From Planctomycetota bacterium (GTDB lineage: Bacteria; Planctomycetota; Phycisphaerae; UBA1845; UTPLA1), in contig QEVG01000007.1 in assembly GCA_003576905.1 (NCBI GenBank), positions 1 through 64,000 on the forward strand: a DNA stretch of 64,000 nucleotides. Direction: 5' to 3'. Below the pieces are notes generated by a model. It saw only the letters and a program-made list of their open reading frames with translations. It ran no database searches and was not told the origin of the DNA. Below, in pieces: positions 1 through 64,000 of this stretch. Numbering within the stretch: the stretch's first letter is position 1; every line of letters starts with the position of its first letter. The translations under genes were made by a program, and so were the position numbers.

Positions 1-376
1 CTGGCTATGAGCGGCGGCCTCGGCGCAACCCGCCGAGAAAGCGCTTGCGTCGGACGCGGCCAAACACGCAATTCATGGACCGGCGTTTAGATTCGAGGGA
101 CAGCCATCGATGAATGGGCACTGACATTCACGAGAGTCGGTAGGGCGGCCTGGCTTCGGCTTTGTGCGGCCAGACTCTCTCCCCTTCGATGGTTGAATGT
201 TTCGACGTATCCCGTGCGCGCACACCGGGCAAGCAATACAGTCATAACCCGCGAGAGCGGGCCGGCGATCGCGCGGACGCCCCCGCGCCGCTCGCCCCGC
301 CGTCTCCGCCCGAAGGACGCCCATATGTCTCTCACACGAAATCCGAGAATCACCGTTCGCGCCCCGCCCCGCCCCA

Positions 377-396
377 AACCTGAATGCATTCAGGTT
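377..396. promoter_or_regulatory. Perfect 20-bp palindrome, candidate operator
   Basis: The sequence AACCTGAATGCATTCAGGTT reads the same on both strands. Its half-site TTCAGGTT recurs directly at 398-405 and 491-498, so a dimeric DNA-binding protein could occupy several sites. No adjacent gene pointing away from it is recognised, so the regulated target is unknown. Confidence 0.4.
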
Positions 397-406
397 GTTC
401 AGGTTT

Positions 407-446
407 CATTCAGCCTTCCTGCGCAACATTCAGCCTTCCTGCGCAA
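407..446. repeat. 20-bp exact tandem duplication
   Basis: Positions 407-426 and 427-446 are identical. The unit begins CATTCAGCC and ends GCGCAA. It sits between the palindrome at 377-396 and the third TTCAGGTT site. Two copies are too few for a CRISPR or typical VNTR call; it may be part of a binding-site cluster. Confidence 0.8.
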
Positions 447-613
447 TGAACGCGGTTTTTCAGGATAAAAATAATTTGTGCGTGCCCCCGTTCAGGTTTG
501 CTTATCCGGACGCGGCAGCCGTCGGGTGAACATGCCGCCACAGGCGGCGCGGTACGCGACGCCTCGCGCCACACATAGCCCGACCTTCCTCGGAGACCTC
601 CGGCCTCGCGGCG

Positions 614-2368
614 TCAGACAAACACGACCGTTTCCTTCACGACCTCTTCGATGGTCGTGACGCCGTCGTAGATGGCCAGTAGCCCGCTCTCGCGGAGGGT
701 GCGCATGCCGTTGCGCAGCGCGGCCTCGTGGAGGATGCCCGTGGACGCCCCGTTCATGACGAGTTCCCGGATTTCGTCGTTGAGCACCATGATCTCGAAG
801 ATGCCCACGCGGCCGCGATAGCCCGTGCCGTTGCAGTAGTCGCAGCCCTTGCCGTAGTAGAACTTCTTGCCCTGGACGTCTTCCGGGCGGAGCTGAAGTT
901 CCATGAGCTGCTCCTCGGTGGGCTGGTACTCGGTGCGGCAGTTCTTGCAGACCCGCCGGCAGAGGCGCTGGGCGATCACCGCCTCGAACGTCGCCGTGAT
1001 CAGAAACGGCTCGACGCCGAGGTCGAGAAGTCGCGCCACGGCGCTCGGGGCGTCGTTGGTGTGCAGCGTGCTGAACACAAGGTGGCCCGTCAGCGCCGCC
1101 TGGATGGCGATCTGCGCCGTCTCCAGGTCGCGGACTTCGCCGACGAGGATCACGTCCGGGTCCTGGCGCAGAAAGCTGCGCAGGGCGCGGGCAAAGGTCA
1201 GCCCGGCGTCCGGGTTGACCTGCACCTGGATCAGGCCGTCGATGTCGTACTCGACCGGGTCCTCGGCGGTGAGAATCTTGATGCCGGGATCGTTCAGGGC
1301 GTTGAGCGCCGCGTACAGCGTCGTGGTCTTGCCGGAGCCGGTGGGCCCGGTGTTGACGACGATGCCGTGCGGACGGTCGATGAGCAGCCTTGTGAGCTTG
1401 AGGTCGTCCTCGCGGAGGCCGATCTTGTCGAGGTCGAGGTTGACGTTGGCGCGGTCGAGAATACGCAGCACCACCGACTCGCCGAAGAGCGTGGGCAGAA
1501 CGGCGACGCGCAGATCCACGGTGCTTCCGCCGATGTTGAGCGAGATGCGGCCGTCCTGCGGGAGCCGGCGCTCGGCGATGTCGAGGTTCGCCATGACCTT
1601 GATGCGGCTGGCGATGGCCATGGCGAGGAAGCGCGGCGGCGGCACCATCTCGTACAGCACGCCGTCAATGCGGTAGCGCAGCTTGTATTCGTTCTCGAAC
1701 GGCTCGAAGTGAATGTCGCTGGACTTGTCGCGGATCGCCTTGAGCAGGACGAGATTCAGCAGTTGCTTGACCGGGTTGGAGTCCACCAGCTCCTTGATGT
1801 CCTCCATGTCGAGCGACTCGCCGCGGCCCTCGAACTTGGCCAGGTCGGCGTCCTTGCCGATCTCGCCGATCAGGTCGTTGATCGACTCCTGGGCGCCTTC
1901 CGGGTAGTACCGCGTCAGGGCCGCCGCGATCTGGTCCTCGGTCGCGATCAGCGGCCGGATCGAAAAGCCGAGCAGCTTTCGCAGGTCGTCCGTCGCCTGG
2001 AAGTTGTCGGGCGACGCGATGGCGATGCTGAGCGTGCGCGCGGCCGGGTCGAAATCCACCGGGATGATCCGGTAGGTGTTGGCCATCTGGTTGGGCACGA
2101 GCTTGATCGTGTCCGGGTTGACGTCGATCGTGTCGAGGTTGACCGGCTCCATGCCGACCTGGGCGGCCAGAGCGAACTGGAGATCGGCCTCCTTGATATA
2201 GCCGAGATCGACGAGAATCCGCCCGACCGGACCGCGCGTGGTCTTCTGGATCGCCAGGGCCTCGTGAACCTGCGCGCGATTGACCTTTCCCATCTTGATG
2301 AGAATGCGGCCAAGGGGGCGGCCCTTGTACTGCTTCGTCGTCGAACCGGACTGGTCGTTCGGGGACAT
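614..2368 (-). CDS. PilB/GspE-family secretion ATPase with MshEN-type N domain (motor A)
   Basis: Cytoplasmic hexameric ATPase that would power pilus extension or type II secretion. The 584 residues start with two tandem RxLGxxL-like motifs (about 17-41 and 46-70), the signature of the c-di-GMP-binding MshEN domain. Then come the GspE N2 region, Walker A GPTGSGKT (341-348), Walker B DPDVILVGEVRD (about 403-414), TLHTNDA and a CxxxCxxC...CxxC zinc site (Cys 470-512). ATG at 2368 is preferred over the GTG at 2377 because GGAG lies 8 bases upstream of it. It is last in a run of five paralogous motors, and no pilin, platform or PilM-Q gene is nearby. Confidence 0.93.
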   Translation of the reverse strand: MSPNDQSGSTTKQYKGRPLGRILIKMGKVNRAQVHEALAIQKTTRGPVGRILVDLGYIKEADLQFALAAQVGMEPVNLDTIDVNPDTIKLVPNQMANTYRIIPVDFDPAARTLSIAIASPDNFQATDDLRKLLGFSIRPLIATEDQIAAALTRYYPEGAQESINDLIGEIGKDADLAKFEGRGESLDMEDIKELVDSNPVKQLLNLVLLKAIRDKSSDIHFEPFENEYKLRYRIDGVLYEMVPPPRFLAMAIASRIKVMANLDIAERRLPQDGRISLNIGGSTVDLRVAVLPTLFGESVVLRILDRANVNLDLDKIGLREDDLKLTRLLIDRPHGIVVNTGPTGSGKTTTLYAALNALNDPGIKILTAEDPVEYDIDGLIQVQVNPDAGLTFARALRSFLRQDPDVILVGEVRDLETAQIAIQAALTGHLVFSTLHTNDAPSAVARLLDLGVEPFLITATFEAVIAQRLCRRVCKNCRTEYQPTEEQLMELQLRPEDVQGKKFYYGKGCDYCNGTGYRGRVGIFEIMVLNDEIRELVMNGASTGILHEAALRNGMRTLRESGLLAIYDGVTTIEEVVKETVVFV

Positions 2369-2447
2369 CGCAAACACTCCGAACCGTCAATAACCTGTGT
2401 TTCCTTCAAACCGTGGTGTGCGCCGGGCCGCGGCGGCCCCGACCGGA

Positions 2448-3596
2448 TCAGCCCTTCTTTTCCTTGCCCGCCTCGCCCTCCTCCGGCGCTTCGCGGATGG
2501 TTGTGAGGGCGTCTCCGGCCTCGTGTAGCTTGCCGGCCTTTTCGAGCTTCTCCTGAAGGTCGCCCGGCTGCCGGGAGCGATCGAGCATGTCCTCGGCGCT
2601 GATGAGGTTTCTCTCGTAGAGCGACCAGAGATGCTCGTCGAGAAGCTGCATGCCGTACTTCTTTCCGGTCTGGATGGCCGAGTCAATGCGGAAGGTCTTG
2701 TTCTCGCGGATGAGGTTGGCAATGGCCGGCGTGCAGACCATGAACTCATAGGCGGCGCACATGCCAGAGGGCTTGCGCGGCATCAGGGCCTGCGAAAGGA
2801 CGGCGATCAGCGAGGTCGAAAGCTGAACGCGAATCTGGTCCTGCTGTTCGTGGGGGAAGGCGTCGATGATTCGGTTGACCGTTCCCTGGCAGCCGGTCGT
2901 GTGCAGCGTGCTGAAGACAAGGTGGCCGGTTTCGGCGGCGAGAATGGCGTTGGAGATCGTCTCGAGGTCGCGCATTTCACCGACAAGGATCACGTCGGGG
3001 TCGGATCGCAGCACGCGTCGGAGGGCCTCGGCAAAACTCGGTACGTCATTGCCGACCTCGCGCTGATTGATGAGGCTCTTCTTGTGCTGGTGGTAATACT
3101 CGATCGGGTCCTCGACGGTCACGATGTGCCGATCCAGCTCCACGTTGATGTAGTTGATCATCGAGGCCAGCGTCGTCGTCTTGCCCGATCCGGTGGGACC
3201 GGTGACGAGAAAGAGCCCGCGCGGCCGGCGGCAGAGGGAGCGGATGATCGGGGGAAGGCCGATTTCGTCGAAGGTGAGAAACTTGCTGGGGATCAATCGC
3301 AGGACCAGCGTGACGTTGCCCTTCTGCCGGAACACGGATACGCGGAATCGCGCCTGTTCGCCGAAGGCAAAGCCGAAGTCGGTTCCGCCCTCTTCCTGAA
3401 GCTCCTGCTGATTGCGATCGGGCGTGATGGACTTCATCAGGGCGACGGTGTCCTCCGGCTCCAGCACCTTGGTCTCCAGCTGGCGCAGACGCCCGTGAAG
3501 GCGAAGGACCGGAGGCCGGCCGACGGATAGATGGATGTCGCTCGCACCCTTCTTGATGCAGGTTTCAAGAATTCGATCAATGTGAATGGTTGCCAT
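2448..3596 (-). CDS. pilT: PilT-type pilus retraction ATPase
   Basis: Cytoplasmic ATPase for twitching retraction. At 382 residues it is slightly longer than typical PilT (about 345) because of a charged tail rich in Glu and Lys. Walker A GPTGSGKT is at 133-140 and Walker B DPDVILVGEMRD at about 199-210. The PilT-specific AIxNLIRE box is AIANLIRE at 291-298. It lacks the GspE N domain and zinc cysteines, as expected. It lies between two PilB-type genes, with 79 bases to the downstream motor. Confidence 0.92.
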   Translation of the reverse strand: MATIHIDRILETCIKKGASDIHLSVGRPPVLRLHGRLRQLETKVLEPEDTVALMKSITPDRNQQELQEEGGTDFGFAFGEQARFRVSVFRQKGNVTLVLRLIPSKFLTFDEIGLPPIIRSLCRRPRGLFLVTGPTGSGKTTTLASMINYINVELDRHIVTVEDPIEYYHQHKKSLINQREVGNDVPSFAEALRRVLRSDPDVILVGEMRDLETISNAILAAETGHLVFSTLHTTGCQGTVNRIIDAFPHEQQDQIRVQLSTSLIAVLSQALMPRKPSGMCAAYEFMVCTPAIANLIRENKTFRIDSAIQTGKKYGMQLLDEHLWSLYERNLISAEDMLDRSRQPGDLQEKLEKAGKLHEAGDALTTIREAPEEGEAGKEKKG

Positions 3597-3692
3597 GGGA
3601 TTCCGTCAACAAAGCCAGGTTGCCGATACGATCGAACGTCGCAAAATAACTCCCACCGCGCGATCCGGCGGGGGACCGGGCGTCGGGCCCGA

Positions 3693-5408
<1,716 letters not shown>

Positions 5409-5875
5409 GTGTAAAGCTCGTCCTCGTCCGTATCTGCGGGGTAAGGGAGGATCGCCCCCGCGGGCCTGCGTCGTTCAGGCGGTGTGATGTCTCGAATGCG
5501 CGCCAGCGCTTGATCGGACCCCGCCGGTCCGTGACCGCCCGCCGTCGGTCCGAACACACAGGCGCCGCCGGCCCGCCAGCGGGAACCGGCCTGCGACAAC
5601 CGCGGAGGAAGTCCCGAAAGAAGGCAAAACCCGTCGCGGAACCGGAGGCGGAGGGCTAAACTCGCACCTGCATTTTACGCGGGGTCGTCAAACCAATCAA
5701 TGCAGCCGAACCCGATCGGTACCCGGGTTATGGGAGTCACGACCTGCACGCACGCGAGACGATCACGGCTTGATTCAGGCCCTGCACCGACCGATTCCCA
5801 GACACTTCCGGTATTCGTCGATAACCGGCCACCCGGCCCGGGGCGAAAACTCACAAGCCGGCGGTCCGGCCCGCT
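5409..5875. other. Intergenic gap between motor genes, nothing recognised
   Basis: These 467 bases separate motor B from the FHA-motor fusion. Small open frames exist on both strands, but they lack ribosome-binding sites and resemble no family I know. A promoter for motor B is expected on the minus strand here, but I cannot place it. Confidence 0.5.
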
Positions 5876-7603
5876 TCAGCTCATGGAGGCGACGCGCTCC
5901 ACTTCGCTGACCGTCGTGATTCCTTCGATGACTTTTTTGTAGCCGGTATCCAGCAGGGTGTGGAACATCCACTCGCCGGCGGCCTTGCGGATTTCAGAGA
6001 TCGTGGGGCCTGAGAGGACGACGTCCCGCACGGCAGGGGTGAAGAGAAGCATCTCGTAGATCGCGATGCGGCCGCGGAATCCCGTACCCATGCACTTCTT
6101 GCAGCCGACGGCTTCAAAGAAGCTTCCAAAGGAGCGGCCCTCGAGGTTCATTTTCCGAACCGTCTTGGCGTCGGGCTTGTAGGGGCGCTTGCAATGGGCG
6201 CACAGAACACGAACCAGGCGCTGGGAAATGCACAGTGTCACCGCATTGGCAACCAGGAACGACTCAATGCCCAGGTCGAGAAGGCGAAAGACAGTGCCGA
6301 TCGTATCTCGTGCGTGAATCGTGGTCAGAACAAGGTGCCCCGTCGTCGCCGCCTGCATGGCGAGGCGGGCGGTCTCCTGATCGCGAATCTCGCCCACCAG
6401 GATGACGTCCGGGTCCTGGCGCAGAACGGACGAAAGCACCGTCGCAAAGGTCACGCCATGAACGGGATCAATCGAGATTTGCGTCGTATTCGAGAGCTCG
6501 TACTCGACAGGATCTTCGATGGTGACTATGTTCCGCGTGGTGGCGTTAATCGACTGAAGCGCGGTGTACATCGTCGTGGTCTTTCCGCTGCCGGTCGGGC
6601 CGGAGAGAATGATCATGCCCGCGTCCTGATCGCAGATGCGCTGAAGCTCCGCGACGGCGTCGAGTTCCATTCCGAGGTTTTCGAAATGCGTCGGCACCGC
6701 CCCGGGATCCAGGAGCCGGAGGGCGAGCTTCTGGCCGTGCATGGTGGGCGTAAAGTTGACTCGGAAATCCACGCGGCGCGTCGGAAGCTCGACCGCGAAG
6801 CTTCCTTCCTGGACGATGCTCCGCTTGGCAATGTCGATTTCGCAGAGAATCTTGATGACGTTCAGAATCGCGAGGGCCATTTTGGTCGTGACTTCGCCGA
6901 CCGACTGCATCTGCCCGTCGATGCGGAACCGGAGGGCATACACCTCGGCCTTGGGCTCGACGTGAATGTCGGTCGCCCGTGTTCGAAAGGCGACGAAGAG
7001 CAACTGGCGCAGCGCCTCGAACGCCTCGCCGGCCTTGGAATGTGCGGCGGGCTTCTGGGGTTCGGACTTCCGGTTCAGAAGTGTCACGTCCTTGACAACC
7101 TGCGGGGCGCCGGGCGGTACCGGCACCGTCACGCACGCCTGCATCAAGGTGCTCAGTTGCCGTGCGAGGGGGCCGCCGACGAGCGCACGAACGGCGAGCG
7201 TCGTCGCGACGAGCGTGGGATCGGAAGAGGTCACGGGCGGCTCATCCGGCACTTCATCGTCATCATCAAGAACAATTTCAGCGGAAGGGATTTCGCCCGT
7301 TTCGGCCACATTGACCTCGTCGGGAATCAGGCGAATCACCGTGGAGCCGATGCGGAAACTGTCGCCGAGTTCCATGGCGGCCTCGACAATGCGGTTTTCA
7401 CCCATCCACGTGCCGTTGTGGCTGCCGAGATCTTTGACGTAAAAGTGGCCCTTGCGGTGCTCGATGATGCAGTGCTTGCGCGACGCGACAGGGTCCTTGA
7501 GAACGACGTCGTTGCCCTCCTGACGACCGATCCCCAGGGTGGGACCGTTGAATTCTACGATCTGCGTTGGCTGACCTTTCGCACTGATCTCCAGTCGTGG
7601 CAT
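5876..7603 (-). CDS. FHA domain fused to PilB/GspE-type ATPase (motor C)
   Basis: 575 residues with an unusual architecture. Residues 1-95 form a forkhead-associated domain with all its marks (GR at 26-27, SRKH at 41-44, HNGT at 62-65), which binds phosphothreonine. After an acidic linker (about 100-130) comes the secretion-ATPase core: Walker A GPTGSGKT (335-342), DPDVILVGEIRD, and a zinc site CAHC...CKKC. The MshEN region of the other motors is absent, so the FHA domain appears to replace it. This suggests assembly controlled by Ser/Thr kinases, which are common in planctomycetes; that link is inferred. Confidence 0.92.
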   Translation of the reverse strand: MPRLEISAKGQPTQIVEFNGPTLGIGRQEGNDVVLKDPVASRKHCIIEHRKGHFYVKDLGSHNGTWMGENRIVEAAMELGDSFRIGSTVIRLIPDEVNVAETGEIPSAEIVLDDDDEVPDEPPVTSSDPTLVATTLAVRALVGGPLARQLSTLMQACVTVPVPPGAPQVVKDVTLLNRKSEPQKPAAHSKAGEAFEALRQLLFVAFRTRATDIHVEPKAEVYALRFRIDGQMQSVGEVTTKMALAILNVIKILCEIDIAKRSIVQEGSFAVELPTRRVDFRVNFTPTMHGQKLALRLLDPGAVPTHFENLGMELDAVAELQRICDQDAGMIILSGPTGSGKTTTMYTALQSINATTRNIVTIEDPVEYELSNTTQISIDPVHGVTFATVLSSVLRQDPDVILVGEIRDQETARLAMQAATTGHLVLTTIHARDTIGTVFRLLDLGIESFLVANAVTLCISQRLVRVLCAHCKRPYKPDAKTVRKMNLEGRSFGSFFEAVGCKKCMGTGFRGRIAIYEMLLFTPAVRDVVLSGPTISEIRKAAGEWMFHTLLDTGYKKVIEGITTVSEVERVASMS

Positions 7604-7633
7604 GGGACGGCTCGCGTGTGGCCCTCGTACCTG

Positions 7634-7654
7634 TTTCGATTATTGTAATCGAAA
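7634..7654. promoter_or_regulatory. Inverted repeat upstream of the FHA-motor gene
   Basis: A 9-base stem (TTTCGATTA / TAATCGAAA) around a TTG centre lies 31 bases before the start of the FHA-ATPase gene, in otherwise GC-rich DNA. It could be an operator, or a hairpin in the leader. No T-tract follows, so it is not an obvious terminator. Confidence 0.35.
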
Positions 7655-7722
7655 ACCCGCGTGTTCCAGCGGTCCGCGCGGCCCTTCCGGCTCCGCCGGT
7701 TTTCGGCCCCGGGCCGTGGCCG

Positions 7723-8952
7723 TCACCCGATCAGCCCGCGGCTGCCGGAGCGGATGCCCTTCATGCGCATCTTGAGCTCGTCCGGGTTCGGCGCGACTTC
7801 AAGGGCGACCTTGATATCGAGGTACTCGGTCTGAACGAGTTTGTACAGCGCCTCGGTGAAGTCCTGCATTCCTTCCTGCGTCGCGGACTTCAGCACGGTG
7901 GTAATCTCGAAATCGCGGCCTTCGGCGATGAGCTTCCGGATCGACGGGTTGGTGATCATGATCTCGCAGCACGGAACGCGCGAACGCGAGGGATGAATGC
8001 TCGGCAGAAGCTTCTGTGCGATTACTGCCTTGAGGTTGAACATCAGCGCCTGACGGACCTGGGCACGGGCATCCTCGGGAAACAGGTCGAGGATGCGCGT
8101 CATGGTCTGCGACGCGCTGGACGCGTGGATCGTTCCCAGTACCAGGTGGCCCGTTTCGGCGGCATGGACGGCCGCCTCGAAGGTGTCCCGGTCGCGCATC
8201 TCGCCGACGAGCACGACGTCGGGATCCTCGCGCATGAGGTATTTGAGCGCCTCGTGGAAGTTCTTCACGTCGATGCCGATCTCGCGCTGATTGATGAACG
8301 CCTTGTCGTCCTGAAAGATGTACTCGATCGGGTCCTCCAGCGTGACGATGTGGCAGGCGCGCGTCTTGTTGATGTAGTTGAGCATCGCCGCGATCGTCGT
8401 CGACTTTCCGGAGCCGGTGATACCGGCGAGAAGAATCAGACCCTGGTGAAACTTGGCTATTTCCTTCAGGACCGGAGGGATATTCAGCTCTTCAAAGTCC
8501 GCGATCTTGGATGTCACCCGCCGGGCGGCCACCGACGTCGCCCCGCGCTGGCGGAAGACGTTGAGCCGGAAGCGGTCCATGCCCGGGACCTGGTGGGCAA
8601 AGTCGAGGGCCCCGTGTTCGAAAAAGTACTTCTTCTGGGTCTCGGTGATGACTTCGAAGACCATGTCTTCGATTTCCTTGGAGGAAAGCGGCGGCTCCTG
8701 GGCCTTGCGAATGTCTCCGGCAATGCGAAACCGGGGGGGCGAGCCGGCCTTCAGGTGAACGTCGCTGGCGCCCATCTTGATGCAGGCGCGGAAGAGGCGG
8801 TTGATCACGGGACCCTTTGACCGGTCGTCGCTCTTGCCGGCCCCGTTTCCACCGGCGGCTTCGGCGGCAGCCTCGGCCACTTCATCGTGGCCGATGCTGT
8901 GGCAGTCGATGGGATTCAAGTCCTCGTCATGATTGTGGATGCGCGATTCCAT
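7723..8952 (-). CDS. PilT/PilU-like ATPase (motor D)
   Basis: 409-residue retraction-type ATPase. An extra N-terminal 45 residues rich in Ala, Asp and Glu precede the PilT fold, which starts with GASDVHLKAGSPP. Walker A is a variant GITGSGKS (177-184) rather than GPTGSGKT. Walker B is DPDVVLVGEMRD, followed by HLVLGTIHA, and the SIRKLIAEG segment matches the PilT AIRxLIRE box. No zinc cysteines. The variant P-loop and extra N-terminus favour a PilU-like accessory motor over canonical PilT. First gene of the five-motor array. Confidence 0.9.
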   Translation of the reverse strand: MESRIHNHDEDLNPIDCHSIGHDEVAEAAAEAAGGNGAGKSDDRSKGPVINRLFRACIKMGASDVHLKAGSPPRFRIAGDIRKAQEPPLSSKEIEDMVFEVITETQKKYFFEHGALDFAHQVPGMDRFRLNVFRQRGATSVAARRVTSKIADFEELNIPPVLKEIAKFHQGLILLAGITGSGKSTTIAAMLNYINKTRACHIVTLEDPIEYIFQDDKAFINQREIGIDVKNFHEALKYLMREDPDVVLVGEMRDRDTFEAAVHAAETGHLVLGTIHASSASQTMTRILDLFPEDARAQVRQALMFNLKAVIAQKLLPSIHPSRSRVPCCEIMITNPSIRKLIAEGRDFEITTVLKSATQEGMQDFTEALYKLVQTEYLDIKVALEVAPNPDELKMRMKGIRSGSRGLIG

Positions 8953-9082
8953 GGCGAAACCTTTCGCGAAGGCACTGGCGGTTGGAAGCTTGGCTGCCGG
9001 GTCCGTGCCCTGGTGTGCTGGGCAGGCAGTCTGGCCGGATCAGCTGTGGGGGGGACCATCCGACGACTGCGTGCAAAGCATT

Positions 9083-9088
9083 ATTATA
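9083..9088 (-). promoter_or_regulatory. Possible -10 box (TATAAT) before motor D
   Basis: A perfect TATAAT on the minus strand lies about 130 bases before the motor D start at 8952. A TTGATT element is 14 bases upstream of it, which is shorter than ideal spacing. Its position is right for the promoter of the five-motor array. Confidence 0.35.
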
Positions 9089-9104
9089 TCGCCGCATGCA
9101 TGAA

Positions 9105-11141
9105 TCAAGGCTTTGAAAACGGGCGCGTCTGGCGCGGAGCGTCTCCGCCACGGTCATGCACTTCGAGTCGGCATCGCGGCAGGGCCTCCAAGAACTTGCG
9201 TCCATAAGCCTTTGTCCGGACGCGGCGATCGAGGATCACCACGACGCCGCGGTCGCTCTTCGTGCGGATGAGGCGGCCGAAACCCTGCTTCAGTTTCAGG
9301 ACCGCTTCGGGCACCTGTAGCTCGTAAAACGGCTCACCGCCCGCCGCCTTGATTGCGTCGCTTCTTGCCTGAAGCAGCGGCTGGTCAGGGGCCGCAAAGG
9401 GCAACCGGGTAATGATCACGGTCTGAAGGGCGTCGCCGGGAACGTCGACCCCCTGCCAGAAAGAGTCGGTGCCGAACAGGACCGCGCCGTCGATTTCCTT
9501 GAACGTCTCCACCATCCGCCCGCGCGGCAGCCCCTGGCCCTGAACCAGAAGCGTCAGCCCTTCCGCCTCGCAGAAGGGCTGCACAATCGCGGCGGTGCGG
9601 TTCATGGCGTCGTAACTGGTGAACAGAACAAACGCCCGGCCGCGCGAGGCCCTGAGGTAATGCTTGATGCGCTCGGCCGACTCGGGGATGAAGGCCGGAT
9701 CGGTCGGCTCGGGCAGGCCGGCTTCGACGTGGAGAGTCACATTGTTGGCATAATCGAAGGGTGAATCGAGCACGCGCTCCCTGGCCTCCGGTATACCGAG
9801 CCGCCGGCTGAGGTAGGCGAACCCATCGCGGCCCCCGGTCGAAAGCGTCGCGCTGGTCAGAACGACCGCCTTGGTCCTTTCAAACAGCGCCTGGCGAAGG
9901 ATGTCGCTTACCTGGAGCGGAGCCGCGTGAAGGAGGACGCCGGGGGCGGCGGGTCTTCGCCCTCGGCCGCGGTCAAAGAGGGTGCCGGCCTCCTCGACCT
10001 CGCCGTCGGTCCGCGCATGCGTCCTTTCCAGCCAATAGACGTATCCCTCATGCGACTGTTTTAGAAGCGCCTCCAGTACATCCGCGGTCTCGGCGCAGCG
10101 GTCGGCGAAGGCCGCCAGCTCGAAGCGGTCATCGTCGCGCTCGAAACGCGGCTTCAGCGCTTTGAGTTCGTTGGCCACTTCCAGGAGGGCCGGGCTGAGC
10201 AGGTTGACGACGTTGAGTGGCGCGGTGAGGCGCGTGCCGCCGCGCCGATCCGCCGCGAAGTCGAGCAGGCGGCTGAAGAGGTCGTCGGCCTTTCGATGGG
10301 CGTCGGCGACCTTTTTGGCGGCCTGGTCGCTGCCGGCCATGGCGATAAAGCCGCGCCCGGTCTGCGGATTGAAGATGCCGTTGAGCAGGTGATGCACCTG
10401 GGAGCCCGATACGGACAGGCCGAAGTGATCCCCGGCCACATCTTCGATGTTGTGCGCTTCGTCGAATATGACGTAGTCGTAGTCGGGCAGAAACGTCACT
10501 TCCTTCCGGCGCAAGGCCAGGTCGGCGAAGAACAGCGCGTGATTTACAACCAGGAGGTCGCCTCGCTCCGCCTCGCGCCGCGCCTGCTGATAGAAACACT
10601 TGTCGTACGTCGCGCACCGGCTGCCCATGCAGTTGTTGCTTTCGCTGCGGACGCGCTGCCATAGCTGCGGGAGCGGCGTGAAGCTGAGGTCGGACAGCGA
10701 TCCGTCGGCGGTATCGTAGGCCCAGTCCTCGATCGCATGAAGCTGATCAAGATCGCGCGGGTTGGAGAAAACGGCCTGTTGTCGTCTGCTGGTCTGCATG
10801 AGGCGGCGCAGGCCGAGGTAATTCTGGCGACCCTTCACCAGCACGGCCTTGAAGGGGATGTTCACGGCCCGGGCCAGCGCTGGAATGTCTTTCTCGATGA
10901 GTTGCTCCTGAAGCGCAATCGTGTACGTCGAGACGACGACCTTGCGCCGGGTCCTGCCGATGTGCTCGATCGCCGGAAGCAGGTAGGCGAAACTCTTTCC
11001 GACGCCGGTTCCCGCCTCTACCAGCAGGTGGCGATGATTCTTCAGTGCGTCGGCTACGGCTTCGGCCATGGCCGCCTGCTGGGGCCGGTGTTCGAAGTTC
11101 GGCAACGCCCGGGAGATGACGGATTCAATGATCGTATCCAT
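9105..11141 (-). CDS. dinG: DinG/YoaA-type superfamily 2 DNA helicase
   Basis: ATP-dependent 5'-3' DNA helicase of the XPD/DinG family, 678 residues, likely acting in repair. Walker A is EAGTGVGKS (42-50) and DEAH is at 227-230. Three cysteines of the iron-sulphur cluster appear as CMGSRC...C (171, 176, 182). The usual first cysteine, in the KGRxNYLC motif, is Gly (KGRQNYLG, 103-110), so the cluster may be incomplete or use another ligand. C-terminal motifs include GTDSFWQGVDVPG and QGFGRLIR. Start ATG at 11141. Confidence 0.9.
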   Translation of the reverse strand: MDTIIESVISRALPNFEHRPQQAAMAEAVADALKNHRHLLVEAGTGVGKSFAYLLPAIEHIGRTRRKVVVSTYTIALQEQLIEKDIPALARAVNIPFKAVLVKGRQNYLGLRRLMQTSRRQQAVFSNPRDLDQLHAIEDWAYDTADGSLSDLSFTPLPQLWQRVRSESNNCMGSRCATYDKCFYQQARREAERGDLLVVNHALFFADLALRRKEVTFLPDYDYVIFDEAHNIEDVAGDHFGLSVSGSQVHHLLNGIFNPQTGRGFIAMAGSDQAAKKVADAHRKADDLFSRLLDFAADRRGGTRLTAPLNVVNLLSPALLEVANELKALKPRFERDDDRFELAAFADRCAETADVLEALLKQSHEGYVYWLERTHARTDGEVEEAGTLFDRGRGRRPAAPGVLLHAAPLQVSDILRQALFERTKAVVLTSATLSTGGRDGFAYLSRRLGIPEARERVLDSPFDYANNVTLHVEAGLPEPTDPAFIPESAERIKHYLRASRGRAFVLFTSYDAMNRTAAIVQPFCEAEGLTLLVQGQGLPRGRMVETFKEIDGAVLFGTDSFWQGVDVPGDALQTVIITRLPFAAPDQPLLQARSDAIKAAGGEPFYELQVPEAVLKLKQGFGRLIRTKSDRGVVVILDRRVRTKAYGRKFLEALPRCRLEVHDRGGDAPRQTRPFSKP

Positions 11142-11177
11142 GGTGTCTGCGCGCCCGGCTCCGGTGATCGGCGGGCA

Positions 11178-11627
11178 TCACGCTCCCCCCTCCGAGGCCG
11201 CATAGAGGCGCCGGGCGAAATCCACGATGAACATGAGCATGATGGCCGACGTGACGAGGACAATTACCGTGGCCATGACGGTGACGAGGGTCGGACCGGA
11301 CATCATTCCATTCTGATAGGTCGCCATGATGTGCGGCCGGGCGAGCACGAGCATGGCAAGCAGGACGGCGGCGATCGACGGCCAGATGCTGATCGAATGA
11401 AGGTAGCTGTAGATCCAGACCCAGCGCGGCACGTCCTGTTCATAGCCGACGGCACGATGGACGAAGTGCCCGCGCACATAATACACGACGCTTTCGCCCT
11501 TGGTGTCGACATAACCGTTCGGCGCATCACCCCCGATGATCGCATAGACCACGGCGTACAGAATGAAGTTGCTCAGGCCGAGGATGATCAACCAGAGACA
11601 GACCTTTGTACGCGTGCGGCGGTCCAT
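11178..11627 (-). CDS. Small multi-pass membrane protein, unknown function
   Basis: 149 residues with about four hydrophobic segments: one near the N-terminus after MDRRTRTK, a middle segment around SIWPSIAAVLLAMLVLA, and two near the C-terminus. The start at 11627 is chosen because the longer in-frame extension lies over the upstream terminator and has no membrane or signal character. No family recognised. It ends 36 bases before the helicase gene and may be co-transcribed with it. Confidence 0.65.
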   Translation of the reverse strand: MDRRTRTKVCLWLIILGLSNFILYAVVYAIIGGDAPNGYVDTKGESVVYYVRGHFVHRAVGYEQDVPRWVWIYSYLHSISIWPSIAAVLLAMLVLARPHIMATYQNGMMSGPTLVTVMATVIVLVTSAIMLMFIVDFARRLYAASEGGA

Positions 11628-11684
11628 AACCTGCAGAATACCGCAAAGGACGGGGCAGGTCGAAACATCACTCCGGCGCGCTTC

Positions 11685-11728
11685 AAAAAACGGAATGGAC
11701 GGTCCACAAAGGGGACGCGCCCATTCCG
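11685..11728 (-). terminator. Rho-independent terminator
   Basis: On the minus strand an 8-bp stem (CGGAATGG / CCATTCCG, at 721-728 and 691-698 of this kilobase) with an inner GTCC/GGAC pairing is followed by six Ts (11690-11685). It lies 35 bases downstream of the TSP3-repeat protein and would end its transcript before the small membrane-protein gene. Confidence 0.75.
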
Positions 11729-11762
11729 CGGAGGAGGGGGAACCCAATCCGAACGACATTTC

Positions 11763-13955
11763 TTATCGGCGTGCATCACCTCGTCGCCGCCGGCCCAGCG
11801 TCCACATGCCGGCGACGCCCATGACCATTGCCGGCGTTACGCCCGGTCCGCAGACGCCGCAAGGCGCGGATTGCAGCCCCAGCGACTGCCCGGCGTCAGG
11901 GGGTTTCGGATCGACGGCATTGGCGATGCCGTCGCCGTCGTCGTCGGCCTGGTCTGGATTGAACACCTCGGGGGCGTTATCCGCGGCATCTCCGATGCCG
12001 TCTGCGTCGCGGTCGAATTGCGCAAAGGCGAGGTAGGATGAAAGAAACCGGCGGTTCTCGTCTGATATCAGCAGACCGTCGCGATCAATCACGGAAACGC
12101 CGCGACTGGCCGTCACGGCGAGTCGCCCGTTCGCCAATTCGAACACCGCCCGGAAGAAGCTGAGATCGGCCGGTGTGTAGTGGCCGACCAGGTCGCCGCC
12201 GGGCACAAGCTCCATAATGCCGCGATGCGATCCGGCGGTGGATGCGATCAGAATGTTCCCGTTCGACGCGCCGGCCATGCCAATGAAATGATTCTGAATC
12301 TGCCCAAGTGGACCCAGGTGGGCTCCCGTTCTCAGATCAAATCGGTGAACGGCGTTCAATCCCGAATCGCTCACGAGGATCTCGTCGCCGCGCACCAGAA
12401 TGTTTGCGATCGCCGAGATGGCGGGAGCCACACTCGGAATGCGTCGGCCGACGAACCCACCCTCTGCATCGAGCTCGACGATTTCGGGCGTGCCGCCGGG
12501 GCCCGGGTTGCTCGGCACAAGGACGTGCCCATCGGGCAGGACGGCGAGGCAGCTGGCATTGATGAAGTTCGCGCCGCCTGCATTAATCCCCAGTGCAAAC
12601 TCGCCGGACTCCAGCGTATCCAGCGAGATCTGAAGAATGCGGTTCCCGCCGATCAGACTGAGTACGCGACGCCGCGCTCCGTCGAATGTCAGGAAGGCTC
12701 CGTGTCCGCCGACGAGGCGGCCTTCGATGAAGAGCGGATCGAGGAACCGGCCATCCCGCGCGTCGTAGGCCGCCACAGTTCCGGAAAGATCGCCCGTCGC
12801 GAGGAGAATGCCCGATCGTTCGAGAAGCGCCCGCGCCGGATTCTCAGAGTCGCAATCGATGCGCCCGTCTCCGTCAATGTCCACGTCGGGTTTGTCACAG
12901 CCGCACTCGCCCGGCTCCGACTTGAGCGGGCTGTCCGGGCACAGGTCGCAGAGGTCGCCCGTCCGATCACCGTCCCGGTCGGTCTGATCCGCGCCGGCCC
13001 GGAAGGGGCAGTTGTCGCGGATGTCCTCGATGCCATCGGCGTCGGTGTCGCTGAAGACTCTGTCGTTGACCAGCGCTACGAATCGGTAGGTCGTCTCATG
13101 ATCATCCACGATGCCGCGGACCAGGATGAAGAGCGGGCCATCCGTCTCGGCCACAACCGTGCCGGCTGCGTGGGCGCTGTTGGTGTCGGGATTGGCAACT
13201 GACAACGCGTCACCGGATGCCAGGGGCGTGCCATCGGCGCTAAAGATGGTAACGATGATGGGGGTCACGAGGCCGTTGCGCTCCGGATCGGCGTCGAGAA
13301 GTACGACGAGACGCTCCCCGGCGCGCACGTCCACGCGATAGAAGTCGAACTCCGCGCGATGCGTCGTGCCCGTCGTCAGCCGGGAGGTGATAAAGTCGGC
13401 CTGATCGATCGTATCGTTCGGCTCGGTTTCGGAGACCGCATCGGCTGGGCTGACGACCGCATGGTGCAGCTCGTAGGCGTCGAGAACGTGCGGAATCGAC
13501 GGGTCCATCACACGGTAGAAGACGTCTCCCGGTGCGTCCGTCTCCGCGCCCGCGACGACCGAACCGAGCTTCGGCCCGTCATTGTCGTCGCTTTCGAGAA
13601 CGCGCCCGTCACTGTTAAGGACCTGAAGGAGCGAGTCCGGCTTGTTGCCGTCGGCGTCGGGCGGCGAAACGCGCGAATCCACCCAGGCGAAGATAAGGTC
13701 ACCGGCCTGGCAGTGCGGCACGCGATACGTATCGAGTTCACCCGCCGGGCTGATCTCGGCGCGGACCGATTCGCGGTTTCGGAGAAGGGATGCGGCTTGA
13801 ATGGAATCATTCGGCTCGAGTTCGCCGACCTCTGAACCCAGGACCGACGCCGCCAGGAAGGCCTGCAAGGCGGCGGCAAGGATCACGGCATCCTGAATGA
13901 AGCGGGCGAGTTGAAAGCGCGGAGTCTCCGGCTGCTTTTTCCGGCTCGGTGCCAT
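11763..13955 (-). CDS. Secreted calcium-repeat/beta-propeller protein with C-terminal anchor
   Basis: 730 residues. A basic N-terminus and hydrophobic stretch (about 20-40) form a signal sequence. Two PPC-like domains follow, each opening with E-x-EPND (about 45-170 and 175-300). A thrombospondin type 3 calcium-binding run (DTDADGIEDIRDNC...) comes next, then a beta-propeller-like region (about 385-650) and more TSP3 repeats. The last 35 residues are Cys/Gly-rich (CGVCGPG), then a hydrophobic segment, then RRRR, like a PEP/MYXO-CTERM sorting tail. GGAG is 9 bases before the ATG. Probably surface-anchored; substrate unknown. Confidence 0.85.
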   Translation of the reverse strand: MAPSRKKQPETPRFQLARFIQDAVILAAALQAFLAASVLGSEVGELEPNDSIQAASLLRNRESVRAEISPAGELDTYRVPHCQAGDLIFAWVDSRVSPPDADGNKPDSLLQVLNSDGRVLESDDNDGPKLGSVVAGAETDAPGDVFYRVMDPSIPHVLDAYELHHAVVSPADAVSETEPNDTIDQADFITSRLTTGTTHRAEFDFYRVDVRAGERLVVLLDADPERNGLVTPIIVTIFSADGTPLASGDALSVANPDTNSAHAAGTVVAETDGPLFILVRGIVDDHETTYRFVALVNDRVFSDTDADGIEDIRDNCPFRAGADQTDRDGDRTGDLCDLCPDSPLKSEPGECGCDKPDVDIDGDGRIDCDSENPARALLERSGILLATGDLSGTVAAYDARDGRFLDPLFIEGRLVGGHGAFLTFDGARRRVLSLIGGNRILQISLDTLESGEFALGINAGGANFINASCLAVLPDGHVLVPSNPGPGGTPEIVELDAEGGFVGRRIPSVAPAISAIANILVRGDEILVSDSGLNAVHRFDLRTGAHLGPLGQIQNHFIGMAGASNGNILIASTAGSHRGIMELVPGGDLVGHYTPADLSFFRAVFELANGRLAVTASRGVSVIDRDGLLISDENRRFLSSYLAFAQFDRDADGIGDAADNAPEVFNPDQADDDGDGIANAVDPKPPDAGQSLGLQSAPCGVCGPGVTPAMVMGVAGMWTLGRRRRGDARR

Positions 13956-14316
13956 GACAAATCTCCAGGGGAGCAGGTTTGGCGGTGCCGGCGGCCATCG
14001 TTTTTCATGCGGCCGGCCGGTGCGGGCGTACCGGGTTGCGAGGGTTACAGGGAGATATGTCCCGAAAGCCGGAATTCATTGCAGAACGGCGGGGATATTT
14101 CCGCAGGGCCCGTCGAGAATCGCGCGAAGTAATTCGATTTCAGTGCAAGACACCGCCGAGCCCGCGACATGGAGCGATGCGGTCAATCGACTCCGCGCCG
14201 ACCGGGAGCGCCTGCTTCTCCACCCCGCCCCCCAGGCCCCTGCCAAGTCGATGCCCGGCGTGATGCAGGAGCGATCCGACAACAGGGCGAACGTCCCGGC
14301 GTAAGTCGGCCATGCG
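13956..14316. other. Intergenic gap between secreted-protein genes
   Basis: 361 bases between two minus-strand genes. It should contain the promoter of the TSP3/propeller gene. I recognise no RNA gene, terminator or coding sequence; several overlapping short frames show no ribosome-binding site. Confidence 0.45.
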
Positions 14317-14745
14317 TCACGGGCAGACGCCACTGCTGAGCAGATCCTCGACAAAGACGGGCACGTCATCGAGGGTCACTCCGCTCTCCAGGCTGACATC
14401 CGCACACTGGCAGCTTCCGCCCGACGTAAAGCAGGCGACGAACTTTTGCACATCCCGCGCGTCCTTGATGCCGTCGCCGTTCATGTCTCCGGGACAGTAG
14501 CAGATCTGACTGACGACCCAGAAACCGCCGGCCAGCTCGTATGGTCCACCGACCATGGGTGCCGTCGGACCGGCATCATGCTGCCCGATCGTACCGGACA
14601 GCTCATAGGCGCCACCGGCGAGATGCATCGCGCCCCCGCCGTCAATCGTATGCCAGTCGATGGTGTAGTCCGGTCCGGCCGAGGCGATGGGCAGGACCAG
14701 CCAGAGTGTTGCGGTGAGTGTCATCGCGATTCGCATGAGGTTCAT
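14317..14745 (-). CDS. Secreted small protein with dockerin-like tail
   Basis: 142 residues. A signal peptide ([23 protein letters not shown]) is followed by a planctomycete-style segment containing two [13 protein letters not shown]-like units. A dockerin-like calcium motif [14 protein letters not shown] comes next, with a second half ending at the C-terminus. The ATG overlaps the TGA of the upstream adhesin (ATGA, 14742-14745) and has AAAGGAG upstream, so the two are translationally coupled. It is likely exported with the adhesin. The dockerin-like tail suggests docking to a surface scaffold; no cohesin was seen in the window. Confidence 0.8.
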
Positions 14746-17009
14746 CGACCCGCTCCTTTCGTATCGATAGCCACCTGCTCAATCAATACTTCCATCCGCT
14801 CGAGTCGCTGCGTGAGCTCGGCGATCTGCCCGTCTCGGCGGGCGATCTGCTGGTCCTTCTCGTCGCGCAGCTCGCGGAGCGCTTCAACAAGCACCGGCGT
14901 CAGCCTTCCGTAATCGACGGAGAGGTAGCCATCCTCGCCGCGACTGACGACATGCGGCAGGACTTTCTCCACCTCCTGCGCGATGAAGCCGAGCTGGCGG
15001 TCCTTGGCGAACTTGTGATCGGGGAACGCCTCGCGCTTCCAGTCGAAGTTCACACCGCGAAGCTGCTCGACCTTTTCGAGTGCGCCCGCGATGGGCTCGA
15101 CATGCTCCTTGAACCGGGCATCGCTGCATGTGCCGATCGTGCCGGTGGCGCAAATGTTTCCGACGACGTGAAGGCGCTGGGAGGGCGATTGCGTGCCGAT
15201 CCCGACGTTTCCGTTGTTTGTGATGCTCATTCGGGATAATCGTGCCGTGTATAGATCGATGCCCAGTCGATTTGGAGATCCGCCCGGACGATTCGAGCCG
15301 ATTCCTTCGCCGGAAGTCAGACCGCCCATGCGCAGGCCGAAGAACGGCTGCACGTCCGAGGGCGGACCATTCGCCGCGCCGGCCCCGTCAACAAGGATGC
15401 CTTCCTGTACGTGAAGCTGCTCGGTCGGTGTGCCCGTCCCGATGCCGACTTTGCCGGATGAAGTGATCCGCATGTGCTCCGTATAGCCCGATCCGCGGGA
15501 GGTCTCGGAGCCGAATCGAAGCGCGCCGGTCGCCGGCCAAATCATCGAAGGGTTCGGGGCGGCGTGAAGGTAGAGATAATGACTCTGATCGAATGAGACA
15601 CCGAGCGACGGCGTACTGTAGTAGTTCGGCGGGCCAGCGACTTCGAGAGACATACCGGGGGCAATCGTTCCGATGCCGACATTCCCCGCAGGATCGATCA
15701 TCATACGAACCGCCGGCGCCGTGTTGTCTCGAATCACGAAACTGCCCACGGGCTCCAGGTTCGTTGTGCCGGTTGTGAGCAATCCCCAATCCCGGCCACT
15801 CGCCACTGTGTTCACCAAGCGCATCCAGGTGCCCTCTGTCGAGTTGCTTTCGAAGCGGGCGTGGTTGTAGTTGGGTCCGCCGACCGTGTGCAGCCGCGCT
15901 TGTGGATTGTTGGTGCCAATGCCGACACCACCGCCGGCGCGGATGAGGAACTGGTTGGCGGCGGTCGAGGCGAAATCGAGGCTCGTGGCATCGCCCCAGA
16001 CAAATGAACCGTCGTGGATGGCCTTGGCACGATGACCGGCCGCGAAGCTGGAGTAGCCGGTGGCCTCATTGAGTGCGCCACCTGGTACCGTGGAGAAGCC
16101 ATTACTGGCCGAGTTCTGATACCCTCCACCGACAGTGGAAGCGTAGCCGTCGGCCAGGTTGCCGAGTCCTCCACCGACGGTTGAACCGAAGTCGCTGGCC
16201 GAATTGCCTTGACCACCTCCGACGGTGGCACCGTTACCGCTCCCCGTGTTGCCGGCACCCCCGCTGACGGTGGAACTATGACCTTCGGCCGAATTCTGCT
16301 GCCCTCCGGCGACCGTGGCATTGGGACCACTCGCCGCGTTGAGTATTCCACCGCCGACGGTGGACCACACGCTTGTTGCGGCGTTGGAGAATCCCCCGGA
16401 GACTGTTGCATGATCGCTCCATGCGGCTTCATCATCAGCCCCAGCCTGGTTATCCGAGCCGCCGCCGACCGTGCCGTAATGACTCGTCACGCGGTTGTTC
16501 AGCCCATCCAATGGACTCCCCCCGCCGCCGATGGTCGCGCCGACCAATCCGGGTGTCACCGCATTGCCGCTGTATCCACCGATGACATTCGGGCTGGTCG
16601 CGTTCTCCTGAGTGTAGAGCCCCGGCAGGGCCAGGGCGTACGGCGACGGCATGAGAGGCTGCCGGGGAACGAGCGGCGTGCCGTTCACAACGATCTCCAA
16701 CCATCGGGCGCTGCCATTGAAGGCGGCCTCACCGAAGTTGAGGCGGACAGTGAACAGGCCATCCGTTACATTGATCGGCGGCGGATTGCCACCAAGGCCG
16801 TCGTAGGTCAGGGTCGGGCCGATTTGCGCTCCGGCGAGCGCGTCATCCCACAGGGAGAAAGCGAAGTTGTGCGGCCCGCTCGCAGGGCTCCCGCCGTCAT
16901 TCAGGTGCCCCTGGTAGGTGAAGGCCGTGCCCAGTGGCGATTCCGCCATGAGCCTCGCTTCTCCTGTGGAAACAGCGATTACGATGAATGTGAGATCTCG
17001 CATCTTCAT
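14742..17009 (-). CDS. Large adhesin/tail-fibre-like protein with S74 self-cleaving chaperone
   Basis: 755 residues from ATG 17009, chosen over the frame opening at 17057 because AAAGGAG (17017-17023) is correctly spaced. An N-terminal export signal and a beta domain precede nine 15-residue repeats of the form STVGGGxxNxA (about 179-320), resembling YadA head repeats. Several VGIGTxxP units follow, as in phage-tail-like fibres. The C-terminus has the intramolecular chaperone/peptidase S74 signature SDARFK (catalytic Ser 629, Lys 634), then [10 protein letters not shown] and a coiled coil. It probably trimerises and releases the chaperone. Cell-surface adhesion is inferred. Confidence 0.88.
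16050..16475 (-). repeat. In-gene 45-bp repeats encoding 15-residue YadA-like units
   Basis: About nine tandem units encode STVGGGxxNxAxxxx. The phase is kept exactly, while the DNA differs at many third positions, so the array is old and under protein-level selection. Recombination between units could change fibre length. Confidence 0.8.
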
Positions 17010-17135
17010 GGCGTTACTCCTTTCTGGAAGAGAGCGCAGGGCCGTGCGGAATGGCACGAAGCTCTACGGTGGACTGAACTTAGAGACTCGCCCGAAACAG
17101 CGGTCTAAAGACAGTTCGCGAAGGGTGGCCTGCGC

Positions 17136-17154
17136 CCATCATTAAAAATGATGG
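17136..17154. promoter_or_regulatory. 8-bp perfect inverted repeat upstream of the adhesin
   Basis: CCATCATT AAA AATGATGG lies about 130 bases before the adhesin start and is AT-rich against its surroundings. No T-run follows on either strand, so an operator is more likely than a terminator. Confidence 0.35.
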
Positions 17155-17269
17155 CAGTGAATTTCAAGGATTGAGAGGCTGATGGAGCGAGAATTCGCCC
17201 TCATACCGACCCGTGTGCTAATGCCGCACAGACGGCTCCGTCGCACGAAAGTGGCATTCGGCGGGAATT

Positions 17270-18082
17270 TCAGTACACGATGACGCCTTCGACCGGTGAA
17301 CTGGCCGTGGCATACAGCTTCCTTGAAATGCGCCCCGCGCGGGCTGCGAGGAAGCCAGCGTCTAGCGCGTGGGCCATTGCCCTCGCCATGGCCACAGGGT
17401 CCTTTGCATGGGCGATGCCGGTATTCAGCAGGACACCATCTGCCCCCAGCTCCATCGCAATGGTCACGTCACTCGCCGTCCCGACGCCTGCATCGACAAT
17501 GACGGGATACGCCGGATCACCCTCCTTGAGCATCTCCAGGATGATGCGGATGTTGTTCGGATTGAGGACGCCCTGGCCGCTGCCGATCGGACTGCCGGCC
17601 GGCATGACGCTGGTTGCCCCGGCCTCCTTGAGCCGACACGCCGCCGCCGGGTCGTCACTGGAATAGACCATGACGTGAAAGCCGTCCTTGATGAGTTCCC
17701 TGGTTGCTTCCAGGGTGCCGATGGGATCCGGCAGGAGGGTTTTCTTGTCGTGCAGCACTTCGAGCTTGACCCAGCTCGCGCCGGGGTTTTCAAGTTGCTC
17801 CAGGATCTCGCGTCCGAGTCGTGCAACACGTATGGCATCCTCCGCGGTGAAGCACCCGGCCGTGTTCGGAAGGATCGTGTAGCGCTTTGTATCGAGAAAA
17901 TCGAGAAGGCTTCGGTTCTGCGCGTCGTACAGTCGCTCGCGTCGCACGGCCACGGTGACCACCTCGCAGCGGCTGGCCTCAAGGCACTCGCGCATCAGTT
18001 CATAGGTGGAATATTTGCCGGTGCCGACAAAGAGGCGCGAACGAAACGCATAGGGGCCGATCTTGAGCGGTGCGGGATCCAT
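17270..18082 (-). CDS. thiG: Thiazole synthase
   Basis: Makes the thiazole phosphate of thiamine from 1-deoxy-D-xylulose 5-phosphate, dehydroglycine and ThiS thiocarboxylate. 270 residues, normal for ThiG (about 255-270). Diagnostic are TILPNTAGC (about 69-77), the Schiff-base lysine in WVKLEV (Lys 106), GSGQG and [17 protein letters not shown] 18082 has AAGGAG about 11 bases upstream. It follows thiS by 81 bases in the same direction. No other thiamine gene is in the window. Confidence 0.96.
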
Positions 18083-18163
18083 TACAGTTTCAGGCTCCTT
18101 GAGGACAACCGACGGAGAGACGGCGGCGGAGCGCCTTTCCGCCGTTCCACGCCGGACACTCTC

Positions 18164-18376
18164 TCATCCGCCTCCGACGAGCGTGACGATCTCGACGCAA
18201 TCGCCTTCGGCAAGGGGGGTCGATTCGTACTCGGCACGGCGGACAAGCCGCCGGTTTACTTCCACCGCGAACGGCGGACGCGGCCGGCGCAGGGCAACCA
18301 GCGTCCCCACCGTTGCAGGGCTTGCCACCCTCTGCGGCTCGCCGTTTACAAGAATTCTCAAGCTGGTTGTCGTCAT
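18164..18376 (-). CDS. thiS: ThiS sulphur-carrier protein
   Basis: Ubiquitin-like sulphur carrier that is adenylated and thiocarboxylated at its C-terminal glycine and feeds ThiG. 70 residues starting MTTTSLRILVNGE and ending LVGGG, matching the family's Gly-Gly terminus; the extra final Gly is slightly unusual. ATG 18376 fits normal ThiS length better than the upstream in-frame ATG at 18415. It pairs with thiG as a standard operon. Confidence 0.9.
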   Translation of the reverse strand: MTTTSLRILVNGEPQRVASPATVGTLVALRRPRPPFAVEVNRRLVRRAEYESTPLAEGDCVEIVTLVGGG

Positions 18377-18427
18377 TGTACCCGTGGCGGTTTGCCCTCT
18401 ACCGGGGTCGTCCAAGCGCCGCGCGAA

Positions 18428-18811
18428 TTATAGCGGCGCGTCAGGGTTTGTAGAGTCCGGCACGAGCAGGCGCGTGTAGAGCCAGTACACGAAGCACAGG
18501 AAGCCGCCTTCCAGGAGGATCCCCAGCGTCGCATCGACAAAGCCGTGGAGCCAAACCAGCAGAACCGCGAACGTGATGCTGTTGATGACGATGGCCGCGA
18601 CCGCCTGCATCCGCCGGCCGGCCACGCCCGGCTCGGCGGCGGGGCGTCTGCGAAAGGTCCAGAGAACGGCGGCGGCGAGCGTGGCGGAGAGCGCGATGGT
18701 GTAGGGCAGGAGGGTCACGACGGTCTCGCGATCCTCCGAGGGATAGAAGACGACCGCGAGGGAGACGACAAAGGCCCCGAGGGCGATCCAGACGGAGAGC
18801 AAGGCGGCCAT
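18428..18811 (-). CDS. Four-helix membrane protein, unknown function
   Basis: 127 residues with four predicted transmembrane segments, two before and two after a basic loop (RRRPAAEP...GRR). No family recognised. It lies 51 bases upstream of thiS on the same strand and may share its transcript; no thiamine role can be read from the sequence. Divergent from pheT. Confidence 0.75.
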   Translation of the reverse strand: MAALLSVWIALGAFVVSLAVVFYPSEDRETVVTLLPYTIALSATLAAAVLWTFRRRPAAEPGVAGRRMQAVAAIVINSITFAVLLVWLHGFVDATLGILLEGGFLCFVYWLYTRLLVPDSTNPDAPL

Positions 18812-18885
18812 CAGGGGAATTGTCCCGGCGGCGACGGGCGCTGTCGAGCCTTATTGAGCGATCGCGCACCGTGTCCCGACTTGGT

Positions 18886-18891
18886 TATACT
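18886..18891 (+). promoter_or_regulatory. Possible -10 box (TATACT) before pheT
   Basis: TATACT lies 54 bases upstream of the pheT ATG in the divergent gap. No good -35 hexamer is at normal spacing. The short window between two divergent genes makes a promoter likely. Confidence 0.35.
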
Positions 18892-18945
18892 CTTCGCGGT
18901 TTGGATGGTCGTCGTCCTGACAATCGATCATGAGTTGAGCAAATC

Positions 18946-21339
18946 ATGCTGATCTCCCTGAACTGGCTCAAAGACTTTGTCGACCTGCCCGCCGATCTCA
19001 ATCCCCGGGAGCTGGCCCTCCGCTTTACCATCACGACTGCCGAGGTAGAGGGGGTCGAGCAGCACACCGCAAATTTCTCCGGTCTCGTGGCTGCACGTAT
19101 TGAGGCCGTCGAACGCGTCCCCGGCGAGAGTAAACTTCAAAAGATCGCGCTGAATGCCGGGCGTGCATACACGACTCTGTCGGCCGCGCCCAACCTCGTC
19201 GCCGGAGCAATTGTCGTCTACGGCCCGCCGGGCGCCTCCGTCGCGGGACACGCCTTTGGCACGACCGACCCATCCGGTCGACCGTCCGAAGGAATGATCG
19301 TCGCGGGCCAGGCCCTGGGACTTGTGCAGGTCGGGGCCAATGCGATCTTTCTCCCGCCAGGCACGATGGTCGGGACGCCCGTCGATTCGGCACCTTTCAA
19401 CGATTGGATCATCGAGATCGACAACAAGTCCATTACGCACCGGCCCGACTGCTGGGGGCACTACGGGATCGCCCGCGAGGTCGCCGCGATGCTCGACCTG
19501 CCGCTGAAGAAATACCCTGTGACGGATCTTGCGGAGCTTCCGGTGGTCGGCCTGCCGGAAGTGCCGATCGAGATCGACGATCCGAAGCTCTGCCCGCGCT
19601 ATACGGCCCTGGTGATGCGCGGACTGGCGCCGCAGCCATCTCCACTGTGGATGCAGGCGCGTCTTGCGCTGTGCGGCCAGCGGCCGATCGATCTGCTCGT
19701 CGACCTGACCAATTACATCATGATGGAGCTGGGCCAGCCGATGCACGCCTTCGACGGGGCGCGGCTCGCGAACATCCAGGTCGCCACGGCCGCCGCGGGC
19801 GAGAAGTTCACGACGCTCGACGGCGTGACGCGTACCATGCCAGGGGGCACGCTGATGATCCAGTGCAATCGAAAAAGCGTCGCCATCGCCGGGATCATGG
19901 GCGGGGCCGAAACTGAGGTGAGCAGCCGGACAGAGACCGTCCTCCTGGAATCCGCGAATTTCGACGCAGCGACGATTCGCCGGGCGGCGACGGCAATGGG
20001 CCATCGGACCGAGGCGAGCGCGCGGTTCGAGAAATCGCTCGATCCGGTGAACACGGTGCTGGGCATCGCCCGGTTTCACAAGCTGGCCAAGGCGGAGCTG
20101 CCGGGCCTCACAGTGGCCAGCGCATTGTCCGACTGTTACCCCGCGCCGCGGAAGCCGCCCACGATCGAACTGGACTGCGAATTCGCGGCGCGGTTCATCG
20201 GCAGGGCGGCGCCGCCCGAAGAAATCTCGCGCATTCTCACGAAGCTGGAGTTCACCTGCCGGCGCAACGGCACGAAGCTGCTGGTCACGCCGCCGAGTTA
20301 TCGCGCGACGAAGGACATCTCCATCGAGGCCGACCTGATCGAGGAAGTCGCCCGGTTCGTGGGGTACAACAACATCGAGCCATCGCTGCCGCGCGTGGCG
20401 GCGCGGCACTTCGAGCCGTCGCGGGATCTCGCCCTCGAACAGCGCACGCTGGACTACCTATGCGTCGGCGGCGAATTCGTCGAAGTGCACGACTACATCT
20501 GGTACGACGATGACTGGCTGAAGAAGATCGGCTTTGATTCCGGAGCGTGCATCACGCTTCGAAACCCCGCCGCCGAGAATTGTGCGCGGCTTCGCCAGAC
20601 GCTCTTGCCGGGCATGCTGGCCATCGCGGAGCGAAACCGCCATCATTTCGAGCGGTTCAGCATCGCGCAGATCGGCAGCGTCTTCTTCCCCGGCGTGGAG
20701 GTCATCGAAAAGGCACAGCACCGTAACCTCGCGCTGCTGTCTGCGCAGGCCGGCGCGAAGGCGGACGGCGTGGTGTGGGACCGCATCCGCACCGCCCTCG
20801 ACGGCTGGGCGATGCAGGTGCTGGAGGGCGGCGTCGAATTCGCCGAAACGCGACCCGCAATGCCCTGGGAAGATGAATCGCGCCTTGCGGAAGTCCTCGT
20901 AGACGGCCGCCGCATCGGGCGCGTCGGAATCGTATCCCTTGTGCTCAAGCAGCGCATCGACGAGCGGCTGCGCGCGCTGGCGATGGCATTCTCCGAGATC
21001 GATCTGTCCGCCGTAACGGACATCCTTGGGCGGCATGAGAAGCTGGCCCCCCTGCCGAAATTTCCGCGCGTCCGGCTGGACTTTTCCGCGCTTTGCGACG
21101 CCGAACGGCGCTACGCGGCGATCCGCGCCGAAGTGGCGGCCTTTGCCCACCCGCAACTCCGACGGCTGGAGTTCGTCGAAGCCTACCAGGGCGGGTCCAT
21201 CCCCGATGGAAAGAGAAGCCTGACCTTCCGCGCCGAGATCGGACGCGATGACGGCACGCTGAGCGATGAGGACATCCGCGCGTTCCAAGGCAGCTTCAAA
21301 GGCTTCCTTTCGTCAAAGGGACTGGAATTGCGCGGGTAA
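18946..21339 (+). CDS. pheT: Phenylalanyl-tRNA synthetase beta subunit
   Basis: Beta subunit of the alpha2-beta2 enzyme that charges tRNA-Phe; it carries editing and tRNA contacts. 797 residues, normal length. It starts MLISLNWLKDFVDLP, followed by a tRNA-binding OB domain (about 40-150), a B3/B4 editing domain with HRPDCWGHYGIAREVAA and YIMMELGQPMHAFD, the B5 region, and a C-terminal FDX-ACB domain beginning near LPKFPRVRLDFS. The alpha-subunit gene pheS usually sits just upstream but is not here; a divergent membrane gene is in its place. Confidence 0.95.
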   Translation: MLISLNWLKDFVDLPADLNPRELALRFTITTAEVEGVEQHTANFSGLVAARIEAVERVPGESKLQKIALNAGRAYTTLSAAPNLVAGAIVVYGPPGASVAGHAFGTTDPSGRPSEGMIVAGQALGLVQVGANAIFLPPGTMVGTPVDSAPFNDWIIEIDNKSITHRPDCWGHYGIAREVAAMLDLPLKKYPVTDLAELPVVGLPEVPIEIDDPKLCPRYTALVMRGLAPQPSPLWMQARLALCGQRPIDLLVDLTNYIMMELGQPMHAFDGARLANIQVATAAAGEKFTTLDGVTRTMPGGTLMIQCNRKSVAIAGIMGGAETEVSSRTETVLLESANFDAATIRRAATAMGHRTEASARFEKSLDPVNTVLGIARFHKLAKAELPGLTVASALSDCYPAPRKPPTIELDCEFAARFIGRAAPPEEISRILTKLEFTCRRNGTKLLVTPPSYRATKDISIEADLIEEVARFVGYNNIEPSLPRVAARHFEPSRDLALEQRTLDYLCVGGEFVEVHDYIWYDDDWLKKIGFDSGACITLRNPAAENCARLRQTLLPGMLAIAERNRHHFERFSIAQIGSVFFPGVEVIEKAQHRNLALLSAQAGAKADGVVWDRIRTALDGWAMQVLEGGVEFAETRPAMPWEDESRLAEVLVDGRRIGRVGIVSLVLKQRIDERLRALAMAFSEIDLSAVTDILGRHEKLAPLPKFPRVRLDFSALCDAERRYAAIRAEVAAFAHPQLRRLEFVEAYQGGSIPDGKRSLTFRAEIGRDDGTLSDEDIRAFQGSFKGFLSSKGLELRG

Positions 21340-21382
21340 CATGAACCTCCGGCTCGTGCACTTGGTTGAGGACATCCGGGCC

Positions 21383-23059
21383 ATGGCGCGACCGCTGCCG
21401 ACAATTTCGTGCCTGATCCTCGCTGCCTTTTTCTTCGCGACCGACGCTTCGCGCGTCATGGCGGATGAACCCCCGCCAAGGATCACGCGCGTGCGCGGCG
21501 TAATCGACCGCGACCAGACGTGGTCCGGGCATATCCTGCTCACCGGCGACGTGTCGATTGAGCAGGGGACGGTCACCGTCGAGGCGGGGACGCGGATTGA
21601 GTTCGCGGGGAATCCCGAAGCTTCGCCGGTCCTCCTGAGAGTCGGTTCGACGTCTCGTGGCTCCGGCCGAATCGTATTGCAAGGCACGCCGGAACAACCC
21701 ATCGAGTTCAAGGCCGGCGGCATCGATCCATGCGAGGGCCGCATCGAAGTACACATCTTCCCGCCCCAGAGAGGGCGGCACAAAGACGCCATCCAAGCCG
21801 ATGCCGATCAACAGCAGCCGGAGCGGTGGCGGCATGTGCGCTTCGCGTCGCTTCGACCCAGGACTCGACCTGACTTTAGGAAACGAGGGGGCCCGCGCGA
21901 ATTGTCGGCCCTACGCGTGCAGTGTCATGATTCCGCATCGTTGACGATCGAGGACTGCGACTTCACGGATTCGCACTCGGTCGATTTATCAAGCAATTCC
22001 GGCGGTAGCGTTGACGTTTCGAGGTGCCGATTCACGCAATCGCGCGATCGACGGCCCGACTTGCAGGTGTCGGTCCATGGCGCATCGGGCCGAGTCGCAA
22101 TAGCCGAAGTGGTGGGCCACGTCGCGCTGAATGTAACAGGGCAGGACGTGCAGATAAGAGGGTGCGTCCTGGTCGGCCGGGGCGTGTCCATTCGCTTGGC
22201 AGAGGCGAATCCCGACGCGCGCATACGGATTCTTTCAAATTACGTGCACAACACGGAGAACACATATTCGTCGTCATCGTGCGCCTCCTTGCCCGGAAAC
22301 GCTATCGCAGCAGGAAACTTCTTTCGCAGCAGCGGCGCCGTCGTAAGCTCCGCATGCCGTGACATGCATGAAAACATCCTGCTGATGGATGCCGGCAATC
22401 GCGGGCGCAATCCGGGCAATGCCCAAGGCAGTTGGGCCATACGCACGGTGCCGCCGGGAAGCACCCTTGCGAGAAATCTCATAATCGGGCCGGCTTATTC
22501 GCTAGTTGAACCGACCGCCGCCGGAGACAACGCGAAATTCGTGCTCGACGCCCGACTCGAACCAATCGTGATACACGGCAACACATTCGACGGGGTTGAC
22601 CGCGCGTCCAGGGCCATAAAGTTGGCAAATCTGGTCGTGACCCACACGCCTGTCATAATCCACAACAACCTCTTCCTTCGCGTTTCCGCCCTCGTTTACG
22701 ATGAAGGCCGTCGCGACGACACGCTTCTCTACGCCGATTACAACGCCGTCACTCCGCCCGCCCCGCGGGGGTTTGACCAGGCCGTGGTGAAGGGCAAAAA
22801 GCCGGGCGACGAGGGCTGGGGCCGGCATGACATCATCGCCGACGATCCGCGAAAGCTGGGCCTCGGCCCGCTGCCCGATCGCATTCCCGATTACGACGAA
22901 GAAATCCTCTCCGGCCGGATGACAATCGACGAGGTGCGAGAGAAAGTCTTCGACCTGTATCGACCCCGGCCCGGCAGCCCCCTGATCGGCGCAGGAAGAA
23001 AAGTGGACGGTCCGTCCGGCGAGAAGGCGGCGAACATCGGCCTCTCTCCAAGGGAATGA
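21383..23059 (+). CDS. Secreted right-handed beta-helix protein
   Basis: 558 residues from ATG 21383, which puts the signal peptide (MARPLPTISCLILAAFFFA...VMA) at the N-terminus; an in-frame ATG at 21341 would add 14 residues. The mature part opens with TWSGHILLTGDVSIEQGTVTVEAGT, the usual lead-in to parallel beta-helix repeats. It then has rungs of the SLTIEDCDF / VDVSRCRF kind and ends in an LIGAGRK segment. Such proteins are often polysaccharide lyases or surface proteins, but I see no catalytic signature. It starts 1-43 bases after pheT. Confidence 0.78.
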   Translation: MARPLPTISCLILAAFFFATDASRVMADEPPPRITRVRGVIDRDQTWSGHILLTGDVSIEQGTVTVEAGTRIEFAGNPEASPVLLRVGSTSRGSGRIVLQGTPEQPIEFKAGGIDPCEGRIEVHIFPPQRGRHKDAIQADADQQQPERWRHVRFASLRPRTRPDFRKRGGPRELSALRVQCHDSASLTIEDCDFTDSHSVDLSSNSGGSVDVSRCRFTQSRDRRPDLQVSVHGASGRVAIAEVVGHVALNVTGQDVQIRGCVLVGRGVSIRLAEANPDARIRILSNYVHNTENTYSSSSCASLPGNAIAAGNFFRSSGAVVSSACRDMHENILLMDAGNRGRNPGNAQGSWAIRTVPPGSTLARNLIIGPAYSLVEPTAAGDNAKFVLDARLEPIVIHGNTFDGVDRASRAIKLANLVVTHTPVIIHNNLFLRVSALVYDEGRRDDTLLYADYNAVTPPAPRGFDQAVVKGKKPGDEGWGRHDIIADDPRKLGLGPLPDRIPDYDEEILSGRMTIDEVREKVFDLYRPRPGSPLIGAGRKVDGPSGEKAANIGLSPRE

Positions 23060-23087
23060 TCGCCGCCGCCGATCGACCAACGATCCA

Positions 23088-24074
23088 TCAAGCGCGGAAC
23101 ATCGGCTGCTTTTCGGCCGGGTTCACGCAGTGAAGAAACTCGCGGCACTCCATGAACGTCTGCACGATCCGCACTGTCTCCTCGGCAACAGCCGCCTGGG
23201 CCTGTTCCGTCGAGGCGCCGATGTGGTGCGTGCCATACACGCGCGGCACTTCCAGAATCGGATCGCGAAACTCCCTCTCGTCGGCTGACGGCTCGACCTC
23301 GTACACATCGAGAGCCGCCCCGCCGATCGCCCCAAGCTGAATCGCCTTGGCCAGCGCCTTTTCATCCACCACGCCTCCCCGGCTGCAGTTGATGATGAAC
23401 GCCGTCGGCTTCATAAGGGCCAGTTCCTCCTCACCAATAAGGTGCTTCGTCTGCGGGCCGCCGGGCACATGAAGCGTGAGAAAGTCCGACTCCGCCAGGA
23501 GCTGCTCGGGCTGAACGCGGCACAGGCCCAGTTCCTGCTCCAGGTCCGGGCGCTCCACCACATCGCAATACAGAATCCGCATTTCAAAGGCCCTGGCTCG
23601 CCGGGCGACCTCCGCGCCAATCCGGCCCAAACCCCAGATCCCAAGCGTGCGCCCCTTTAGCCCGCGCGCCTTGCTGTATTCTTTCTTGTTCCATACGCGC
23701 TGCCGGAGGTCGTCGGTCTCGTCCACGATCCGCCGGTCCAGGGCAATCATCATCCCGATCGTCAGCTCCGCGACCGCGACCGAGTTCATGCCCGGGCAGT
23801 TGCAGACCCGAATACCGAGCTCGCTCGCGGAGGGTACGTCGATCGTGTCCGTGCCGGCGCCTGCCCGGATGACCATGTGCAGGTTCGGCGCGGCCTCAAG
23901 CGTCTCGCGGGTGACGCGGGTCGAGCGGACGATCAGCACGCCACAGTTCTCCTTTTTCATGGCGTCGGTCAGGGCTTCTCCCTGGGTACCGGGCCGATAA
24001 ATCACCTCACACCCCATGCGCTGAAGTCGGTCGATGCCGCTCTGTTCAAACTTGTCTGCGATGAAGATTCTCAT
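23088..24074 (-). CDS. D-3-phosphoglycerate-dehydrogenase-like 2-hydroxyacid dehydrogenase
   Basis: NAD-dependent D-2-hydroxyacid dehydrogenase, 328 residues. It has the Rossmann motif GLGRIG, the catalytic Arg in NCSRGG, and the His in GTHHIGAST. The short form without an ACT domain resembles short phosphoglycerate dehydrogenases that catalyse the first step of serine synthesis; substrate specificity is not certain. It points away from the sigma-54 activator across a 519-base gap. Confidence 0.88.
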   Translation of the reverse strand: MRIFIADKFEQSGIDRLQRMGCEVIYRPGTQGEALTDAMKKENCGVLIVRSTRVTRETLEAAPNLHMVIRAGAGTDTIDVPSASELGIRVCNCPGMNSVAVAELTIGMMIALDRRIVDETDDLRQRVWNKKEYSKARGLKGRTLGIWGLGRIGAEVARRARAFEMRILYCDVVERPDLEQELGLCRVQPEQLLAESDFLTLHVPGGPQTKHLIGEEELALMKPTAFIINCSRGGVVDEKALAKAIQLGAIGGAALDVYEVEPSADEREFRDPILEVPRVYGTHHIGASTEQAQAAVAEETVRIVQTFMECREFLHCVNPAEKQPMFRA

Positions 24075-24593
24075 GACGACACCCCTGAAGAATTACGACG
24101 AAACATCGGAGAAACGAGTAGCAATCCGCGTGCCACCGGCTCCGGGCAAAGATGCACCAGCGACGCGGTCTGATGGATCGCAATCAGCCCCGTAAGGGCG
24201 ATTACCAGGGAACATCTGACGACCCTTTACGAGTCGGGCGCCGTGAGGAATTCCGCCAACAGATCGGGAATAACTCGTTGCCGTGGTTATGGGCGCGCCC
24301 GCAACGGGAATGACTCCCACGCACAAATAGACCCTTTGCGGGGTGTTTGCCCGCTCCGCGGAGTTGCCGTCCGGCGCACGGATCGGGCGGGCACGCCTGT
24401 GCCGCGGAGGTAGGCAATCACGTCGCTGCGCCGCGAAGAAGTCGCAGCAAAGGCGATGAGGGCATCCCACGCACTCTCCTGCGCGAAGACCGTCATCAGG
24501 CATCCGAGCGCCGGCGGCGTGTTACCGGGAGCGCGCCGGCAACGGCCGCCCCTGCTGGAAGGAGCGCCCCATCACAGATACCATTGTGTCACG
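24075..24593. other. Divergent intergenic region, no gene recognised
   Basis: 519 bases between the dehydrogenase and the sigma-54 activator, which point away from each other, so both promoters should lie here. Open frames on the minus strand (about 24093-24503) have biased composition but no ribosome-binding site or known domain. I cannot place a -24/-12 or -35/-10 pair with confidence. Confidence 0.5.
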
Positions 24594-25961
24594 ATGTCCG
24601 ACACGGCTTTTATTCTCATTGTCGAAGACGAGCGCTCCCACGGCGAAGCCATCAAGGAAGGGCTCGAGCGCGCGGGGCACGTATGCCACGTGGTTGAGTC
24701 GGGTGAGGACGCCGTGACATCCATGAAGGCCCGGCCGCCGCACGTCGTCATTTCCGATTACCGCCTCGGCGGCGCGATGAACGGCCTGGAGGTGCTGAAG
24801 AAGTCCCGCGAACTGGGCCCCTGGACCCAGGGCATCCTCATCACCGCCCACGGTGACGAGCGCCTGGCGCGAGACGCCATCATAGACGGCGGCGCTTATG
24901 ACTACATGACCAAGCCGCTCGATCTCGAGGAACTCCGCGGAACCGTCGGCCGGGCCGCCCGGCAGGCGATCACCCTGCGCGAGAACCACCTGATGCGTGA
25001 GCAGCTCAACAAGGCGTACTCCTTCGAGGGGATCATCGCCGCGTCGGGAGCGATGCGCAGCGCGCTGGAACGAGCGCGGCGGCTTGCCAACTCCAAGCTG
25101 ACCGTTGTCATCTACGGCGAATCGGGGACCGGTAAGGAACTGATCGCGCGGGCGATTCACAACAACTCCGACCGCCGAAAGAAGCCCTGGGTGCCGGTGA
25201 ACTGCGCCGGCATTTCGGAGGGCATTCTGGAGTCTGAACTCTTCGGTCACGTGAAGGGGGCCTTCACGAACGCCCATGCCGACCGGGCCGGGCTCTTCGA
25301 GGAGGCCGACGGCGGAACGATCTTCCTCGACGAAATCGGCGACATGCCGGTGCAGATGCAGTCCAAGCTCCTGCGGGTTCTGGAGAACGGAGAGATCGTC
25401 CGGGTGGGATCGAGCCGACCGATTCACGTGGACGTGCGCGTCGTCTGCGCGACCAACCGCGACCTGAAGCAGGCGGTGGCCGATCGGACGTTTCGCGAGG
25501 ATCTGTTCTTTCGAATCAACCAGGCGGATATCAACCTGCTGCCCCTCCGGGACCGCCGCGAGGACATCGCCCCCCTCGTGCACCACTTCATCCAGCAGGC
25601 CAACCTGCTGCACCGAAAGCAGATTCGCGGCATTACGCCCGAATGCCTTCGCCTTCTTGAGAATTACCGGTGGCCGGGTAATGTCCGCGAGCTTCAGAAC
25701 GTCATCAATCAGATGGTTGTCTTCTGCGACGGCGAGACGCTGGACACGCGCGACCTGCCTTCAACGCCGCCCATCAACGCGACGACCGACATCGTGCCGC
25801 TCAAACCTCGCGCCATGAGCCTGACACTCAGCGAGCTGGAGAAGCTGGCCATCCAGCACGCCCTGGCCCAGCACGGCGGCAACCGCGAGAAGGCCGCCAA
25901 GCAGCTCGGCATCGGCGCGCGGACGCTTTATCGAAAGATCAAGGAATACGACATTCGGTAG
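24594..25961 (+). CDS. NtrC-type sigma-54-dependent response regulator
   Basis: 455 residues in three domains. The receiver has its phospho-acceptor Asp at 55 (VVISDYRLGG) and Lys in TKPLD. The AAA+ sigma-54 activator has Walker A GESGTGKE, then GHVKGAFTNA and DGGTIFLDEIGDMP. A Fis-type helix-turn-helix at the C-terminus contains NREKAAKQLGIGARTLYRKI. The loop that contacts sigma-54 is GAFTNA instead of GAFTGA. No histidine kinase is adjacent, so the signal and target are unknown. Start ATG 24594 (MSDTAF) is the first that begins the receiver fold. Confidence 0.94.
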   Translation: MSDTAFILIVEDERSHGEAIKEGLERAGHVCHVVESGEDAVTSMKARPPHVVISDYRLGGAMNGLEVLKKSRELGPWTQGILITAHGDERLARDAIIDGGAYDYMTKPLDLEELRGTVGRAARQAITLRENHLMREQLNKAYSFEGIIAASGAMRSALERARRLANSKLTVVIYGESGTGKELIARAIHNNSDRRKKPWVPVNCAGISEGILESELFGHVKGAFTNAHADRAGLFEEADGGTIFLDEIGDMPVQMQSKLLRVLENGEIVRVGSSRPIHVDVRVVCATNRDLKQAVADRTFREDLFFRINQADINLLPLRDRREDIAPLVHHFIQQANLLHRKQIRGITPECLRLLENYRWPGNVRELQNVINQMVVFCDGETLDTRDLPSTPPINATTDIVPLKPRAMSLTLSELEKLAIQHALAQHGGNREKAAKQLGIGARTLYRKIKEYDIR

Positions 25962-26014
25962 AAACCGCGCAGCGCGAAAGGCGCCGCGGCAAGGACCCGC
26001 GACCCGAAATATTG

Positions 26015-26989
26015 CTACTGGCGCGGATGGCAGCGCTGGTGCAGGAACTTCAGCCGGGAGTTGTCGACGTGTGTGTAGATCTGCGTGGTAGCCACATCGG
26101 CGTGGCCCAGAAGCTCCTGTACGACGCGCAGATCAGCCCCGCCTTCGAGCAGATGCGTCGCGAAACAATGTCGCAATGTGTGCGGGCCGACCGGAACCTG
26201 AATACCCGCCGCCGCCGCCGCGCGGCTCACGAGCCGCCAGATGTTGGTCCGGTCCATGGGCCTGCCGGTCCGCGAGACAAACAGCGCGTCAACCGGCCCG
26301 ACCGACTCCGTCAGGACGCCTCGCAGTGTTCGCAAGTACTCCCCCACCGCGTCAATCGCCGCGTGTCCGATCGGAACGATGCGCTCCTTGCCGCCCTTTC
26401 CGTAGCACTTCAGATAGCCGACGCTCAGATTGACGTCGCTCACCTTCAGGGCTGCGAGTTCCGACACGCGAATGCCGCTCGCGTACAACAGCTCAAGGAT
26501 CGCGCGATCGCGGGCATAGAACGGCTCGCCCGGCTGCGGGGCGGCCAGCATGGCGTCAACCTGTCGATGGTTGATCGTCTGAGGGAGCTTGCGCCACTTC
26601 TTGGGCGTCTCGAGCAGCGCGCTGACGTCGCTGGAGATCACCCCGCTGAAGTACAGAAAGCGGAGGAACATCTTCACCGACACGAGGTGCCGGGCAATTG
26701 ACGACAGCGCCAGCTTCCGCTCCGACAGTCGAACGAGATAGCCGCGCACAACCAGGGGATCGATCCGCTCAGCCGAGCAGATATCCCGCCCATCGAGTTC
26801 GACGATAAACTCGCGCAAATCGCGCTGATAAGCCTCGATGGTGTTGGGCGCCAGCCCGCACTCCGTGACGAGGTACGTCACGAACCGCTCAAGAAGCCGC
26901 GGCCAGTCGGCATGCGCGGCGGCAGGCGGATGGTCGGCGGCGGCCGGTGAGGCCGACGGCGTGTAGCTGGGGGCGCGAAATGCGGTCAT
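26015..26989 (-). CDS. Xer-type tyrosine recombinase (XerC/XerD)
   Basis: 324 residues. It has an N-terminal core-binding domain (LLERFVTYLVTECGLAPNT) and the full catalytic set R174, K198, H270, R273, H296 and Y305 (GIRVSEL, GKGGKERIVPIG, HTLRHCFATHLLEGGA, LGHADVATTQIYTH). Length and motifs fit chromosome-dimer resolution. An extra 25-residue Ala/Pro-rich N-terminus precedes the core. A dif site was not identified, and an integron-like or phage role is not supported. Confidence 0.9.
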   Translation of the reverse strand: MTAFRAPSYTPSASPAAADHPPAAAHADWPRLLERFVTYLVTECGLAPNTIEAYQRDLREFIVELDGRDICSAERIDPLVVRGYLVRLSERKLALSSIARHLVSVKMFLRFLYFSGVISSDVSALLETPKKWRKLPQTINHRQVDAMLAAPQPGEPFYARDRAILELLYASGIRVSELAALKVSDVNLSVGYLKCYGKGGKERIVPIGHAAIDAVGEYLRTLRGVLTESVGPVDALFVSRTGRPMDRTNIWRLVSRAAAAAGIQVPVGPHTLRHCFATHLLEGGADLRVVQELLGHADVATTQIYTHVDNSRLKFLHQRCHPRQ

Positions 26990-27168
26990 CGGGAACCTTT
27001 ATTCGGGTGCAGCGTTTTCGCGGTGTGTCCGCAGAGTGTCTATCGGCGAGCCGATGGCAAAATTGCAGCGCGAGCGCGCAAGGGAGCCGCGCCCCGCGGC
27101 GACGCGTCGATTTCTGCGCATCGCGCGTCAAAAAGTGCGCGGTCCGGTGCAGAGCGATCTCGGCGCAC

Positions 27169-29073
27169 TCAGCACTGGCGCGGCGCCGACGGAAGCGTCA
27201 GCGAAAAGCAGGAGTAATGCGCGCCGTTCCGGCTGCTGCGCTTGAGTTGAAGCACTCCGCCAAGCGATTGGGCCCAGTATCGCGAGAGGGAAAGCCCGAG
27301 GCCCACGCCGCCGGCCCTGCGCCCCTGCTCCGAAGTCCCGCGCCGAAACGGCTCGAAAATCGCCCGGCGGTCCTTCGGCGCGACGCCGAACCCGGCGTCG
27401 TCCACTTCAAACGTGATGCTCCCGCCCGGTCCGGGGGCGGCGGAAAGCCAGATGCGGCGGTCCGAGGCGTCCGCGCTGTACTTGCAGGCGTTTTCGACCA
27501 GGTTGGTGAGGATCTGCACGACGAACTGGCTGTCCGTCTCGATGCGCGTTTCGCGCGGGCAGTGGTTCTCGATGACCAGCTCCTTGCCCGCCTTCTGGCA
27601 CGGCTCGGCGGTCGCCGCGGCGGCGGCCTCCAGAATGTTCGAGGGGTCCGTGGGGGCGAGGCGCAGGTTCGGCGCGGTTTCCTCGACGCGGGAATAAGAA
27701 AGGACATTCTCCACGAGCCGGGCCAGTCGCGCGGCTTCGGCGCGCAGAATACCCGCGTAATGACGTCGCTTCTCGGCGCTTTCCTGCGGCATTTCCGCGA
27801 GCAGATCGCTGTAGAGCTGAAACGAAGTCAGCGGCGTGCGAAGTTCGTGGGTAACCGCGGCGACGAACTGCATCCGGCGTTCGGCGAGCGTCAGGTACTT
27901 GGTCGCGCCATACGTGATCGCTACCAGCGCAAGCAGCGTCGCGCCCCACGCGACGGCGAGCCCGCCGATGAGGCCCGATGACAGCCCCCATGTCTCCACC
28001 GGGGGCGAGCGCGCGGCGACGAGCTTCGCCGGAATCGTGTGAAGCCGGCCGCGCACCGTCGCGGAGGCGGCCATCTCGCTCGGCAGCAGCGGCTTGAGCC
28101 GGACCTCGGGAAAGATGTCGCGGACCTGCTCGGTCAACTCGCGGGCAAGCTTCGGCCAGTCGATGAGGACGCCCTGAAGCGTACAGTTCTTGCTTGTCTC
28201 CACGGAAGCGGACCGGACGAGGGCGAGCATCGGTTCGCCGTCCTGTGTGAGATCAAGCCAGACGGGTGTCATCAATGGGGCATAGACCTGAACGCACGCA
28301 CCGGTCTCACGGTTGTAAAGGACCTGGCCCGACCCGGCCTCGAGGTTCTCCATCGCCACGAGTTCCGGCTCGCAGGTCGACGCCGGGTGAATCTCGCGCT
28401 GCATCTGTAGCAGACGCTCCGCCCGGCGGGCCGATTCGGCGGCGGCCGTGCGCACGCCCGACTCGGCATCGGGCGCTGCGTCCGGACGGGGTCCGGCGGC
28501 CGAAAGTCCCTCGACCTCTCCGGAGTGAATCAGCGTTTCCATGAGGACCTGCTCGAGCATGGGCGCCGTGTAGCGTTCCTGAAGCGCGGCGAACCAGTTC
28601 TCGGGCGCCGCTTCCCTCGGCCGGACCGGCGCGGGGATGCCGCCGGCGGGTAGGGCAAAGCGCGCCTCCGAAGAAAGCTGCGGACTGCTCCAGCCCTCGG
28701 TCTCGGAAACCTGGAAATGAAGCAGAATCCAGTCGGGGCCGCGATAGTCCTTGAGCGGAGATGCCACGAGGATGTCACGGCTGGCGTCGGAGCTGTCCGA
28801 CCGGTACCGCGCCTCCGTGGCGATGTAGTATGAGCGAAAGTGCATGTACGGCCGGGCCCGCTCGGGGTACAGCACCGGCGCGATCTCCGCCTCCATCCGT
28901 GCCAGGGCACGCTCCATGCGCACTTCGTCCGTGCGGCGCTGATCTTCGCGGGCCTCGAAGCTGTCCAGCTGGATCGCCGAGCGCGTCGCCCAGCCCAACC
29001 CGCCGCACACCAGCGCCCATACCAGCGCAATCGCGACGAGGACGTGACGACGGGTGGTTTGCGCCGGCGTCAT
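27169..29073 (-). CDS. Membrane sensor histidine kinase
   Basis: 634 residues. One membrane helix (about 9-30), a large extracytoplasmic region (about 35-360) and a second helix (about 366-390) precede the HisKA box AAVTHELRTPLTSF (His 409). An HATPase domain follows with NLVENACKYS, DDAGFGVAPKDR and GGVGLGLSLSR. The ligand-binding region resembles no sensor family I know. Its ATG overlaps the regulator's TGA by 4 bases (29070-29073), so the two are translationally coupled. Confidence 0.93.
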   Translation of the reverse strand: MTPAQTTRRHVLVAIALVWALVCGGLGWATRSAIQLDSFEAREDQRRTDEVRMERALARMEAEIAPVLYPERARPYMHFRSYYIATEARYRSDSSDASRDILVASPLKDYRGPDWILLHFQVSETEGWSSPQLSSEARFALPAGGIPAPVRPREAAPENWFAALQERYTAPMLEQVLMETLIHSGEVEGLSAAGPRPDAAPDAESGVRTAAAESARRAERLLQMQREIHPASTCEPELVAMENLEAGSGQVLYNRETGACVQVYAPLMTPVWLDLTQDGEPMLALVRSASVETSKNCTLQGVLIDWPKLARELTEQVRDIFPEVRLKPLLPSEMAASATVRGRLHTIPAKLVAARSPPVETWGLSSGLIGGLAVAWGATLLALVAITYGATKYLTLAERRMQFVAAVTHELRTPLTSFQLYSDLLAEMPQESAEKRRHYAGILRAEAARLARLVENVLSYSRVEETAPNLRLAPTDPSNILEAAAAATAEPCQKAGKELVIENHCPRETRIETDSQFVVQILTNLVENACKYSADASDRRIWLSAAPGPGGSITFEVDDAGFGVAPKDRRAIFEPFRRGTSEQGRRAGGVGLGLSLSRYWAQSLGGVLQLKRSSRNGAHYSCFSLTLPSAPRQC

Positions 29074-29810
29074 GCGTCACCCCCGGCCGCGCGATCTTCA
29101 TCCAGCGGGCGGAGCGCCGGCCCGAGCATGTAGCCCTTGCCCCGCACCGTGACGATGTACCGCTCGCCTTCTCCGCCTCCGGCCGATTCGAGCTTGGCCC
29201 GCAGCCGGGCGATATGCATGTCGATTGTCCGCGTCTCCGCGCCGCTGGTGATTCCCCACAGGCGCGTCAGAAGCTCGTTTCGAGATATGGCCCGCCCGGC
29301 ATGATTCGCCAGGTGGACAAGGATGTCGCACTCGGTCTCCGAAAGGGCCACGCCGTCGGCGCCCTCCGCGCGAATCTCCTGCCGCAACAGGTCCACTGTT
29401 GCCGCGCCGGCCGCCAGGCGCTTCACGGCCGCCGGCCGCTCGGGGCTGCGCCGCAAGACCGCCTCGACCCGCGCCAACAGTTCCTTTGACGAAAACGGCT
29501 TTACGACGTAATCGTCCGCGCCACCGCGGAGGCCCGCGACGCGCTCCTCCTCCGTCCCCCGCGCCGTCAGGACAATTACCGGAAGCGTGGGATGCGTCTT
29601 CCGGAGCCGGGCGAGGACGTCCATGCCGTCCAGCCTCGGCAGCAGTAGGTCCAGCAGAACGAGCGACACGCCGGGCCGCCGGGCCGCGGCAAGTCCCGCC
29701 TCTCCATCGGCCGCGGGAATCGGCTCATACCCCGCGCCGCGCAAAACCTCGGTGACCGCCTCGCGGATTGGCGCTTCATCCTCGACGATGACAATCCGAT
29801 GCGAAGCCAA
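29070..29810 (-). CDS. OmpR/PhoB-type response regulator
   Basis: 246 residues, receiver plus winged helix. The acceptor is Asp 54 in LVLLDLLLPRLDG, with Thr in VLTARG and Lys in VKPFS. The C-terminal winged-helix motif includes SRNELLTRLWG and RTIDMHIARLRAKLE. The start is TTG at 29810 with AAAGGA 9 bases upstream. Partner of the downstream kinase; the operon holds only these two genes, and target promoters are not visible. Confidence 0.93.
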   Translation of the reverse strand: MASHRIVIVEDEAPIREAVTEVLRGAGYEPIPAADGEAGLAAARRPGVSLVLLDLLLPRLDGMDVLARLRKTHPTLPVIVLTARGTEEERVAGLRGGADDYVVKPFSSKELLARVEAVLRRSPERPAAVKRLAAGAATVDLLRQEIRAEGADGVALSETECDILVHLANHAGRAISRNELLTRLWGITSGAETRTIDMHIARLRAKLESAGGGEGERYIVTVRGKGYMLGPALRPLDEDRAAGGDA

Positions 29811-29946
29811 AGACAGCCATCCTTTCGACCACGAATACGGACACGCCGAACGGGCGTCCTATTCTATCAATTGTACGCCCAAAAGGCGGATGCCGGACCG
29901 GGGGACGGCCCTCGCGGCGGGCACTGGCCCACGGTTCAATGTACCC

Positions 29947-30624
29947 ATGATTCGAGCCATCATCTTCGACTTCGACGGCGTCATCGCCGACACGGAACCG
30001 CTGCACTACGAGGCCTTCGCCCGCGTACTCGATGGCCGAGTGTTGATGCCGACGCGCGAGGTCTACTTCGCCCAGTACCTGGGCCTTAACGACGCGGCCT
30101 TCGTGCGAACGCTTCATGGCGAACAGGAAGTGGCCCTCCGCGACGGCGATCTCGAAGCCCTTCTGGAAAGGAAGAACGCCGCCTACGAAGCCGTGATCGC
30201 CCGGGGGCTGCGGCTCCTGCCGGGCGTGGCGGAGTTCATCGACCGCGTGCGCCCGCGCCTGCCTCTGGCCATATGCAGCGGCGCGCGGCGCGTGGAGATC
30301 GAGTCCATCCTCCGGTCGGCAAATCGCCTCGACGCGTTCCTGGCCATTGTGAGCGCCGATGACGTACCGGCGAGCAAGCCGGATCCGGCGGGGTTTCGCA
30401 TGGCGGCCGAAAGACTCCGCCCCACGGCGGCCGGCTTGGCTCCCGGCGAATGCCTTGCGATCGAGGACAGCGCTCATGGCATTACCGCAGCCCGCGCGGC
30501 GGGCATGAAGGTCGTCCGCGTGCGGACCTACGCAACAGGCTCACAATGCCCGTCCGTGGATCTCGAAGTCGACTCGCTCCGCGAGTTGACGGACGCGCAA
30601 CTGACGAAGCTGGGCGCGGCGTAA
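29947..30624 (+). CDS. HAD phosphatase, beta-phosphoglucomutase/PGMB-like
   Basis: 225 residues. It begins MIRAIIFDFDGVIADTEPLH, with the nucleophile motif DxDGV and a cap domain. Motif II is in AICSGARR, and the conserved SKPDP and IEDSAHGI close the active site. This is the DhaL/phosphonatase-like subfamily used for sugar phosphates; the exact substrate is unknown. It stands between the divergent regulator and wecB. Confidence 0.85.
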   Translation: MIRAIIFDFDGVIADTEPLHYEAFARVLDGRVLMPTREVYFAQYLGLNDAAFVRTLHGEQEVALRDGDLEALLERKNAAYEAVIARGLRLLPGVAEFIDRVRPRLPLAICSGARRVEIESILRSANRLDAFLAIVSADDVPASKPDPAGFRMAAERLRPTAAGLAPGECLAIEDSAHGITAARAAGMKVVRVRTYATGSQCPSVDLEVDSLRELTDAQLTKLGAA

Positions 30625-30673
30625 GCGGGCACGCAGCCCCGATTCCGCTTCTTCAGGGTTCACGCGGGCGTGG

Positions 30674-31780
30674 TCACTGCCTGAGCAGAATCTCCGCGAT
30701 GCGCTGCCCGGCGCGGCCGTCGGTCAGTTCGCTTCGTCGACGCGGCCGGGAGACGTCGGCCATGACGGCGGAAAACGCCGCACGGATGGACGCCGACTCG
30801 GGTTTCACCAGCCGATTCGTGCCGATGTCGAGCGTGTACGGCCGTTCGGTCGTCTCGCGAAGGGTCATGCACGCGACACCAAGAATGGTCGTCTCCTCCT
30901 GCACGCCGCCCGAATCCGTCAGCACGAGGCGCGCATCGGCCATCAGCCGGAGAAAGTCCAGGTAGCCCATCGGCTCGACCGTCCGCAAGGCCGGCAAACC
31001 CGCCAGCCGCGCCGACAGGCCGAACGATGCAATCCGTCTCGCCGTGCGCGGATGGACGGGGAACACGACGGGCATCGCGGCCGCGACCGCCGCGACTCCG
31101 TCGAGAATTTCCGCAAGCGTCGCCGCATTATCGACGTTGCCAGGCCGGTGCAGCGTGAGAACCGCGTACCCTCGCGGCGCAAGACCCAACTCCTCCACCA
31201 CGCGCGACTGCCGGGCACGCGGCAGATGTTTCAGCAGCGTGTCGGCCATGGTGTCGCCGACGAGGTGACACCGATCCATTGGCGCGCCTTCGCGAGTGAG
31301 GTTCTCCATTCCCGCCGGCTCGGTCACGAAGAAGAGATCGCTCAGACGGTCGGTCAAGACGCGGTTGATTTCTTCGGGCATGGACCGGTCAAAGCTGCGC
31401 AGACCCGCTTCGACATGGGCGACACGCACATCCAGCTTCGAGGCGACCAGGGCGCAGGCGATGGTCGAGTTCACGTCGCCTACCACGAACACCCAGTCCG
31501 GGCGGCGCTCGATCAGCACCGGCTCGAACCGCTGCATGATGTCAGCCGTTTGTCTCGCGTGGCTGCCCTCGCCGCAGCCGAGGTTCACGTCCGGCTCCGG
31601 CAGGCTCAGCTCCCCGAAGAACAGCCGCGACATCTTCTCGTCGTAATGCTGTCCGGTATGCACGAGAAAGCGCCGGACGCGCCCGGTGGCGTCGAACGCA
31701 TCGACCAGCGAAGCGATCTTCATGAAATTGGGCCGCGCGCCGCAGACGAGAAGACAATGGACATGCCCGGTCGATGCCAT
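30674..31780 (-). CDS. wecB: UDP-N-acetylglucosamine 2-epimerase (non-hydrolysing)
   Basis: Interconverts UDP-GlcNAc and UDP-ManNAc, used for surface polysaccharides. 368 residues, normal for WecB. Signatures are CGARPNFMKIASL, HTGQHYDEKMS, VVGDVNST, HVEAGLRS and DSGGVQEETTILG. It sits with no other glycosyltransferase, but a UbiA-family prenyltransferase and a GT-C-like protein lie 5-7 kb away. Confidence 0.93.
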   Translation of the reverse strand: MASTGHVHCLLVCGARPNFMKIASLVDAFDATGRVRRFLVHTGQHYDEKMSRLFFGELSLPEPDVNLGCGEGSHARQTADIMQRFEPVLIERRPDWVFVVGDVNSTIACALVASKLDVRVAHVEAGLRSFDRSMPEEINRVLTDRLSDLFFVTEPAGMENLTREGAPMDRCHLVGDTMADTLLKHLPRARQSRVVEELGLAPRGYAVLTLHRPGNVDNAATLAEILDGVAAVAAAMPVVFPVHPRTARRIASFGLSARLAGLPALRTVEPMGYLDFLRLMADARLVLTDSGGVQEETTILGVACMTLRETTERPYTLDIGTNRLVKPESASIRAAFSAVMADVSRPRRRSELTDGRAGQRIAEILLRQ

Positions 31781-31839
31781 GGCGGGGTTTTAGCTCGCGG
31801 CGGCCGGAAGCGAAAGTTCGGCGCCTCTGCGAAGGTTGC

Positions 31840-32616
31840 TCACCGAAGAAACTCCGCAAACCACGCCGCCATGCCGTCCTCGATCCGGCGGCAGGTGAGG
31901 ACGTTTCGAAGCCCGTGATCGCTGGCGTCGACCGCCTCGAACTGCACGTGAACATCTGCCGCCAGAAGCGCCGCCTCGTACGCCCGGCCCTGCTCGATCG
32001 GCACCTGGCGATCTCCCGTACCGTGATAGATCAGCACCGGCCGCCCGAGCGCCGCCAGCGCGGCCGGCACATTTTCGTCAACCATTGAATCGAAGAACGC
32101 CTTGCCGAGCGGCAGGCCGTGATGATCGACCCAGCCCTTTTTTCGCAGGTACTCCCACGCCTCGGGGGGCATGTCCCGCGCCGCCAGAGCCTTTGGATCG
32201 GAGACCGGGGCGATAAACGCCAGGCACCGCAGTCCGCTGATGGAAGGCGCGACGCGCGCGGCGGTGTAAGCCCCGAAGCTGCTGCCGATCAGGCCGATCT
32301 TGAGGAAGTTCCCGCCCGCCATCTCATACGCCGCGGCGAGCACCGCCCGCAGGTCCTCGCAAAGGCTCGGCAGGGTCACGTCCTCAAAGCGGCCGTCGCT
32401 TTCGCCGCAGCCACGAAAGTCGAAACGCAGGGTGGCGATGCCCGCATCTTCCAGACGCCGGGCGATATGCACGAACCGATACGCCGAGCCGACCCGCGTG
32501 CCGGTCAGGCCGTGGCAGCAGATGACCATGGGAGCGGCGGACGTACCCCCGGCCGGCAGATGCAGACACGCGGCGAGCTTCTGCCGGCCGACCGGGATTT
32601 CAAGATAACGCTGCAT
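31840..32616 (-). CDS. Alpha/beta hydrolase
   Basis: 258 residues from ATG 32616, preferred because GGAG is 8 bases upstream; an in-frame ATG at 32634 is possible. Nucleophile elbow GSSFGAY, with an acidic residue and His near the C-terminus (DHGLRNV). The CHGLTGTRVGSAYRF segment and RFDFRGCGESDG are typical of small prolyl-peptidase or serine-hydrolase families. Substrate unknown. It follows wecB after a 59-base gap. Confidence 0.85.
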   Translation of the reverse strand: MQRYLEIPVGRQKLAACLHLPAGGTSAAPMVICCHGLTGTRVGSAYRFVHIARRLEDAGIATLRFDFRGCGESDGRFEDVTLPSLCEDLRAVLAAAYEMAGGNFLKIGLIGSSFGAYTAARVAPSISGLRCLAFIAPVSDPKALAARDMPPEAWEYLRKKGWVDHHGLPLGKAFFDSMVDENVPAALAALGRPVLIYHGTGDRQVPIEQGRAYEAALLAADVHVQFEAVDASDHGLRNVLTCRRIEDGMAAWFAEFLR

Positions 32617-32697
32617 GAGGCCTGCTCCGGGCATGAAGCATACGGCGGCGGCGTACGGGTCTCAAATCAGCGCGGATGTGCCCGCGATCTCGCGCGC

Positions 32698-32739
32698 AAA
32701 AAAAATAACCCCGCAAGACTCTCTAGAAGTCTTGCGGGG
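32698..32739 (-). terminator. Strong rho-independent terminator after ligA
   Basis: A perfect 12-bp stem (CCCCGCAAGACT / AGTCTTGCGGGG; 32709-32720 with 32728-32739) has a 7-base loop and runs on the minus strand into TTATTTTTTTT. It lies about 150 bases past the ligA stop. The inverted stem also stops plus-strand reading only weakly, because no T-run is on that side. Confidence 0.85.
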
Positions 32740-32888
32740 CTGTTGAAAGGGACACGACAGCTACATCCAATTGATATGCCCGGCGGGACCGGGGAGTCAA
32801 ACGCATCCCGTGAAATTCTTGGGGGCGGGCGGAGGGTCCCGGAAAATCGCGTCGGCGGAGGCGAGTCGCGACGGGGGAGGCGAATCGA

Positions 32889-37498
<4,610 letters not shown>

Positions 37499-37819
37499 GC
37501 AGGCTCCCCGCGGGCCGCGGGCTTGGCCATCCGCCGGCGGCGCGAGAGCAAAGCGTAAGCGACGGCGAGGCGAATCGGTAGCGCGAGCGGCAGGCGCGGA
37601 GGAAAAGGCCGGCGTCCGCCCTTGTCGAGATGGGCCGACGCGAAAACGATGCGGGATTACAAGAGAGTCATTGGCGCGCGCCACACCCAACCACGAGAAT
37701 GAAATGCCATTCGCCGGACACCCGGCGGATCACGAGCTGGCGGGACGGAACCGTCCTTGCGTCCCGGGAGCCGACGCGGACGCAGCGTGCAATAGCCGGC
37801 GATTGACGCGTCTTGCGAA

Positions 37820-38764
37820 CTACCTGGGGAGTTTCATATCGGCATGGGGCTGGCCCGGATACCGCAGCGGCGGCAGGTACTTTTCCAGCTTGTCGCCGTA
37901 GAGCACCAGGGCAAGGGTCAGGATCGTCCATGCGATGGCCGTCACGAGAAACGGGCGGTCCTTGATGAGCACGTCGGTCGGCCCGGTGCGCTCGCCTTCC
38001 TCGATCACCACGGCGTAGCGGAAAATGGCGTAGAAGACGAGCGGCGTGGTGAAGACGAGCGAATGAAACGACGTGCTCGGGTCCAGCGTGTACAGCAGAA
38101 ACGTCACGACGGCGATGCCGCCGCTGGTGGCCAGGAGCTGCGTGAGCAGGCCGGGGTTGTACCGCGCGAGGGTCTTGCGATGAGCCTCCGCCCGGGCGCT
38201 TGACGCCAGCACGGCCAGTTCGCACCTCCGCTTGCCGAAGCCAAGAAACAGGCAAAGCGTGAAGGTGCATATGATCATCCAGGCCGAGACTTCGACCTGA
38301 ATCGCCTGGGCCCCGGCCAGCGCCCGAAGGACAAAGCCGACCGAGATGAGAATCACGTCGAGCAGGACCTGGTACTTGCCCCACATTGAGTAAACCAGGT
38401 TCAGACCGAGAAACGTTCCGACCGTCAGGGCGAAGCCCGGCGACATGCGCACTGACCACGCCATGCCGATGATGGCCAGGAGAAAGGAGATGGCCCCCGC
38501 CGTCGCGGGAGACAACGCACCGCTTGCAACCGGGCGATGCTGCTTGGTCGGGTGCAAGGCGTCTTCGCGGTAGTCGCGCAGGTCATTGAAGGCGTAAACG
38601 GCCCCGGACACGAGGCAGAAGATGGCGAACGCCGAGGCAGATTCAACAATGGCCTCCGGCTCGCTCCGCCGCGCGCCGAACACCAGCGCCGGGAAGACGA
38701 AGATGTTCTTGATCCACTGCGCCGGGCGCAGCAGTGTGACGGCGGCCACGAGCGTTCGGATCAA
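37820..38764 (-). CDS. UbiA-family prenyltransferase, decaprenyl-phosphate phosphoribosyltransferase-like
   Basis: Polytopic membrane enzyme of 314 residues from TTG 38764. GGAGG at 38772-38776 is well placed for that TTG; a GTG at 38779 would add five residues. The key motif NDLRDYREDALHPTKQHRPV (start near residue 60) carries the NDxxDxxxD metal site. The opening RPAQWIKNIFVFPAL matches DPPR-synthase-type proteins more than MqnP or UbiA proper. In that family it moves phosphoribose onto polyprenyl phosphate for arabinose-type donors. Quinone prenyltransfer is an alternative. Confidence 0.8.
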   Translation of the reverse strand: MIRTLVAAVTLLRPAQWIKNIFVFPALVFGARRSEPEAIVESASAFAIFCLVSGAVYAFNDLRDYREDALHPTKQHRPVASGALSPATAGAISFLLAIIGMAWSVRMSPGFALTVGTFLGLNLVYSMWGKYQVLLDVILISVGFVLRALAGAQAIQVEVSAWMIICTFTLCLFLGFGKRRCELAVLASSARAEAHRKTLARYNPGLLTQLLATSGGIAVVTFLLYTLDPSTSFHSLVFTTPLVFYAIFRYAVVIEEGERTGPTDVLIKDRPFLVTAIAWTILTLALVLYGDKLEKYLPPLRYPGQPHADMKLPR

Positions 38765-38900
38765 GCCGGCTACCTCCACGAAAACGGCATGGCCGTAACG
38801 TACGCAGGGCCGGGCGGGGCGTCAAACGCGATTCACGCGGAGCATTGGCGTGCGGGCGCGGCGTCCTCTGCCGTCGAACAAACGTCCTTCGAATCGGCCG

Positions 38901-39524
38901 TCAACCGGGACGCTCTTCCGGCAGCGGCTCCAGCTTGAGCGAGCCCTCGTCGTCGGCGACAGGCGACGGCTCAATCCTCGGCCGCCGGTCCGGATCGGGC
39001 AGCGCGGGTACCGCGAGGCTAACCGGTCCGCGGCCGATCCGCCGGGCGCGAACTCCCGCGACAACTTCTCGTCCCGGCCGACAGCGCACCGGGCGTCGAT
39101 CCTCGATGCGCAGCTTTCGGTCGAGTTGAAGCCCGATGAGGTAAAGCCCTGACTCCTGCGGAACACAGCGCCTGACGACGAAAGTGACGTGAACGGGAAG
39201 GTCGCAGACGGAGCGGTAGGAGACGGCGCCCTTGACGCCGGGCTTGAGGGGGCGGTCGTACTTGATCGCCATGCCCCCGGCGGAAATGTCAACCAGCGGG
39301 CACTCGGCCTGATCGATCTGGCCGGGCCGGGCCTCGGGCGCAAACAGAACATGGCAGCCCTCGTGACTCTTGCGCGGACTGGTGCGCCGGCCCCGAACGG
39401 CGGTCGCCGAACCGTCGCAGGCCGGTACCGGCCGGAGCGCGGAGGCCGACGGCTCCGACTCGTCGAGCGGAATGCGTTCATCCGTCGGCTTCGGTACCGA
39501 CCTGTCGTAAGGAGTATCCGCCAA
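38901..39524 (-). CDS. PilZ-domain protein, putative c-di-GMP receptor
   Basis: 207 residues with one PilZ domain (about 45-145). It shows RRTSPRKSHEG (the basic RxxxR part) and VDISAGGMAI, matching D/NxSxxG. The flanks are Pro/Asp/Glu-rich and likely disordered. The start is TTG at 39524. It could report c-di-GMP to the pilus motors at 0.6-9 kb, two of which carry the MshEN-type domain; that link is inferred from gene content. Confidence 0.82.
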   Translation of the reverse strand: MADTPYDRSVPKPTDERIPLDESEPSASALRPVPACDGSATAVRGRRTSPRKSHEGCHVLFAPEARPGQIDQAECPLVDISAGGMAIKYDRPLKPGVKGAVSYRSVCDLPVHVTFVVRRCVPQESGLYLIGLQLDRKLRIEDRRPVRCRPGREVVAGVRARRIGRGPVSLAVPALPDPDRRPRIEPSPVADDEGSLKLEPLPEERPG

Positions 39525-39777
39525 CGGTCCGGTCCCCCGTTCCGCGATTCCGCGCCGGGCGCGGCGGTCGCGAGCGCCGGCCCGCGGCGTCCGTATCGGC
39601 GCGGGAAGTCTTGCACTTGGGCTTGGGCCGCGCCGGTCCTAGAAGAGGGCCGCCGGGCCGGGGCGGGCGATGGTCCGTTATCTGCATTCCGGACGGCATG
39701 GACGGCCGGCGTCGGCTAGGATGTACAACCCTTGGCGGCTCGAGCAGCTTTCAAGGCTTTCAACATAGGAGAGGCCC

Positions 39778-41370
39778 TTGGCATATTCCGATCTGCGATC
39801 GTTCATTGACGCGCTGGAGAAGGCGGGCCAACTGCGACGCGTCCGCGCGGAGGTCGATCCGGAGCTGGAGATTACGGAGATCGCCGACCGGGTCAGCAAG
39901 TCGCTCGCGCCGGAAGGACTCGCGGGCGCGCCAGCGACCGACCCGGTACACGGCGGCCTGGGCGGCCGCGCGCTTCTTTTCGAGCGGGTGCGCGGTAGCC
40001 GCGTGCCGGTGGCGATCAATCTGTTCGGCAGCTACGCGCGCATGCGCATGGCGCTGGGCTGCGAGGATTTCGAGTCGCTGGCCGCGAAGGTGCAGAAGCT
40101 GATAAAGCCGGAGCCGCCGACCAGCTTTCTTGAGAAGATGAAGATGCTGCCGGAACTGGCGAAGATCGCCGGCTACGCACCGAAACAGGTCAAACGCGGT
40201 ATCTGCCAAGAGGTCGTGCACACGACGGATGCCGATCTCTTTGCACTCCCGATCATCAAGTGCTGGCCGTACGACGGCGGCGCCGACGAAGACGTCATCG
40301 TCGGAAGAGAACCGCGGACGCCAACCGCCGCCGAAAAGCCGCCCGGCAGCGCCCAGGGACCGGTCGGGCGGTTCATCACCCTTGCGGGAATCTACACGAC
40401 CGCGCCGGACGGTTCGGAGCCGAACATCGGGATGTATCGCATCCAGGTCACTGGTCCGAAGTCGGCGATTTTTCATTGTCACGTGCACCACGACGGCGCG
40501 CGGCACCATCGCATGTGGGCCGCCCAGGGCAAGGACATGCCTGTCGCGATCGTGCTGGGCGGCGAAAGCGTTCTTCCTTATGCGGCGACGTGCCCGCTGC
40601 CGCCGAACGTCAGCGAACTGCTCTTCGCCGGATTTCTCAACGACGGGGGAATCCCGCTCGTGCCGGCGAAGACGATTTCGCTCAATGTTCCAGCAAACGC
40701 GGAGATCGTCATCGAGGGTTTCGTCTCCGCCACGGAGACGGTCCGCGAGGGGCCTTTCGGCGACCACACGGGCTTTTACAGCCTCGCGGACATGTGCCAC
40801 GCGATCCGAGTGACCGCAATCACTCATCGCGAGAGCTCGATTTATCCGACCACGATCGTGGGCCTGCCACCGATGGAAGACTATTACATGGGCAAGGCGA
40901 CGGAGCGCGTATTCCTGCCGTTGCTGCAGATGCTCATTCCCGACATCATCGACTACAACCTCCCGCGCTGGGGCGCGTTTCACAATTTCTGTTTCGTGAA
41001 GATCCGAAAGGAGTATCCCCTCCAGGCGCGCAAGGTGGCCAGCAGCATCTGGGGCGCGGGGCAGATGATGTTCAGCAAGTTCATCGTGATCGTGGATGAA
41101 GACGTGGATGTCCACGACGAGCAGGCCGTGATGTTCGCGGTCGGCGCAAACGTCGATCCGCGCCGCGATACGTTTCTTGTCGATGGGCCGCAGGATATCC
41201 TCGATCATGCCGCGCCCTATCTCGCGGCCGGGAGCAAGATGGGCATCGACGCCACGCGAAAAATCCCCGGCGAAGGGATCGTCCGCGACTGGCCGCGGCG
41301 GCTTGAGATGAGTGAGGCCGTCCGCCGCCTGGTGGACGCCCGCTGGAACGAGTACGGAATCGACCGATGA
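39778..41370 (+). CDS. ubiD: UbiD-family prenylated-flavin decarboxylase
   Basis: Reversible decarboxylase that needs prenyl-FMN made by UbiX, whose gene lies in the same cluster. 530 residues, within the UbiD range. It begins with TTG at 39778, with AGGAGAGG just upstream. Conserved parts include DLRSFIDALEKAGQLRRV near the start, ALGGESVLPYA-like glycine loops, VREGPFGDHTGFYS and PTTIVGLPPMEDYYMGKA. A role in ubiquinone or menaquinone (futalosine-type) aromatic acid decarboxylation is inferred from ubiE and ubiX nearby. Confidence 0.9.
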   Translation: MAYSDLRSFIDALEKAGQLRRVRAEVDPELEITEIADRVSKSLAPEGLAGAPATDPVHGGLGGRALLFERVRGSRVPVAINLFGSYARMRMALGCEDFESLAAKVQKLIKPEPPTSFLEKMKMLPELAKIAGYAPKQVKRGICQEVVHTTDADLFALPIIKCWPYDGGADEDVIVGREPRTPTAAEKPPGSAQGPVGRFITLAGIYTTAPDGSEPNIGMYRIQVTGPKSAIFHCHVHHDGARHHRMWAAQGKDMPVAIVLGGESVLPYAATCPLPPNVSELLFAGFLNDGGIPLVPAKTISLNVPANAEIVIEGFVSATETVREGPFGDHTGFYSLADMCHAIRVTAITHRESSIYPTTIVGLPPMEDYYMGKATERVFLPLLQMLIPDIIDYNLPRWGAFHNFCFVKIRKEYPLQARKVASSIWGAGQMMFSKFIVIVDEDVDVHDEQAVMFAVGANVDPRRDTFLVDGPQDILDHAAPYLAAGSKMGIDATRKIPGEGIVRDWPRRLEMSEAVRRLVDARWNEYGIDR

Positions 41371-41969
41371 ACTCGGAGCCGAATCACCGCCAGGCCCGGA
41401 GCGAATCCGCCCCGCGCGCGAACCCGAACGTCCCGCGCATCGAGCTCGAACCTTCGACCGCCCTGCCGCCGCCCGAAAAGTATGTCGCGGCGCCGCAACC
41501 CGGTGACGACGCCGCTGCTTCCCACGCGTACGCCCTTCCCGGTCGCCCGCTCCACCTGTGTCCTTCCTGCGACTACAACCTGACGGGCCTGACCGCGCGG
41601 CGCTGCCCGGAATGCGGCCAGCCTTTCACCCCGCACGAAGCCCGCATGCGGGGGTTCGAGACCTCCGAGCCGATGAAGGAGCTTGCACGGCGCCTGACTT
41701 GGGGAAAGACGGTTGTCATCACGAGCTGGACGCTGATCGTGATCGCGTTCTACTGCTCGAATTCGTTTCGCATCACCCTGTCGCCCTTCAGTGTCTCCGT
41801 CCTTACGTGGACCAGTTTGACGAGCACGGGGTTCTTCATGCTCACCCTCACGATCTCGATGCTGATCATCGCCACGATCATCCGGGCATTCTTTGAGATC
41901 TCCTGGACCTACGTACTCCTCACCATCGGGGTCACTCTCTCCATCATCGCTACGCTGTTCATACTCTGA
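41367..41969 (+). CDS. Zinc-ribbon membrane protein, unknown function
   Basis: 200 residues. A disordered N-terminus precedes a zinc ribbon CPSCDYNLTGLTARRCPECG (about 68-87), and three hydrophobic segments fill the C-terminal half. The ATG overlaps the ubiD stop (ATGA), so translation is coupled. Such zinc-ribbon/transmembrane proteins are common in planctomycetes; the function is unknown. Confidence 0.8.
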   Translation: MNSEPNHRQARSESAPRANPNVPRIELEPSTALPPPEKYVAAPQPGDDAAASHAYALPGRPLHLCPSCDYNLTGLTARRCPECGQPFTPHEARMRGFETSEPMKELARRLTWGKTVVITSWTLIVIAFYCSNSFRITLSPFSVSVLTWTSLTSTGFFMLTLTISMLIIATIIRAFFEISWTYVLLTIGVTLSIIATLFIL

Positions 41970-42050
41970 TCTCAGAACGACCGGCGGCTGGCGACCGGTT
42001 TCACTGTTTTCGGCGCGGTTGGCGCGCGGTGCCGCCGCCGGCGCTTTCGC

Positions 42051-42056
42051 TACAAT
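42051..42056 (+). promoter_or_regulatory. -10 box (TACAAT) 8 bases before ubiE
   Basis: TACAAT lies so close to the ATG at 42065 that a transcript would have only a very short leader or none. No strong ribosome-binding site is present, which supports leaderless translation. Confidence 0.45.
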
Positions 42057-42064
42057 ACTCCCGC

Positions 42065-42829
42065 ATGACCGGGACACCGACCGAAAAGCTGGTATGGGAC
42101 GACGCGCGACTGGCCGATCCGCACCGCCAGGAGGACAAGGCCCGGCGCGTCCGTGCGATGTTCGACGAAATCGCTCCGACCTATGAACGCGTGAACCGGG
42201 TGATGTCGGCCGGGCGCGACGCATACTGGCGACGAAGGGCCGTCGATCTGGCACGTATCGCGCCCGATGACCGCGTGATCGATCTGGCATGCGGCACGGG
42301 TGATTTTGCCCGCGCGTTTTGGGCGGCGCGGCCGGCCCGCGTCGTGGGCTGCGACTTTGCCGAACGGATGCTGGCCCTGGCCGCGCGGCGTCCGTCCCCC
42401 GCGGCGCCGGCAAAAACAATTTCCTGGTGTCGGGCCGACGCACTGAATCTCCCCTTCGCCGACGGCTCGTTTACGGTGGCGAGCTGCGCTTTCGGTGTTC
42501 GCAACTGGCAGGACCTCGCCCGGGGCCTGAGTGAAATGCACCGCGTTCTCCGGCCCGGCGGTCGCGCGGTGATTCTCGAGTTCTCCGTGCCGTCGACGCC
42601 CGTGATCGGCGGTTTGTACCTGTTCTACTTTCGGCGGGTACTTCCCCGGCTGGCGACGTGGATCAGCGGCGATCGGACCGGGGCGTATCGCTATCTGCCG
42701 GCGTCGGTGTCCTCGTTCATCGATGAGAGCGGCATGGCTTCGGCGCTTTCCTCCGCAGGCTTCGGCGCGGTAGAGCACCATCGGCTGACGCTTGGAGTCG
42801 TCAGCGTCCATATCGCCAGGAAGACGTAA
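42065..42829 (+). CDS. ubiE: UbiE/MenG-type quinone C-methyltransferase
   Basis: S-adenosylmethionine methyltransferase that adds the ring methyl in menaquinone or ubiquinone. 254 residues. The SAM motif is VIDLACGTGDFA (about 76-87), with MFDEIAPTYERVNRVMSAGRD near the N-terminus and YRYLPASVSSF near the C-terminus. Start ATG 42065 is chosen by the nearby -10 box and family fit. The TAA is immediately followed by the next ATG. Confidence 0.92.
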   Translation: MTGTPTEKLVWDDARLADPHRQEDKARRVRAMFDEIAPTYERVNRVMSAGRDAYWRRRAVDLARIAPDDRVIDLACGTGDFARAFWAARPARVVGCDFAERMLALAARRPSPAAPAKTISWCRADALNLPFADGSFTVASCAFGVRNWQDLARGLSEMHRVLRPGGRAVILEFSVPSTPVIGGLYLFYFRRVLPRLATWISGDRTGAYRYLPASVSSFIDESGMASALSSAGFGAVEHHRLTLGVVSVHIARKT

Positions 42830-44692
42830 ATGGCCGACGTCGTTGCCAGCACGGGGCTTGCCGATTCGTCGACGCAAATCGTCGACGTCTGGTCACGAAC
42901 CGCCCCGAAGTACCGGCTTCGTGCCGTGCTCATGCTGCTGCTGCTCGCCCTGCTTTTTGCGGGACTCTGCTGCTTTACCTTCTGGCTGCGGACCGGCGTC
43001 TATCTTCCCTGGGAATACGCCGGATATGCGCGGCTCATGCAGTATTCGTTCAACCCCAGCGGCCCCGATCAGATCACCCTGTCGCAGTTTCTGTCAACGC
43101 CCATCAGCGTGGAGATCGTTCCGATCCACAGCGTCATCGTGGGGCTGCTTTTCGCCTCCATCTGCTCCGTGCCGATCCTCGTGGCGATCCTGTACCGGTT
43201 TCCTTCTTCGATCATTTTCGCCGCGATGGTGTGCTTCCTCGCCGCGATGCCATGGCTAGGGCTGACCGTGCTCGCCGGATGTGCGCTGGCCTCCTGGCCG
43301 CGATTTCGCTTTTCCTTCCGCTTCGCTTCGGCCCTGATGGGCCTGATGCCCGTCGGCATCTATTTCATCTCGGCATCGTGGGAGCCGGCGGGCAGTCCGC
43401 AGCCCATTCAGAACCGCGCCCTGATGTACGCACCGTGGGTACTGGCCATTCTCTCGTCCTGTGTCATCTGCGCCGTCGCGCTGGCCGTCGCCAAGCTGAT
43501 CAACTATCGCCCCGGAGGCGTGGCCCCGGTCCTGGCCCTTGTCTTCGCCATCCCGATGTACCTTTTCCACACCCAGGTCGGCCGCGACGAACTGGAGTTT
43601 CGCCTGCTGGAACAGGAGATCGGCCCGAAGAGTGCCGGCCTGTTCGCATCTGTAGATGTCGCCGCACTGGCACATCGGGAGGCGACGCGCATCTGGAGCG
43701 GCACCTCGGGGCTCTCCTACGATGCGATCTACCGGCGGCTCCTCGAAGAGGAGGAAGGGCAGGCCCTCATCAAGACGGAGACCGATCGCGCTGTTGCCGT
43801 CCTTCGCTGTGACTCATTCCTCGAGCACTTCCCCTCGTCGCGCTACGCGTCCGCCGTGCTCTTTCTCAAGGCCCAGGCTCTCGACCAGCGCGTCCAGCGC
43901 GCCGCCCTCGTCTCCGAACACCGCATCGAGTTCCACAACGACATGCCCAGCCGGGCCTCGCGCACCAGCTGGCAGGCAATCGTGGAGAGCTTTCCGGACA
44001 GCCCGCTCGCCGCGATGGGCCTGTCCAAGCTCGCCCTTCTCGACGCCCGGGCCGGTCGCATCGACGAAGCCATCGGTCGCCTGACGACCCTGATCGACCG
44101 TTTCGACGTGTCCCGGGCGACCACCCAGCCGTCGGGCGGTCAGGCACCCCGGCAATCGGTGTTTCAAAAGGCCGATCCGGTCGCCGGCCTTGGTGTAAAC
44201 GCGAAAATCGTCGTAAGCCACGCGCGGCGGCTCCGCGAGATGCTCACCGCCTGCCGCGCAGACGCCCCCCGGCACTATGACCAAATCTTCGTCGTTCCCA
44301 CCAACGATCCATCGCCGATGCGCCACCCTGCCCAACTGCTCCTGTGTCTCGACGATACCGATCCATGCTATCGTGCGAATCTCGGAGCGCTCGCCGACGC
44401 CTTCCCAGCCACGAACACGGCCGACTACATTCGCATTCGGCTCGAGCTCATGCAGCCTGCGATCAGCCTGCGAATTCAAAAGTTCCGCCAGGCGGCTGTT
44501 GACCTCCGGGGCCGGCCCGCCGGCGCCGAGGCGATGTTCCGCCTCGCCGAAGTCCTCCAGGAAGACTCGCTCACCAGCGAAGCCCGCGCCGTCCTTGCCG
44601 ACCTGATCGAAGCCTACGCGGAGAGTTGCTGGGCGGCGGAAGCCGGGCATCGGCTCTCGTCGCTCTCGATGATCGATCGCGTTACAAACTGA
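42830..44692 (+). CDS. Large membrane protein with helical C-terminal domain, unknown
   Basis: 620 residues. Roughly six hydrophobic segments lie in the first 240 residues. A long soluble region (about 240-620) follows, built from amphipathic helices with recurring FPSSxYAxAxLxKAxxL and DSPLAAMGLSKLALLDAR patterns, TPR-like in spacing. No known family. It starts one base after the ubiE stop (TAA-ATG), with AGGAAGA upstream. It lies between ubiE and ubiX, so a role near quinone synthesis is possible. Confidence 0.8.
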   Translation: MADVVASTGLADSSTQIVDVWSRTAPKYRLRAVLMLLLLALLFAGLCCFTFWLRTGVYLPWEYAGYARLMQYSFNPSGPDQITLSQFLSTPISVEIVPIHSVIVGLLFASICSVPILVAILYRFPSSIIFAAMVCFLAAMPWLGLTVLAGCALASWPRFRFSFRFASALMGLMPVGIYFISASWEPAGSPQPIQNRALMYAPWVLAILSSCVICAVALAVAKLINYRPGGVAPVLALVFAIPMYLFHTQVGRDELEFRLLEQEIGPKSAGLFASVDVAALAHREATRIWSGTSGLSYDAIYRRLLEEEEGQALIKTETDRAVAVLRCDSFLEHFPSSRYASAVLFLKAQALDQRVQRAALVSEHRIEFHNDMPSRASRTSWQAIVESFPDSPLAAMGLSKLALLDARAGRIDEAIGRLTTLIDRFDVSRATTQPSGGQAPRQSVFQKADPVAGLGVNAKIVVSHARRLREMLTACRADAPRHYDQIFVVPTNDPSPMRHPAQLLLCLDDTDPCYRANLGALADAFPATNTADYIRIRLELMQPAISLRIQKFRQAAVDLRGRPAGAEAMFRLAEVLQEDSLTSEARAVLADLIEAYAESCWAAEAGHRLSSLSMIDRVTN

Positions 44693-44725
44693 CGGCCTGC
44701 CGCGCGCGCAGACAGGAATCGCATC

Positions 44726-45325
44726 ATGACACACTCGGGTCGAAAACAGATCGTCGTCGCCGTTACCGGCGCGAGCGGAGCGGTGTACCCCCGGCGCCTG
44801 TTACAGGTTCTGGTGGCCGGAGGCGCGGACGTGCACCTGGTCATTTCGCCCTACGGCCGGCAGCTCTTCGCGGACGAGCTGGACATTGCCAACCCGACGC
44901 CCGAGGTGCTCGCCGGCCCCGAGGCCGCCCGGTCAATTCACGTCTACGCCTACAAGGACGTGGGCGCGAAGCTCGCCTCGGGCTCATTCCTGACCGACGG
45001 CATGATCGTCTGCCCGTGCAGCAGCAACACGCTGGGTGATATCGCCTCCGGTACCGGCGGAAACCTGATTACACGGGCGGCGGCCGTTCACCTGAAAGAA
45101 GCGCGGCGATTGATCATCGTGGCCCGCGAGATGCCGACGTCACAGATCGAGTTGGAGAACATGCTCCGCATCAGCCGCGCGGGCGGCATCATTTGCCCGG
45201 CTTCGCCCGGGTTTTACATGCGGCCCCAGTCGATCGAAGACCTCGTGGATTTCGTAGTGGGCAAGCTGTGTGATCTGGTGGGCGTTCCGCATCAACTCAG
45301 GACGCGGTGGAATCCGACACCGTGA
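44726..45325 (+). CDS. ubiX: UbiX flavin prenyltransferase
   Basis: Prenylates FMN to make the cofactor used by UbiD. 199 residues. FMN/dimethylallyl-phosphate motifs: VAVTGASGAVY, MIVCPCSSNTLGDIASG and REMPTSQIELENMLRISRAGG. Length is normal. It ends the plus-strand run with ubiD, supporting a shared decarboxylation step. Confidence 0.94.
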   Translation: MTHSGRKQIVVAVTGASGAVYPRRLLQVLVAGGADVHLVISPYGRQLFADELDIANPTPEVLAGPEAARSIHVYAYKDVGAKLASGSFLTDGMIVCPCSSNTLGDIASGTGGNLITRAAAVHLKEARRLIIVAREMPTSQIELENMLRISRAGGIICPASPGFYMRPQSIEDLVDFVVGKLCDLVGVPHQLRTRWNPTP

Positions 45326-45341
45326 AATCGGCGCGCGGCCG

Positions 45342-45995
45342 TCAGCCGCCGATTGGCCGGGAATAGGTGGGCGGTGGCGTTGGTGACGTCTGCACGCCGC
45401 CGTAGGGCAGGCCAAACGGCTGCGGCTCCGCACGGTAATGGCCGCGCATGTATCCGGCGGGCGTGAACTCGCCGCGGGTGTAGTTCCCGTCTCCGCGATA
45501 ATCGCCGCGAATATAGCCATACGGCGTATGCTCGCCGCGCGTGTAATCACCCTCGCGGCGATAGTGCCCGCGCACATAGCCGGCGGGCGTGTGCTCTCCC
45601 TGAACGTAGTAAGGCTCCGCGCGCAGCGGAGCGGCCCCGCTCTGGGATGTTCCGGGTCGCGAAAGCGCCTCAGCCCACTCGACGGGAATCAATTCCCGGC
45701 TGGTGCCGGTGTAGCGGCCTTCAATCCAGGAGGCCGAATCATCGTCGCGATTGCGCGCTGCCTCTGTGGATGCGTTTAGCGCAGCGGTGTCGCCGGCCGC
45801 ATCGGACCCGTCGGCGTCGTTTCGCTTCGGATCCTCGGGAACGAGACCGTTCGGCGTCCGACGGTAGATCGGCGGCGGACCGAGTGATGAGTGTTCGGGC
45901 GGGGGCGTCCACTCCGGACGCGCGCAGCCAGCGCCCGCGAGAATGAAGACAGCGGTCGATTTTGCAAGCCAGAAGCGCCGCGTGAGTTTTTTCAT
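45342..45995 (-). CDS. Repeat lipoprotein, unknown function
   Basis: 217 residues. A basic N-terminus (MKKLTRRFW) and hydrophobic stretch end at lipobox-like AGAGC (Cys 24). Pro-rich and acidic disordered regions follow. Three tandem 21-residue repeats cover about 133-193, GExTPxGYxRGxYRxxxxYTR. ATG 45995 is preferred, and a TATAAT lies 20-25 bases before it. Probably at the outer membrane or cell surface; function unknown. Confidence 0.75.
   Translation of the reverse strand: MKKLTRRFWLAKSTAVFILAGAGCARPEWTPPPEHSSLGPPPIYRRTPNGLVPEDPKRNDADGSDAAGDTAALNASTEAARNRDDDSASWIEGRYTGTSRELIPVEWAEALSRPGTSQSGAAPLRAEPYYVQGEHTPAGYVRGHYRREGDYTRGEHTPYGYIRGDYRGDGNYTRGEFTPAGYMRGHYRAEPQPFGLPYGGVQTSPTPPPTYSRPIGG
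45417..45599 (-). repeat. Three 63-bp in-frame repeats in the lipoprotein
   Basis: Units of 63 bases encode GEHTPAGYVRGHYR-like 21-residue blocks. Third positions vary between units, so the protein sequence rather than the DNA is conserved. The third unit is degenerate at its end. Confidence 0.8.
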
Positions 45996-46012
45996 CGCTT
46001 TACACATACTCA

Positions 46013-46018
46013 ATTATA
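46013..46018 (-). promoter_or_regulatory. -10 box (TATAAT) for the repeat lipoprotein
   Basis: Perfect TATAAT on the minus strand, about 18 bases from the ATG at 45995, so the leader is short. No convincing -35 is at normal spacing. Confidence 0.45.
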
Positions 46019-46080
46019 TGGTGCTCCTCTCCGTTGGACACTCAGAAGGCGATGAAGTTGGGCGAATTGCTCCGGCGCAG

Positions 46081-46119
46081 AAGAAAAAAGGCCCGGACGC
46101 CGCTCGGAGCCCGGACCTT
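46081..46119 (-). terminator. Rho-independent terminator downstream of the original OsmC gene
   Basis: An 11-bp stem with two wobble pairs (AAGGTCCGGGC with GTCCGGGCCTT; 46088-46098 and 46109-46119) is followed on the minus strand by TTTTTTCTTCT. It lies 40 bases past the ancestral stop of the OsmC-like gene (46158), matching a gene end that existed before the IS insertion. Confidence 0.75.
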
Positions 46120-46157
46120 CAAATCGGGCCAATAGACCCAGTGCTTCGCGCCTGCAC

Positions 46158-46218
46158 CTATTCAATGACGAGGTTCGGCTTCATCCGAATCGGCCGCGAG
46201 AGATTCCAGAAATTCGGC
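46158..46218 (-). pseudogene. Severed 3' end of the OsmC-like gene
   Basis: Read on the minus strand from the IS junction, the frame gives NFWNLSRPIRMKPNLVIE and TAG at 46158. Joined at the CGGC duplication to the gene ending at 47556, it continues the OsmC-like protein in frame after ...VMAQSP. This remnant is what the insertion cut off. Confidence 0.85.
46215..46218. repeat. 4-bp target-site duplication, left copy
   Basis: CGGC directly precedes the left terminal repeat and is repeated at 47559-47562 after the right end. A 4-bp duplication is normal for IS3-family elements. Confidence 0.8.
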
Positions 46219-46259
46219 TGACCTGCTCCCCGGAACTTGATCCAGTTCTTATGAGAGTC
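46219..46259. repeat. IS terminal inverted repeat, left
   Basis: Begins TGACCTGC and ends TTATGAGAGTC. It matches the reverse complement of 47519-47558 except for a few central bases and one length difference. Confidence 0.88.
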
Positions 46260-46290
46260 TTTACTGCCCGGATGGGCAAGGAGATTCTCG

Positions 46291-46566
46291 ATGAAGCGGA
46301 AGCGACATGGCCCGGACCAGATCATCGCCAAGCTGCGTGAGGCGGACGCGATGCTGGGGACCGGGGCGAGCATCGGTCAGGTGTGTCAGCGGCTGGAGGT
46401 CAGCGAGCAGACCTTCCATCGCTGGCGGAATCAGTACGGCGGGATGAAGGCCGAGGCGGCCAAGCAGCTCAAGGAGCTGGAGATCGAGAACCGCCGGCTG
46501 AAGAAGGCGGTGGCCGACCTGATCCTTGATAAGCAGATCCTGGAGGAAGTGCTGAAGGGAAAATAG
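46291..46566 (+). CDS. IS3-family transposase OrfA
   Basis: 91-residue DNA-binding helix-turn-helix part of the transposase. QVCQRLEVSEQTFHRWRNQYGG is the recognition helix region, followed by a leucine-zipper-like coiled coil (AKQLKELEIENRRLKKAVAD) that lets it dimerise. It ends with AAG GGA AAA TAG, containing the slippery heptamer GGGAAAA at 46557-46563, whose -1 shift enters OrfB's frame. Confidence 0.93.
   Translation: MKRKRHGPDQIIAKLREADAMLGTGASIGQVCQRLEVSEQTFHRWRNQYGGMKAEAAKQLKELEIENRRLKKAVADLILDKQILEEVLKGK
46557..46563 (+). other. -1 programmed frameshift site GGGAAAA
   Basis: The heptamer fits X XXY YYZ exactly in the OrfA frame (G GGA AAA) just before its TAG. After slipping, the frame runs without stops into OrfB's GTG at 46620 (57 bases, a multiple of 3). 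A frameshifted OrfAB transposase is therefore expected. Confidence 0.75.
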
Positions 46567-46619
46567 CGAGCCCGGCGCGCCGCAGGGAGGCGGCGAAGCA
46601 GGCGCAGACGACATGCGAG

Positions 46620-47543
46620 GTGTCGGAGCGTCGGGCATGCGAAGTGATCCATCAGCCCCGAAGCACGCAGCGGTATAGGCCGCTGGTGGTGGACGATGAA
46701 GCAGCCCTGGTGAAGCGGATGCACGAGCTGGTGCGGCATCACCCGCGCTACGGCTACCGACGGGTCTGGGCGCTGCTCCGAATGGACGGCTGGCAGGTGA
46801 ACCGCAAGCGGGTGTATCGGCTGTGGAAGAAGGAAGGGTTCAAAGTGCCCCGTAGGCAGCACAAGAGGCGAAGATTAGGCAATAGCGACGCGGGGATTCT
46901 GCGTCATCGGCCGGCGCATCCCAATCACGTGTGGGCGTGGGATTTCATCCATGATCGGGATGAGGGCAACCGGCCGCTGAAGTGGCTGACCCTCGTGGAT
47001 GAGTACACGCGGGAGTGCCTGGCTCTGGAAGTCGAGCGGGGCATGACGGCCTCGGCGGTGATCGACGTGCTGGCCCAAATGATTCTGATTCGCGGGGCGC
47101 CCGGATTCATCCGCAGCGATAACGGCCCGGAGTTCATCGCCCGGGCGATGCGTTCGTACCTGGAAGCCACCGCGGTGGGCACGCTGTACATCGAGCCGGG
47201 CTCGCCCTGGGAAAACGGCTACGCCGAGAGCTTCAACGGCAAGCTGCGCGATGAACTGCTCGACGCGGAGTCGTTCGCCGATCTGCGGGAGGCCAAGGCC
47301 CTCGCGGCCGAGTGGCAGAACCAGTACAACCATCGCCGTCCGCACTCGTCGCTGGACTATCAGACGCCGGCGGCCTTTGCGGCGCAGTGTAGAGAGAAGG
47401 ACTCCGTCGCGGGGGCTCTGCCCCCGCACCCCCGCCAGGGGCGCTGCCCCTGGACCCCGGCTTCTTCCCCTCCTGCGGGTTCGCTTCGTGCGCCCTCGCA
47501 GGATCGAAAGTTGGTCGCGACTCTCATAACGACTGGTACATAA
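46620..47543 (+). CDS. IS3-family transposase OrfB (DDE integrase)
   Basis: 307 residues, probably read as part of the OrfAB fusion. An HTH_21-like segment HHPRYGYRRVWALL is followed by the rve catalytic core: Asp in VWAWDFIHD, Asp in RSDNGPEF and Glu in SPWENGYAESFNG. All three catalytic acids are present. The last 45 residues run through the hairpins into the right terminal repeat and are likely not functional. GTG start when read alone. Confidence 0.93.
   Translation: MSERRACEVIHQPRSTQRYRPLVVDDEAALVKRMHELVRHHPRYGYRRVWALLRMDGWQVNRKRVYRLWKKEGFKVPRRQHKRRRLGNSDAGILRHRPAHPNHVWAWDFIHDRDEGNRPLKWLTLVDEYTRECLALEVERGMTASAVIDVLAQMILIRGAPGFIRSDNGPEFIARAMRSYLEATAVGTLYIEPGSPWENGYAESFNGKLRDELLDAESFADLREAKALAAEWQNQYNHRRPHSSLDYQTPAAFAAQCREKDSVAGALPPHPRQGRCPWTPASSPPAGSLRAPSQDRKLVATLITTGT
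47409..47453. repeat. Two perfect 8-bp hairpins near the IS right end
   Basis: GCGGGGGC TCT GCCCCCGC at 47409-47427 and CCAGGGGC GCT GCCCCTGG at 47435-47453, each with a three-base loop. They could block transcription entering the element or assist transposition. Confidence 0.6.
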
Positions 47544-47558
47544 ACCGGGGGCAGGTCA
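47519..47558. repeat. IS terminal inverted repeat, right
   Basis: Contains GACTCTCATAA and ends GCAGGTCA, the inverse of the left end. Its outermost TGA, read on the minus strand, supplies the present stop codon of the truncated OsmC-like gene. Confidence 0.88.
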
Positions 47559-48059
47559 CGGCGACTGGGCCATCACGGTCTCATGCACCCTTTGAAACGC
47601 CTCGGGCGCGCCGTCGCCCCTCAACCGTACGGTGTAGCGGATTTCCTCGTAGCCGGGCTTCACGCTTGCATCAAGCCCCAGAAAGCCGCGAAGGTCCAGC
47701 TCGCCCTCCGTTTCAATCGAGATCGATCGCAATTCGATGCCATGCGCCGCGCAGCCGGCGACATAGCCGACCATCATGCAGGCATTAAGCCCGGCCATGA
47801 GTACCTCCTGCGGATTCGGCGCGGCGGCGCGGCCCAGGAGTTCCGGAGGTTCATCGGTGGCGATGGAAAACCCGCGCGGCAACCGGCGGCCGCCGAGTTC
47901 CCAATCCTCGACGCGCGTTTCTGAGCGCGTTCCGCCCATCCAGTTCGTGTTCACGCGGAACTTCGCGATGCCGCGCGAAGGGTCCCGGGCGACATCGTCC
48001 GCCATCCGTTCAAGCCCGATCAGGTCAATTCCATTCCGTGTCGTGATTGTCTCCGTCAT
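47556..48059 (-). CDS. OsmC-like protein, C-terminally truncated by the IS
   Basis: 167 residues of the OsmC/Ohr-like thiol-peroxidase fold. The central region has the family's NPQEVLMAGLNACMMVGYV with its Cys. The frame stops at 47556 only because the IS begins with TGA; the severed tail (18 residues) survives at 46158-46218. Loss is limited to the C-terminus, so partial function is possible. Divergent from the TetR regulator, which may control it. Confidence 0.85.
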   Translation of the reverse strand: MTETITTRNGIDLIGLERMADDVARDPSRGIAKFRVNTNWMGGTRSETRVEDWELGGRRLPRGFSIATDEPPELLGRAAAPNPQEVLMAGLNACMMVGYVAGCAAHGIELRSISIETEGELDLRGFLGLDASVKPGYEEIRYTVRLRGDGAPEAFQRVHETVMAQSP

Positions 48060-48158
48060 TGGGATACCCTTTCAGATACGCCTTCAGCGCCGTTTTGTAC
48101 CGGGCGGTCACCCGCCGCCCCTTCAACGGGCGACCATTCGCCCACAAGTAAGGATGAC

Positions 48159-48212
48159 TCAAGAACTGCCAAAGTCACTTGACTGCCGGTGCGAAAGAGC
48201 TTGACTGTCGGT
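48159..48212. promoter_or_regulatory. Repeated CTTGACTGCCGGT elements, TetR operator candidate
   Basis: CTTGACTGCCGGT (48178-48190) recurs as CTTGACTGTCGGT (48200-48212), 22 bases apart, two helical turns. A looser copy (CAAGAACTGCC) is at about 48159. They lie between the divergent OsmC-like and TetR genes and include TTGACT -35-like hexamers, so binding there could repress both. Confidence 0.4.
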
Positions 48213-48285
48213 ACACCCCCCGGACGGAGTATCATGAAATCGCGGCCGATCCCCGCGGCCGGCCCGCGTCTTTCCAGGGTGGAAC

Positions 48286-48864
48286 ATGGCCGAATCGGCA
48301 CGAGACCGGATCATCTGCACGGCGCACGACCTATTTTATCGCGTGGGCTTTCACTCCGTCGGTCTGGACGCCATCCTCGGCGAAGTGGGTGTCACCAAGA
48401 CGACCTTTTATAATCACTTCGAGAGCAAGGAAGATCTCGTCCGCGAGGTACTCGCCTGGCATGACCGCTGGTGGCAGGACACGTTTCGCGAAATGCTCCG
48501 CCGCCACGGGGGCGACCGGCCGCGCGATCAGCTGCTGGCCGTGCCGGCGGCACTGGAGGAGGCGTTCAGCGGCGATGCCTTCAACGGCTGCTTCTTCGTA
48601 AACGTCGCGGTGCAGTTTCCACTGCCGCACGACCCGGCCCACGAAATGGCCGCCGCCCACAAGCACGCCATGGGAAACATTATCCGCGAACTGGCGGGCT
48701 ACGCCGGCGCATCAGACCCTGCCGCCATGGCGGACGAAATTTCGCTGATCATGGAGGGGGCCTATGTTACGCAGCAGGTGACCCGCAGCTCAAAAACCGC
48801 CCAAATCGCGTGTCGCCTGGTTGAGCAGGTCGTCGCACGGTACCTGCCGTTGCCAGCCGGTTAA
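48286..48864 (+). CDS. TetR-family transcriptional regulator
   Basis: 192 residues. N-terminal helix-turn-helix DAILGEVGVTKTTFYNHFESKEDLV, with a helical ligand domain after it. Ligand unknown. It diverges from the OsmC-like gene and likely regulates it. Its C-terminal third is duplicated 1.3 kb downstream (from 49908). ATG 48286. Confidence 0.92.
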   Translation: MAESARDRIICTAHDLFYRVGFHSVGLDAILGEVGVTKTTFYNHFESKEDLVREVLAWHDRWWQDTFREMLRRHGGDRPRDQLLAVPAALEEAFSGDAFNGCFFVNVAVQFPLPHDPAHEMAAAHKHAMGNIIRELAGYAGASDPAAMADEISLIMEGAYVTQQVTRSSKTAQIACRLVEQVVARYLPLPAG

Positions 48865-48959
48865 GCGGGGGGGGCAACCGCACAGTCCGAAGCCGACAAC
48901 GTGATGTCCTGGATGAACATTCGAGCGTCTGTGGCCCCGCTGTGGCTGCTCGACGCGCC

Positions 48960-49682
48960 TCAGGTCCCCAGCGAGAAGGCACGTCGATCCGATGCCTCGA
49001 CAATGACCACGCCGCCGCGGAATCCAAGAGCCTGATTCGCCGTTCGATGCCGAGCCAGCTTCACCTCGATGGTGCCCGGAAGGTACTTGGCCAATTCTTG
49101 CGACCCAATGCTCAGGGTGCCTGAATCCGGCCGGTCACTCAACGTCTCGATGGATCGCATCGTGCTTCCCGGTCGTTCCGGGTCGGGCACATCGCCCTCA
49201 ATGCTCACGGTCACGAGTACGCCGGGCTCTGCGGACGGCGACCATAAGAGCGTAAAACCCGAACTGGAGACTGTCTCGCCGGCGGACGGTGCGGTGATCG
49301 AAGTCTCGTTGACGGCGGTGACCAGCATATCTCGAATCTCGCCATCATTGCTGAAGGTAATACTGTGTGCGTTGGGTGGGGCTAGTACCATGACGGTTGC
49401 GGATACCCAGCCGGGAAGATCAAGAAATCGATGCTCGAGCGCCGTACCGTCCACGCCCAGCACCTGCGTGCGCGACAACTCGAGCACTTGGAAGATAAGG
49501 AATCCGGCCTCGCGATCAATGACATGCGCGGTGACGTCGGCGCTCGCCCTGCCCAGCGGTCGGGAGATCTTCAGGAACAGCTCGCCCCGAACACTCAGGT
49601 CGATACCGTCCGTGGGCTCCGGCGGTGGGCAGCCGCCCATGAGGGCGGGGATCAACGACGCAAGCATCAGGCACTTTCTCAT
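48960..49682 (-). CDS. Lipoprotein, unknown function
   Basis: 240 residues. Signal MRKCLMLASLIPALMGGC with a lipobox-like end at Cys 18 (M-G-G-C). The mature part is beta-rich with Ig/FN3-like LLWSPSAEPGVLVTVSI features; no family assigned. GAGGAG precedes the ATG at 49682. It lies between the TetR gene and its broken duplicate, so it was either inserted into or trapped by that duplication. Confidence 0.78.
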   Translation of the reverse strand: MRKCLMLASLIPALMGGCPPPEPTDGIDLSVRGELFLKISRPLGRASADVTAHVIDREAGFLIFQVLELSRTQVLGVDGTALEHRFLDLPGWVSATVMVLAPPNAHSITFSNDGEIRDMLVTAVNETSITAPSAGETVSSSGFTLLWSPSAEPGVLVTVSIEGDVPDPERPGSTMRSIETLSDRPDSGTLSIGSQELAKYLPGTIEVKLARHRTANQALGFRGGVVIVEASDRRAFSLGT

Positions 49683-49907
49683 GGTAGTCTCCTCGCTCCG
49701 GTGAGTCCTTTAGGTGACGAATGAACGCGAGAGCGGCACACCACCGCTCCGAGCAGGTGTACCCGGATCAGAGGGGGTTCTTCTCAGGAATCATCCGGCC
49801 GTTCCACGGGCTCCTTCGCGAAACTGCGGTGTTCCCACTGCTCAGGCGGACCGGCCCGCGATATAGCCCCGATATGCAGTAAGGTAATGGACCGCGCGAT
49901 CTACGGC

Positions 49908-50113
49908 TGGCCGCCGCCCACAAGCACGCCATGGGAAACATCATCCGCGAACTGGCGGGCTACACCGGCGCATCAGACCCTGCCGCCATGGTGGAGGAGA
50001 TGTCGCTGATCATGGAGGGGGCCTATGTTACGCAGCAGGTGACCGGCAGCCCGAAGACCGCCCCAATCGCCCGTCGGCTGGTGAATGAAGTCGTCGCACG
50101 CTATGTGTCCTGA
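49908..50113 (+). pseudogene. Broken duplicate of the TetR C-terminus
   Basis: Starting at TGGCCGCCGCCCACAAGCAC (also at 48647), the DNA and protein follow the TetR gene's last third to a stop. The encoded MGNIIRELAGYTGASDPAAM matches MGNIIRELAGYAGASDPAAM, with about a dozen changes overall. The HTH half is missing. A 60-residue open frame remains (49931-50113). Confidence 0.85.
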
Positions 50114-50359
50114 CTGTCACGCGTGACCGGAAGCTCTGAATTCCCGCTGACATCCACCGACCGAAGGCTATCGCAATCAAACATTGCCGTAGCGAGCACG
50201 GCCGGTGCCGTGGACACCGCAGCCGCGGAGAGAGAGTCCTGGAAGTCAATGAGCCGTCGGGTTTTACAAATCCGTGGAGTAGGCCATCCGTCCTTCTCGT
50301 TGTGTAGACAACGCCTTTCACGATCGAAGGGGCGAGAAGTATGCGAATGGAGCAGTCCC

Positions 50360-51064
50360 GTGAGCAAATGCAGCATGTTCGTAGTCGTTCTGGCCTACCA
50401 ATCAGCGCTGGCCGGCGCGCCCAATCCGACGGTCGTGAATTTCGACACCTATCCCGACGGGGCGACGGTTGAGCCGGACGACCGATTCACAATCCAGTAT
50501 TCGACAGTTGGTGTTGAGTTCACCGACGGTGGAGACTCCGGCCCCGCGCCGTCCGGTAATGCGTGTTCCTTTTCTGCGCCGAATCACGCCTACGCCGATC
50601 GGATCGTCGCGTACTTCGTCGATCCCTGCACCGGAATTCCATCGACCACCGACTACGCCGGCACGCGGCAGGATTTCTGCTGGGTGCCCGGCGAGGGCAT
50701 CGACATGTACGGGTACGACGCCCAGGGCAATCTCCTCGATCATCAGTTCAACGCAGGCGGCGGGAACTTCGTGGCTTTCAGTTACCCCGAGCCTGTGATC
50801 GCCCGGCTGGAGATGTTTTGCGTGCTTCAGGGGATCGATGATCTTGCCTTCAACACGCCGGCCGCGGCGCCAAAGGGCGACATGAACTGCGATACGGAGG
50901 TGGACACGCTGGATGTTGCGCCCTTCGCCCTGGCGCTTATCGACGCCCCCGCCTACGACGCCTCGTTCGCGCCCTGCGATGTGCGCCGCGCCGACATGAA
51001 CTGCGACCGCCGCGTCGACGCGCTCGATGTACAGGGCTTTGTGAACGCCCTCATCGCGCCTTGA
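50360..51064 (+). CDS. Secreted protein with dockerin-like tail
   Basis: 234 residues from GTG 50360, set by GGAG seven bases upstream and by the signal peptide (VSKCSMFVVVLAYQSALA) it creates; longer frames from 50123 lack a signal. A beta domain with several Cys follows. The C-terminus has two DMNCD calcium-loop units (KGDMNCDTEVDTLDV and ADMNCDRRVDALDV), the planctomycete dockerin-like form. Role unknown. Confidence 0.8.
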   Translation: MSKCSMFVVVLAYQSALAGAPNPTVVNFDTYPDGATVEPDDRFTIQYSTVGVEFTDGGDSGPAPSGNACSFSAPNHAYADRIVAYFVDPCTGIPSTTDYAGTRQDFCWVPGEGIDMYGYDAQGNLLDHQFNAGGGNFVAFSYPEPVIARLEMFCVLQGIDDLAFNTPAAAPKGDMNCDTEVDTLDVAPFALALIDAPAYDASFAPCDVRRADMNCDRRVDALDVQGFVNALIAP

Positions 51065-51252
51065 GGCTGTAAACGATCTGATCACCGCCGATAGGATCAT
51101 CGCGACATGTAACTGTGCGGCGGCCTTTCAGCAACTTCGTGGTACTGGTCCGTTGTTGCCGGCGCGCCCGGGGCGACTGTTCGCGAATAACAGCCGCGGG
51201 GCCAGTCGCCCCCGCCAACGACGCCCCCGTATTCTCTGTACCCAGCCTCGGC

Positions 51253-51786
51253 TCAAACCGCGCGTCCATACACGTATGTGCACTGATCGGGAGAGCAGTT
51301 GACGTTGTGCGTGGTCAGGGTGTTGTCGCCGTTTGAGAGCGTGTAGTTGTGCGTTTCGCCGGGGTAGAGAATCGGCGAACACCCCACCGTGCTGCACTGC
51401 TCGGACGGCACGCCGCCCTGGGTGTCGAGCCGCAGTACGGCGGCGTCGGGCAGAACGCGCCAGGTGCCGTAGATATAGACGCGCGCCCCGAGAGCGTAGT
51501 TCGTCTCCTGCGAAAAACTCCCGTTGTTCTGAAGGATCAACTCGATCGTGCCCGCGCCCCACACCGGGTCAACGAACTGTGCCCGCCAGACGCCTTGCAG
51601 CGCGGCCGGGTTTCCCCCCGCGCCCCCGATCGGCGTCGTCCCGCAACCGCCGCCGGCGGCCGTGTTCGGCAGGAGAATGCTCGCCGCGACGAACAAGGCC
51701 AAAACCACTGATCGGACGCGAGCAACTCTGCATGCGTTCTTCGCGCTCTTACGAATGCGCTGACTTTTGTCGGCCACCTTGCACAT
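51253..51786 (-). CDS. Exported Cys-containing protein, unknown function
   Basis: 177 residues from ATG 51786 (AAGGA 8 bases upstream). A long basic N-terminus precedes a hydrophobic stretch (VRSVVLALFVAASILLPNTAA), then GGGCGTTPIGG. The rest is beta-rich with about six cysteines, GVWRAQFVDPVWGAGTIELIL and a terminal CTYVYGRAV. Resembles a small lipocalin-like or META-like domain, but no family is certain. Confidence 0.65.
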   Translation of the reverse strand: MCKVADKSQRIRKSAKNACRVARVRSVVLALFVAASILLPNTAAGGGCGTTPIGGAGGNPAALQGVWRAQFVDPVWGAGTIELILQNNGSFSQETNYALGARVYIYGTWRVLPDAAVLRLDTQGGVPSEQCSTVGCSPILYPGETHNYTLSNGDNTLTTHNVNCSPDQCTYVYGRAV

Positions 51787-51921
51787 AGCGTACATCCTTC
51801 CTCGTATCGACCCGGCGTGCCGCCAAGGGAACCGGTCGATGCCCGAACATTTTCCAAGAGGCCCCTTCCGACCGTTTCGGAGCGCGTCTGAATGGAACAC
51901 TTCAAGCGGCGCGTCGTAATC

Positions 51922-53415
51922 TTATACATGCTCCGGCGGCTGAATCTTCTGCACTTCCCCCGCCGCCAGCTTCTTCTGATATTCCTTCCACGTCATGCTC
52001 GGCATCCCGCTGTCCACCTGCTTCATCGTGATGCACCCTTCCACCGGACATACCAACGAGCACATGTTGCAGCCGACGCACGTGTCCTGCTTGATCGTAA
52101 ACACGCCGACGTAGCCATTCCCGGCGCCGGGAAGGACCTCGAAGTCCCCGCTCCGGGTGAAGTGCATATTCGGGTTGATCAGTTGATGGCCATTGCCGTT
52201 ACTATTGATGGGGGAGGATTTGCCTGTGCTGGTCTTCTGAGTCTCAGCCCGGTCCACGCCCTGGGAGTGAAAGGAAGCAACTCCGTAGCGCTCGACGAAT
52301 TCGTTCTCTGGCACCCGCTCCCACTTGATCGACTGGTGACATCCATCTTCGCAGGCGATGTAGCAAAGGCCGCAGTGGATGCACCGGGCCTGCTCAATCT
52401 CGGCGACGACCTTGTAGCCGAGGTCGAGATCGCCCCAGTCCTTAATGTTCGGCAGGGCCTTGCCCTGGAAGTCGGCCACGCGAGCAAAACCCTTCTCGCG
52501 CATCCAGTTCTTCATGCCGCTGATCATGTGCTCGACGATGCGGAAGCCGTAGTGCATGACGGCCGTGCAGACCTGCACGCTGCCCGCGCCGGCGAGGATG
52601 AACTCCACCGCGTCCTGCCAGGCCTGGATGCCGCCGATGCCGCTGATGGGGATCTTCACCTGCGGGTCCGAGGCGACGCTGCTCACCATGTTCAGAGCGA
52701 TCGGCTTGACCGCCGGGCCGCAGTAGCCGCCGTGTGAGCCGCGACCATTCACCGCCGGGCGCGGGGCGAAGTTGTTCAGGTCGATGCCCATGATGCTGTT
52801 GATCGTGTTGATGAGGCTGATGGCGTCGGCCCCGCCCTTGGCGGCCGCCCGCGCGACGACGCGCGGGTCGGTCACGTTCGGCGTCAGCTTGATCATGACG
52901 GGGATCTTCGCCACCTCCTTGCACCAGGTGGTGATCATCTCCGCATACTCGGGCACCTGGCCGACGGCCGAGCCCATGCCGCGCTCGCTCATGCCATGCG
53001 GGCAGCCGAAGTTCAGCTCGACGCCGTCGCAGCCGGTGTCCTGGGTCTGCTTGATGATGTCGTGCCAGATCTCGCGCTTGGACTCGACCATGAGCGAGAC
53101 AAAGAGGGCATGCTTCGGGAATTCCTTCTTGATCTGGCGTATCTCGGCAAGATTCACATCGAGCGGGCGGTCAGTGATCAGCTCAATGTTGTTCAGGCCG
53201 ACGACCTTGCGGCCGTCGTAATCGATCGCTCCGTATCGGCTGGAGACGTTGACGATCGGCTCGTGATTGAGGGTCTTCCAGACAGCCCCGCCCCAGCCGG
53301 CCTCGAAAGCCCGGCGAATCTGGTAGGCGCTGTTCGTCGGCGGAGCCGAGGCAAGCCAGAAGGGATTCGGGGCCCTCACGCCGCAGAAGTTGATCGACAG
53401 GTCGGGGCTGGACAT
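51922..53415 (-). CDS. preA: PreA-type dihydropyrimidine dehydrogenase subunit
   Basis: Catalytic FMN subunit of NAD-dependent dihydropyrimidine dehydrogenase, which reduces uracil and thymine. 497 residues from ATG 53415 (GAGGAG upstream). A dihydroorotate-dehydrogenase-like barrel (SINFCGVRAPNPFWLASAPPT...) with the Cys loop ELNFGCPHGMSERGMG is followed by two 4Fe-4S sites (CIHCGLCYIACEDGC and CVGCNMCSLVCPVEGC). Its usual partner PreT is not in the window, so it may use another electron donor. Confidence 0.92.
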   Translation of the reverse strand: MSSPDLSINFCGVRAPNPFWLASAPPTNSAYQIRRAFEAGWGGAVWKTLNHEPIVNVSSRYGAIDYDGRKVVGLNNIELITDRPLDVNLAEIRQIKKEFPKHALFVSLMVESKREIWHDIIKQTQDTGCDGVELNFGCPHGMSERGMGSAVGQVPEYAEMITTWCKEVAKIPVMIKLTPNVTDPRVVARAAAKGGADAISLINTINSIMGIDLNNFAPRPAVNGRGSHGGYCGPAVKPIALNMVSSVASDPQVKIPISGIGGIQAWQDAVEFILAGAGSVQVCTAVMHYGFRIVEHMISGMKNWMREKGFARVADFQGKALPNIKDWGDLDLGYKVVAEIEQARCIHCGLCYIACEDGCHQSIKWERVPENEFVERYGVASFHSQGVDRAETQKTSTGKSSPINSNGNGHQLINPNMHFTRSGDFEVLPGAGNGYVGVFTIKQDTCVGCNMCSLVCPVEGCITMKQVDSGMPSMTWKEYQKKLAAGEVQKIQPPEHV

Positions 53416-53464
53416 GTGCAGGACTCCTCGTTGGGCCGTGTTCGTCTGAGTGCCCGGTGCCGAC

Positions 53465-53470
53465 ATTGTA
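53465..53470 (-). promoter_or_regulatory. Possible -10 box (TACAAT) before preA
   Basis: TACAAT on the minus strand lies about 50 bases before the preA start. No good -35 is seen. Confidence 0.35.
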
Positions 53471-53710
53471 ACTCAAACGCTTTGGCGATTCACCGTGGCC
53501 GGTTTGCTGCGAACCAGGCGGCGGGGGTACGACGTAGATGTGCCGGAGACGACGGATCGTCTTCAGACGCCTTGCGTCGTGACAGTCGGCCGGCCCTCGT
53601 GGTATGGGTGGTCGTCCCCGCTCACTGCCCACGTGTGCCTTCCGCGCGCACCGGGGGAGTTGCGGCAGTATCGAATGAAAGGTCATCAGCCCGATCACGG
53701 AGGAAGGGTC

Positions 53711-54478
53711 ATGGAATACAAAGTCCGTCTCGGTCTCGCGGCGACGGCGACAATTGTCGCCATTGCAATCGTCGTCAGCATCGTCACCAGCACCGTCGTC
53801 GCCTCACGGGCATATGTCGCCCGGGGCGAGCAGGCGTTTAAGTCGGACCAGCTCATCACCGTGAAGGGCTCCACACGAAAGCGCATCCGCTCCGACCAGG
53901 CCGTCTGGCAGATCAACGTCCGCGGCGAGCGCAAGGACCTGGCCGAGGCGTTTGAAGCGCTCGAACAGGGAGTCACCCGGGTGCGAAAGTTTCTCGAAGA
54001 CCAGGGCTTCAAGCCCCACGAGCTGACCCTGTCGGCCATCGGCACGACTGAGCATCACGTCCGCGACGCCAAGGGCAATGAGACGCGCGACATCAGCGCC
54101 TACAGCCTGTGGCGCGGCTTTACCGTCTCGACCACCGACGTCGATCGCGTCTTTCGCGCGGCGGGAGAAGTGACCCAACTCATCAAGGAGGGCGTTCACG
54201 TCATGTCCTGCGAGCCCGGCTACTACTACAATGGACTGGCAGCCCTCAAGGTTGAGCTGATGTCCGAGGCCGCCAGGGACGCGCGGGCCCGGGCGGAAAA
54301 CATCGCCTCCGCGGCGGGCTGCAAGGTGGCGGAAGTGCGCTCGGCGCACATGGGTGTGCTCCAGGTGACCCAGCCACTTTCCACAGACGTAAGTGACTAC
54401 GGCCTGTTCGACACGAGCACGATCGACAAAGATGTTCAAGCGGTGGTAACCGTCTGCTTTCGCATCGAAAGGCCATGA
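53711..54478 (+). CDS. SIMPL-domain (DUF541) protein
   Basis: 255 residues. A signal or membrane anchor (about 6-35) is followed by the SIMPL domain, with LITVKGSTRKRI and ERKDLAEAFEALE near its start and ALKVELMSEAARDARARAENIA near its end. The family is periplasmic or membrane-associated and of unclear function. GGAGGAAGG precedes the ATG at 53711. Divergent from preA. Confidence 0.88.
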   Translation: MEYKVRLGLAATATIVAIAIVVSIVTSTVVASRAYVARGEQAFKSDQLITVKGSTRKRIRSDQAVWQINVRGERKDLAEAFEALEQGVTRVRKFLEDQGFKPHELTLSAIGTTEHHVRDAKGNETRDISAYSLWRGFTVSTTDVDRVFRAAGEVTQLIKEGVHVMSCEPGYYYNGLAALKVELMSEAARDARARAENIASAAGCKVAEVRSAHMGVLQVTQPLSTDVSDYGLFDTSTIDKDVQAVVTVCFRIERP

Positions 54479-54624
54479 CCCCGTTGACAAGCCGGCCGCG
54501 ATTCCCCACCGGCGCGCGGGCGGGCGGTTTTCTCAAGGGGCGACCCCACGCACGTTGATCGCGCCGCGGCCGCGCGAACGTGAGAACCTCGCGGCACACG
54601 CGTTGCTCCCAAATGGTGGCGAGG

Positions 54625-55836
54625 ATGACCCGCATCCTGATCGTCTTCATCGCGGCCGCGGGGGCGGGCCGGTCGGGCGATCCACCGGCTCATGCCGGGC
54701 GGCAGGAGTCTGTCCAATCTGCCTCTGATTTGCAGGAAGACGGCCCCGAAGAAGTCATGATCACGCCGCCCGACGTCCACCTCGAAATCGCCCGGAAGAT
54801 CCGGGCCCGACACCGCGTTCCCGCCCTCGCCCTGGCCGTCGTGCGAACCGGCGAACCGCCCCGCATCGCGGCGACCGGCCTCCGCAAGGCGCGCGGAAAG
54901 CACCCGGTGACGGTGCACGACAAGTGGCACCTCGGCTCCTGCACCAAGTCGATGACCGCAACCATGATCGCTGCCCTCGTCGAACAGGGCCGTATGGCCT
55001 GGGACGACACGCCGGCAAGGCGGCTGCCCGAACCGGCCGGCAAGATTCACCCGAAGTGGCGCGACGTCACGCTCGAACAGCTCCTGTGTCACACTGCCGG
55101 CCTTCCCGAGGACCGAACCCCGGACCTTCGCATCTGGCCGCGCATCTGCGCACTGACAGGCGAGCTGCCCGGCCAGCGCCAATCGTTCGTTGAGTTGATC
55201 ATGTCTCGCGCCCCGGCCTCCGCGCCGGGCGAGAAGTACGTCTACGCAAATGCCGGCTTTGTCATCGCCGCCGCCATGGCCGAAGCCGCAACCGGCGAAT
55301 CGTACGAGGCGCTGATGTCCCGCCTCCTCTTTAACCCCCTCGGCATGGCGTCCGCCGGCTTCGGCCCGCCGGGTGATCCCGACAAGGTCGACCAACCCTG
55401 GGGACATGATGCGGCGCTGCTCATCTATCAGCCGATTCCGCCCGGCCCAGGGGCGGACAATCCCCCCGTCTATGCCCCCAGCGGAACGGCGCACATGTCC
55501 ATTGGCGACTGGGCGGCTTACGCGCACCTCCACTTGCAGGCGCTTCGCGGCAACCATCGCCTCCTGAGGCCGGAGACCTGGCGGCGCATTCACGGCGACC
55601 CATTCGGGCAGGGATACGCTTTTGGCTGGGCAACCGGCAGACAGCACTGGGCATCCGGCCCCGTCCTGGCCCACGACGGGAGCAACGGCCGCTGGTACGC
55701 AATCGCTGTTCTCGCCCCCCGGCGCGACCTGGCAATCCTGGTCGCGACAAATGCCGCCGATGCTACGGCCGAAAAGGCGTGCGTTGCCGCAATTGAAGCG
55801 ATAAAGAAGCACTACGGTCCCGCAGGCGCGCAATAG
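54625..55836 (+). CDS. Beta-lactamase-family serine hydrolase
   Basis: 403 residues from ATG 54625 (MTRILIVFIAAAG), an exported protein. The Ser-x-x-Lys motif is SCTK (in GSCTKSMTAT), with Tyr-x-Asn in YANAGF and an H-x-G-like site at the C-terminus. Length and spacing fit class C/esterase-like members that cleave D-Ala peptides or esters; not a resistance enzyme by sequence alone. Confidence 0.88.
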   Translation: MTRILIVFIAAAGAGRSGDPPAHAGRQESVQSASDLQEDGPEEVMITPPDVHLEIARKIRARHRVPALALAVVRTGEPPRIAATGLRKARGKHPVTVHDKWHLGSCTKSMTATMIAALVEQGRMAWDDTPARRLPEPAGKIHPKWRDVTLEQLLCHTAGLPEDRTPDLRIWPRICALTGELPGQRQSFVELIMSRAPASAPGEKYVYANAGFVIAAAMAEAATGESYEALMSRLLFNPLGMASAGFGPPGDPDKVDQPWGHDAALLIYQPIPPGPGADNPPVYAPSGTAHMSIGDWAAYAHLHLQALRGNHRLLRPETWRRIHGDPFGQGYAFGWATGRQHWASGPVLAHDGSNGRWYAIAVLAPRRDLAILVATNAADATAEKACVAAIEAIKKHYGPAGAQ

Positions 55837-56251
55837 CACGAAACCGGTGGCGGATGCGACCGGGGGCGGAGCACTTTCATCGACTCGGTGCCAACGGGGC
55901 CTCCGAAGCCACTCGGACCTGCTTCCAAGACCCCGGAAGAGAGCCTGTATGCGGACCCTGTCCGGCGACCCCGACCAGGCCCGCTAACCCGATGCAGGAA
56001 AGGATTTCCCTCGCATCCTCGGGATTGCTTCCCGCACTTGAGACAGGTAGAATTGGATTGAGCCGGTCGAGGATATTGCCTTTGGAGGGGAATATCGACC
56101 GTGCCACCCCGCCCGGTTGTTTGCTCGGCTCAAACAGGGGGGCCGACAGACGCACCACGGAATTCCGGCGGTCGCCGCGACAGTGCGGAAGCAGGCGACG
56201 CCGCACGCCCTCGCGATGGGTGACCCGTATCCAGCCTCAGGAGGCGTCAAG
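55837..56251. other. Intergenic gap with a bulged hairpin
   Basis: 415 bases between the serine hydrolase and the next lipoprotein. At 56064-56100 GGTCGA(GGA)TATT pairs with AATATCGACC around a 13-base loop, a possible leader structure or operator. The rest holds no recognisable gene. AGGAGG just before 56252 is the next gene's ribosome-binding site. Confidence 0.45.
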
Positions 56252-57184
56252 ATGGCTTCCATCCTGCGTCGAGTTTCGAGCGTGGCCGCAGTGACCGCGC
56301 TCGCGCTGACCGCTGTCGTTCAAACCGGTTGCGGTGGATCAAGTCCGTTTCTTGCGGCACAGTTCGCCACGACGATCGGCACCATTCCGAGACCCGGCCC
56401 GCCCGCCAACGGCGGCGGCGGCGATGACGGCGGCGGCGATGACACCACCCTCGGGACGGTGTGCGACCTGGCCGTCGGGCTGCGCACGATCGAAGTCTCG
56501 CTTCAGAACCAGGCCCAGCAGCGTGTCCGGTTCGCCATGACCTTTCTCGTATCGGCCGGTGCGGGTGGGTTTGTCTGCGATGAATTGGTGGATGACTATT
56601 TGAGCGCGGGATACACCGACGCCTTTCCGCCCGGGACGGCGAGCAGCATCACGATCGGCTGCGATACGATTCCGCTCTCTTCCGGAACGCGCATCCTCCG
56701 CATGAACTTCGGAGTGGATCAGCTGCCGGAGGAGTTCCTCCAGCCAAACGTCGGCGGAGATCCAACGGGCAACCTACCGACCATACAACTCCGCCGCCGC
56801 GACAACGGGACTGAACTTCTGCCTCTGCCAGAAGTGATCGTCTTCGGCAACTCGAGTTCCAACTTCACGTGCGTTGGCAGTGATCCCTGCACGCAGCGCG
56901 GCTTCGTGTACTCGAGTGTCAACAATCTGCCGATCGGCAAGGCGGCGGACGCTGACCACATCCAGGGCACAATCTGCAATGAGCAGGCTGGAACCGCACC
57001 AGAGTGGCGACTGGACAAGACGCTTAACGACAACACGACACAAGCCTTCCAGTTTCCGGTCGGCGGAGTGATTCTCGTCTCCATTCTCGACCGGTCAGGC
57101 GATTCGCTGAACGACTCGCGAAACCAGGTGGTCTGGACGGTCACCGATTCCAACGGTAACGAAGTTCAAACGCCCCAGCCCTGA
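56252..57184 (+). CDS. Lipoprotein, unknown function
   Basis: 310 residues. A basic start and hydrophobic stretch end at VVQTGC (lipobox). A Gly/Asp-rich linker (GGGGDDGGGDDTT) leads to a beta-rich region with Cys pairs. No known family. Strong AGGAGG upstream at 56240-56245. The Gly/Asp linker suggests calcium binding or a flexible tether. Confidence 0.75.
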   Translation: MASILRRVSSVAAVTALALTAVVQTGCGGSSPFLAAQFATTIGTIPRPGPPANGGGGDDGGGDDTTLGTVCDLAVGLRTIEVSLQNQAQQRVRFAMTFLVSAGAGGFVCDELVDDYLSAGYTDAFPPGTASSITIGCDTIPLSSGTRILRMNFGVDQLPEEFLQPNVGGDPTGNLPTIQLRRRDNGTELLPLPEVIVFGNSSSNFTCVGSDPCTQRGFVYSSVNNLPIGKAADADHIQGTICNEQAGTAPEWRLDKTLNDNTTQAFQFPVGGVILVSILDRSGDSLNDSRNQVVWTVTDSNGNEVQTPQP

Positions 57185-57299
57185 CCCCGCGGTTCGCTTC
57201 CACATCCCGTCTTATGTTGCGCAGCCGCTCCCGGGCGGCAATCCGTGCCGCTTTTGCGGGCCCGCGCCGTTTTCCGCGTGCATGCCGGAAAACCAAGGG

Positions 57300-57305
57300 T
57301 ATACT
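57300..57305 (+). promoter_or_regulatory. Possible -10 box (TATACT) before the CSD-like gene
   Basis: TATACT lies about 100 bases upstream of the ATG at 57408; the same motif appears before the next gene (57712). Confidence 0.35.
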
Positions 57306-57407
57306 CCCTCTCTCATCAGGGACGGCTCGCGGGCATTGACGCCGGAACCGCGACGTGGGAACGGATTCCATACATCCAACGTGGATCGACGTTTGGAGGT
57401 TCCCACC

Positions 57408-57683
57408 ATGCAGGGCATCATTCTCGCATACCGCCCCGCCAGCGGCGCAGGGGCGATCCTGTCCGACAAGGGCGAACTCTTTCTCTTTGCGGATCGCAGC
57501 TTTTCCTTTCAGGTTGAAGGGGGAGATCGCGTCGTGTTCTCGACCGCGGGGTCCCTTTCCAATGGCGCCCGCCGCGCCGAGGCGGTCCGCGTGGTTGAAA
57601 AGGCGACACGATTCACCTCGGTGCAGACCCCCTCCGCGCGGCAGGTCTGGCGGACGCTTCGAATCGAACCCTCCATTCACTAG
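57408..57683 (+). CDS. Small CSD-like OB-fold protein
   Basis: 91 residues. MQGIILAYRPASGAGAILSD and the following VEGGDRVVFSTA resemble a cold-shock domain's first strands (GTVKWFN..GFGFI, GDRVEF) but with diverged RNP motifs. A basic C-terminus follows. GGAGG is 8 bases before the ATG. RNA or DNA binding is inferred from the fold only. Confidence 0.6.
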   Translation: MQGIILAYRPASGAGAILSDKGELFLFADRSFSFQVEGGDRVVFSTAGSLSNGARRAEAVRVVEKATRFTSVQTPSARQVWRTLRIEPSIH

Positions 57684-57711
57684 ACATGTTCCTTGCGTAC
57701 GGCGGCGCGGC

Positions 57712-57717
57712 TATACT
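57712..57717 (+). promoter_or_regulatory. Possible -10 box (TATACT) before the PhnD-like gene
   Basis: TATACT lies about 127 bases before the ATG at 57844, just after the previous gene's stop. TTGCGT is 13 bases upstream, closer than ideal. Confidence 0.3.
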
Positions 57718-57843
57718 GCCGCGCAGCCTGGCCGGGGTCTCCCCATGGGGCGGATTCCGCAGGCGCGCCGACCCGTTTCGGCCGCCGCGCCCCGATCTGC
57801 CCGCAGGGGGACGCCGTCCGCGCAGGATGCAGGAGACCTTTCC

Positions 57844-58740
57844 ATGTGCAACAGAGCTCTCGCGATTGCGTTCCTGATGTGTGTTCCTTACCCATTCGCC
57901 GGCTGCACGCAGTCCGGAGGAGGCACCGGGCAGCAGGTCGCACAGATCGCAACGACCAAGGCGGATCTCTTCGGCGTCCCGGCCGAGTACCGCGCACTGC
58001 ACATCGGGCTGGAAAAGACCCTTGCGAGGCCCGTGGCCTTCATGGCCCAGCCCGGCGGCGAAGCGATCGGCACCCAGCTCGAACAGGGCAACATTCCCTA
58101 CGCAATTCTGACAGCAAAGGAATATGCAGCGATAAAGGACCCGAGTAAGCTCACCCTGCTGGCCACGGCGGTCAACCTGATGGACCGTACCACGCGAAAG
58201 GCCCACATCATCATCCGGGCCAACAGTCATCTGAAGTCGATCTCCGACTGCGCCGGGAAGCGATTTGCATTCGGTAATTACCATGATCTGCTCACCGACT
58301 ACGCCGCCCGGCGCGCCCTTCAGGACGCCGGTGTTCCCCTGAACAAGCTTCTGCCCGAGATCCTGCCCCCGCCCTTCGCCATGGAGGGCCGCCTCTACGT
58401 CCAGGACGACGCCCCCAGCAAGATCATGCTCGACCTGACGGTGAACGCCGGCGTCGTCGATGAAATGGTGTTTAACAAGCTGGCGGCCGACGGCGGCAAT
58501 CCCATCACCGGCCCCTCGCGCGACATGTTCACGATCGTCGGCGAAACAAGGGAGATCCCCGAAATGGTCATCGTCGCCGGTCCGGGTGCGGACCCCGCCG
58601 AAGCCGAGAAACTCAAGAAGTATCTCCTCACCGACGCCAAGGCGGACGCGAAGCTCTGCGAACAGCTCGGCATCAAGGGCTTTGCCGAGCCGGATCGCGC
58701 CAAGTACGAGGCCGTCCGCGATTTAATGCCCGCGACGTGA
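57844..58740 (+). CDS. PhnD-like ABC substrate-binding lipoprotein, solitary
   Basis: 298 residues. Lipobox at PFAGC (Cys 20). The fold of the phosphonate/phosphite-type binding protein family is seen in TKADLFGVPAEYRALHIGLEKTLARPVAFM-style strands and the MEGRLYVQDDAPSKIMLDL loop. Usually such proteins sit with permease (PhnE) and ATPase (PhnC) genes, but none is here. It may work with a distant transporter or as a sensor. Confidence 0.75.
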   Translation: MCNRALAIAFLMCVPYPFAGCTQSGGGTGQQVAQIATTKADLFGVPAEYRALHIGLEKTLARPVAFMAQPGGEAIGTQLEQGNIPYAILTAKEYAAIKDPSKLTLLATAVNLMDRTTRKAHIIIRANSHLKSISDCAGKRFAFGNYHDLLTDYAARRALQDAGVPLNKLLPEILPPPFAMEGRLYVQDDAPSKIMLDLTVNAGVVDEMVFNKLAADGGNPITGPSRDMFTIVGETREIPEMVIVAGPGADPAEAEKLKKYLLTDAKADAKLCEQLGIKGFAEPDRAKYEAVRDLMPAT

Positions 58741-58785
58741 CCCTCCGATGGCCCGCCCGCCCGTGAATCCCGCGCTTGCAGTGCC

Positions 58786-59859
58786 GTGATGACGACCCCA
58801 GATGGCCCCAGATCATCTCCCGCGTCCCGGGGGCGCGGCCCGCGCCCCGAGCCGTTCTGGGCCGCATACTCCGACGAGGAGCTGCTCGGCCTGCGCTTTC
58901 GCGACCTGCGCCTGAGCATTCGCGGCACCGAGCTTGAGCATCGCATCCGCGACGTGAATGCCGATCTCGGCGCCCGCGGGCTTGTCTTCCGCCCGCACTT
59001 CTGGCTCTCCGACGAGTGGTTCACGCCCGACGGCGTCGCCGGCGTGGCGATTCCGTTCTACCTGGGGCACCCCCGGCTGATGAAGCTGGAGGAAAAGATG
59101 ATGCTGGAGGTCGAGGGCGGCACGCGCGACTGGTGCCTGCGCATCCTGCGCCACGAAGTCGGCCACGCCATCGACAACGCCTACCGGCTGCACCGGCTCA
59201 AGGCCTGGCGACAGGTGTTCGGCAAGGCGTCGGTGCCCTACCCCGACTTCTACATGCCCAAGCCCTTTAGCAAGCGCTTCGTGCTGCACCTCGACTCCTG
59301 GTACGCGCAAAGTCACCCCGTCGAGGACTTCGCCGAGACCTTCGCCGTCTGGCTGACACCCGGCTTCGACTGGCGCGCCCGCTACAAGGGCTGGCCGGCG
59401 CTGAAGAAGCTCGAATACGTTGACGCGCTTATGGCACAGATCGCCGGGCACCAGCCCAAGATCCGCAAGCGCACGCAGGTCGATCACATCCGAAACCTGT
59501 CGAAGACCCTCGGCGAGCACTACGCCGAGAAGCGGTCGCGCTACGGCACCCATTACCCGGACTTCTACGACCGCGACCTGCGGAAACTCTTCTCGGATGC
59601 CCCCGAGCACGCCGGGAACGAGCTGGCCGCGCGGTTCCTGCGGAGGCACCGGCGGGAAATCCTGCTGCTGGTCGCCCGCTGGACCGGCGAATATCAATAC
59701 CGGATCGACCGGGTTTTCGCCGACATGACCCAGCGGTGCCGTGAATTGAGGCTGCGGCTGGCCCGCGGCGCCGACGAGACCCGAATGGAGGCTGCAATTC
59801 TCCTCACGGTTCAGACGATGAATTACCTGCACAGCGGGCATCACCAGATCGTGATGTGA
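58786..59859 (+). CDS. Zinc-binding metallopeptidase
   Basis: 357 residues. HEVGH (123-127) is the zinc helix, with the third ligand probably Glu 184 in EDFAETFAVW. No signal peptide, so cytoplasmic. It resembles the putative zinc-binding metallopeptidase family. It ends 26 bases before an ATP-grasp ligase, a pairing seen in peptide-tagging operons. Substrate unknown. Confidence 0.82.
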   Translation: MMTTPDGPRSSPASRGRGPRPEPFWAAYSDEELLGLRFRDLRLSIRGTELEHRIRDVNADLGARGLVFRPHFWLSDEWFTPDGVAGVAIPFYLGHPRLMKLEEKMMLEVEGGTRDWCLRILRHEVGHAIDNAYRLHRLKAWRQVFGKASVPYPDFYMPKPFSKRFVLHLDSWYAQSHPVEDFAETFAVWLTPGFDWRARYKGWPALKKLEYVDALMAQIAGHQPKIRKRTQVDHIRNLSKTLGEHYAEKRSRYGTHYPDFYDRDLRKLFSDAPEHAGNELAARFLRRHRREILLLVARWTGEYQYRIDRVFADMTQRCRELRLRLARGADETRMEAAILLTVQTMNYLHSGHHQIVM

Positions 59860-59885
59860 CGCCCGCGGCACCGATCCGAGGCGCC

Positions 59886-60911
59886 ATGAAAAAGCTCCGC
59901 GTCCTGGCACTGATGGACAAGGACCTGATCCCCCCCGACACCGTCGAGGGGCTCAGCGAAAAGGACATGGCTCCGTGGAAGATGGAGTATGACGTCCTCA
60001 CAGCCCTTCGCGAGCTGGGCCACGAGGCCCGCCCCCTCGGCGTCGGAAGCCAGCTTGGTGTCATTGATGAGGCACTTCGCGAATTCCAGCCGCACATCGT
60101 CTTTAACGTCCTCGAGGAGTTTCGCGGCCTGGGCGCCTATGTGCCGTACGTTCTCGGCTACCTCGAACTGATCGGCCAGCCTTACACCGGCTGCAACCCG
60201 CGCGGACTCGTCCTTGCCGACAACAAGGCCCTGACCAAGAAGCTCCTGCGCTACCATCGAATCCCCCTCCCCGATTTTGCCGTGTTTCCGCGCGGCCGGG
60301 CCGTTCGCCGCCCCTCGCGGCTGAACTTCCCGCTGATGGTGAAGGCCGTGGCCGAGCACGGTTCGGTCGGCATCTCGCAGGCCTCGGTCGTAAGCGACGA
60401 CGAGAAACTCCGGGAGCGCGTGGCCTTCATCCACGAACAGCACCAGACCGACGCCATGGCCGAGCAGTACATCAACGGCCGGGAGCTCTACGTCGGGGTC
60501 ATGGGCAATCATCGCCTTCAGACACTGCCCATCTGGGAAATGAAGTTCACCAACCTCGCCGACGGCGCCCTGCCGATCGCCACCGACAAGGTCAAATGGG
60601 ACCTTCGATACCAGAAGGAGCGCGGCATACAGACCGGCACGGCTGAAAACCTCCCACCCGGCGTATCCGAACAGATCTGCCACCTGTGCCGGCGTGTCTA
60701 TCGCATCCTCGACCAATCCGGCTATGCACGCATGGACCTCCGCCTGACGCCGCAGGGCAAGGTGTACCTGCTCGAATCCAACCCGAATCCGAACCTCGCG
60801 TTCGGCGAAGACTTCGCCGAATCAGCCCAGTCCACCGGCATCCGGTACGACCAGCTCGTGCAGCGCATCGTGAATCTTGGGCTCAAGTATCACGAAGAAC
60901 GCCATCATTGA
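59886..60911 (+). CDS. ATP-grasp ligase, D-Ala-D-Ala-ligase-like
   Basis: 341 residues. The ATP-grasp shape is visible: an N-terminal domain (MKKLRVLALMD), a nucleotide-binding region with KAVAEHGSVG and AEQYINGRELYVGVMG, and the metal site LESNPNPNL near the end. It lacks the canonical Ddl Ser-Tyr active site context, so it more likely forms another peptide or amide bond. Coupled to the metallopeptidase just upstream; followed at 45 bases by a small basic ORF. Confidence 0.82.
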   Translation: MKKLRVLALMDKDLIPPDTVEGLSEKDMAPWKMEYDVLTALRELGHEARPLGVGSQLGVIDEALREFQPHIVFNVLEEFRGLGAYVPYVLGYLELIGQPYTGCNPRGLVLADNKALTKKLLRYHRIPLPDFAVFPRGRAVRRPSRLNFPLMVKAVAEHGSVGISQASVVSDDEKLRERVAFIHEQHQTDAMAEQYINGRELYVGVMGNHRLQTLPIWEMKFTNLADGALPIATDKVKWDLRYQKERGIQTGTAENLPPGVSEQICHLCRRVYRILDQSGYARMDLRLTPQGKVYLLESNPNPNLAFGEDFAESAQSTGIRYDQLVQRIVNLGLKYHEERHH

Positions 60912-60944
60912 TGCCATCGCGCGAACTGCAACGGCGAGTTTAGG

Positions 60945-60950
60945 TACAAT
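60945..60950 (+). promoter_or_regulatory. -10 box (TACAAT) 6 bases before the small ORF
   Basis: TACAAT sits so close to the ATG at 60957 that a leaderless message is expected. A weak -35 only. Confidence 0.4.
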
Positions 60951-60956
60951 GCCGAC

Positions 60957-61130
60957 ATGTCGTCACCTACCGTCCGAAAGCAGGGGCTGCTGCTGCTTGA
61001 GGGTCGCAGGATGATTCTCGAGATCGCGCGCGAGATCTGCGACATCATTCGCGCCCGTAAGATTGCGCCCGTGCGGACAAAGTTTCGTAGGCTCGCGCGC
61101 GCCGTGCACCGGCGCGAGGAAAAGGAGTGA
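60957..61130 (+). CDS. 57-residue basic small protein
   Basis: MSSPTVRKQGLLLLEGRRMI... continues as an uninterrupted helical, Arg/Lys-rich frame ending HRREEKE and TGA. It lies directly after the ATP-grasp gene, behind a -10 box. It could be a substrate peptide of the ligase, a regulator, or spurious. No known family. Confidence 0.55.
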   Translation: MSSPTVRKQGLLLLEGRRMILEIAREICDIIRARKIAPVRTKFRRLARAVHRREEKE

Positions 61131-61199
61131 GCCACAACTACCCTTCATTGCGACAAGCCCGTCAAGGCATTCGGCCCGCACATCTCGACCGACTCGGGC

Positions 61200-62252
61200 C
61201 TACGCCATGTGGGCAATGACCTCTTTCGACGGCGGCTCGATCGGACTCGTCCAGGCGCGGAGAAGCATCGTCGCTTCGCGGGCCGTCGCGGCGCGGCTGA
61301 ACAAGTCGGATTCGTCGCTGACGACGATCGACCACCGGTGCCGCGTCTCCATAAAGACACCCAGGACGCTCGACTTCCGGTCGACGAGTCGATGGACGAC
61401 CTCCTTCTTCTCGTTCACACGGCGAATCAGTACTCCCCCCGGCACGATGAACCACGTTCCCTCGCCCGTATTTCGGGTGGCCGGCGCGAAAAACACCCGC
61501 GCGAGGAACACCGCCCAGATGATCGTCCACACCGTAATGCGGCCGACGAGGTAATCCTCATATGCCGAATTGGCAAAAAGGGCGAGGAATAAGAGCGTCA
61601 TGAACCAGCCCTCTTTCAGCCGGATGTTGCGAATGACACGCCGAAGGCCGGGCGATTCATCCGCGCCCGGCAGCGATTCGGCGCCGGCGCCCTCGCCGGA
61701 AGCGAGCGTCGCATTCCACAATTCCGAAAACCCGGGCTCCGTCTCGTCGAGAAGCCTTGCCTCGAACGGGACGGCGATCGGCTCAATTGGAGGGTGATGC
61801 GCCCGCGGAGCAAATCGAAAGACGAGACCCGGCTGCCGAGATCCCAGACCGGAGATCAGGAATACGAGGCCGGCGCGACGCTCGAACCATTTCCGTGTCC
61901 CGTGAACCCTCTCCGCGAGGCTTCGCGGATCCTGATCATCCCCCTCATCGTATTCGTGAAGAAGACGAACCACGCGTGACAGGGCGCGCCGTCGCTGAAT
62001 CCACGGAACAACCCCCATGAGTATCGACACGAGTATCGCGCAGGCATACACAACGATGACCGACCCGACCGCCGTGCCCCGGATCAACATGAATGCGGGC
62101 AGTTGAAGAAGGACGATCCATACCAGCGTGAAGAAAATGACCAGGCGGACAATGCGGCTGACCAGCCCCGTAATCCGGATCGGAACCTCGATCACCTCCG
62201 GTCCGGCCGCCGAGGCATCGTTGAGCGCCTGCTGATCAATGATCTGGGGCAC
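61200..62252 (-). CDS. Membrane protein with two membrane-helix pairs, unknown
   Basis: 350 residues from GTG 62252, which has GGAG 8 bases upstream; an in-frame ATG at 62324 is possible. Two hydrophobic helices lie near the N-terminus and two around residues 210-250. Soluble parts are basic. No family recognised. Converges on the small-ORF module. Confidence 0.7.
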   Translation of the reverse strand: MPQIIDQQALNDASAAGPEVIEVPIRITGLVSRIVRLVIFFTLVWIVLLQLPAFMLIRGTAVGSVIVVYACAILVSILMGVVPWIQRRRALSRVVRLLHEYDEGDDQDPRSLAERVHGTRKWFERRAGLVFLISGLGSRQPGLVFRFAPRAHHPPIEPIAVPFEARLLDETEPGFSELWNATLASGEGAGAESLPGADESPGLRRVIRNIRLKEGWFMTLLFLALFANSAYEDYLVGRITVWTIIWAVFLARVFFAPATRNTGEGTWFIVPGGVLIRRVNEKKEVVHRLVDRKSSVLGVFMETRHRWSIVVSDESDLFSRAATAREATMLLRAWTSPIEPPSKEVIAHMA

Positions 62253-62370
62253 GACCCCGGCTCCGCGCAAAGTGGGGATGCGGGCGGCCCGACGAGCGTG
62301 ACGGGCAGAGCATCCCCTGTTCAACCACCCATTTTAGCGGGCGCTGCCGGCGCATGTCCCGCCTGTGGCA

Positions 62371-63402
62371 TCACGCCCCCGGGCGGCGCAGCAGCGTGTA
62401 GTGGGCGAACAGGTCCTTTTCCAGGTTCATCCCCGACTCACCGGCGTCCCAGCCGAACGCATGCGCCATCGCCCGTACGGCCTTCGAGTCATCGACGTCA
62501 AACGCCACGACCTCAAACCCCGCCGACTCCAGCATCTTCCGCGGAAACGGACACCGCCCGTCCGCCCAGGGAATGTACGGCTTGTCCGACGGCGCGGGGG
62601 CCGGGCAGATGTTGTAGATCATGAAGTGCCCGCCGGGCTTCAGGGCGTCAAAGAGAGCCTTGACGAATGCCTCTTCGCTGACACCTAGATCGATCAGCAT
62701 GCGATTGTCCACCTCGCGCTCGGGGTGGAGGTAGCCGTTCTTCAGCGTGTTCTTGGAAAGAATCAGGTCGTAGCCGCCGCCGACGGCCCGCGCCGCGGCC
62801 TCCTGGGGCCAGCGGCCATCCACAAGCGTCACGCGTCCGCGCGTCGTTTCGCCGATGCGCACGTCACCCTGATCCTCGGGCAGGCTGTACAGCGCCGGCA
62901 GAAACGGATCCACGTCGACCCCCACCGCATCCGCCCCGCAGAGCGCCATCAGCCGAAGGTGCCCCACCGTGCCATAGCCGTAGTCGAGCACGCGCTTTCC
63001 CGCGAATGAGGACACTCCCGCCCGGCCGAGAAGTTCGATTGGCCGGACATACGCCAGCGGCGTGCCGTACTTCGTCGTGTAATAAAGGCCGGCATTCACG
63101 GAGACCTTTGTCAGCTTCTCGCGCTCGGCCTCGTGCATCCTCTCCACGGCGGCCGCGCTGTGATACCTGCGCTCCGCGTCACGATACAACGTGCGCGTCG
63201 CGGGCATCGGCAAATCGGCCACGCGATCCAGAAACCGCCTTGCAAGCTCGGACTCGACCAGCGGCCGCACCGACGCTGCTTCGTACCGAAGCTTCTCAAG
63301 AATGTTCTCATCCCTGGCTTCCGGCGCGCCGGCATGCCCCGCGGGCGCAAACAACAAGCCGCATACCGCCGCCGTGAAAAAAATCCCTGCGGTTCCGCGC
63401 AT
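62371..63402 (-). CDS. Exported SAM-methyltransferase-like protein
   Basis: 343 residues. A clear signal peptide (MRGTAGIFFTAAVCGLLFAPAGHA) precedes a class I methyltransferase core: VLDYGYGTVGHLRLMALCGADAVGVDVDP is the SAM motif region, and GYDLILSKNTL the post-motif. AGGAG is 8 bases before ATG 63402. Periplasm normally lacks SAM, so this fold is unexpected there; it may have another role or the signal may act as a tether. Confidence 0.75.
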   Translation of the reverse strand: MRGTAGIFFTAAVCGLLFAPAGHAGAPEARDENILEKLRYEAASVRPLVESELARRFLDRVADLPMPATRTLYRDAERRYHSAAAVERMHEAEREKLTKVSVNAGLYYTTKYGTPLAYVRPIELLGRAGVSSFAGKRVLDYGYGTVGHLRLMALCGADAVGVDVDPFLPALYSLPEDQGDVRIGETTRGRVTLVDGRWPQEAAARAVGGGYDLILSKNTLKNGYLHPEREVDNRMLIDLGVSEEAFVKALFDALKPGGHFMIYNICPAPAPSDKPYIPWADGRCPFPRKMLESAGFEVVAFDVDDSKAVRAMAHAFGWDAGESGMNLEKDLFAHYTLLRRPGA

Positions 63403-63494
63403 GTGATTCTCCTAAAAAAAAGGGACCGGCCCGCCACCGGCTCGAGCGACCCGCCGCATTTTCAAACGGCCCGCCGACGCCGTGCATTCGCGCG

Positions 63495-64000
63495 TCAGGA
63501 GGGATTCCGCTTCGACTCGCCCGGTATCTTGCCCACCAGCGAGCCGAGGATGTCTTCAAGCGTCACGATGCCCAGGTCGGGACCGTCCCCCTCGCGAACC
63601 ACAGCAAGATGCCGTCGCCGTCGCCGCATTTCGGTCAGGGCGTCCACCAGGGGCAGATCCGGGTCGAACACCAGTGGCTCATCCGCCACGTCCTCCATGA
63701 TGAGCGTGTGCGCCGCATCCAGCGCGAGGACGTGAAGCAGCGCCTTGATGTTCACGATACCCGTGACGCGCCCGCTGCGGCCGTCGCGGATCGGCCAGCG
63801 CGTATAGGGCCAGTCCGTGATGTTTCGGGCCACTTCCTCCACCGTGGCATGGGCATCGAGCGCGCCGACGCGGCTCATGGGAATCGTGACATGGCGCACC
63901 ACCATGTCCGCGAAATCGAACGCCCGGCGCAGGATGTCTCCGTGCTGTTCGTGAAACTCCCCCGCCGCCTCGGCGCGGTCGACCAGCATTTCAAGCTCTT
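63495..64000 (-). CDS. CBS-domain protein, HlyC/CorC or CNNM-like, 5' end outside window
   Basis: The last 168 codons of a gene that continues past the right edge; reading back to 64000 gives ...ELEMLVDRAEAAGEF without a stop. It contains two CBS-like units (DAHATVEEVARNITDWPYTRWPIRD and LVFDPDLPLVDALTEMRRRRRHLAVV) and ends in LGIVTLEDILGSLVGKI. The pattern is that of DUF21/CBS transport-associated proteins; the membrane part is missing from view. Confidence 0.82.
   Translation of the reverse strand, partial: ELEMLVDRAEAAGEFHEQHGDILRRAFDFADMVVRHVTIPMSRVGALDAHATVEEVARNITDWPYTRWPIRDGRSGRVTGIVNIKALLHVLALDAAHTLIMEDVADEPLVFDPDLPLVDALTEMRRRRRHLAVVREGDGPDLGIVTLEDILGSLVGKIPGESKRNPS

Follow-up and report, generated by a model that had tools for sequence, protein, structure and literature searches.

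An FHA domain in the N-terminal sensor position of a PilB-like motor ATPase from Planctomycetota

A PilB-like ATPase encoded in the window, by which we mean the whole 64,000-nt stretch of planctomycete DNA that was analyzed, carries an FHA domain fused to its motor (Table 1). The best explanation of its sequence features is that this protein, FHA-PilB, represents a distinct clade within the PilB/GspE superfamily and works as an active motor, and its FHA domain very likely binds phosphothreonine. We assign a probability of roughly one half to the reading that FHA-PilB is a kinase-controlled auxiliary motor acting with a membrane module, with the partner, the substrate, and the kinase all being putative. 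The linked membrane module, which contains a motor predicted to be dead, is more surprising than the FHA fusion itself.

Table 1. Positions of FHA-PilB, its parts, and the adjacent motor genes in the window
Feature	Position	Strand	Size or evidence
FHA-PilB-like ATPase	5876..7603	minus	575 aa
FHA domain, residues 1-95	7319..7603	minus	PF00498 at residues 25-86, E 1.6e-16, 60.9 bits (cut-off 20.7); R27, S41, H44, N63, G64
Variable linker, residues 96-195	7019..7318	minus	alignment of homologues; weak AlphaFold model
N2 and ATPase domains, residues 196-575	5876..7018	minus	PF00437 (T2SSE) at residues 197-570, E 6.9e-113; GPTGSGKTT (Walker A), IEDPVEY, GEIRD, H423, H430, four Cys
PilT2 (PilT-like ATPase)	7723..8952	minus	directly upstream of FHA-PilB; TIGR01420 427.1 bits (cut-off 319.1)
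PilB paralogue with MshEN	3693..5408	minus	MshEN E 1.6e-17; T2SSE E 7e-134
PilT paralogue	2448..3596	minus	TIGR01420 455.0 bits
Second PilB paralogue with MshEN	614..2377	minus	MshEN E 1e-17; T2SSE E 1e-137

Architecture and motor family of FHA-PilB

A first-pass annotation of this DNA had placed an FHA domain fused to a PilB-type motor at positions 5876-7603, in place of the usual N-terminal domain. These coordinates proved exact, and the gene lies on the minus strand, which that annotation did not give. As assessed by Pfam, both FHA (PF00498) and T2SSE (PF00437) are matched in FHA-PilB and in 77/77 of its homologues. The replacement is supported as well: the neighboring PilB paralogues have MshEN in the N-terminal position, and MshEN is matched by Pfam in none of the 77 homologues. 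Among PDB sequences, the first 96 residues match the FHA domains of GarA and OdhI (E ~1e-8 to 1e-7), and residues 195-573 match PilB, GspE, and PilF (E down to 1e-91). The window genome has 17 T2SSE and 10 FHA matches, which occur together only at this locus. Because the protein is present in all 17 genomes of the window's family (the copy in G007 being cut by a contig end) and both domains are found in all 77 homologues, the fusion is not an effect of assembly or chance. At the sequence level, FHA-PilB is under purifying selection, with whole-protein dN/dS values of 0.07-0.105 in two close pairs. Across the homologues, the linker varies in length between 59 and 163 aa, as counted between aligned residues 95 and 195. 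An AlphaFold model based on an 8-row alignment (mean pLDDT 57.8, pTM 0.43) is too weak for the motor, and its pLDDT falls to 25-36 at linker residues 101-130.

Relatives of FHA-PilB were detected in 25/101 genomes drawn from the order (E 1e-108), in 69/248 drawn from the class (profile, 1e-150), and in 35/392 drawn from the phylum, 12 of the latter being outside the class. Among these 12, with the exception of G438 and G518, which were left out of the inspection of N termini, and of L164, whose N terminus was not seen, FHA was seen in one (L161 in G377), GYF_2 in another (L165), and hydrophobic N termini in L166-L169.

The motor has the features of the PilB/GspE (T2SSE) superfamily, i.e. Walker A and B, Asp and His boxes, and a four-Cys site, which are kept in 76-77 of the 77 homologues at the positions counted. 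K341, E405, and H430 are each present in 76/77, with a single exception in genome G015, and the four Cys in 77/77. Assignment to a curated family is another matter. FHA-PilB scores 398.8 bits with TIGR02538 (PilB, type IVa pilus assembly; cut-off 675.65), which the two MshEN-bearing paralogues also miss at 648.8 and 628.7 bits, and 416.9 bits with TIGR02533 (GspE, type II secretion; cut-off 630.25). The label PilB-type is therefore appropriate at the level of the PilB/GspE superfamily but not at that of either curated family.

In a careful tree of 58 motor domains, in which 35 of the FHA motors and no CpaF reference were entered, the 35 FHA rows group with L164 and the GYF_2 motor in one clade (100/99). 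The 11 dead membrane PilBs entered (see below) all fall in a separate clade (100/100). In a quick tree with PilT as outgroup, PilB and Escherichia coli GspE fall outside the groups of FHA motors and of dead and active membrane PilBs (SH-aLRT 98), and one FHA row (L092) falls outside the FHA clade. A clade made up of the FHA motors and nothing else was rejected (AU p 0.0144), the GYF_2 motor being nested among them, and it is therefore probable that GYF_2 took over the place of FHA in L165. That motor, from the same phylum and another family, belongs to the same clade as FHA-PilB but has GYF_2 at its N terminus instead. It is a PilB-like protein (L165:1498-3486) with a charged, arginine-rich linker.

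The exception in G015 belongs to the same genus as the window genome. Four neighboring genes are 82-89% identical between the two, whereas FHA-PilB is only 38% identical. In the G015 protein (L072:8732-10456), K341 is replaced by T, E405 by R, and H430 by E, and the FHA domain is still matched (E 6e-16) in an open frame. The gene sits on a long branch within the family (1.25 in the quick tree, 1.26 in the careful one). Displacement by a foreign copy is not supported, the quick tree placing the gene inside the family on its long branch, and we prefer rapid change in place as the likely history. Since the motor residues were lost while FHA stayed intact, ATPase activity can apparently be dispensable. 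The G015 gene may either be decaying, or its lineage may retain an FHA-bearing scaffold alone. This single genus thus offers a matched pair, an intact FHA-PilB in the window genome and, in G015, one that retains FHA but has lost motor residues.

Probable phosphothreonine reading, and kinases

The FHA domain retains the conserved Arg, Ser, and Asn that characterize phosphothreonine readers. R27, S41, and N63, which we take from the FHA literature to be the positions that contact phosphothreonine, are kept in 77, 76, and 76 of the 77 homologues, respectively, with L119 as the sole homologue departing at S41 and N63. Besides R27, residues G26, R42, H44, D58, G64, and G86 are invariant (77/77), and T65 is kept in 74/77. 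The mean frequency of the commonest letter is 0.54 at residues 25-94 versus 0.38 in the linker. Separate dN/dS values are 0.145 (G012/G011) and 0.148 (window/G016) for the FHA part versus 0.038 and 0.063 for the motor part of the same pairs. This pattern of conservation is consistent with the trace expected from a phosphothreonine reader.

The first-pass annotation had connected motor control with Ser/Thr kinases and suggested a search for co-occurring ones. The genome as a whole has 42 Pkinase matches, 39 of them over the cut-off, but none of the 42 is on the window's own contig (C54). Likewise, a crude motif scan, which recovered two of four known kinases, revealed no kinase in 61 class and 21 family regions. 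A tie between FHA-PilB and Ser/Thr kinases is plausible. Elsewhere in the window genome (C2:6089-7388 of G000), Pkinase and FHA matches lie near each other on the same strand and may be part of a single protein.

Gene neighborhood and a probably inactive membrane PilB

The window locus contains five motor genes on one strand, with PilB, PilT, and PilB following downstream of FHA-PilB; the window opens with the first base of contig C54. Read along the strand of FHA-PilB, the gene before it is PilT2 in 15/17 family genomes, including L066, where one gene on the opposite strand intervenes; in L138 and L139, no PilT2 was seen at this position. Downstream of FHA-PilB, 6/17 family genomes (L067, L070, L071, L135, L136, and L138) have a membrane PilB that appears to be catalytically dead, then a CvpA-like gene, then an HtrA-like trypsin/PDZ gene. 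In the other 11, the dead membrane PilB does not adjoin FHA-PilB. The window genome is one of these, with its membrane PilB at C57:129678-131342 and the CvpA-like and HtrA-like genes behind it. The Colicin_V score of the CvpA-like gene is 30.2 bits in L067 (cut-off 29.3) and 18.8 bits, below the cut-off, in the window genome. Overall, the dead membrane PilB was detected in 16/17 family genomes, the one in which it was not found being G010 (75% complete), and the CvpA-like and HtrA-like genes accompany it in 10/10 family loci inspected. Outside the family, the neighbors of FHA-PilB are mostly unrelated. Strict coupling of the dead membrane PilB to FHA-PilB was rejected, since the latter is missing in families f8, f4, and others that possess the former. 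Genes in these regions were called by a codon-usage caller, which overlooked the membrane PilB of L246 and L248 and did not call the full FHA-PilB in L092.

Two other genes of the window were noted. One (14742-17057) encodes a 771-aa protein with a C-terminal Peptidase_S74 domain (endosialidase chaperone), a feature of phage tail-spike type in a chromosomal setting. The other (11763-13955) encodes a 730-aa protein, in which the sole Pfam match is a weak thrombospondin type 3 repeat below the cut-off.

As assessed by Kyte-Doolittle analysis, the membrane PilB has hydrophobic stretches at its N terminus. None of 52 membrane PilBs of the class retains the Walker A lysine, which has been replaced in 16/16 of the family, in 18/18 additional members of the order (L216-L233), and in 18/18 at other class loci; the duplicate loci L246, L249, and L253 were left out of this set. 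The four Cys are kept in 52/52 and E363 in 51/52, and E405 is kept in 12/52 and H430 in 2/52. It follows from these motifs that the membrane PilB of the class is predicted to be catalytically inactive. In 23/23 membrane PilBs from other classes the lysine is kept, and each of the eleven motor positions checked has the canonical residue. Because dN/dS is 0.021-0.162 (four pairs), which indicates purifying selection, the dead membrane PilB is not a decaying gene. Relatives of it were found in 202/248 class genomes (E 1e-95) and 47/392 phylum genomes (1e-100), the motor motifs having been read in the 52 class and 23 other-class proteins only. In the family proteins (L187-L202), the two cysteine pairs are also separated by a conserved insert of the type RPFYRPPNPDEIEVDKQGNP, which was not observed in FHA-PilB or PilB.

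PilT2 lies directly upstream of the dead PilB, with no FHA-PilB between, in 14/17 class regions of other families. Outside the class, it is directly upstream of the membrane PilB in 9/23 loci, as judged from a short stretch of upstream DNA; in three of the other 14, which were inspected with ~10 kb upstream, no PilT2 was found. Since the two genes adjoin each other elsewhere, PilT2 and the membrane PilB are probably the older pair, between which FHA-PilB was inserted in the window's family.

Proposed role and comparison with known systems

We propose the following mechanism. FHA would have taken over the N-terminal position in which such motors usually carry the c-di-GMP sensor MshEN, and it would bind a peptide phosphorylated on threonine by one of the numerous Hanks-type kinases. 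Binding might recruit a soluble FHA-PilB hexamer to a membrane partner, or free it from that partner. In the window's family, the partner may be a module in which the dead membrane PilB is joined by PilT2, and FHA-PilB would then be a regulated source of ATPase power that either substitutes for PilT2 or opposes it. This is the kinase-controlled auxiliary motor to which we gave even odds at the outset. Counting against it are the failure to find a linked kinase, the 11 family genomes in which the dead PilB lies apart from FHA-PilB, the mostly unrelated neighbors outside the family, the dead PilBs of families without FHA-PilB, and the loss of K341, E405, and H430 in G015. A more specific version, in which FHA-PilB would be the phospho-switched engine of a previously undescribed, platform-less membrane machine of Planctomycetota distinct from both pili and type II systems, is doubtful. 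Such a machine would comprise PilT2, the membrane PilB as a dead scaffold, and the CvpA-like and HtrA-like envelope proteins, with PilT2 powering it where FHA-PilB is absent.

It is possible, and we hold this tentatively, that FHA-PilB is instead an ordinary auxiliary motor for type IV pili or type II secretion, which would dock on a PilC/GspF from another locus, with FHA as no more than a second input; its linkage with PilT2 and the dead PilB would then reflect mere clustering of motor genes. The window locus, with an ordinary PilB and PilT among its five motor genes, agrees with this, as do the motor motifs of FHA-PilB, which are those of extension ATPases, and the 10 T2SSF matches of the genome, which are spread over five contigs besides that of the window (C41, C50, C14, C2, and C21). 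However, no PilC/GspF gene was found in any of 98 regions around FHA-PilB or the membrane PilB, using five queries from the window's own genome and matches of at least 100 residues, and the same queries recover E. coli gspF (E 2e-48). FHA-PilB is, in this respect, not encoded with a PilC platform protein as a PilB would be, although distant PilC-type genes exist. Its clade, which stands apart from PilB and GspE with an SH-aLRT of 98, and the lack of MshEN in all 77 homologues also argue against an ordinary motor.

It is unlikely that the FHA fold is a structural assembly adaptor like the YscD-like cytoplasmic domain rather than a phosphate reader. Yop-YscD_cpl (PF16697) is indeed also matched by 77/77 homologues, but R27, S41, and N63 are retained as described above, and GarA and OdhI are among the best PDB sequence matches. 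To our knowledge, YscD-like domains lack these Arg/Ser/Asn contact residues. Least probable is cis autoinhibition, in which FHA would fold onto a phosphothreonine of its own chain and shut the motor as in OdhI and GarA: both are close sequence matches and a long flexible linker joins FHA to the motor, but conservation within FHA-PilB is lowest in the linker, and no threonine there is invariant among eight close relatives.

Pilus-type motors are known to respond to c-di-GMP through MshEN. An FHA in that sensor place would connect them with the extensive kinase repertoires of Planctomycetota, in which kinase expansion has been described (PMC11032199). A clade with FHA, and once GYF_2, in the place of MshEN would make the N-terminal slot a swappable signal socket. 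The dead membrane PilB, an otherwise strongly conserved protein whose catalytic residues are lost class-wide, is a natural case for the role of a dead pilus ATPase. In the openly licensed literature, we found no report of a dead membrane PilB, of PilT with CvpA, or of a pseudoATPase with type IV pili. In Rhodopirellula baltica, pilT (RB12773) and pilB (RB12774) are named together as salt-induced (PMC2754498); they may correspond to the pair of PilT2 and membrane PilB. In archaea, FHA proteins regulate expression of the archaellum (PMC4858521).

FHA domains on related motors have been described before. In the Kil system of Myxococcus xanthus, which is Tad-like, KilF is a CpaF with an N-terminal FHA fusion (PMC8460266), and FHA-bearing CpaF proteins, mostly from betaproteobacteria, have been termed class III, with an FHA domain, a disordered stretch, and an ATPase core (PMC12019362). 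The statement in the first-pass annotation that no well-described motor with such an arrangement was known is thus too strong. The caveat attached to it, that novelty would be lower if the fusion were common and known, applies in part; for the PilB/GspE branch, Planctomycetota included, we found no report of an FHA fusion in openly licensed literature. KilF and FHA-PilB share an N-terminal FHA on an ATPase of the type IV pilus superfamily but differ in the motor. KilF is of CpaF/TadA type, whereas FHA-PilB scores 50.1 bits with TIGR03819 (TadA family), below the cut-off of 373.15, and has PilB and GspE as best PDB matches. KilF also acts in a Tad-like system, whereas no Tad locus was recognized on general inspection of the genes around FHA-PilB. 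Class III CpaF proteins have the same order of FHA, disordered stretch, and ATPase core, but again the motor family differs. With PilB/GspE proteins of MshEN type, FHA-PilB shares motor fold, motifs, and a signal-sensing N terminus. It differs from them in that MshEN, a c-di-GMP receptor domain (PMC5013675), is replaced by FHA with phosphothreonine as the presumed ligand, in its separate clade, and in the lack of a nearby PilC. Judged against these published accounts, the FHA-motor fusion was already known in the CpaF/Tad branch, the clade in the PilB branch appears to be new, and its surroundings seem more unusual than the fusion.
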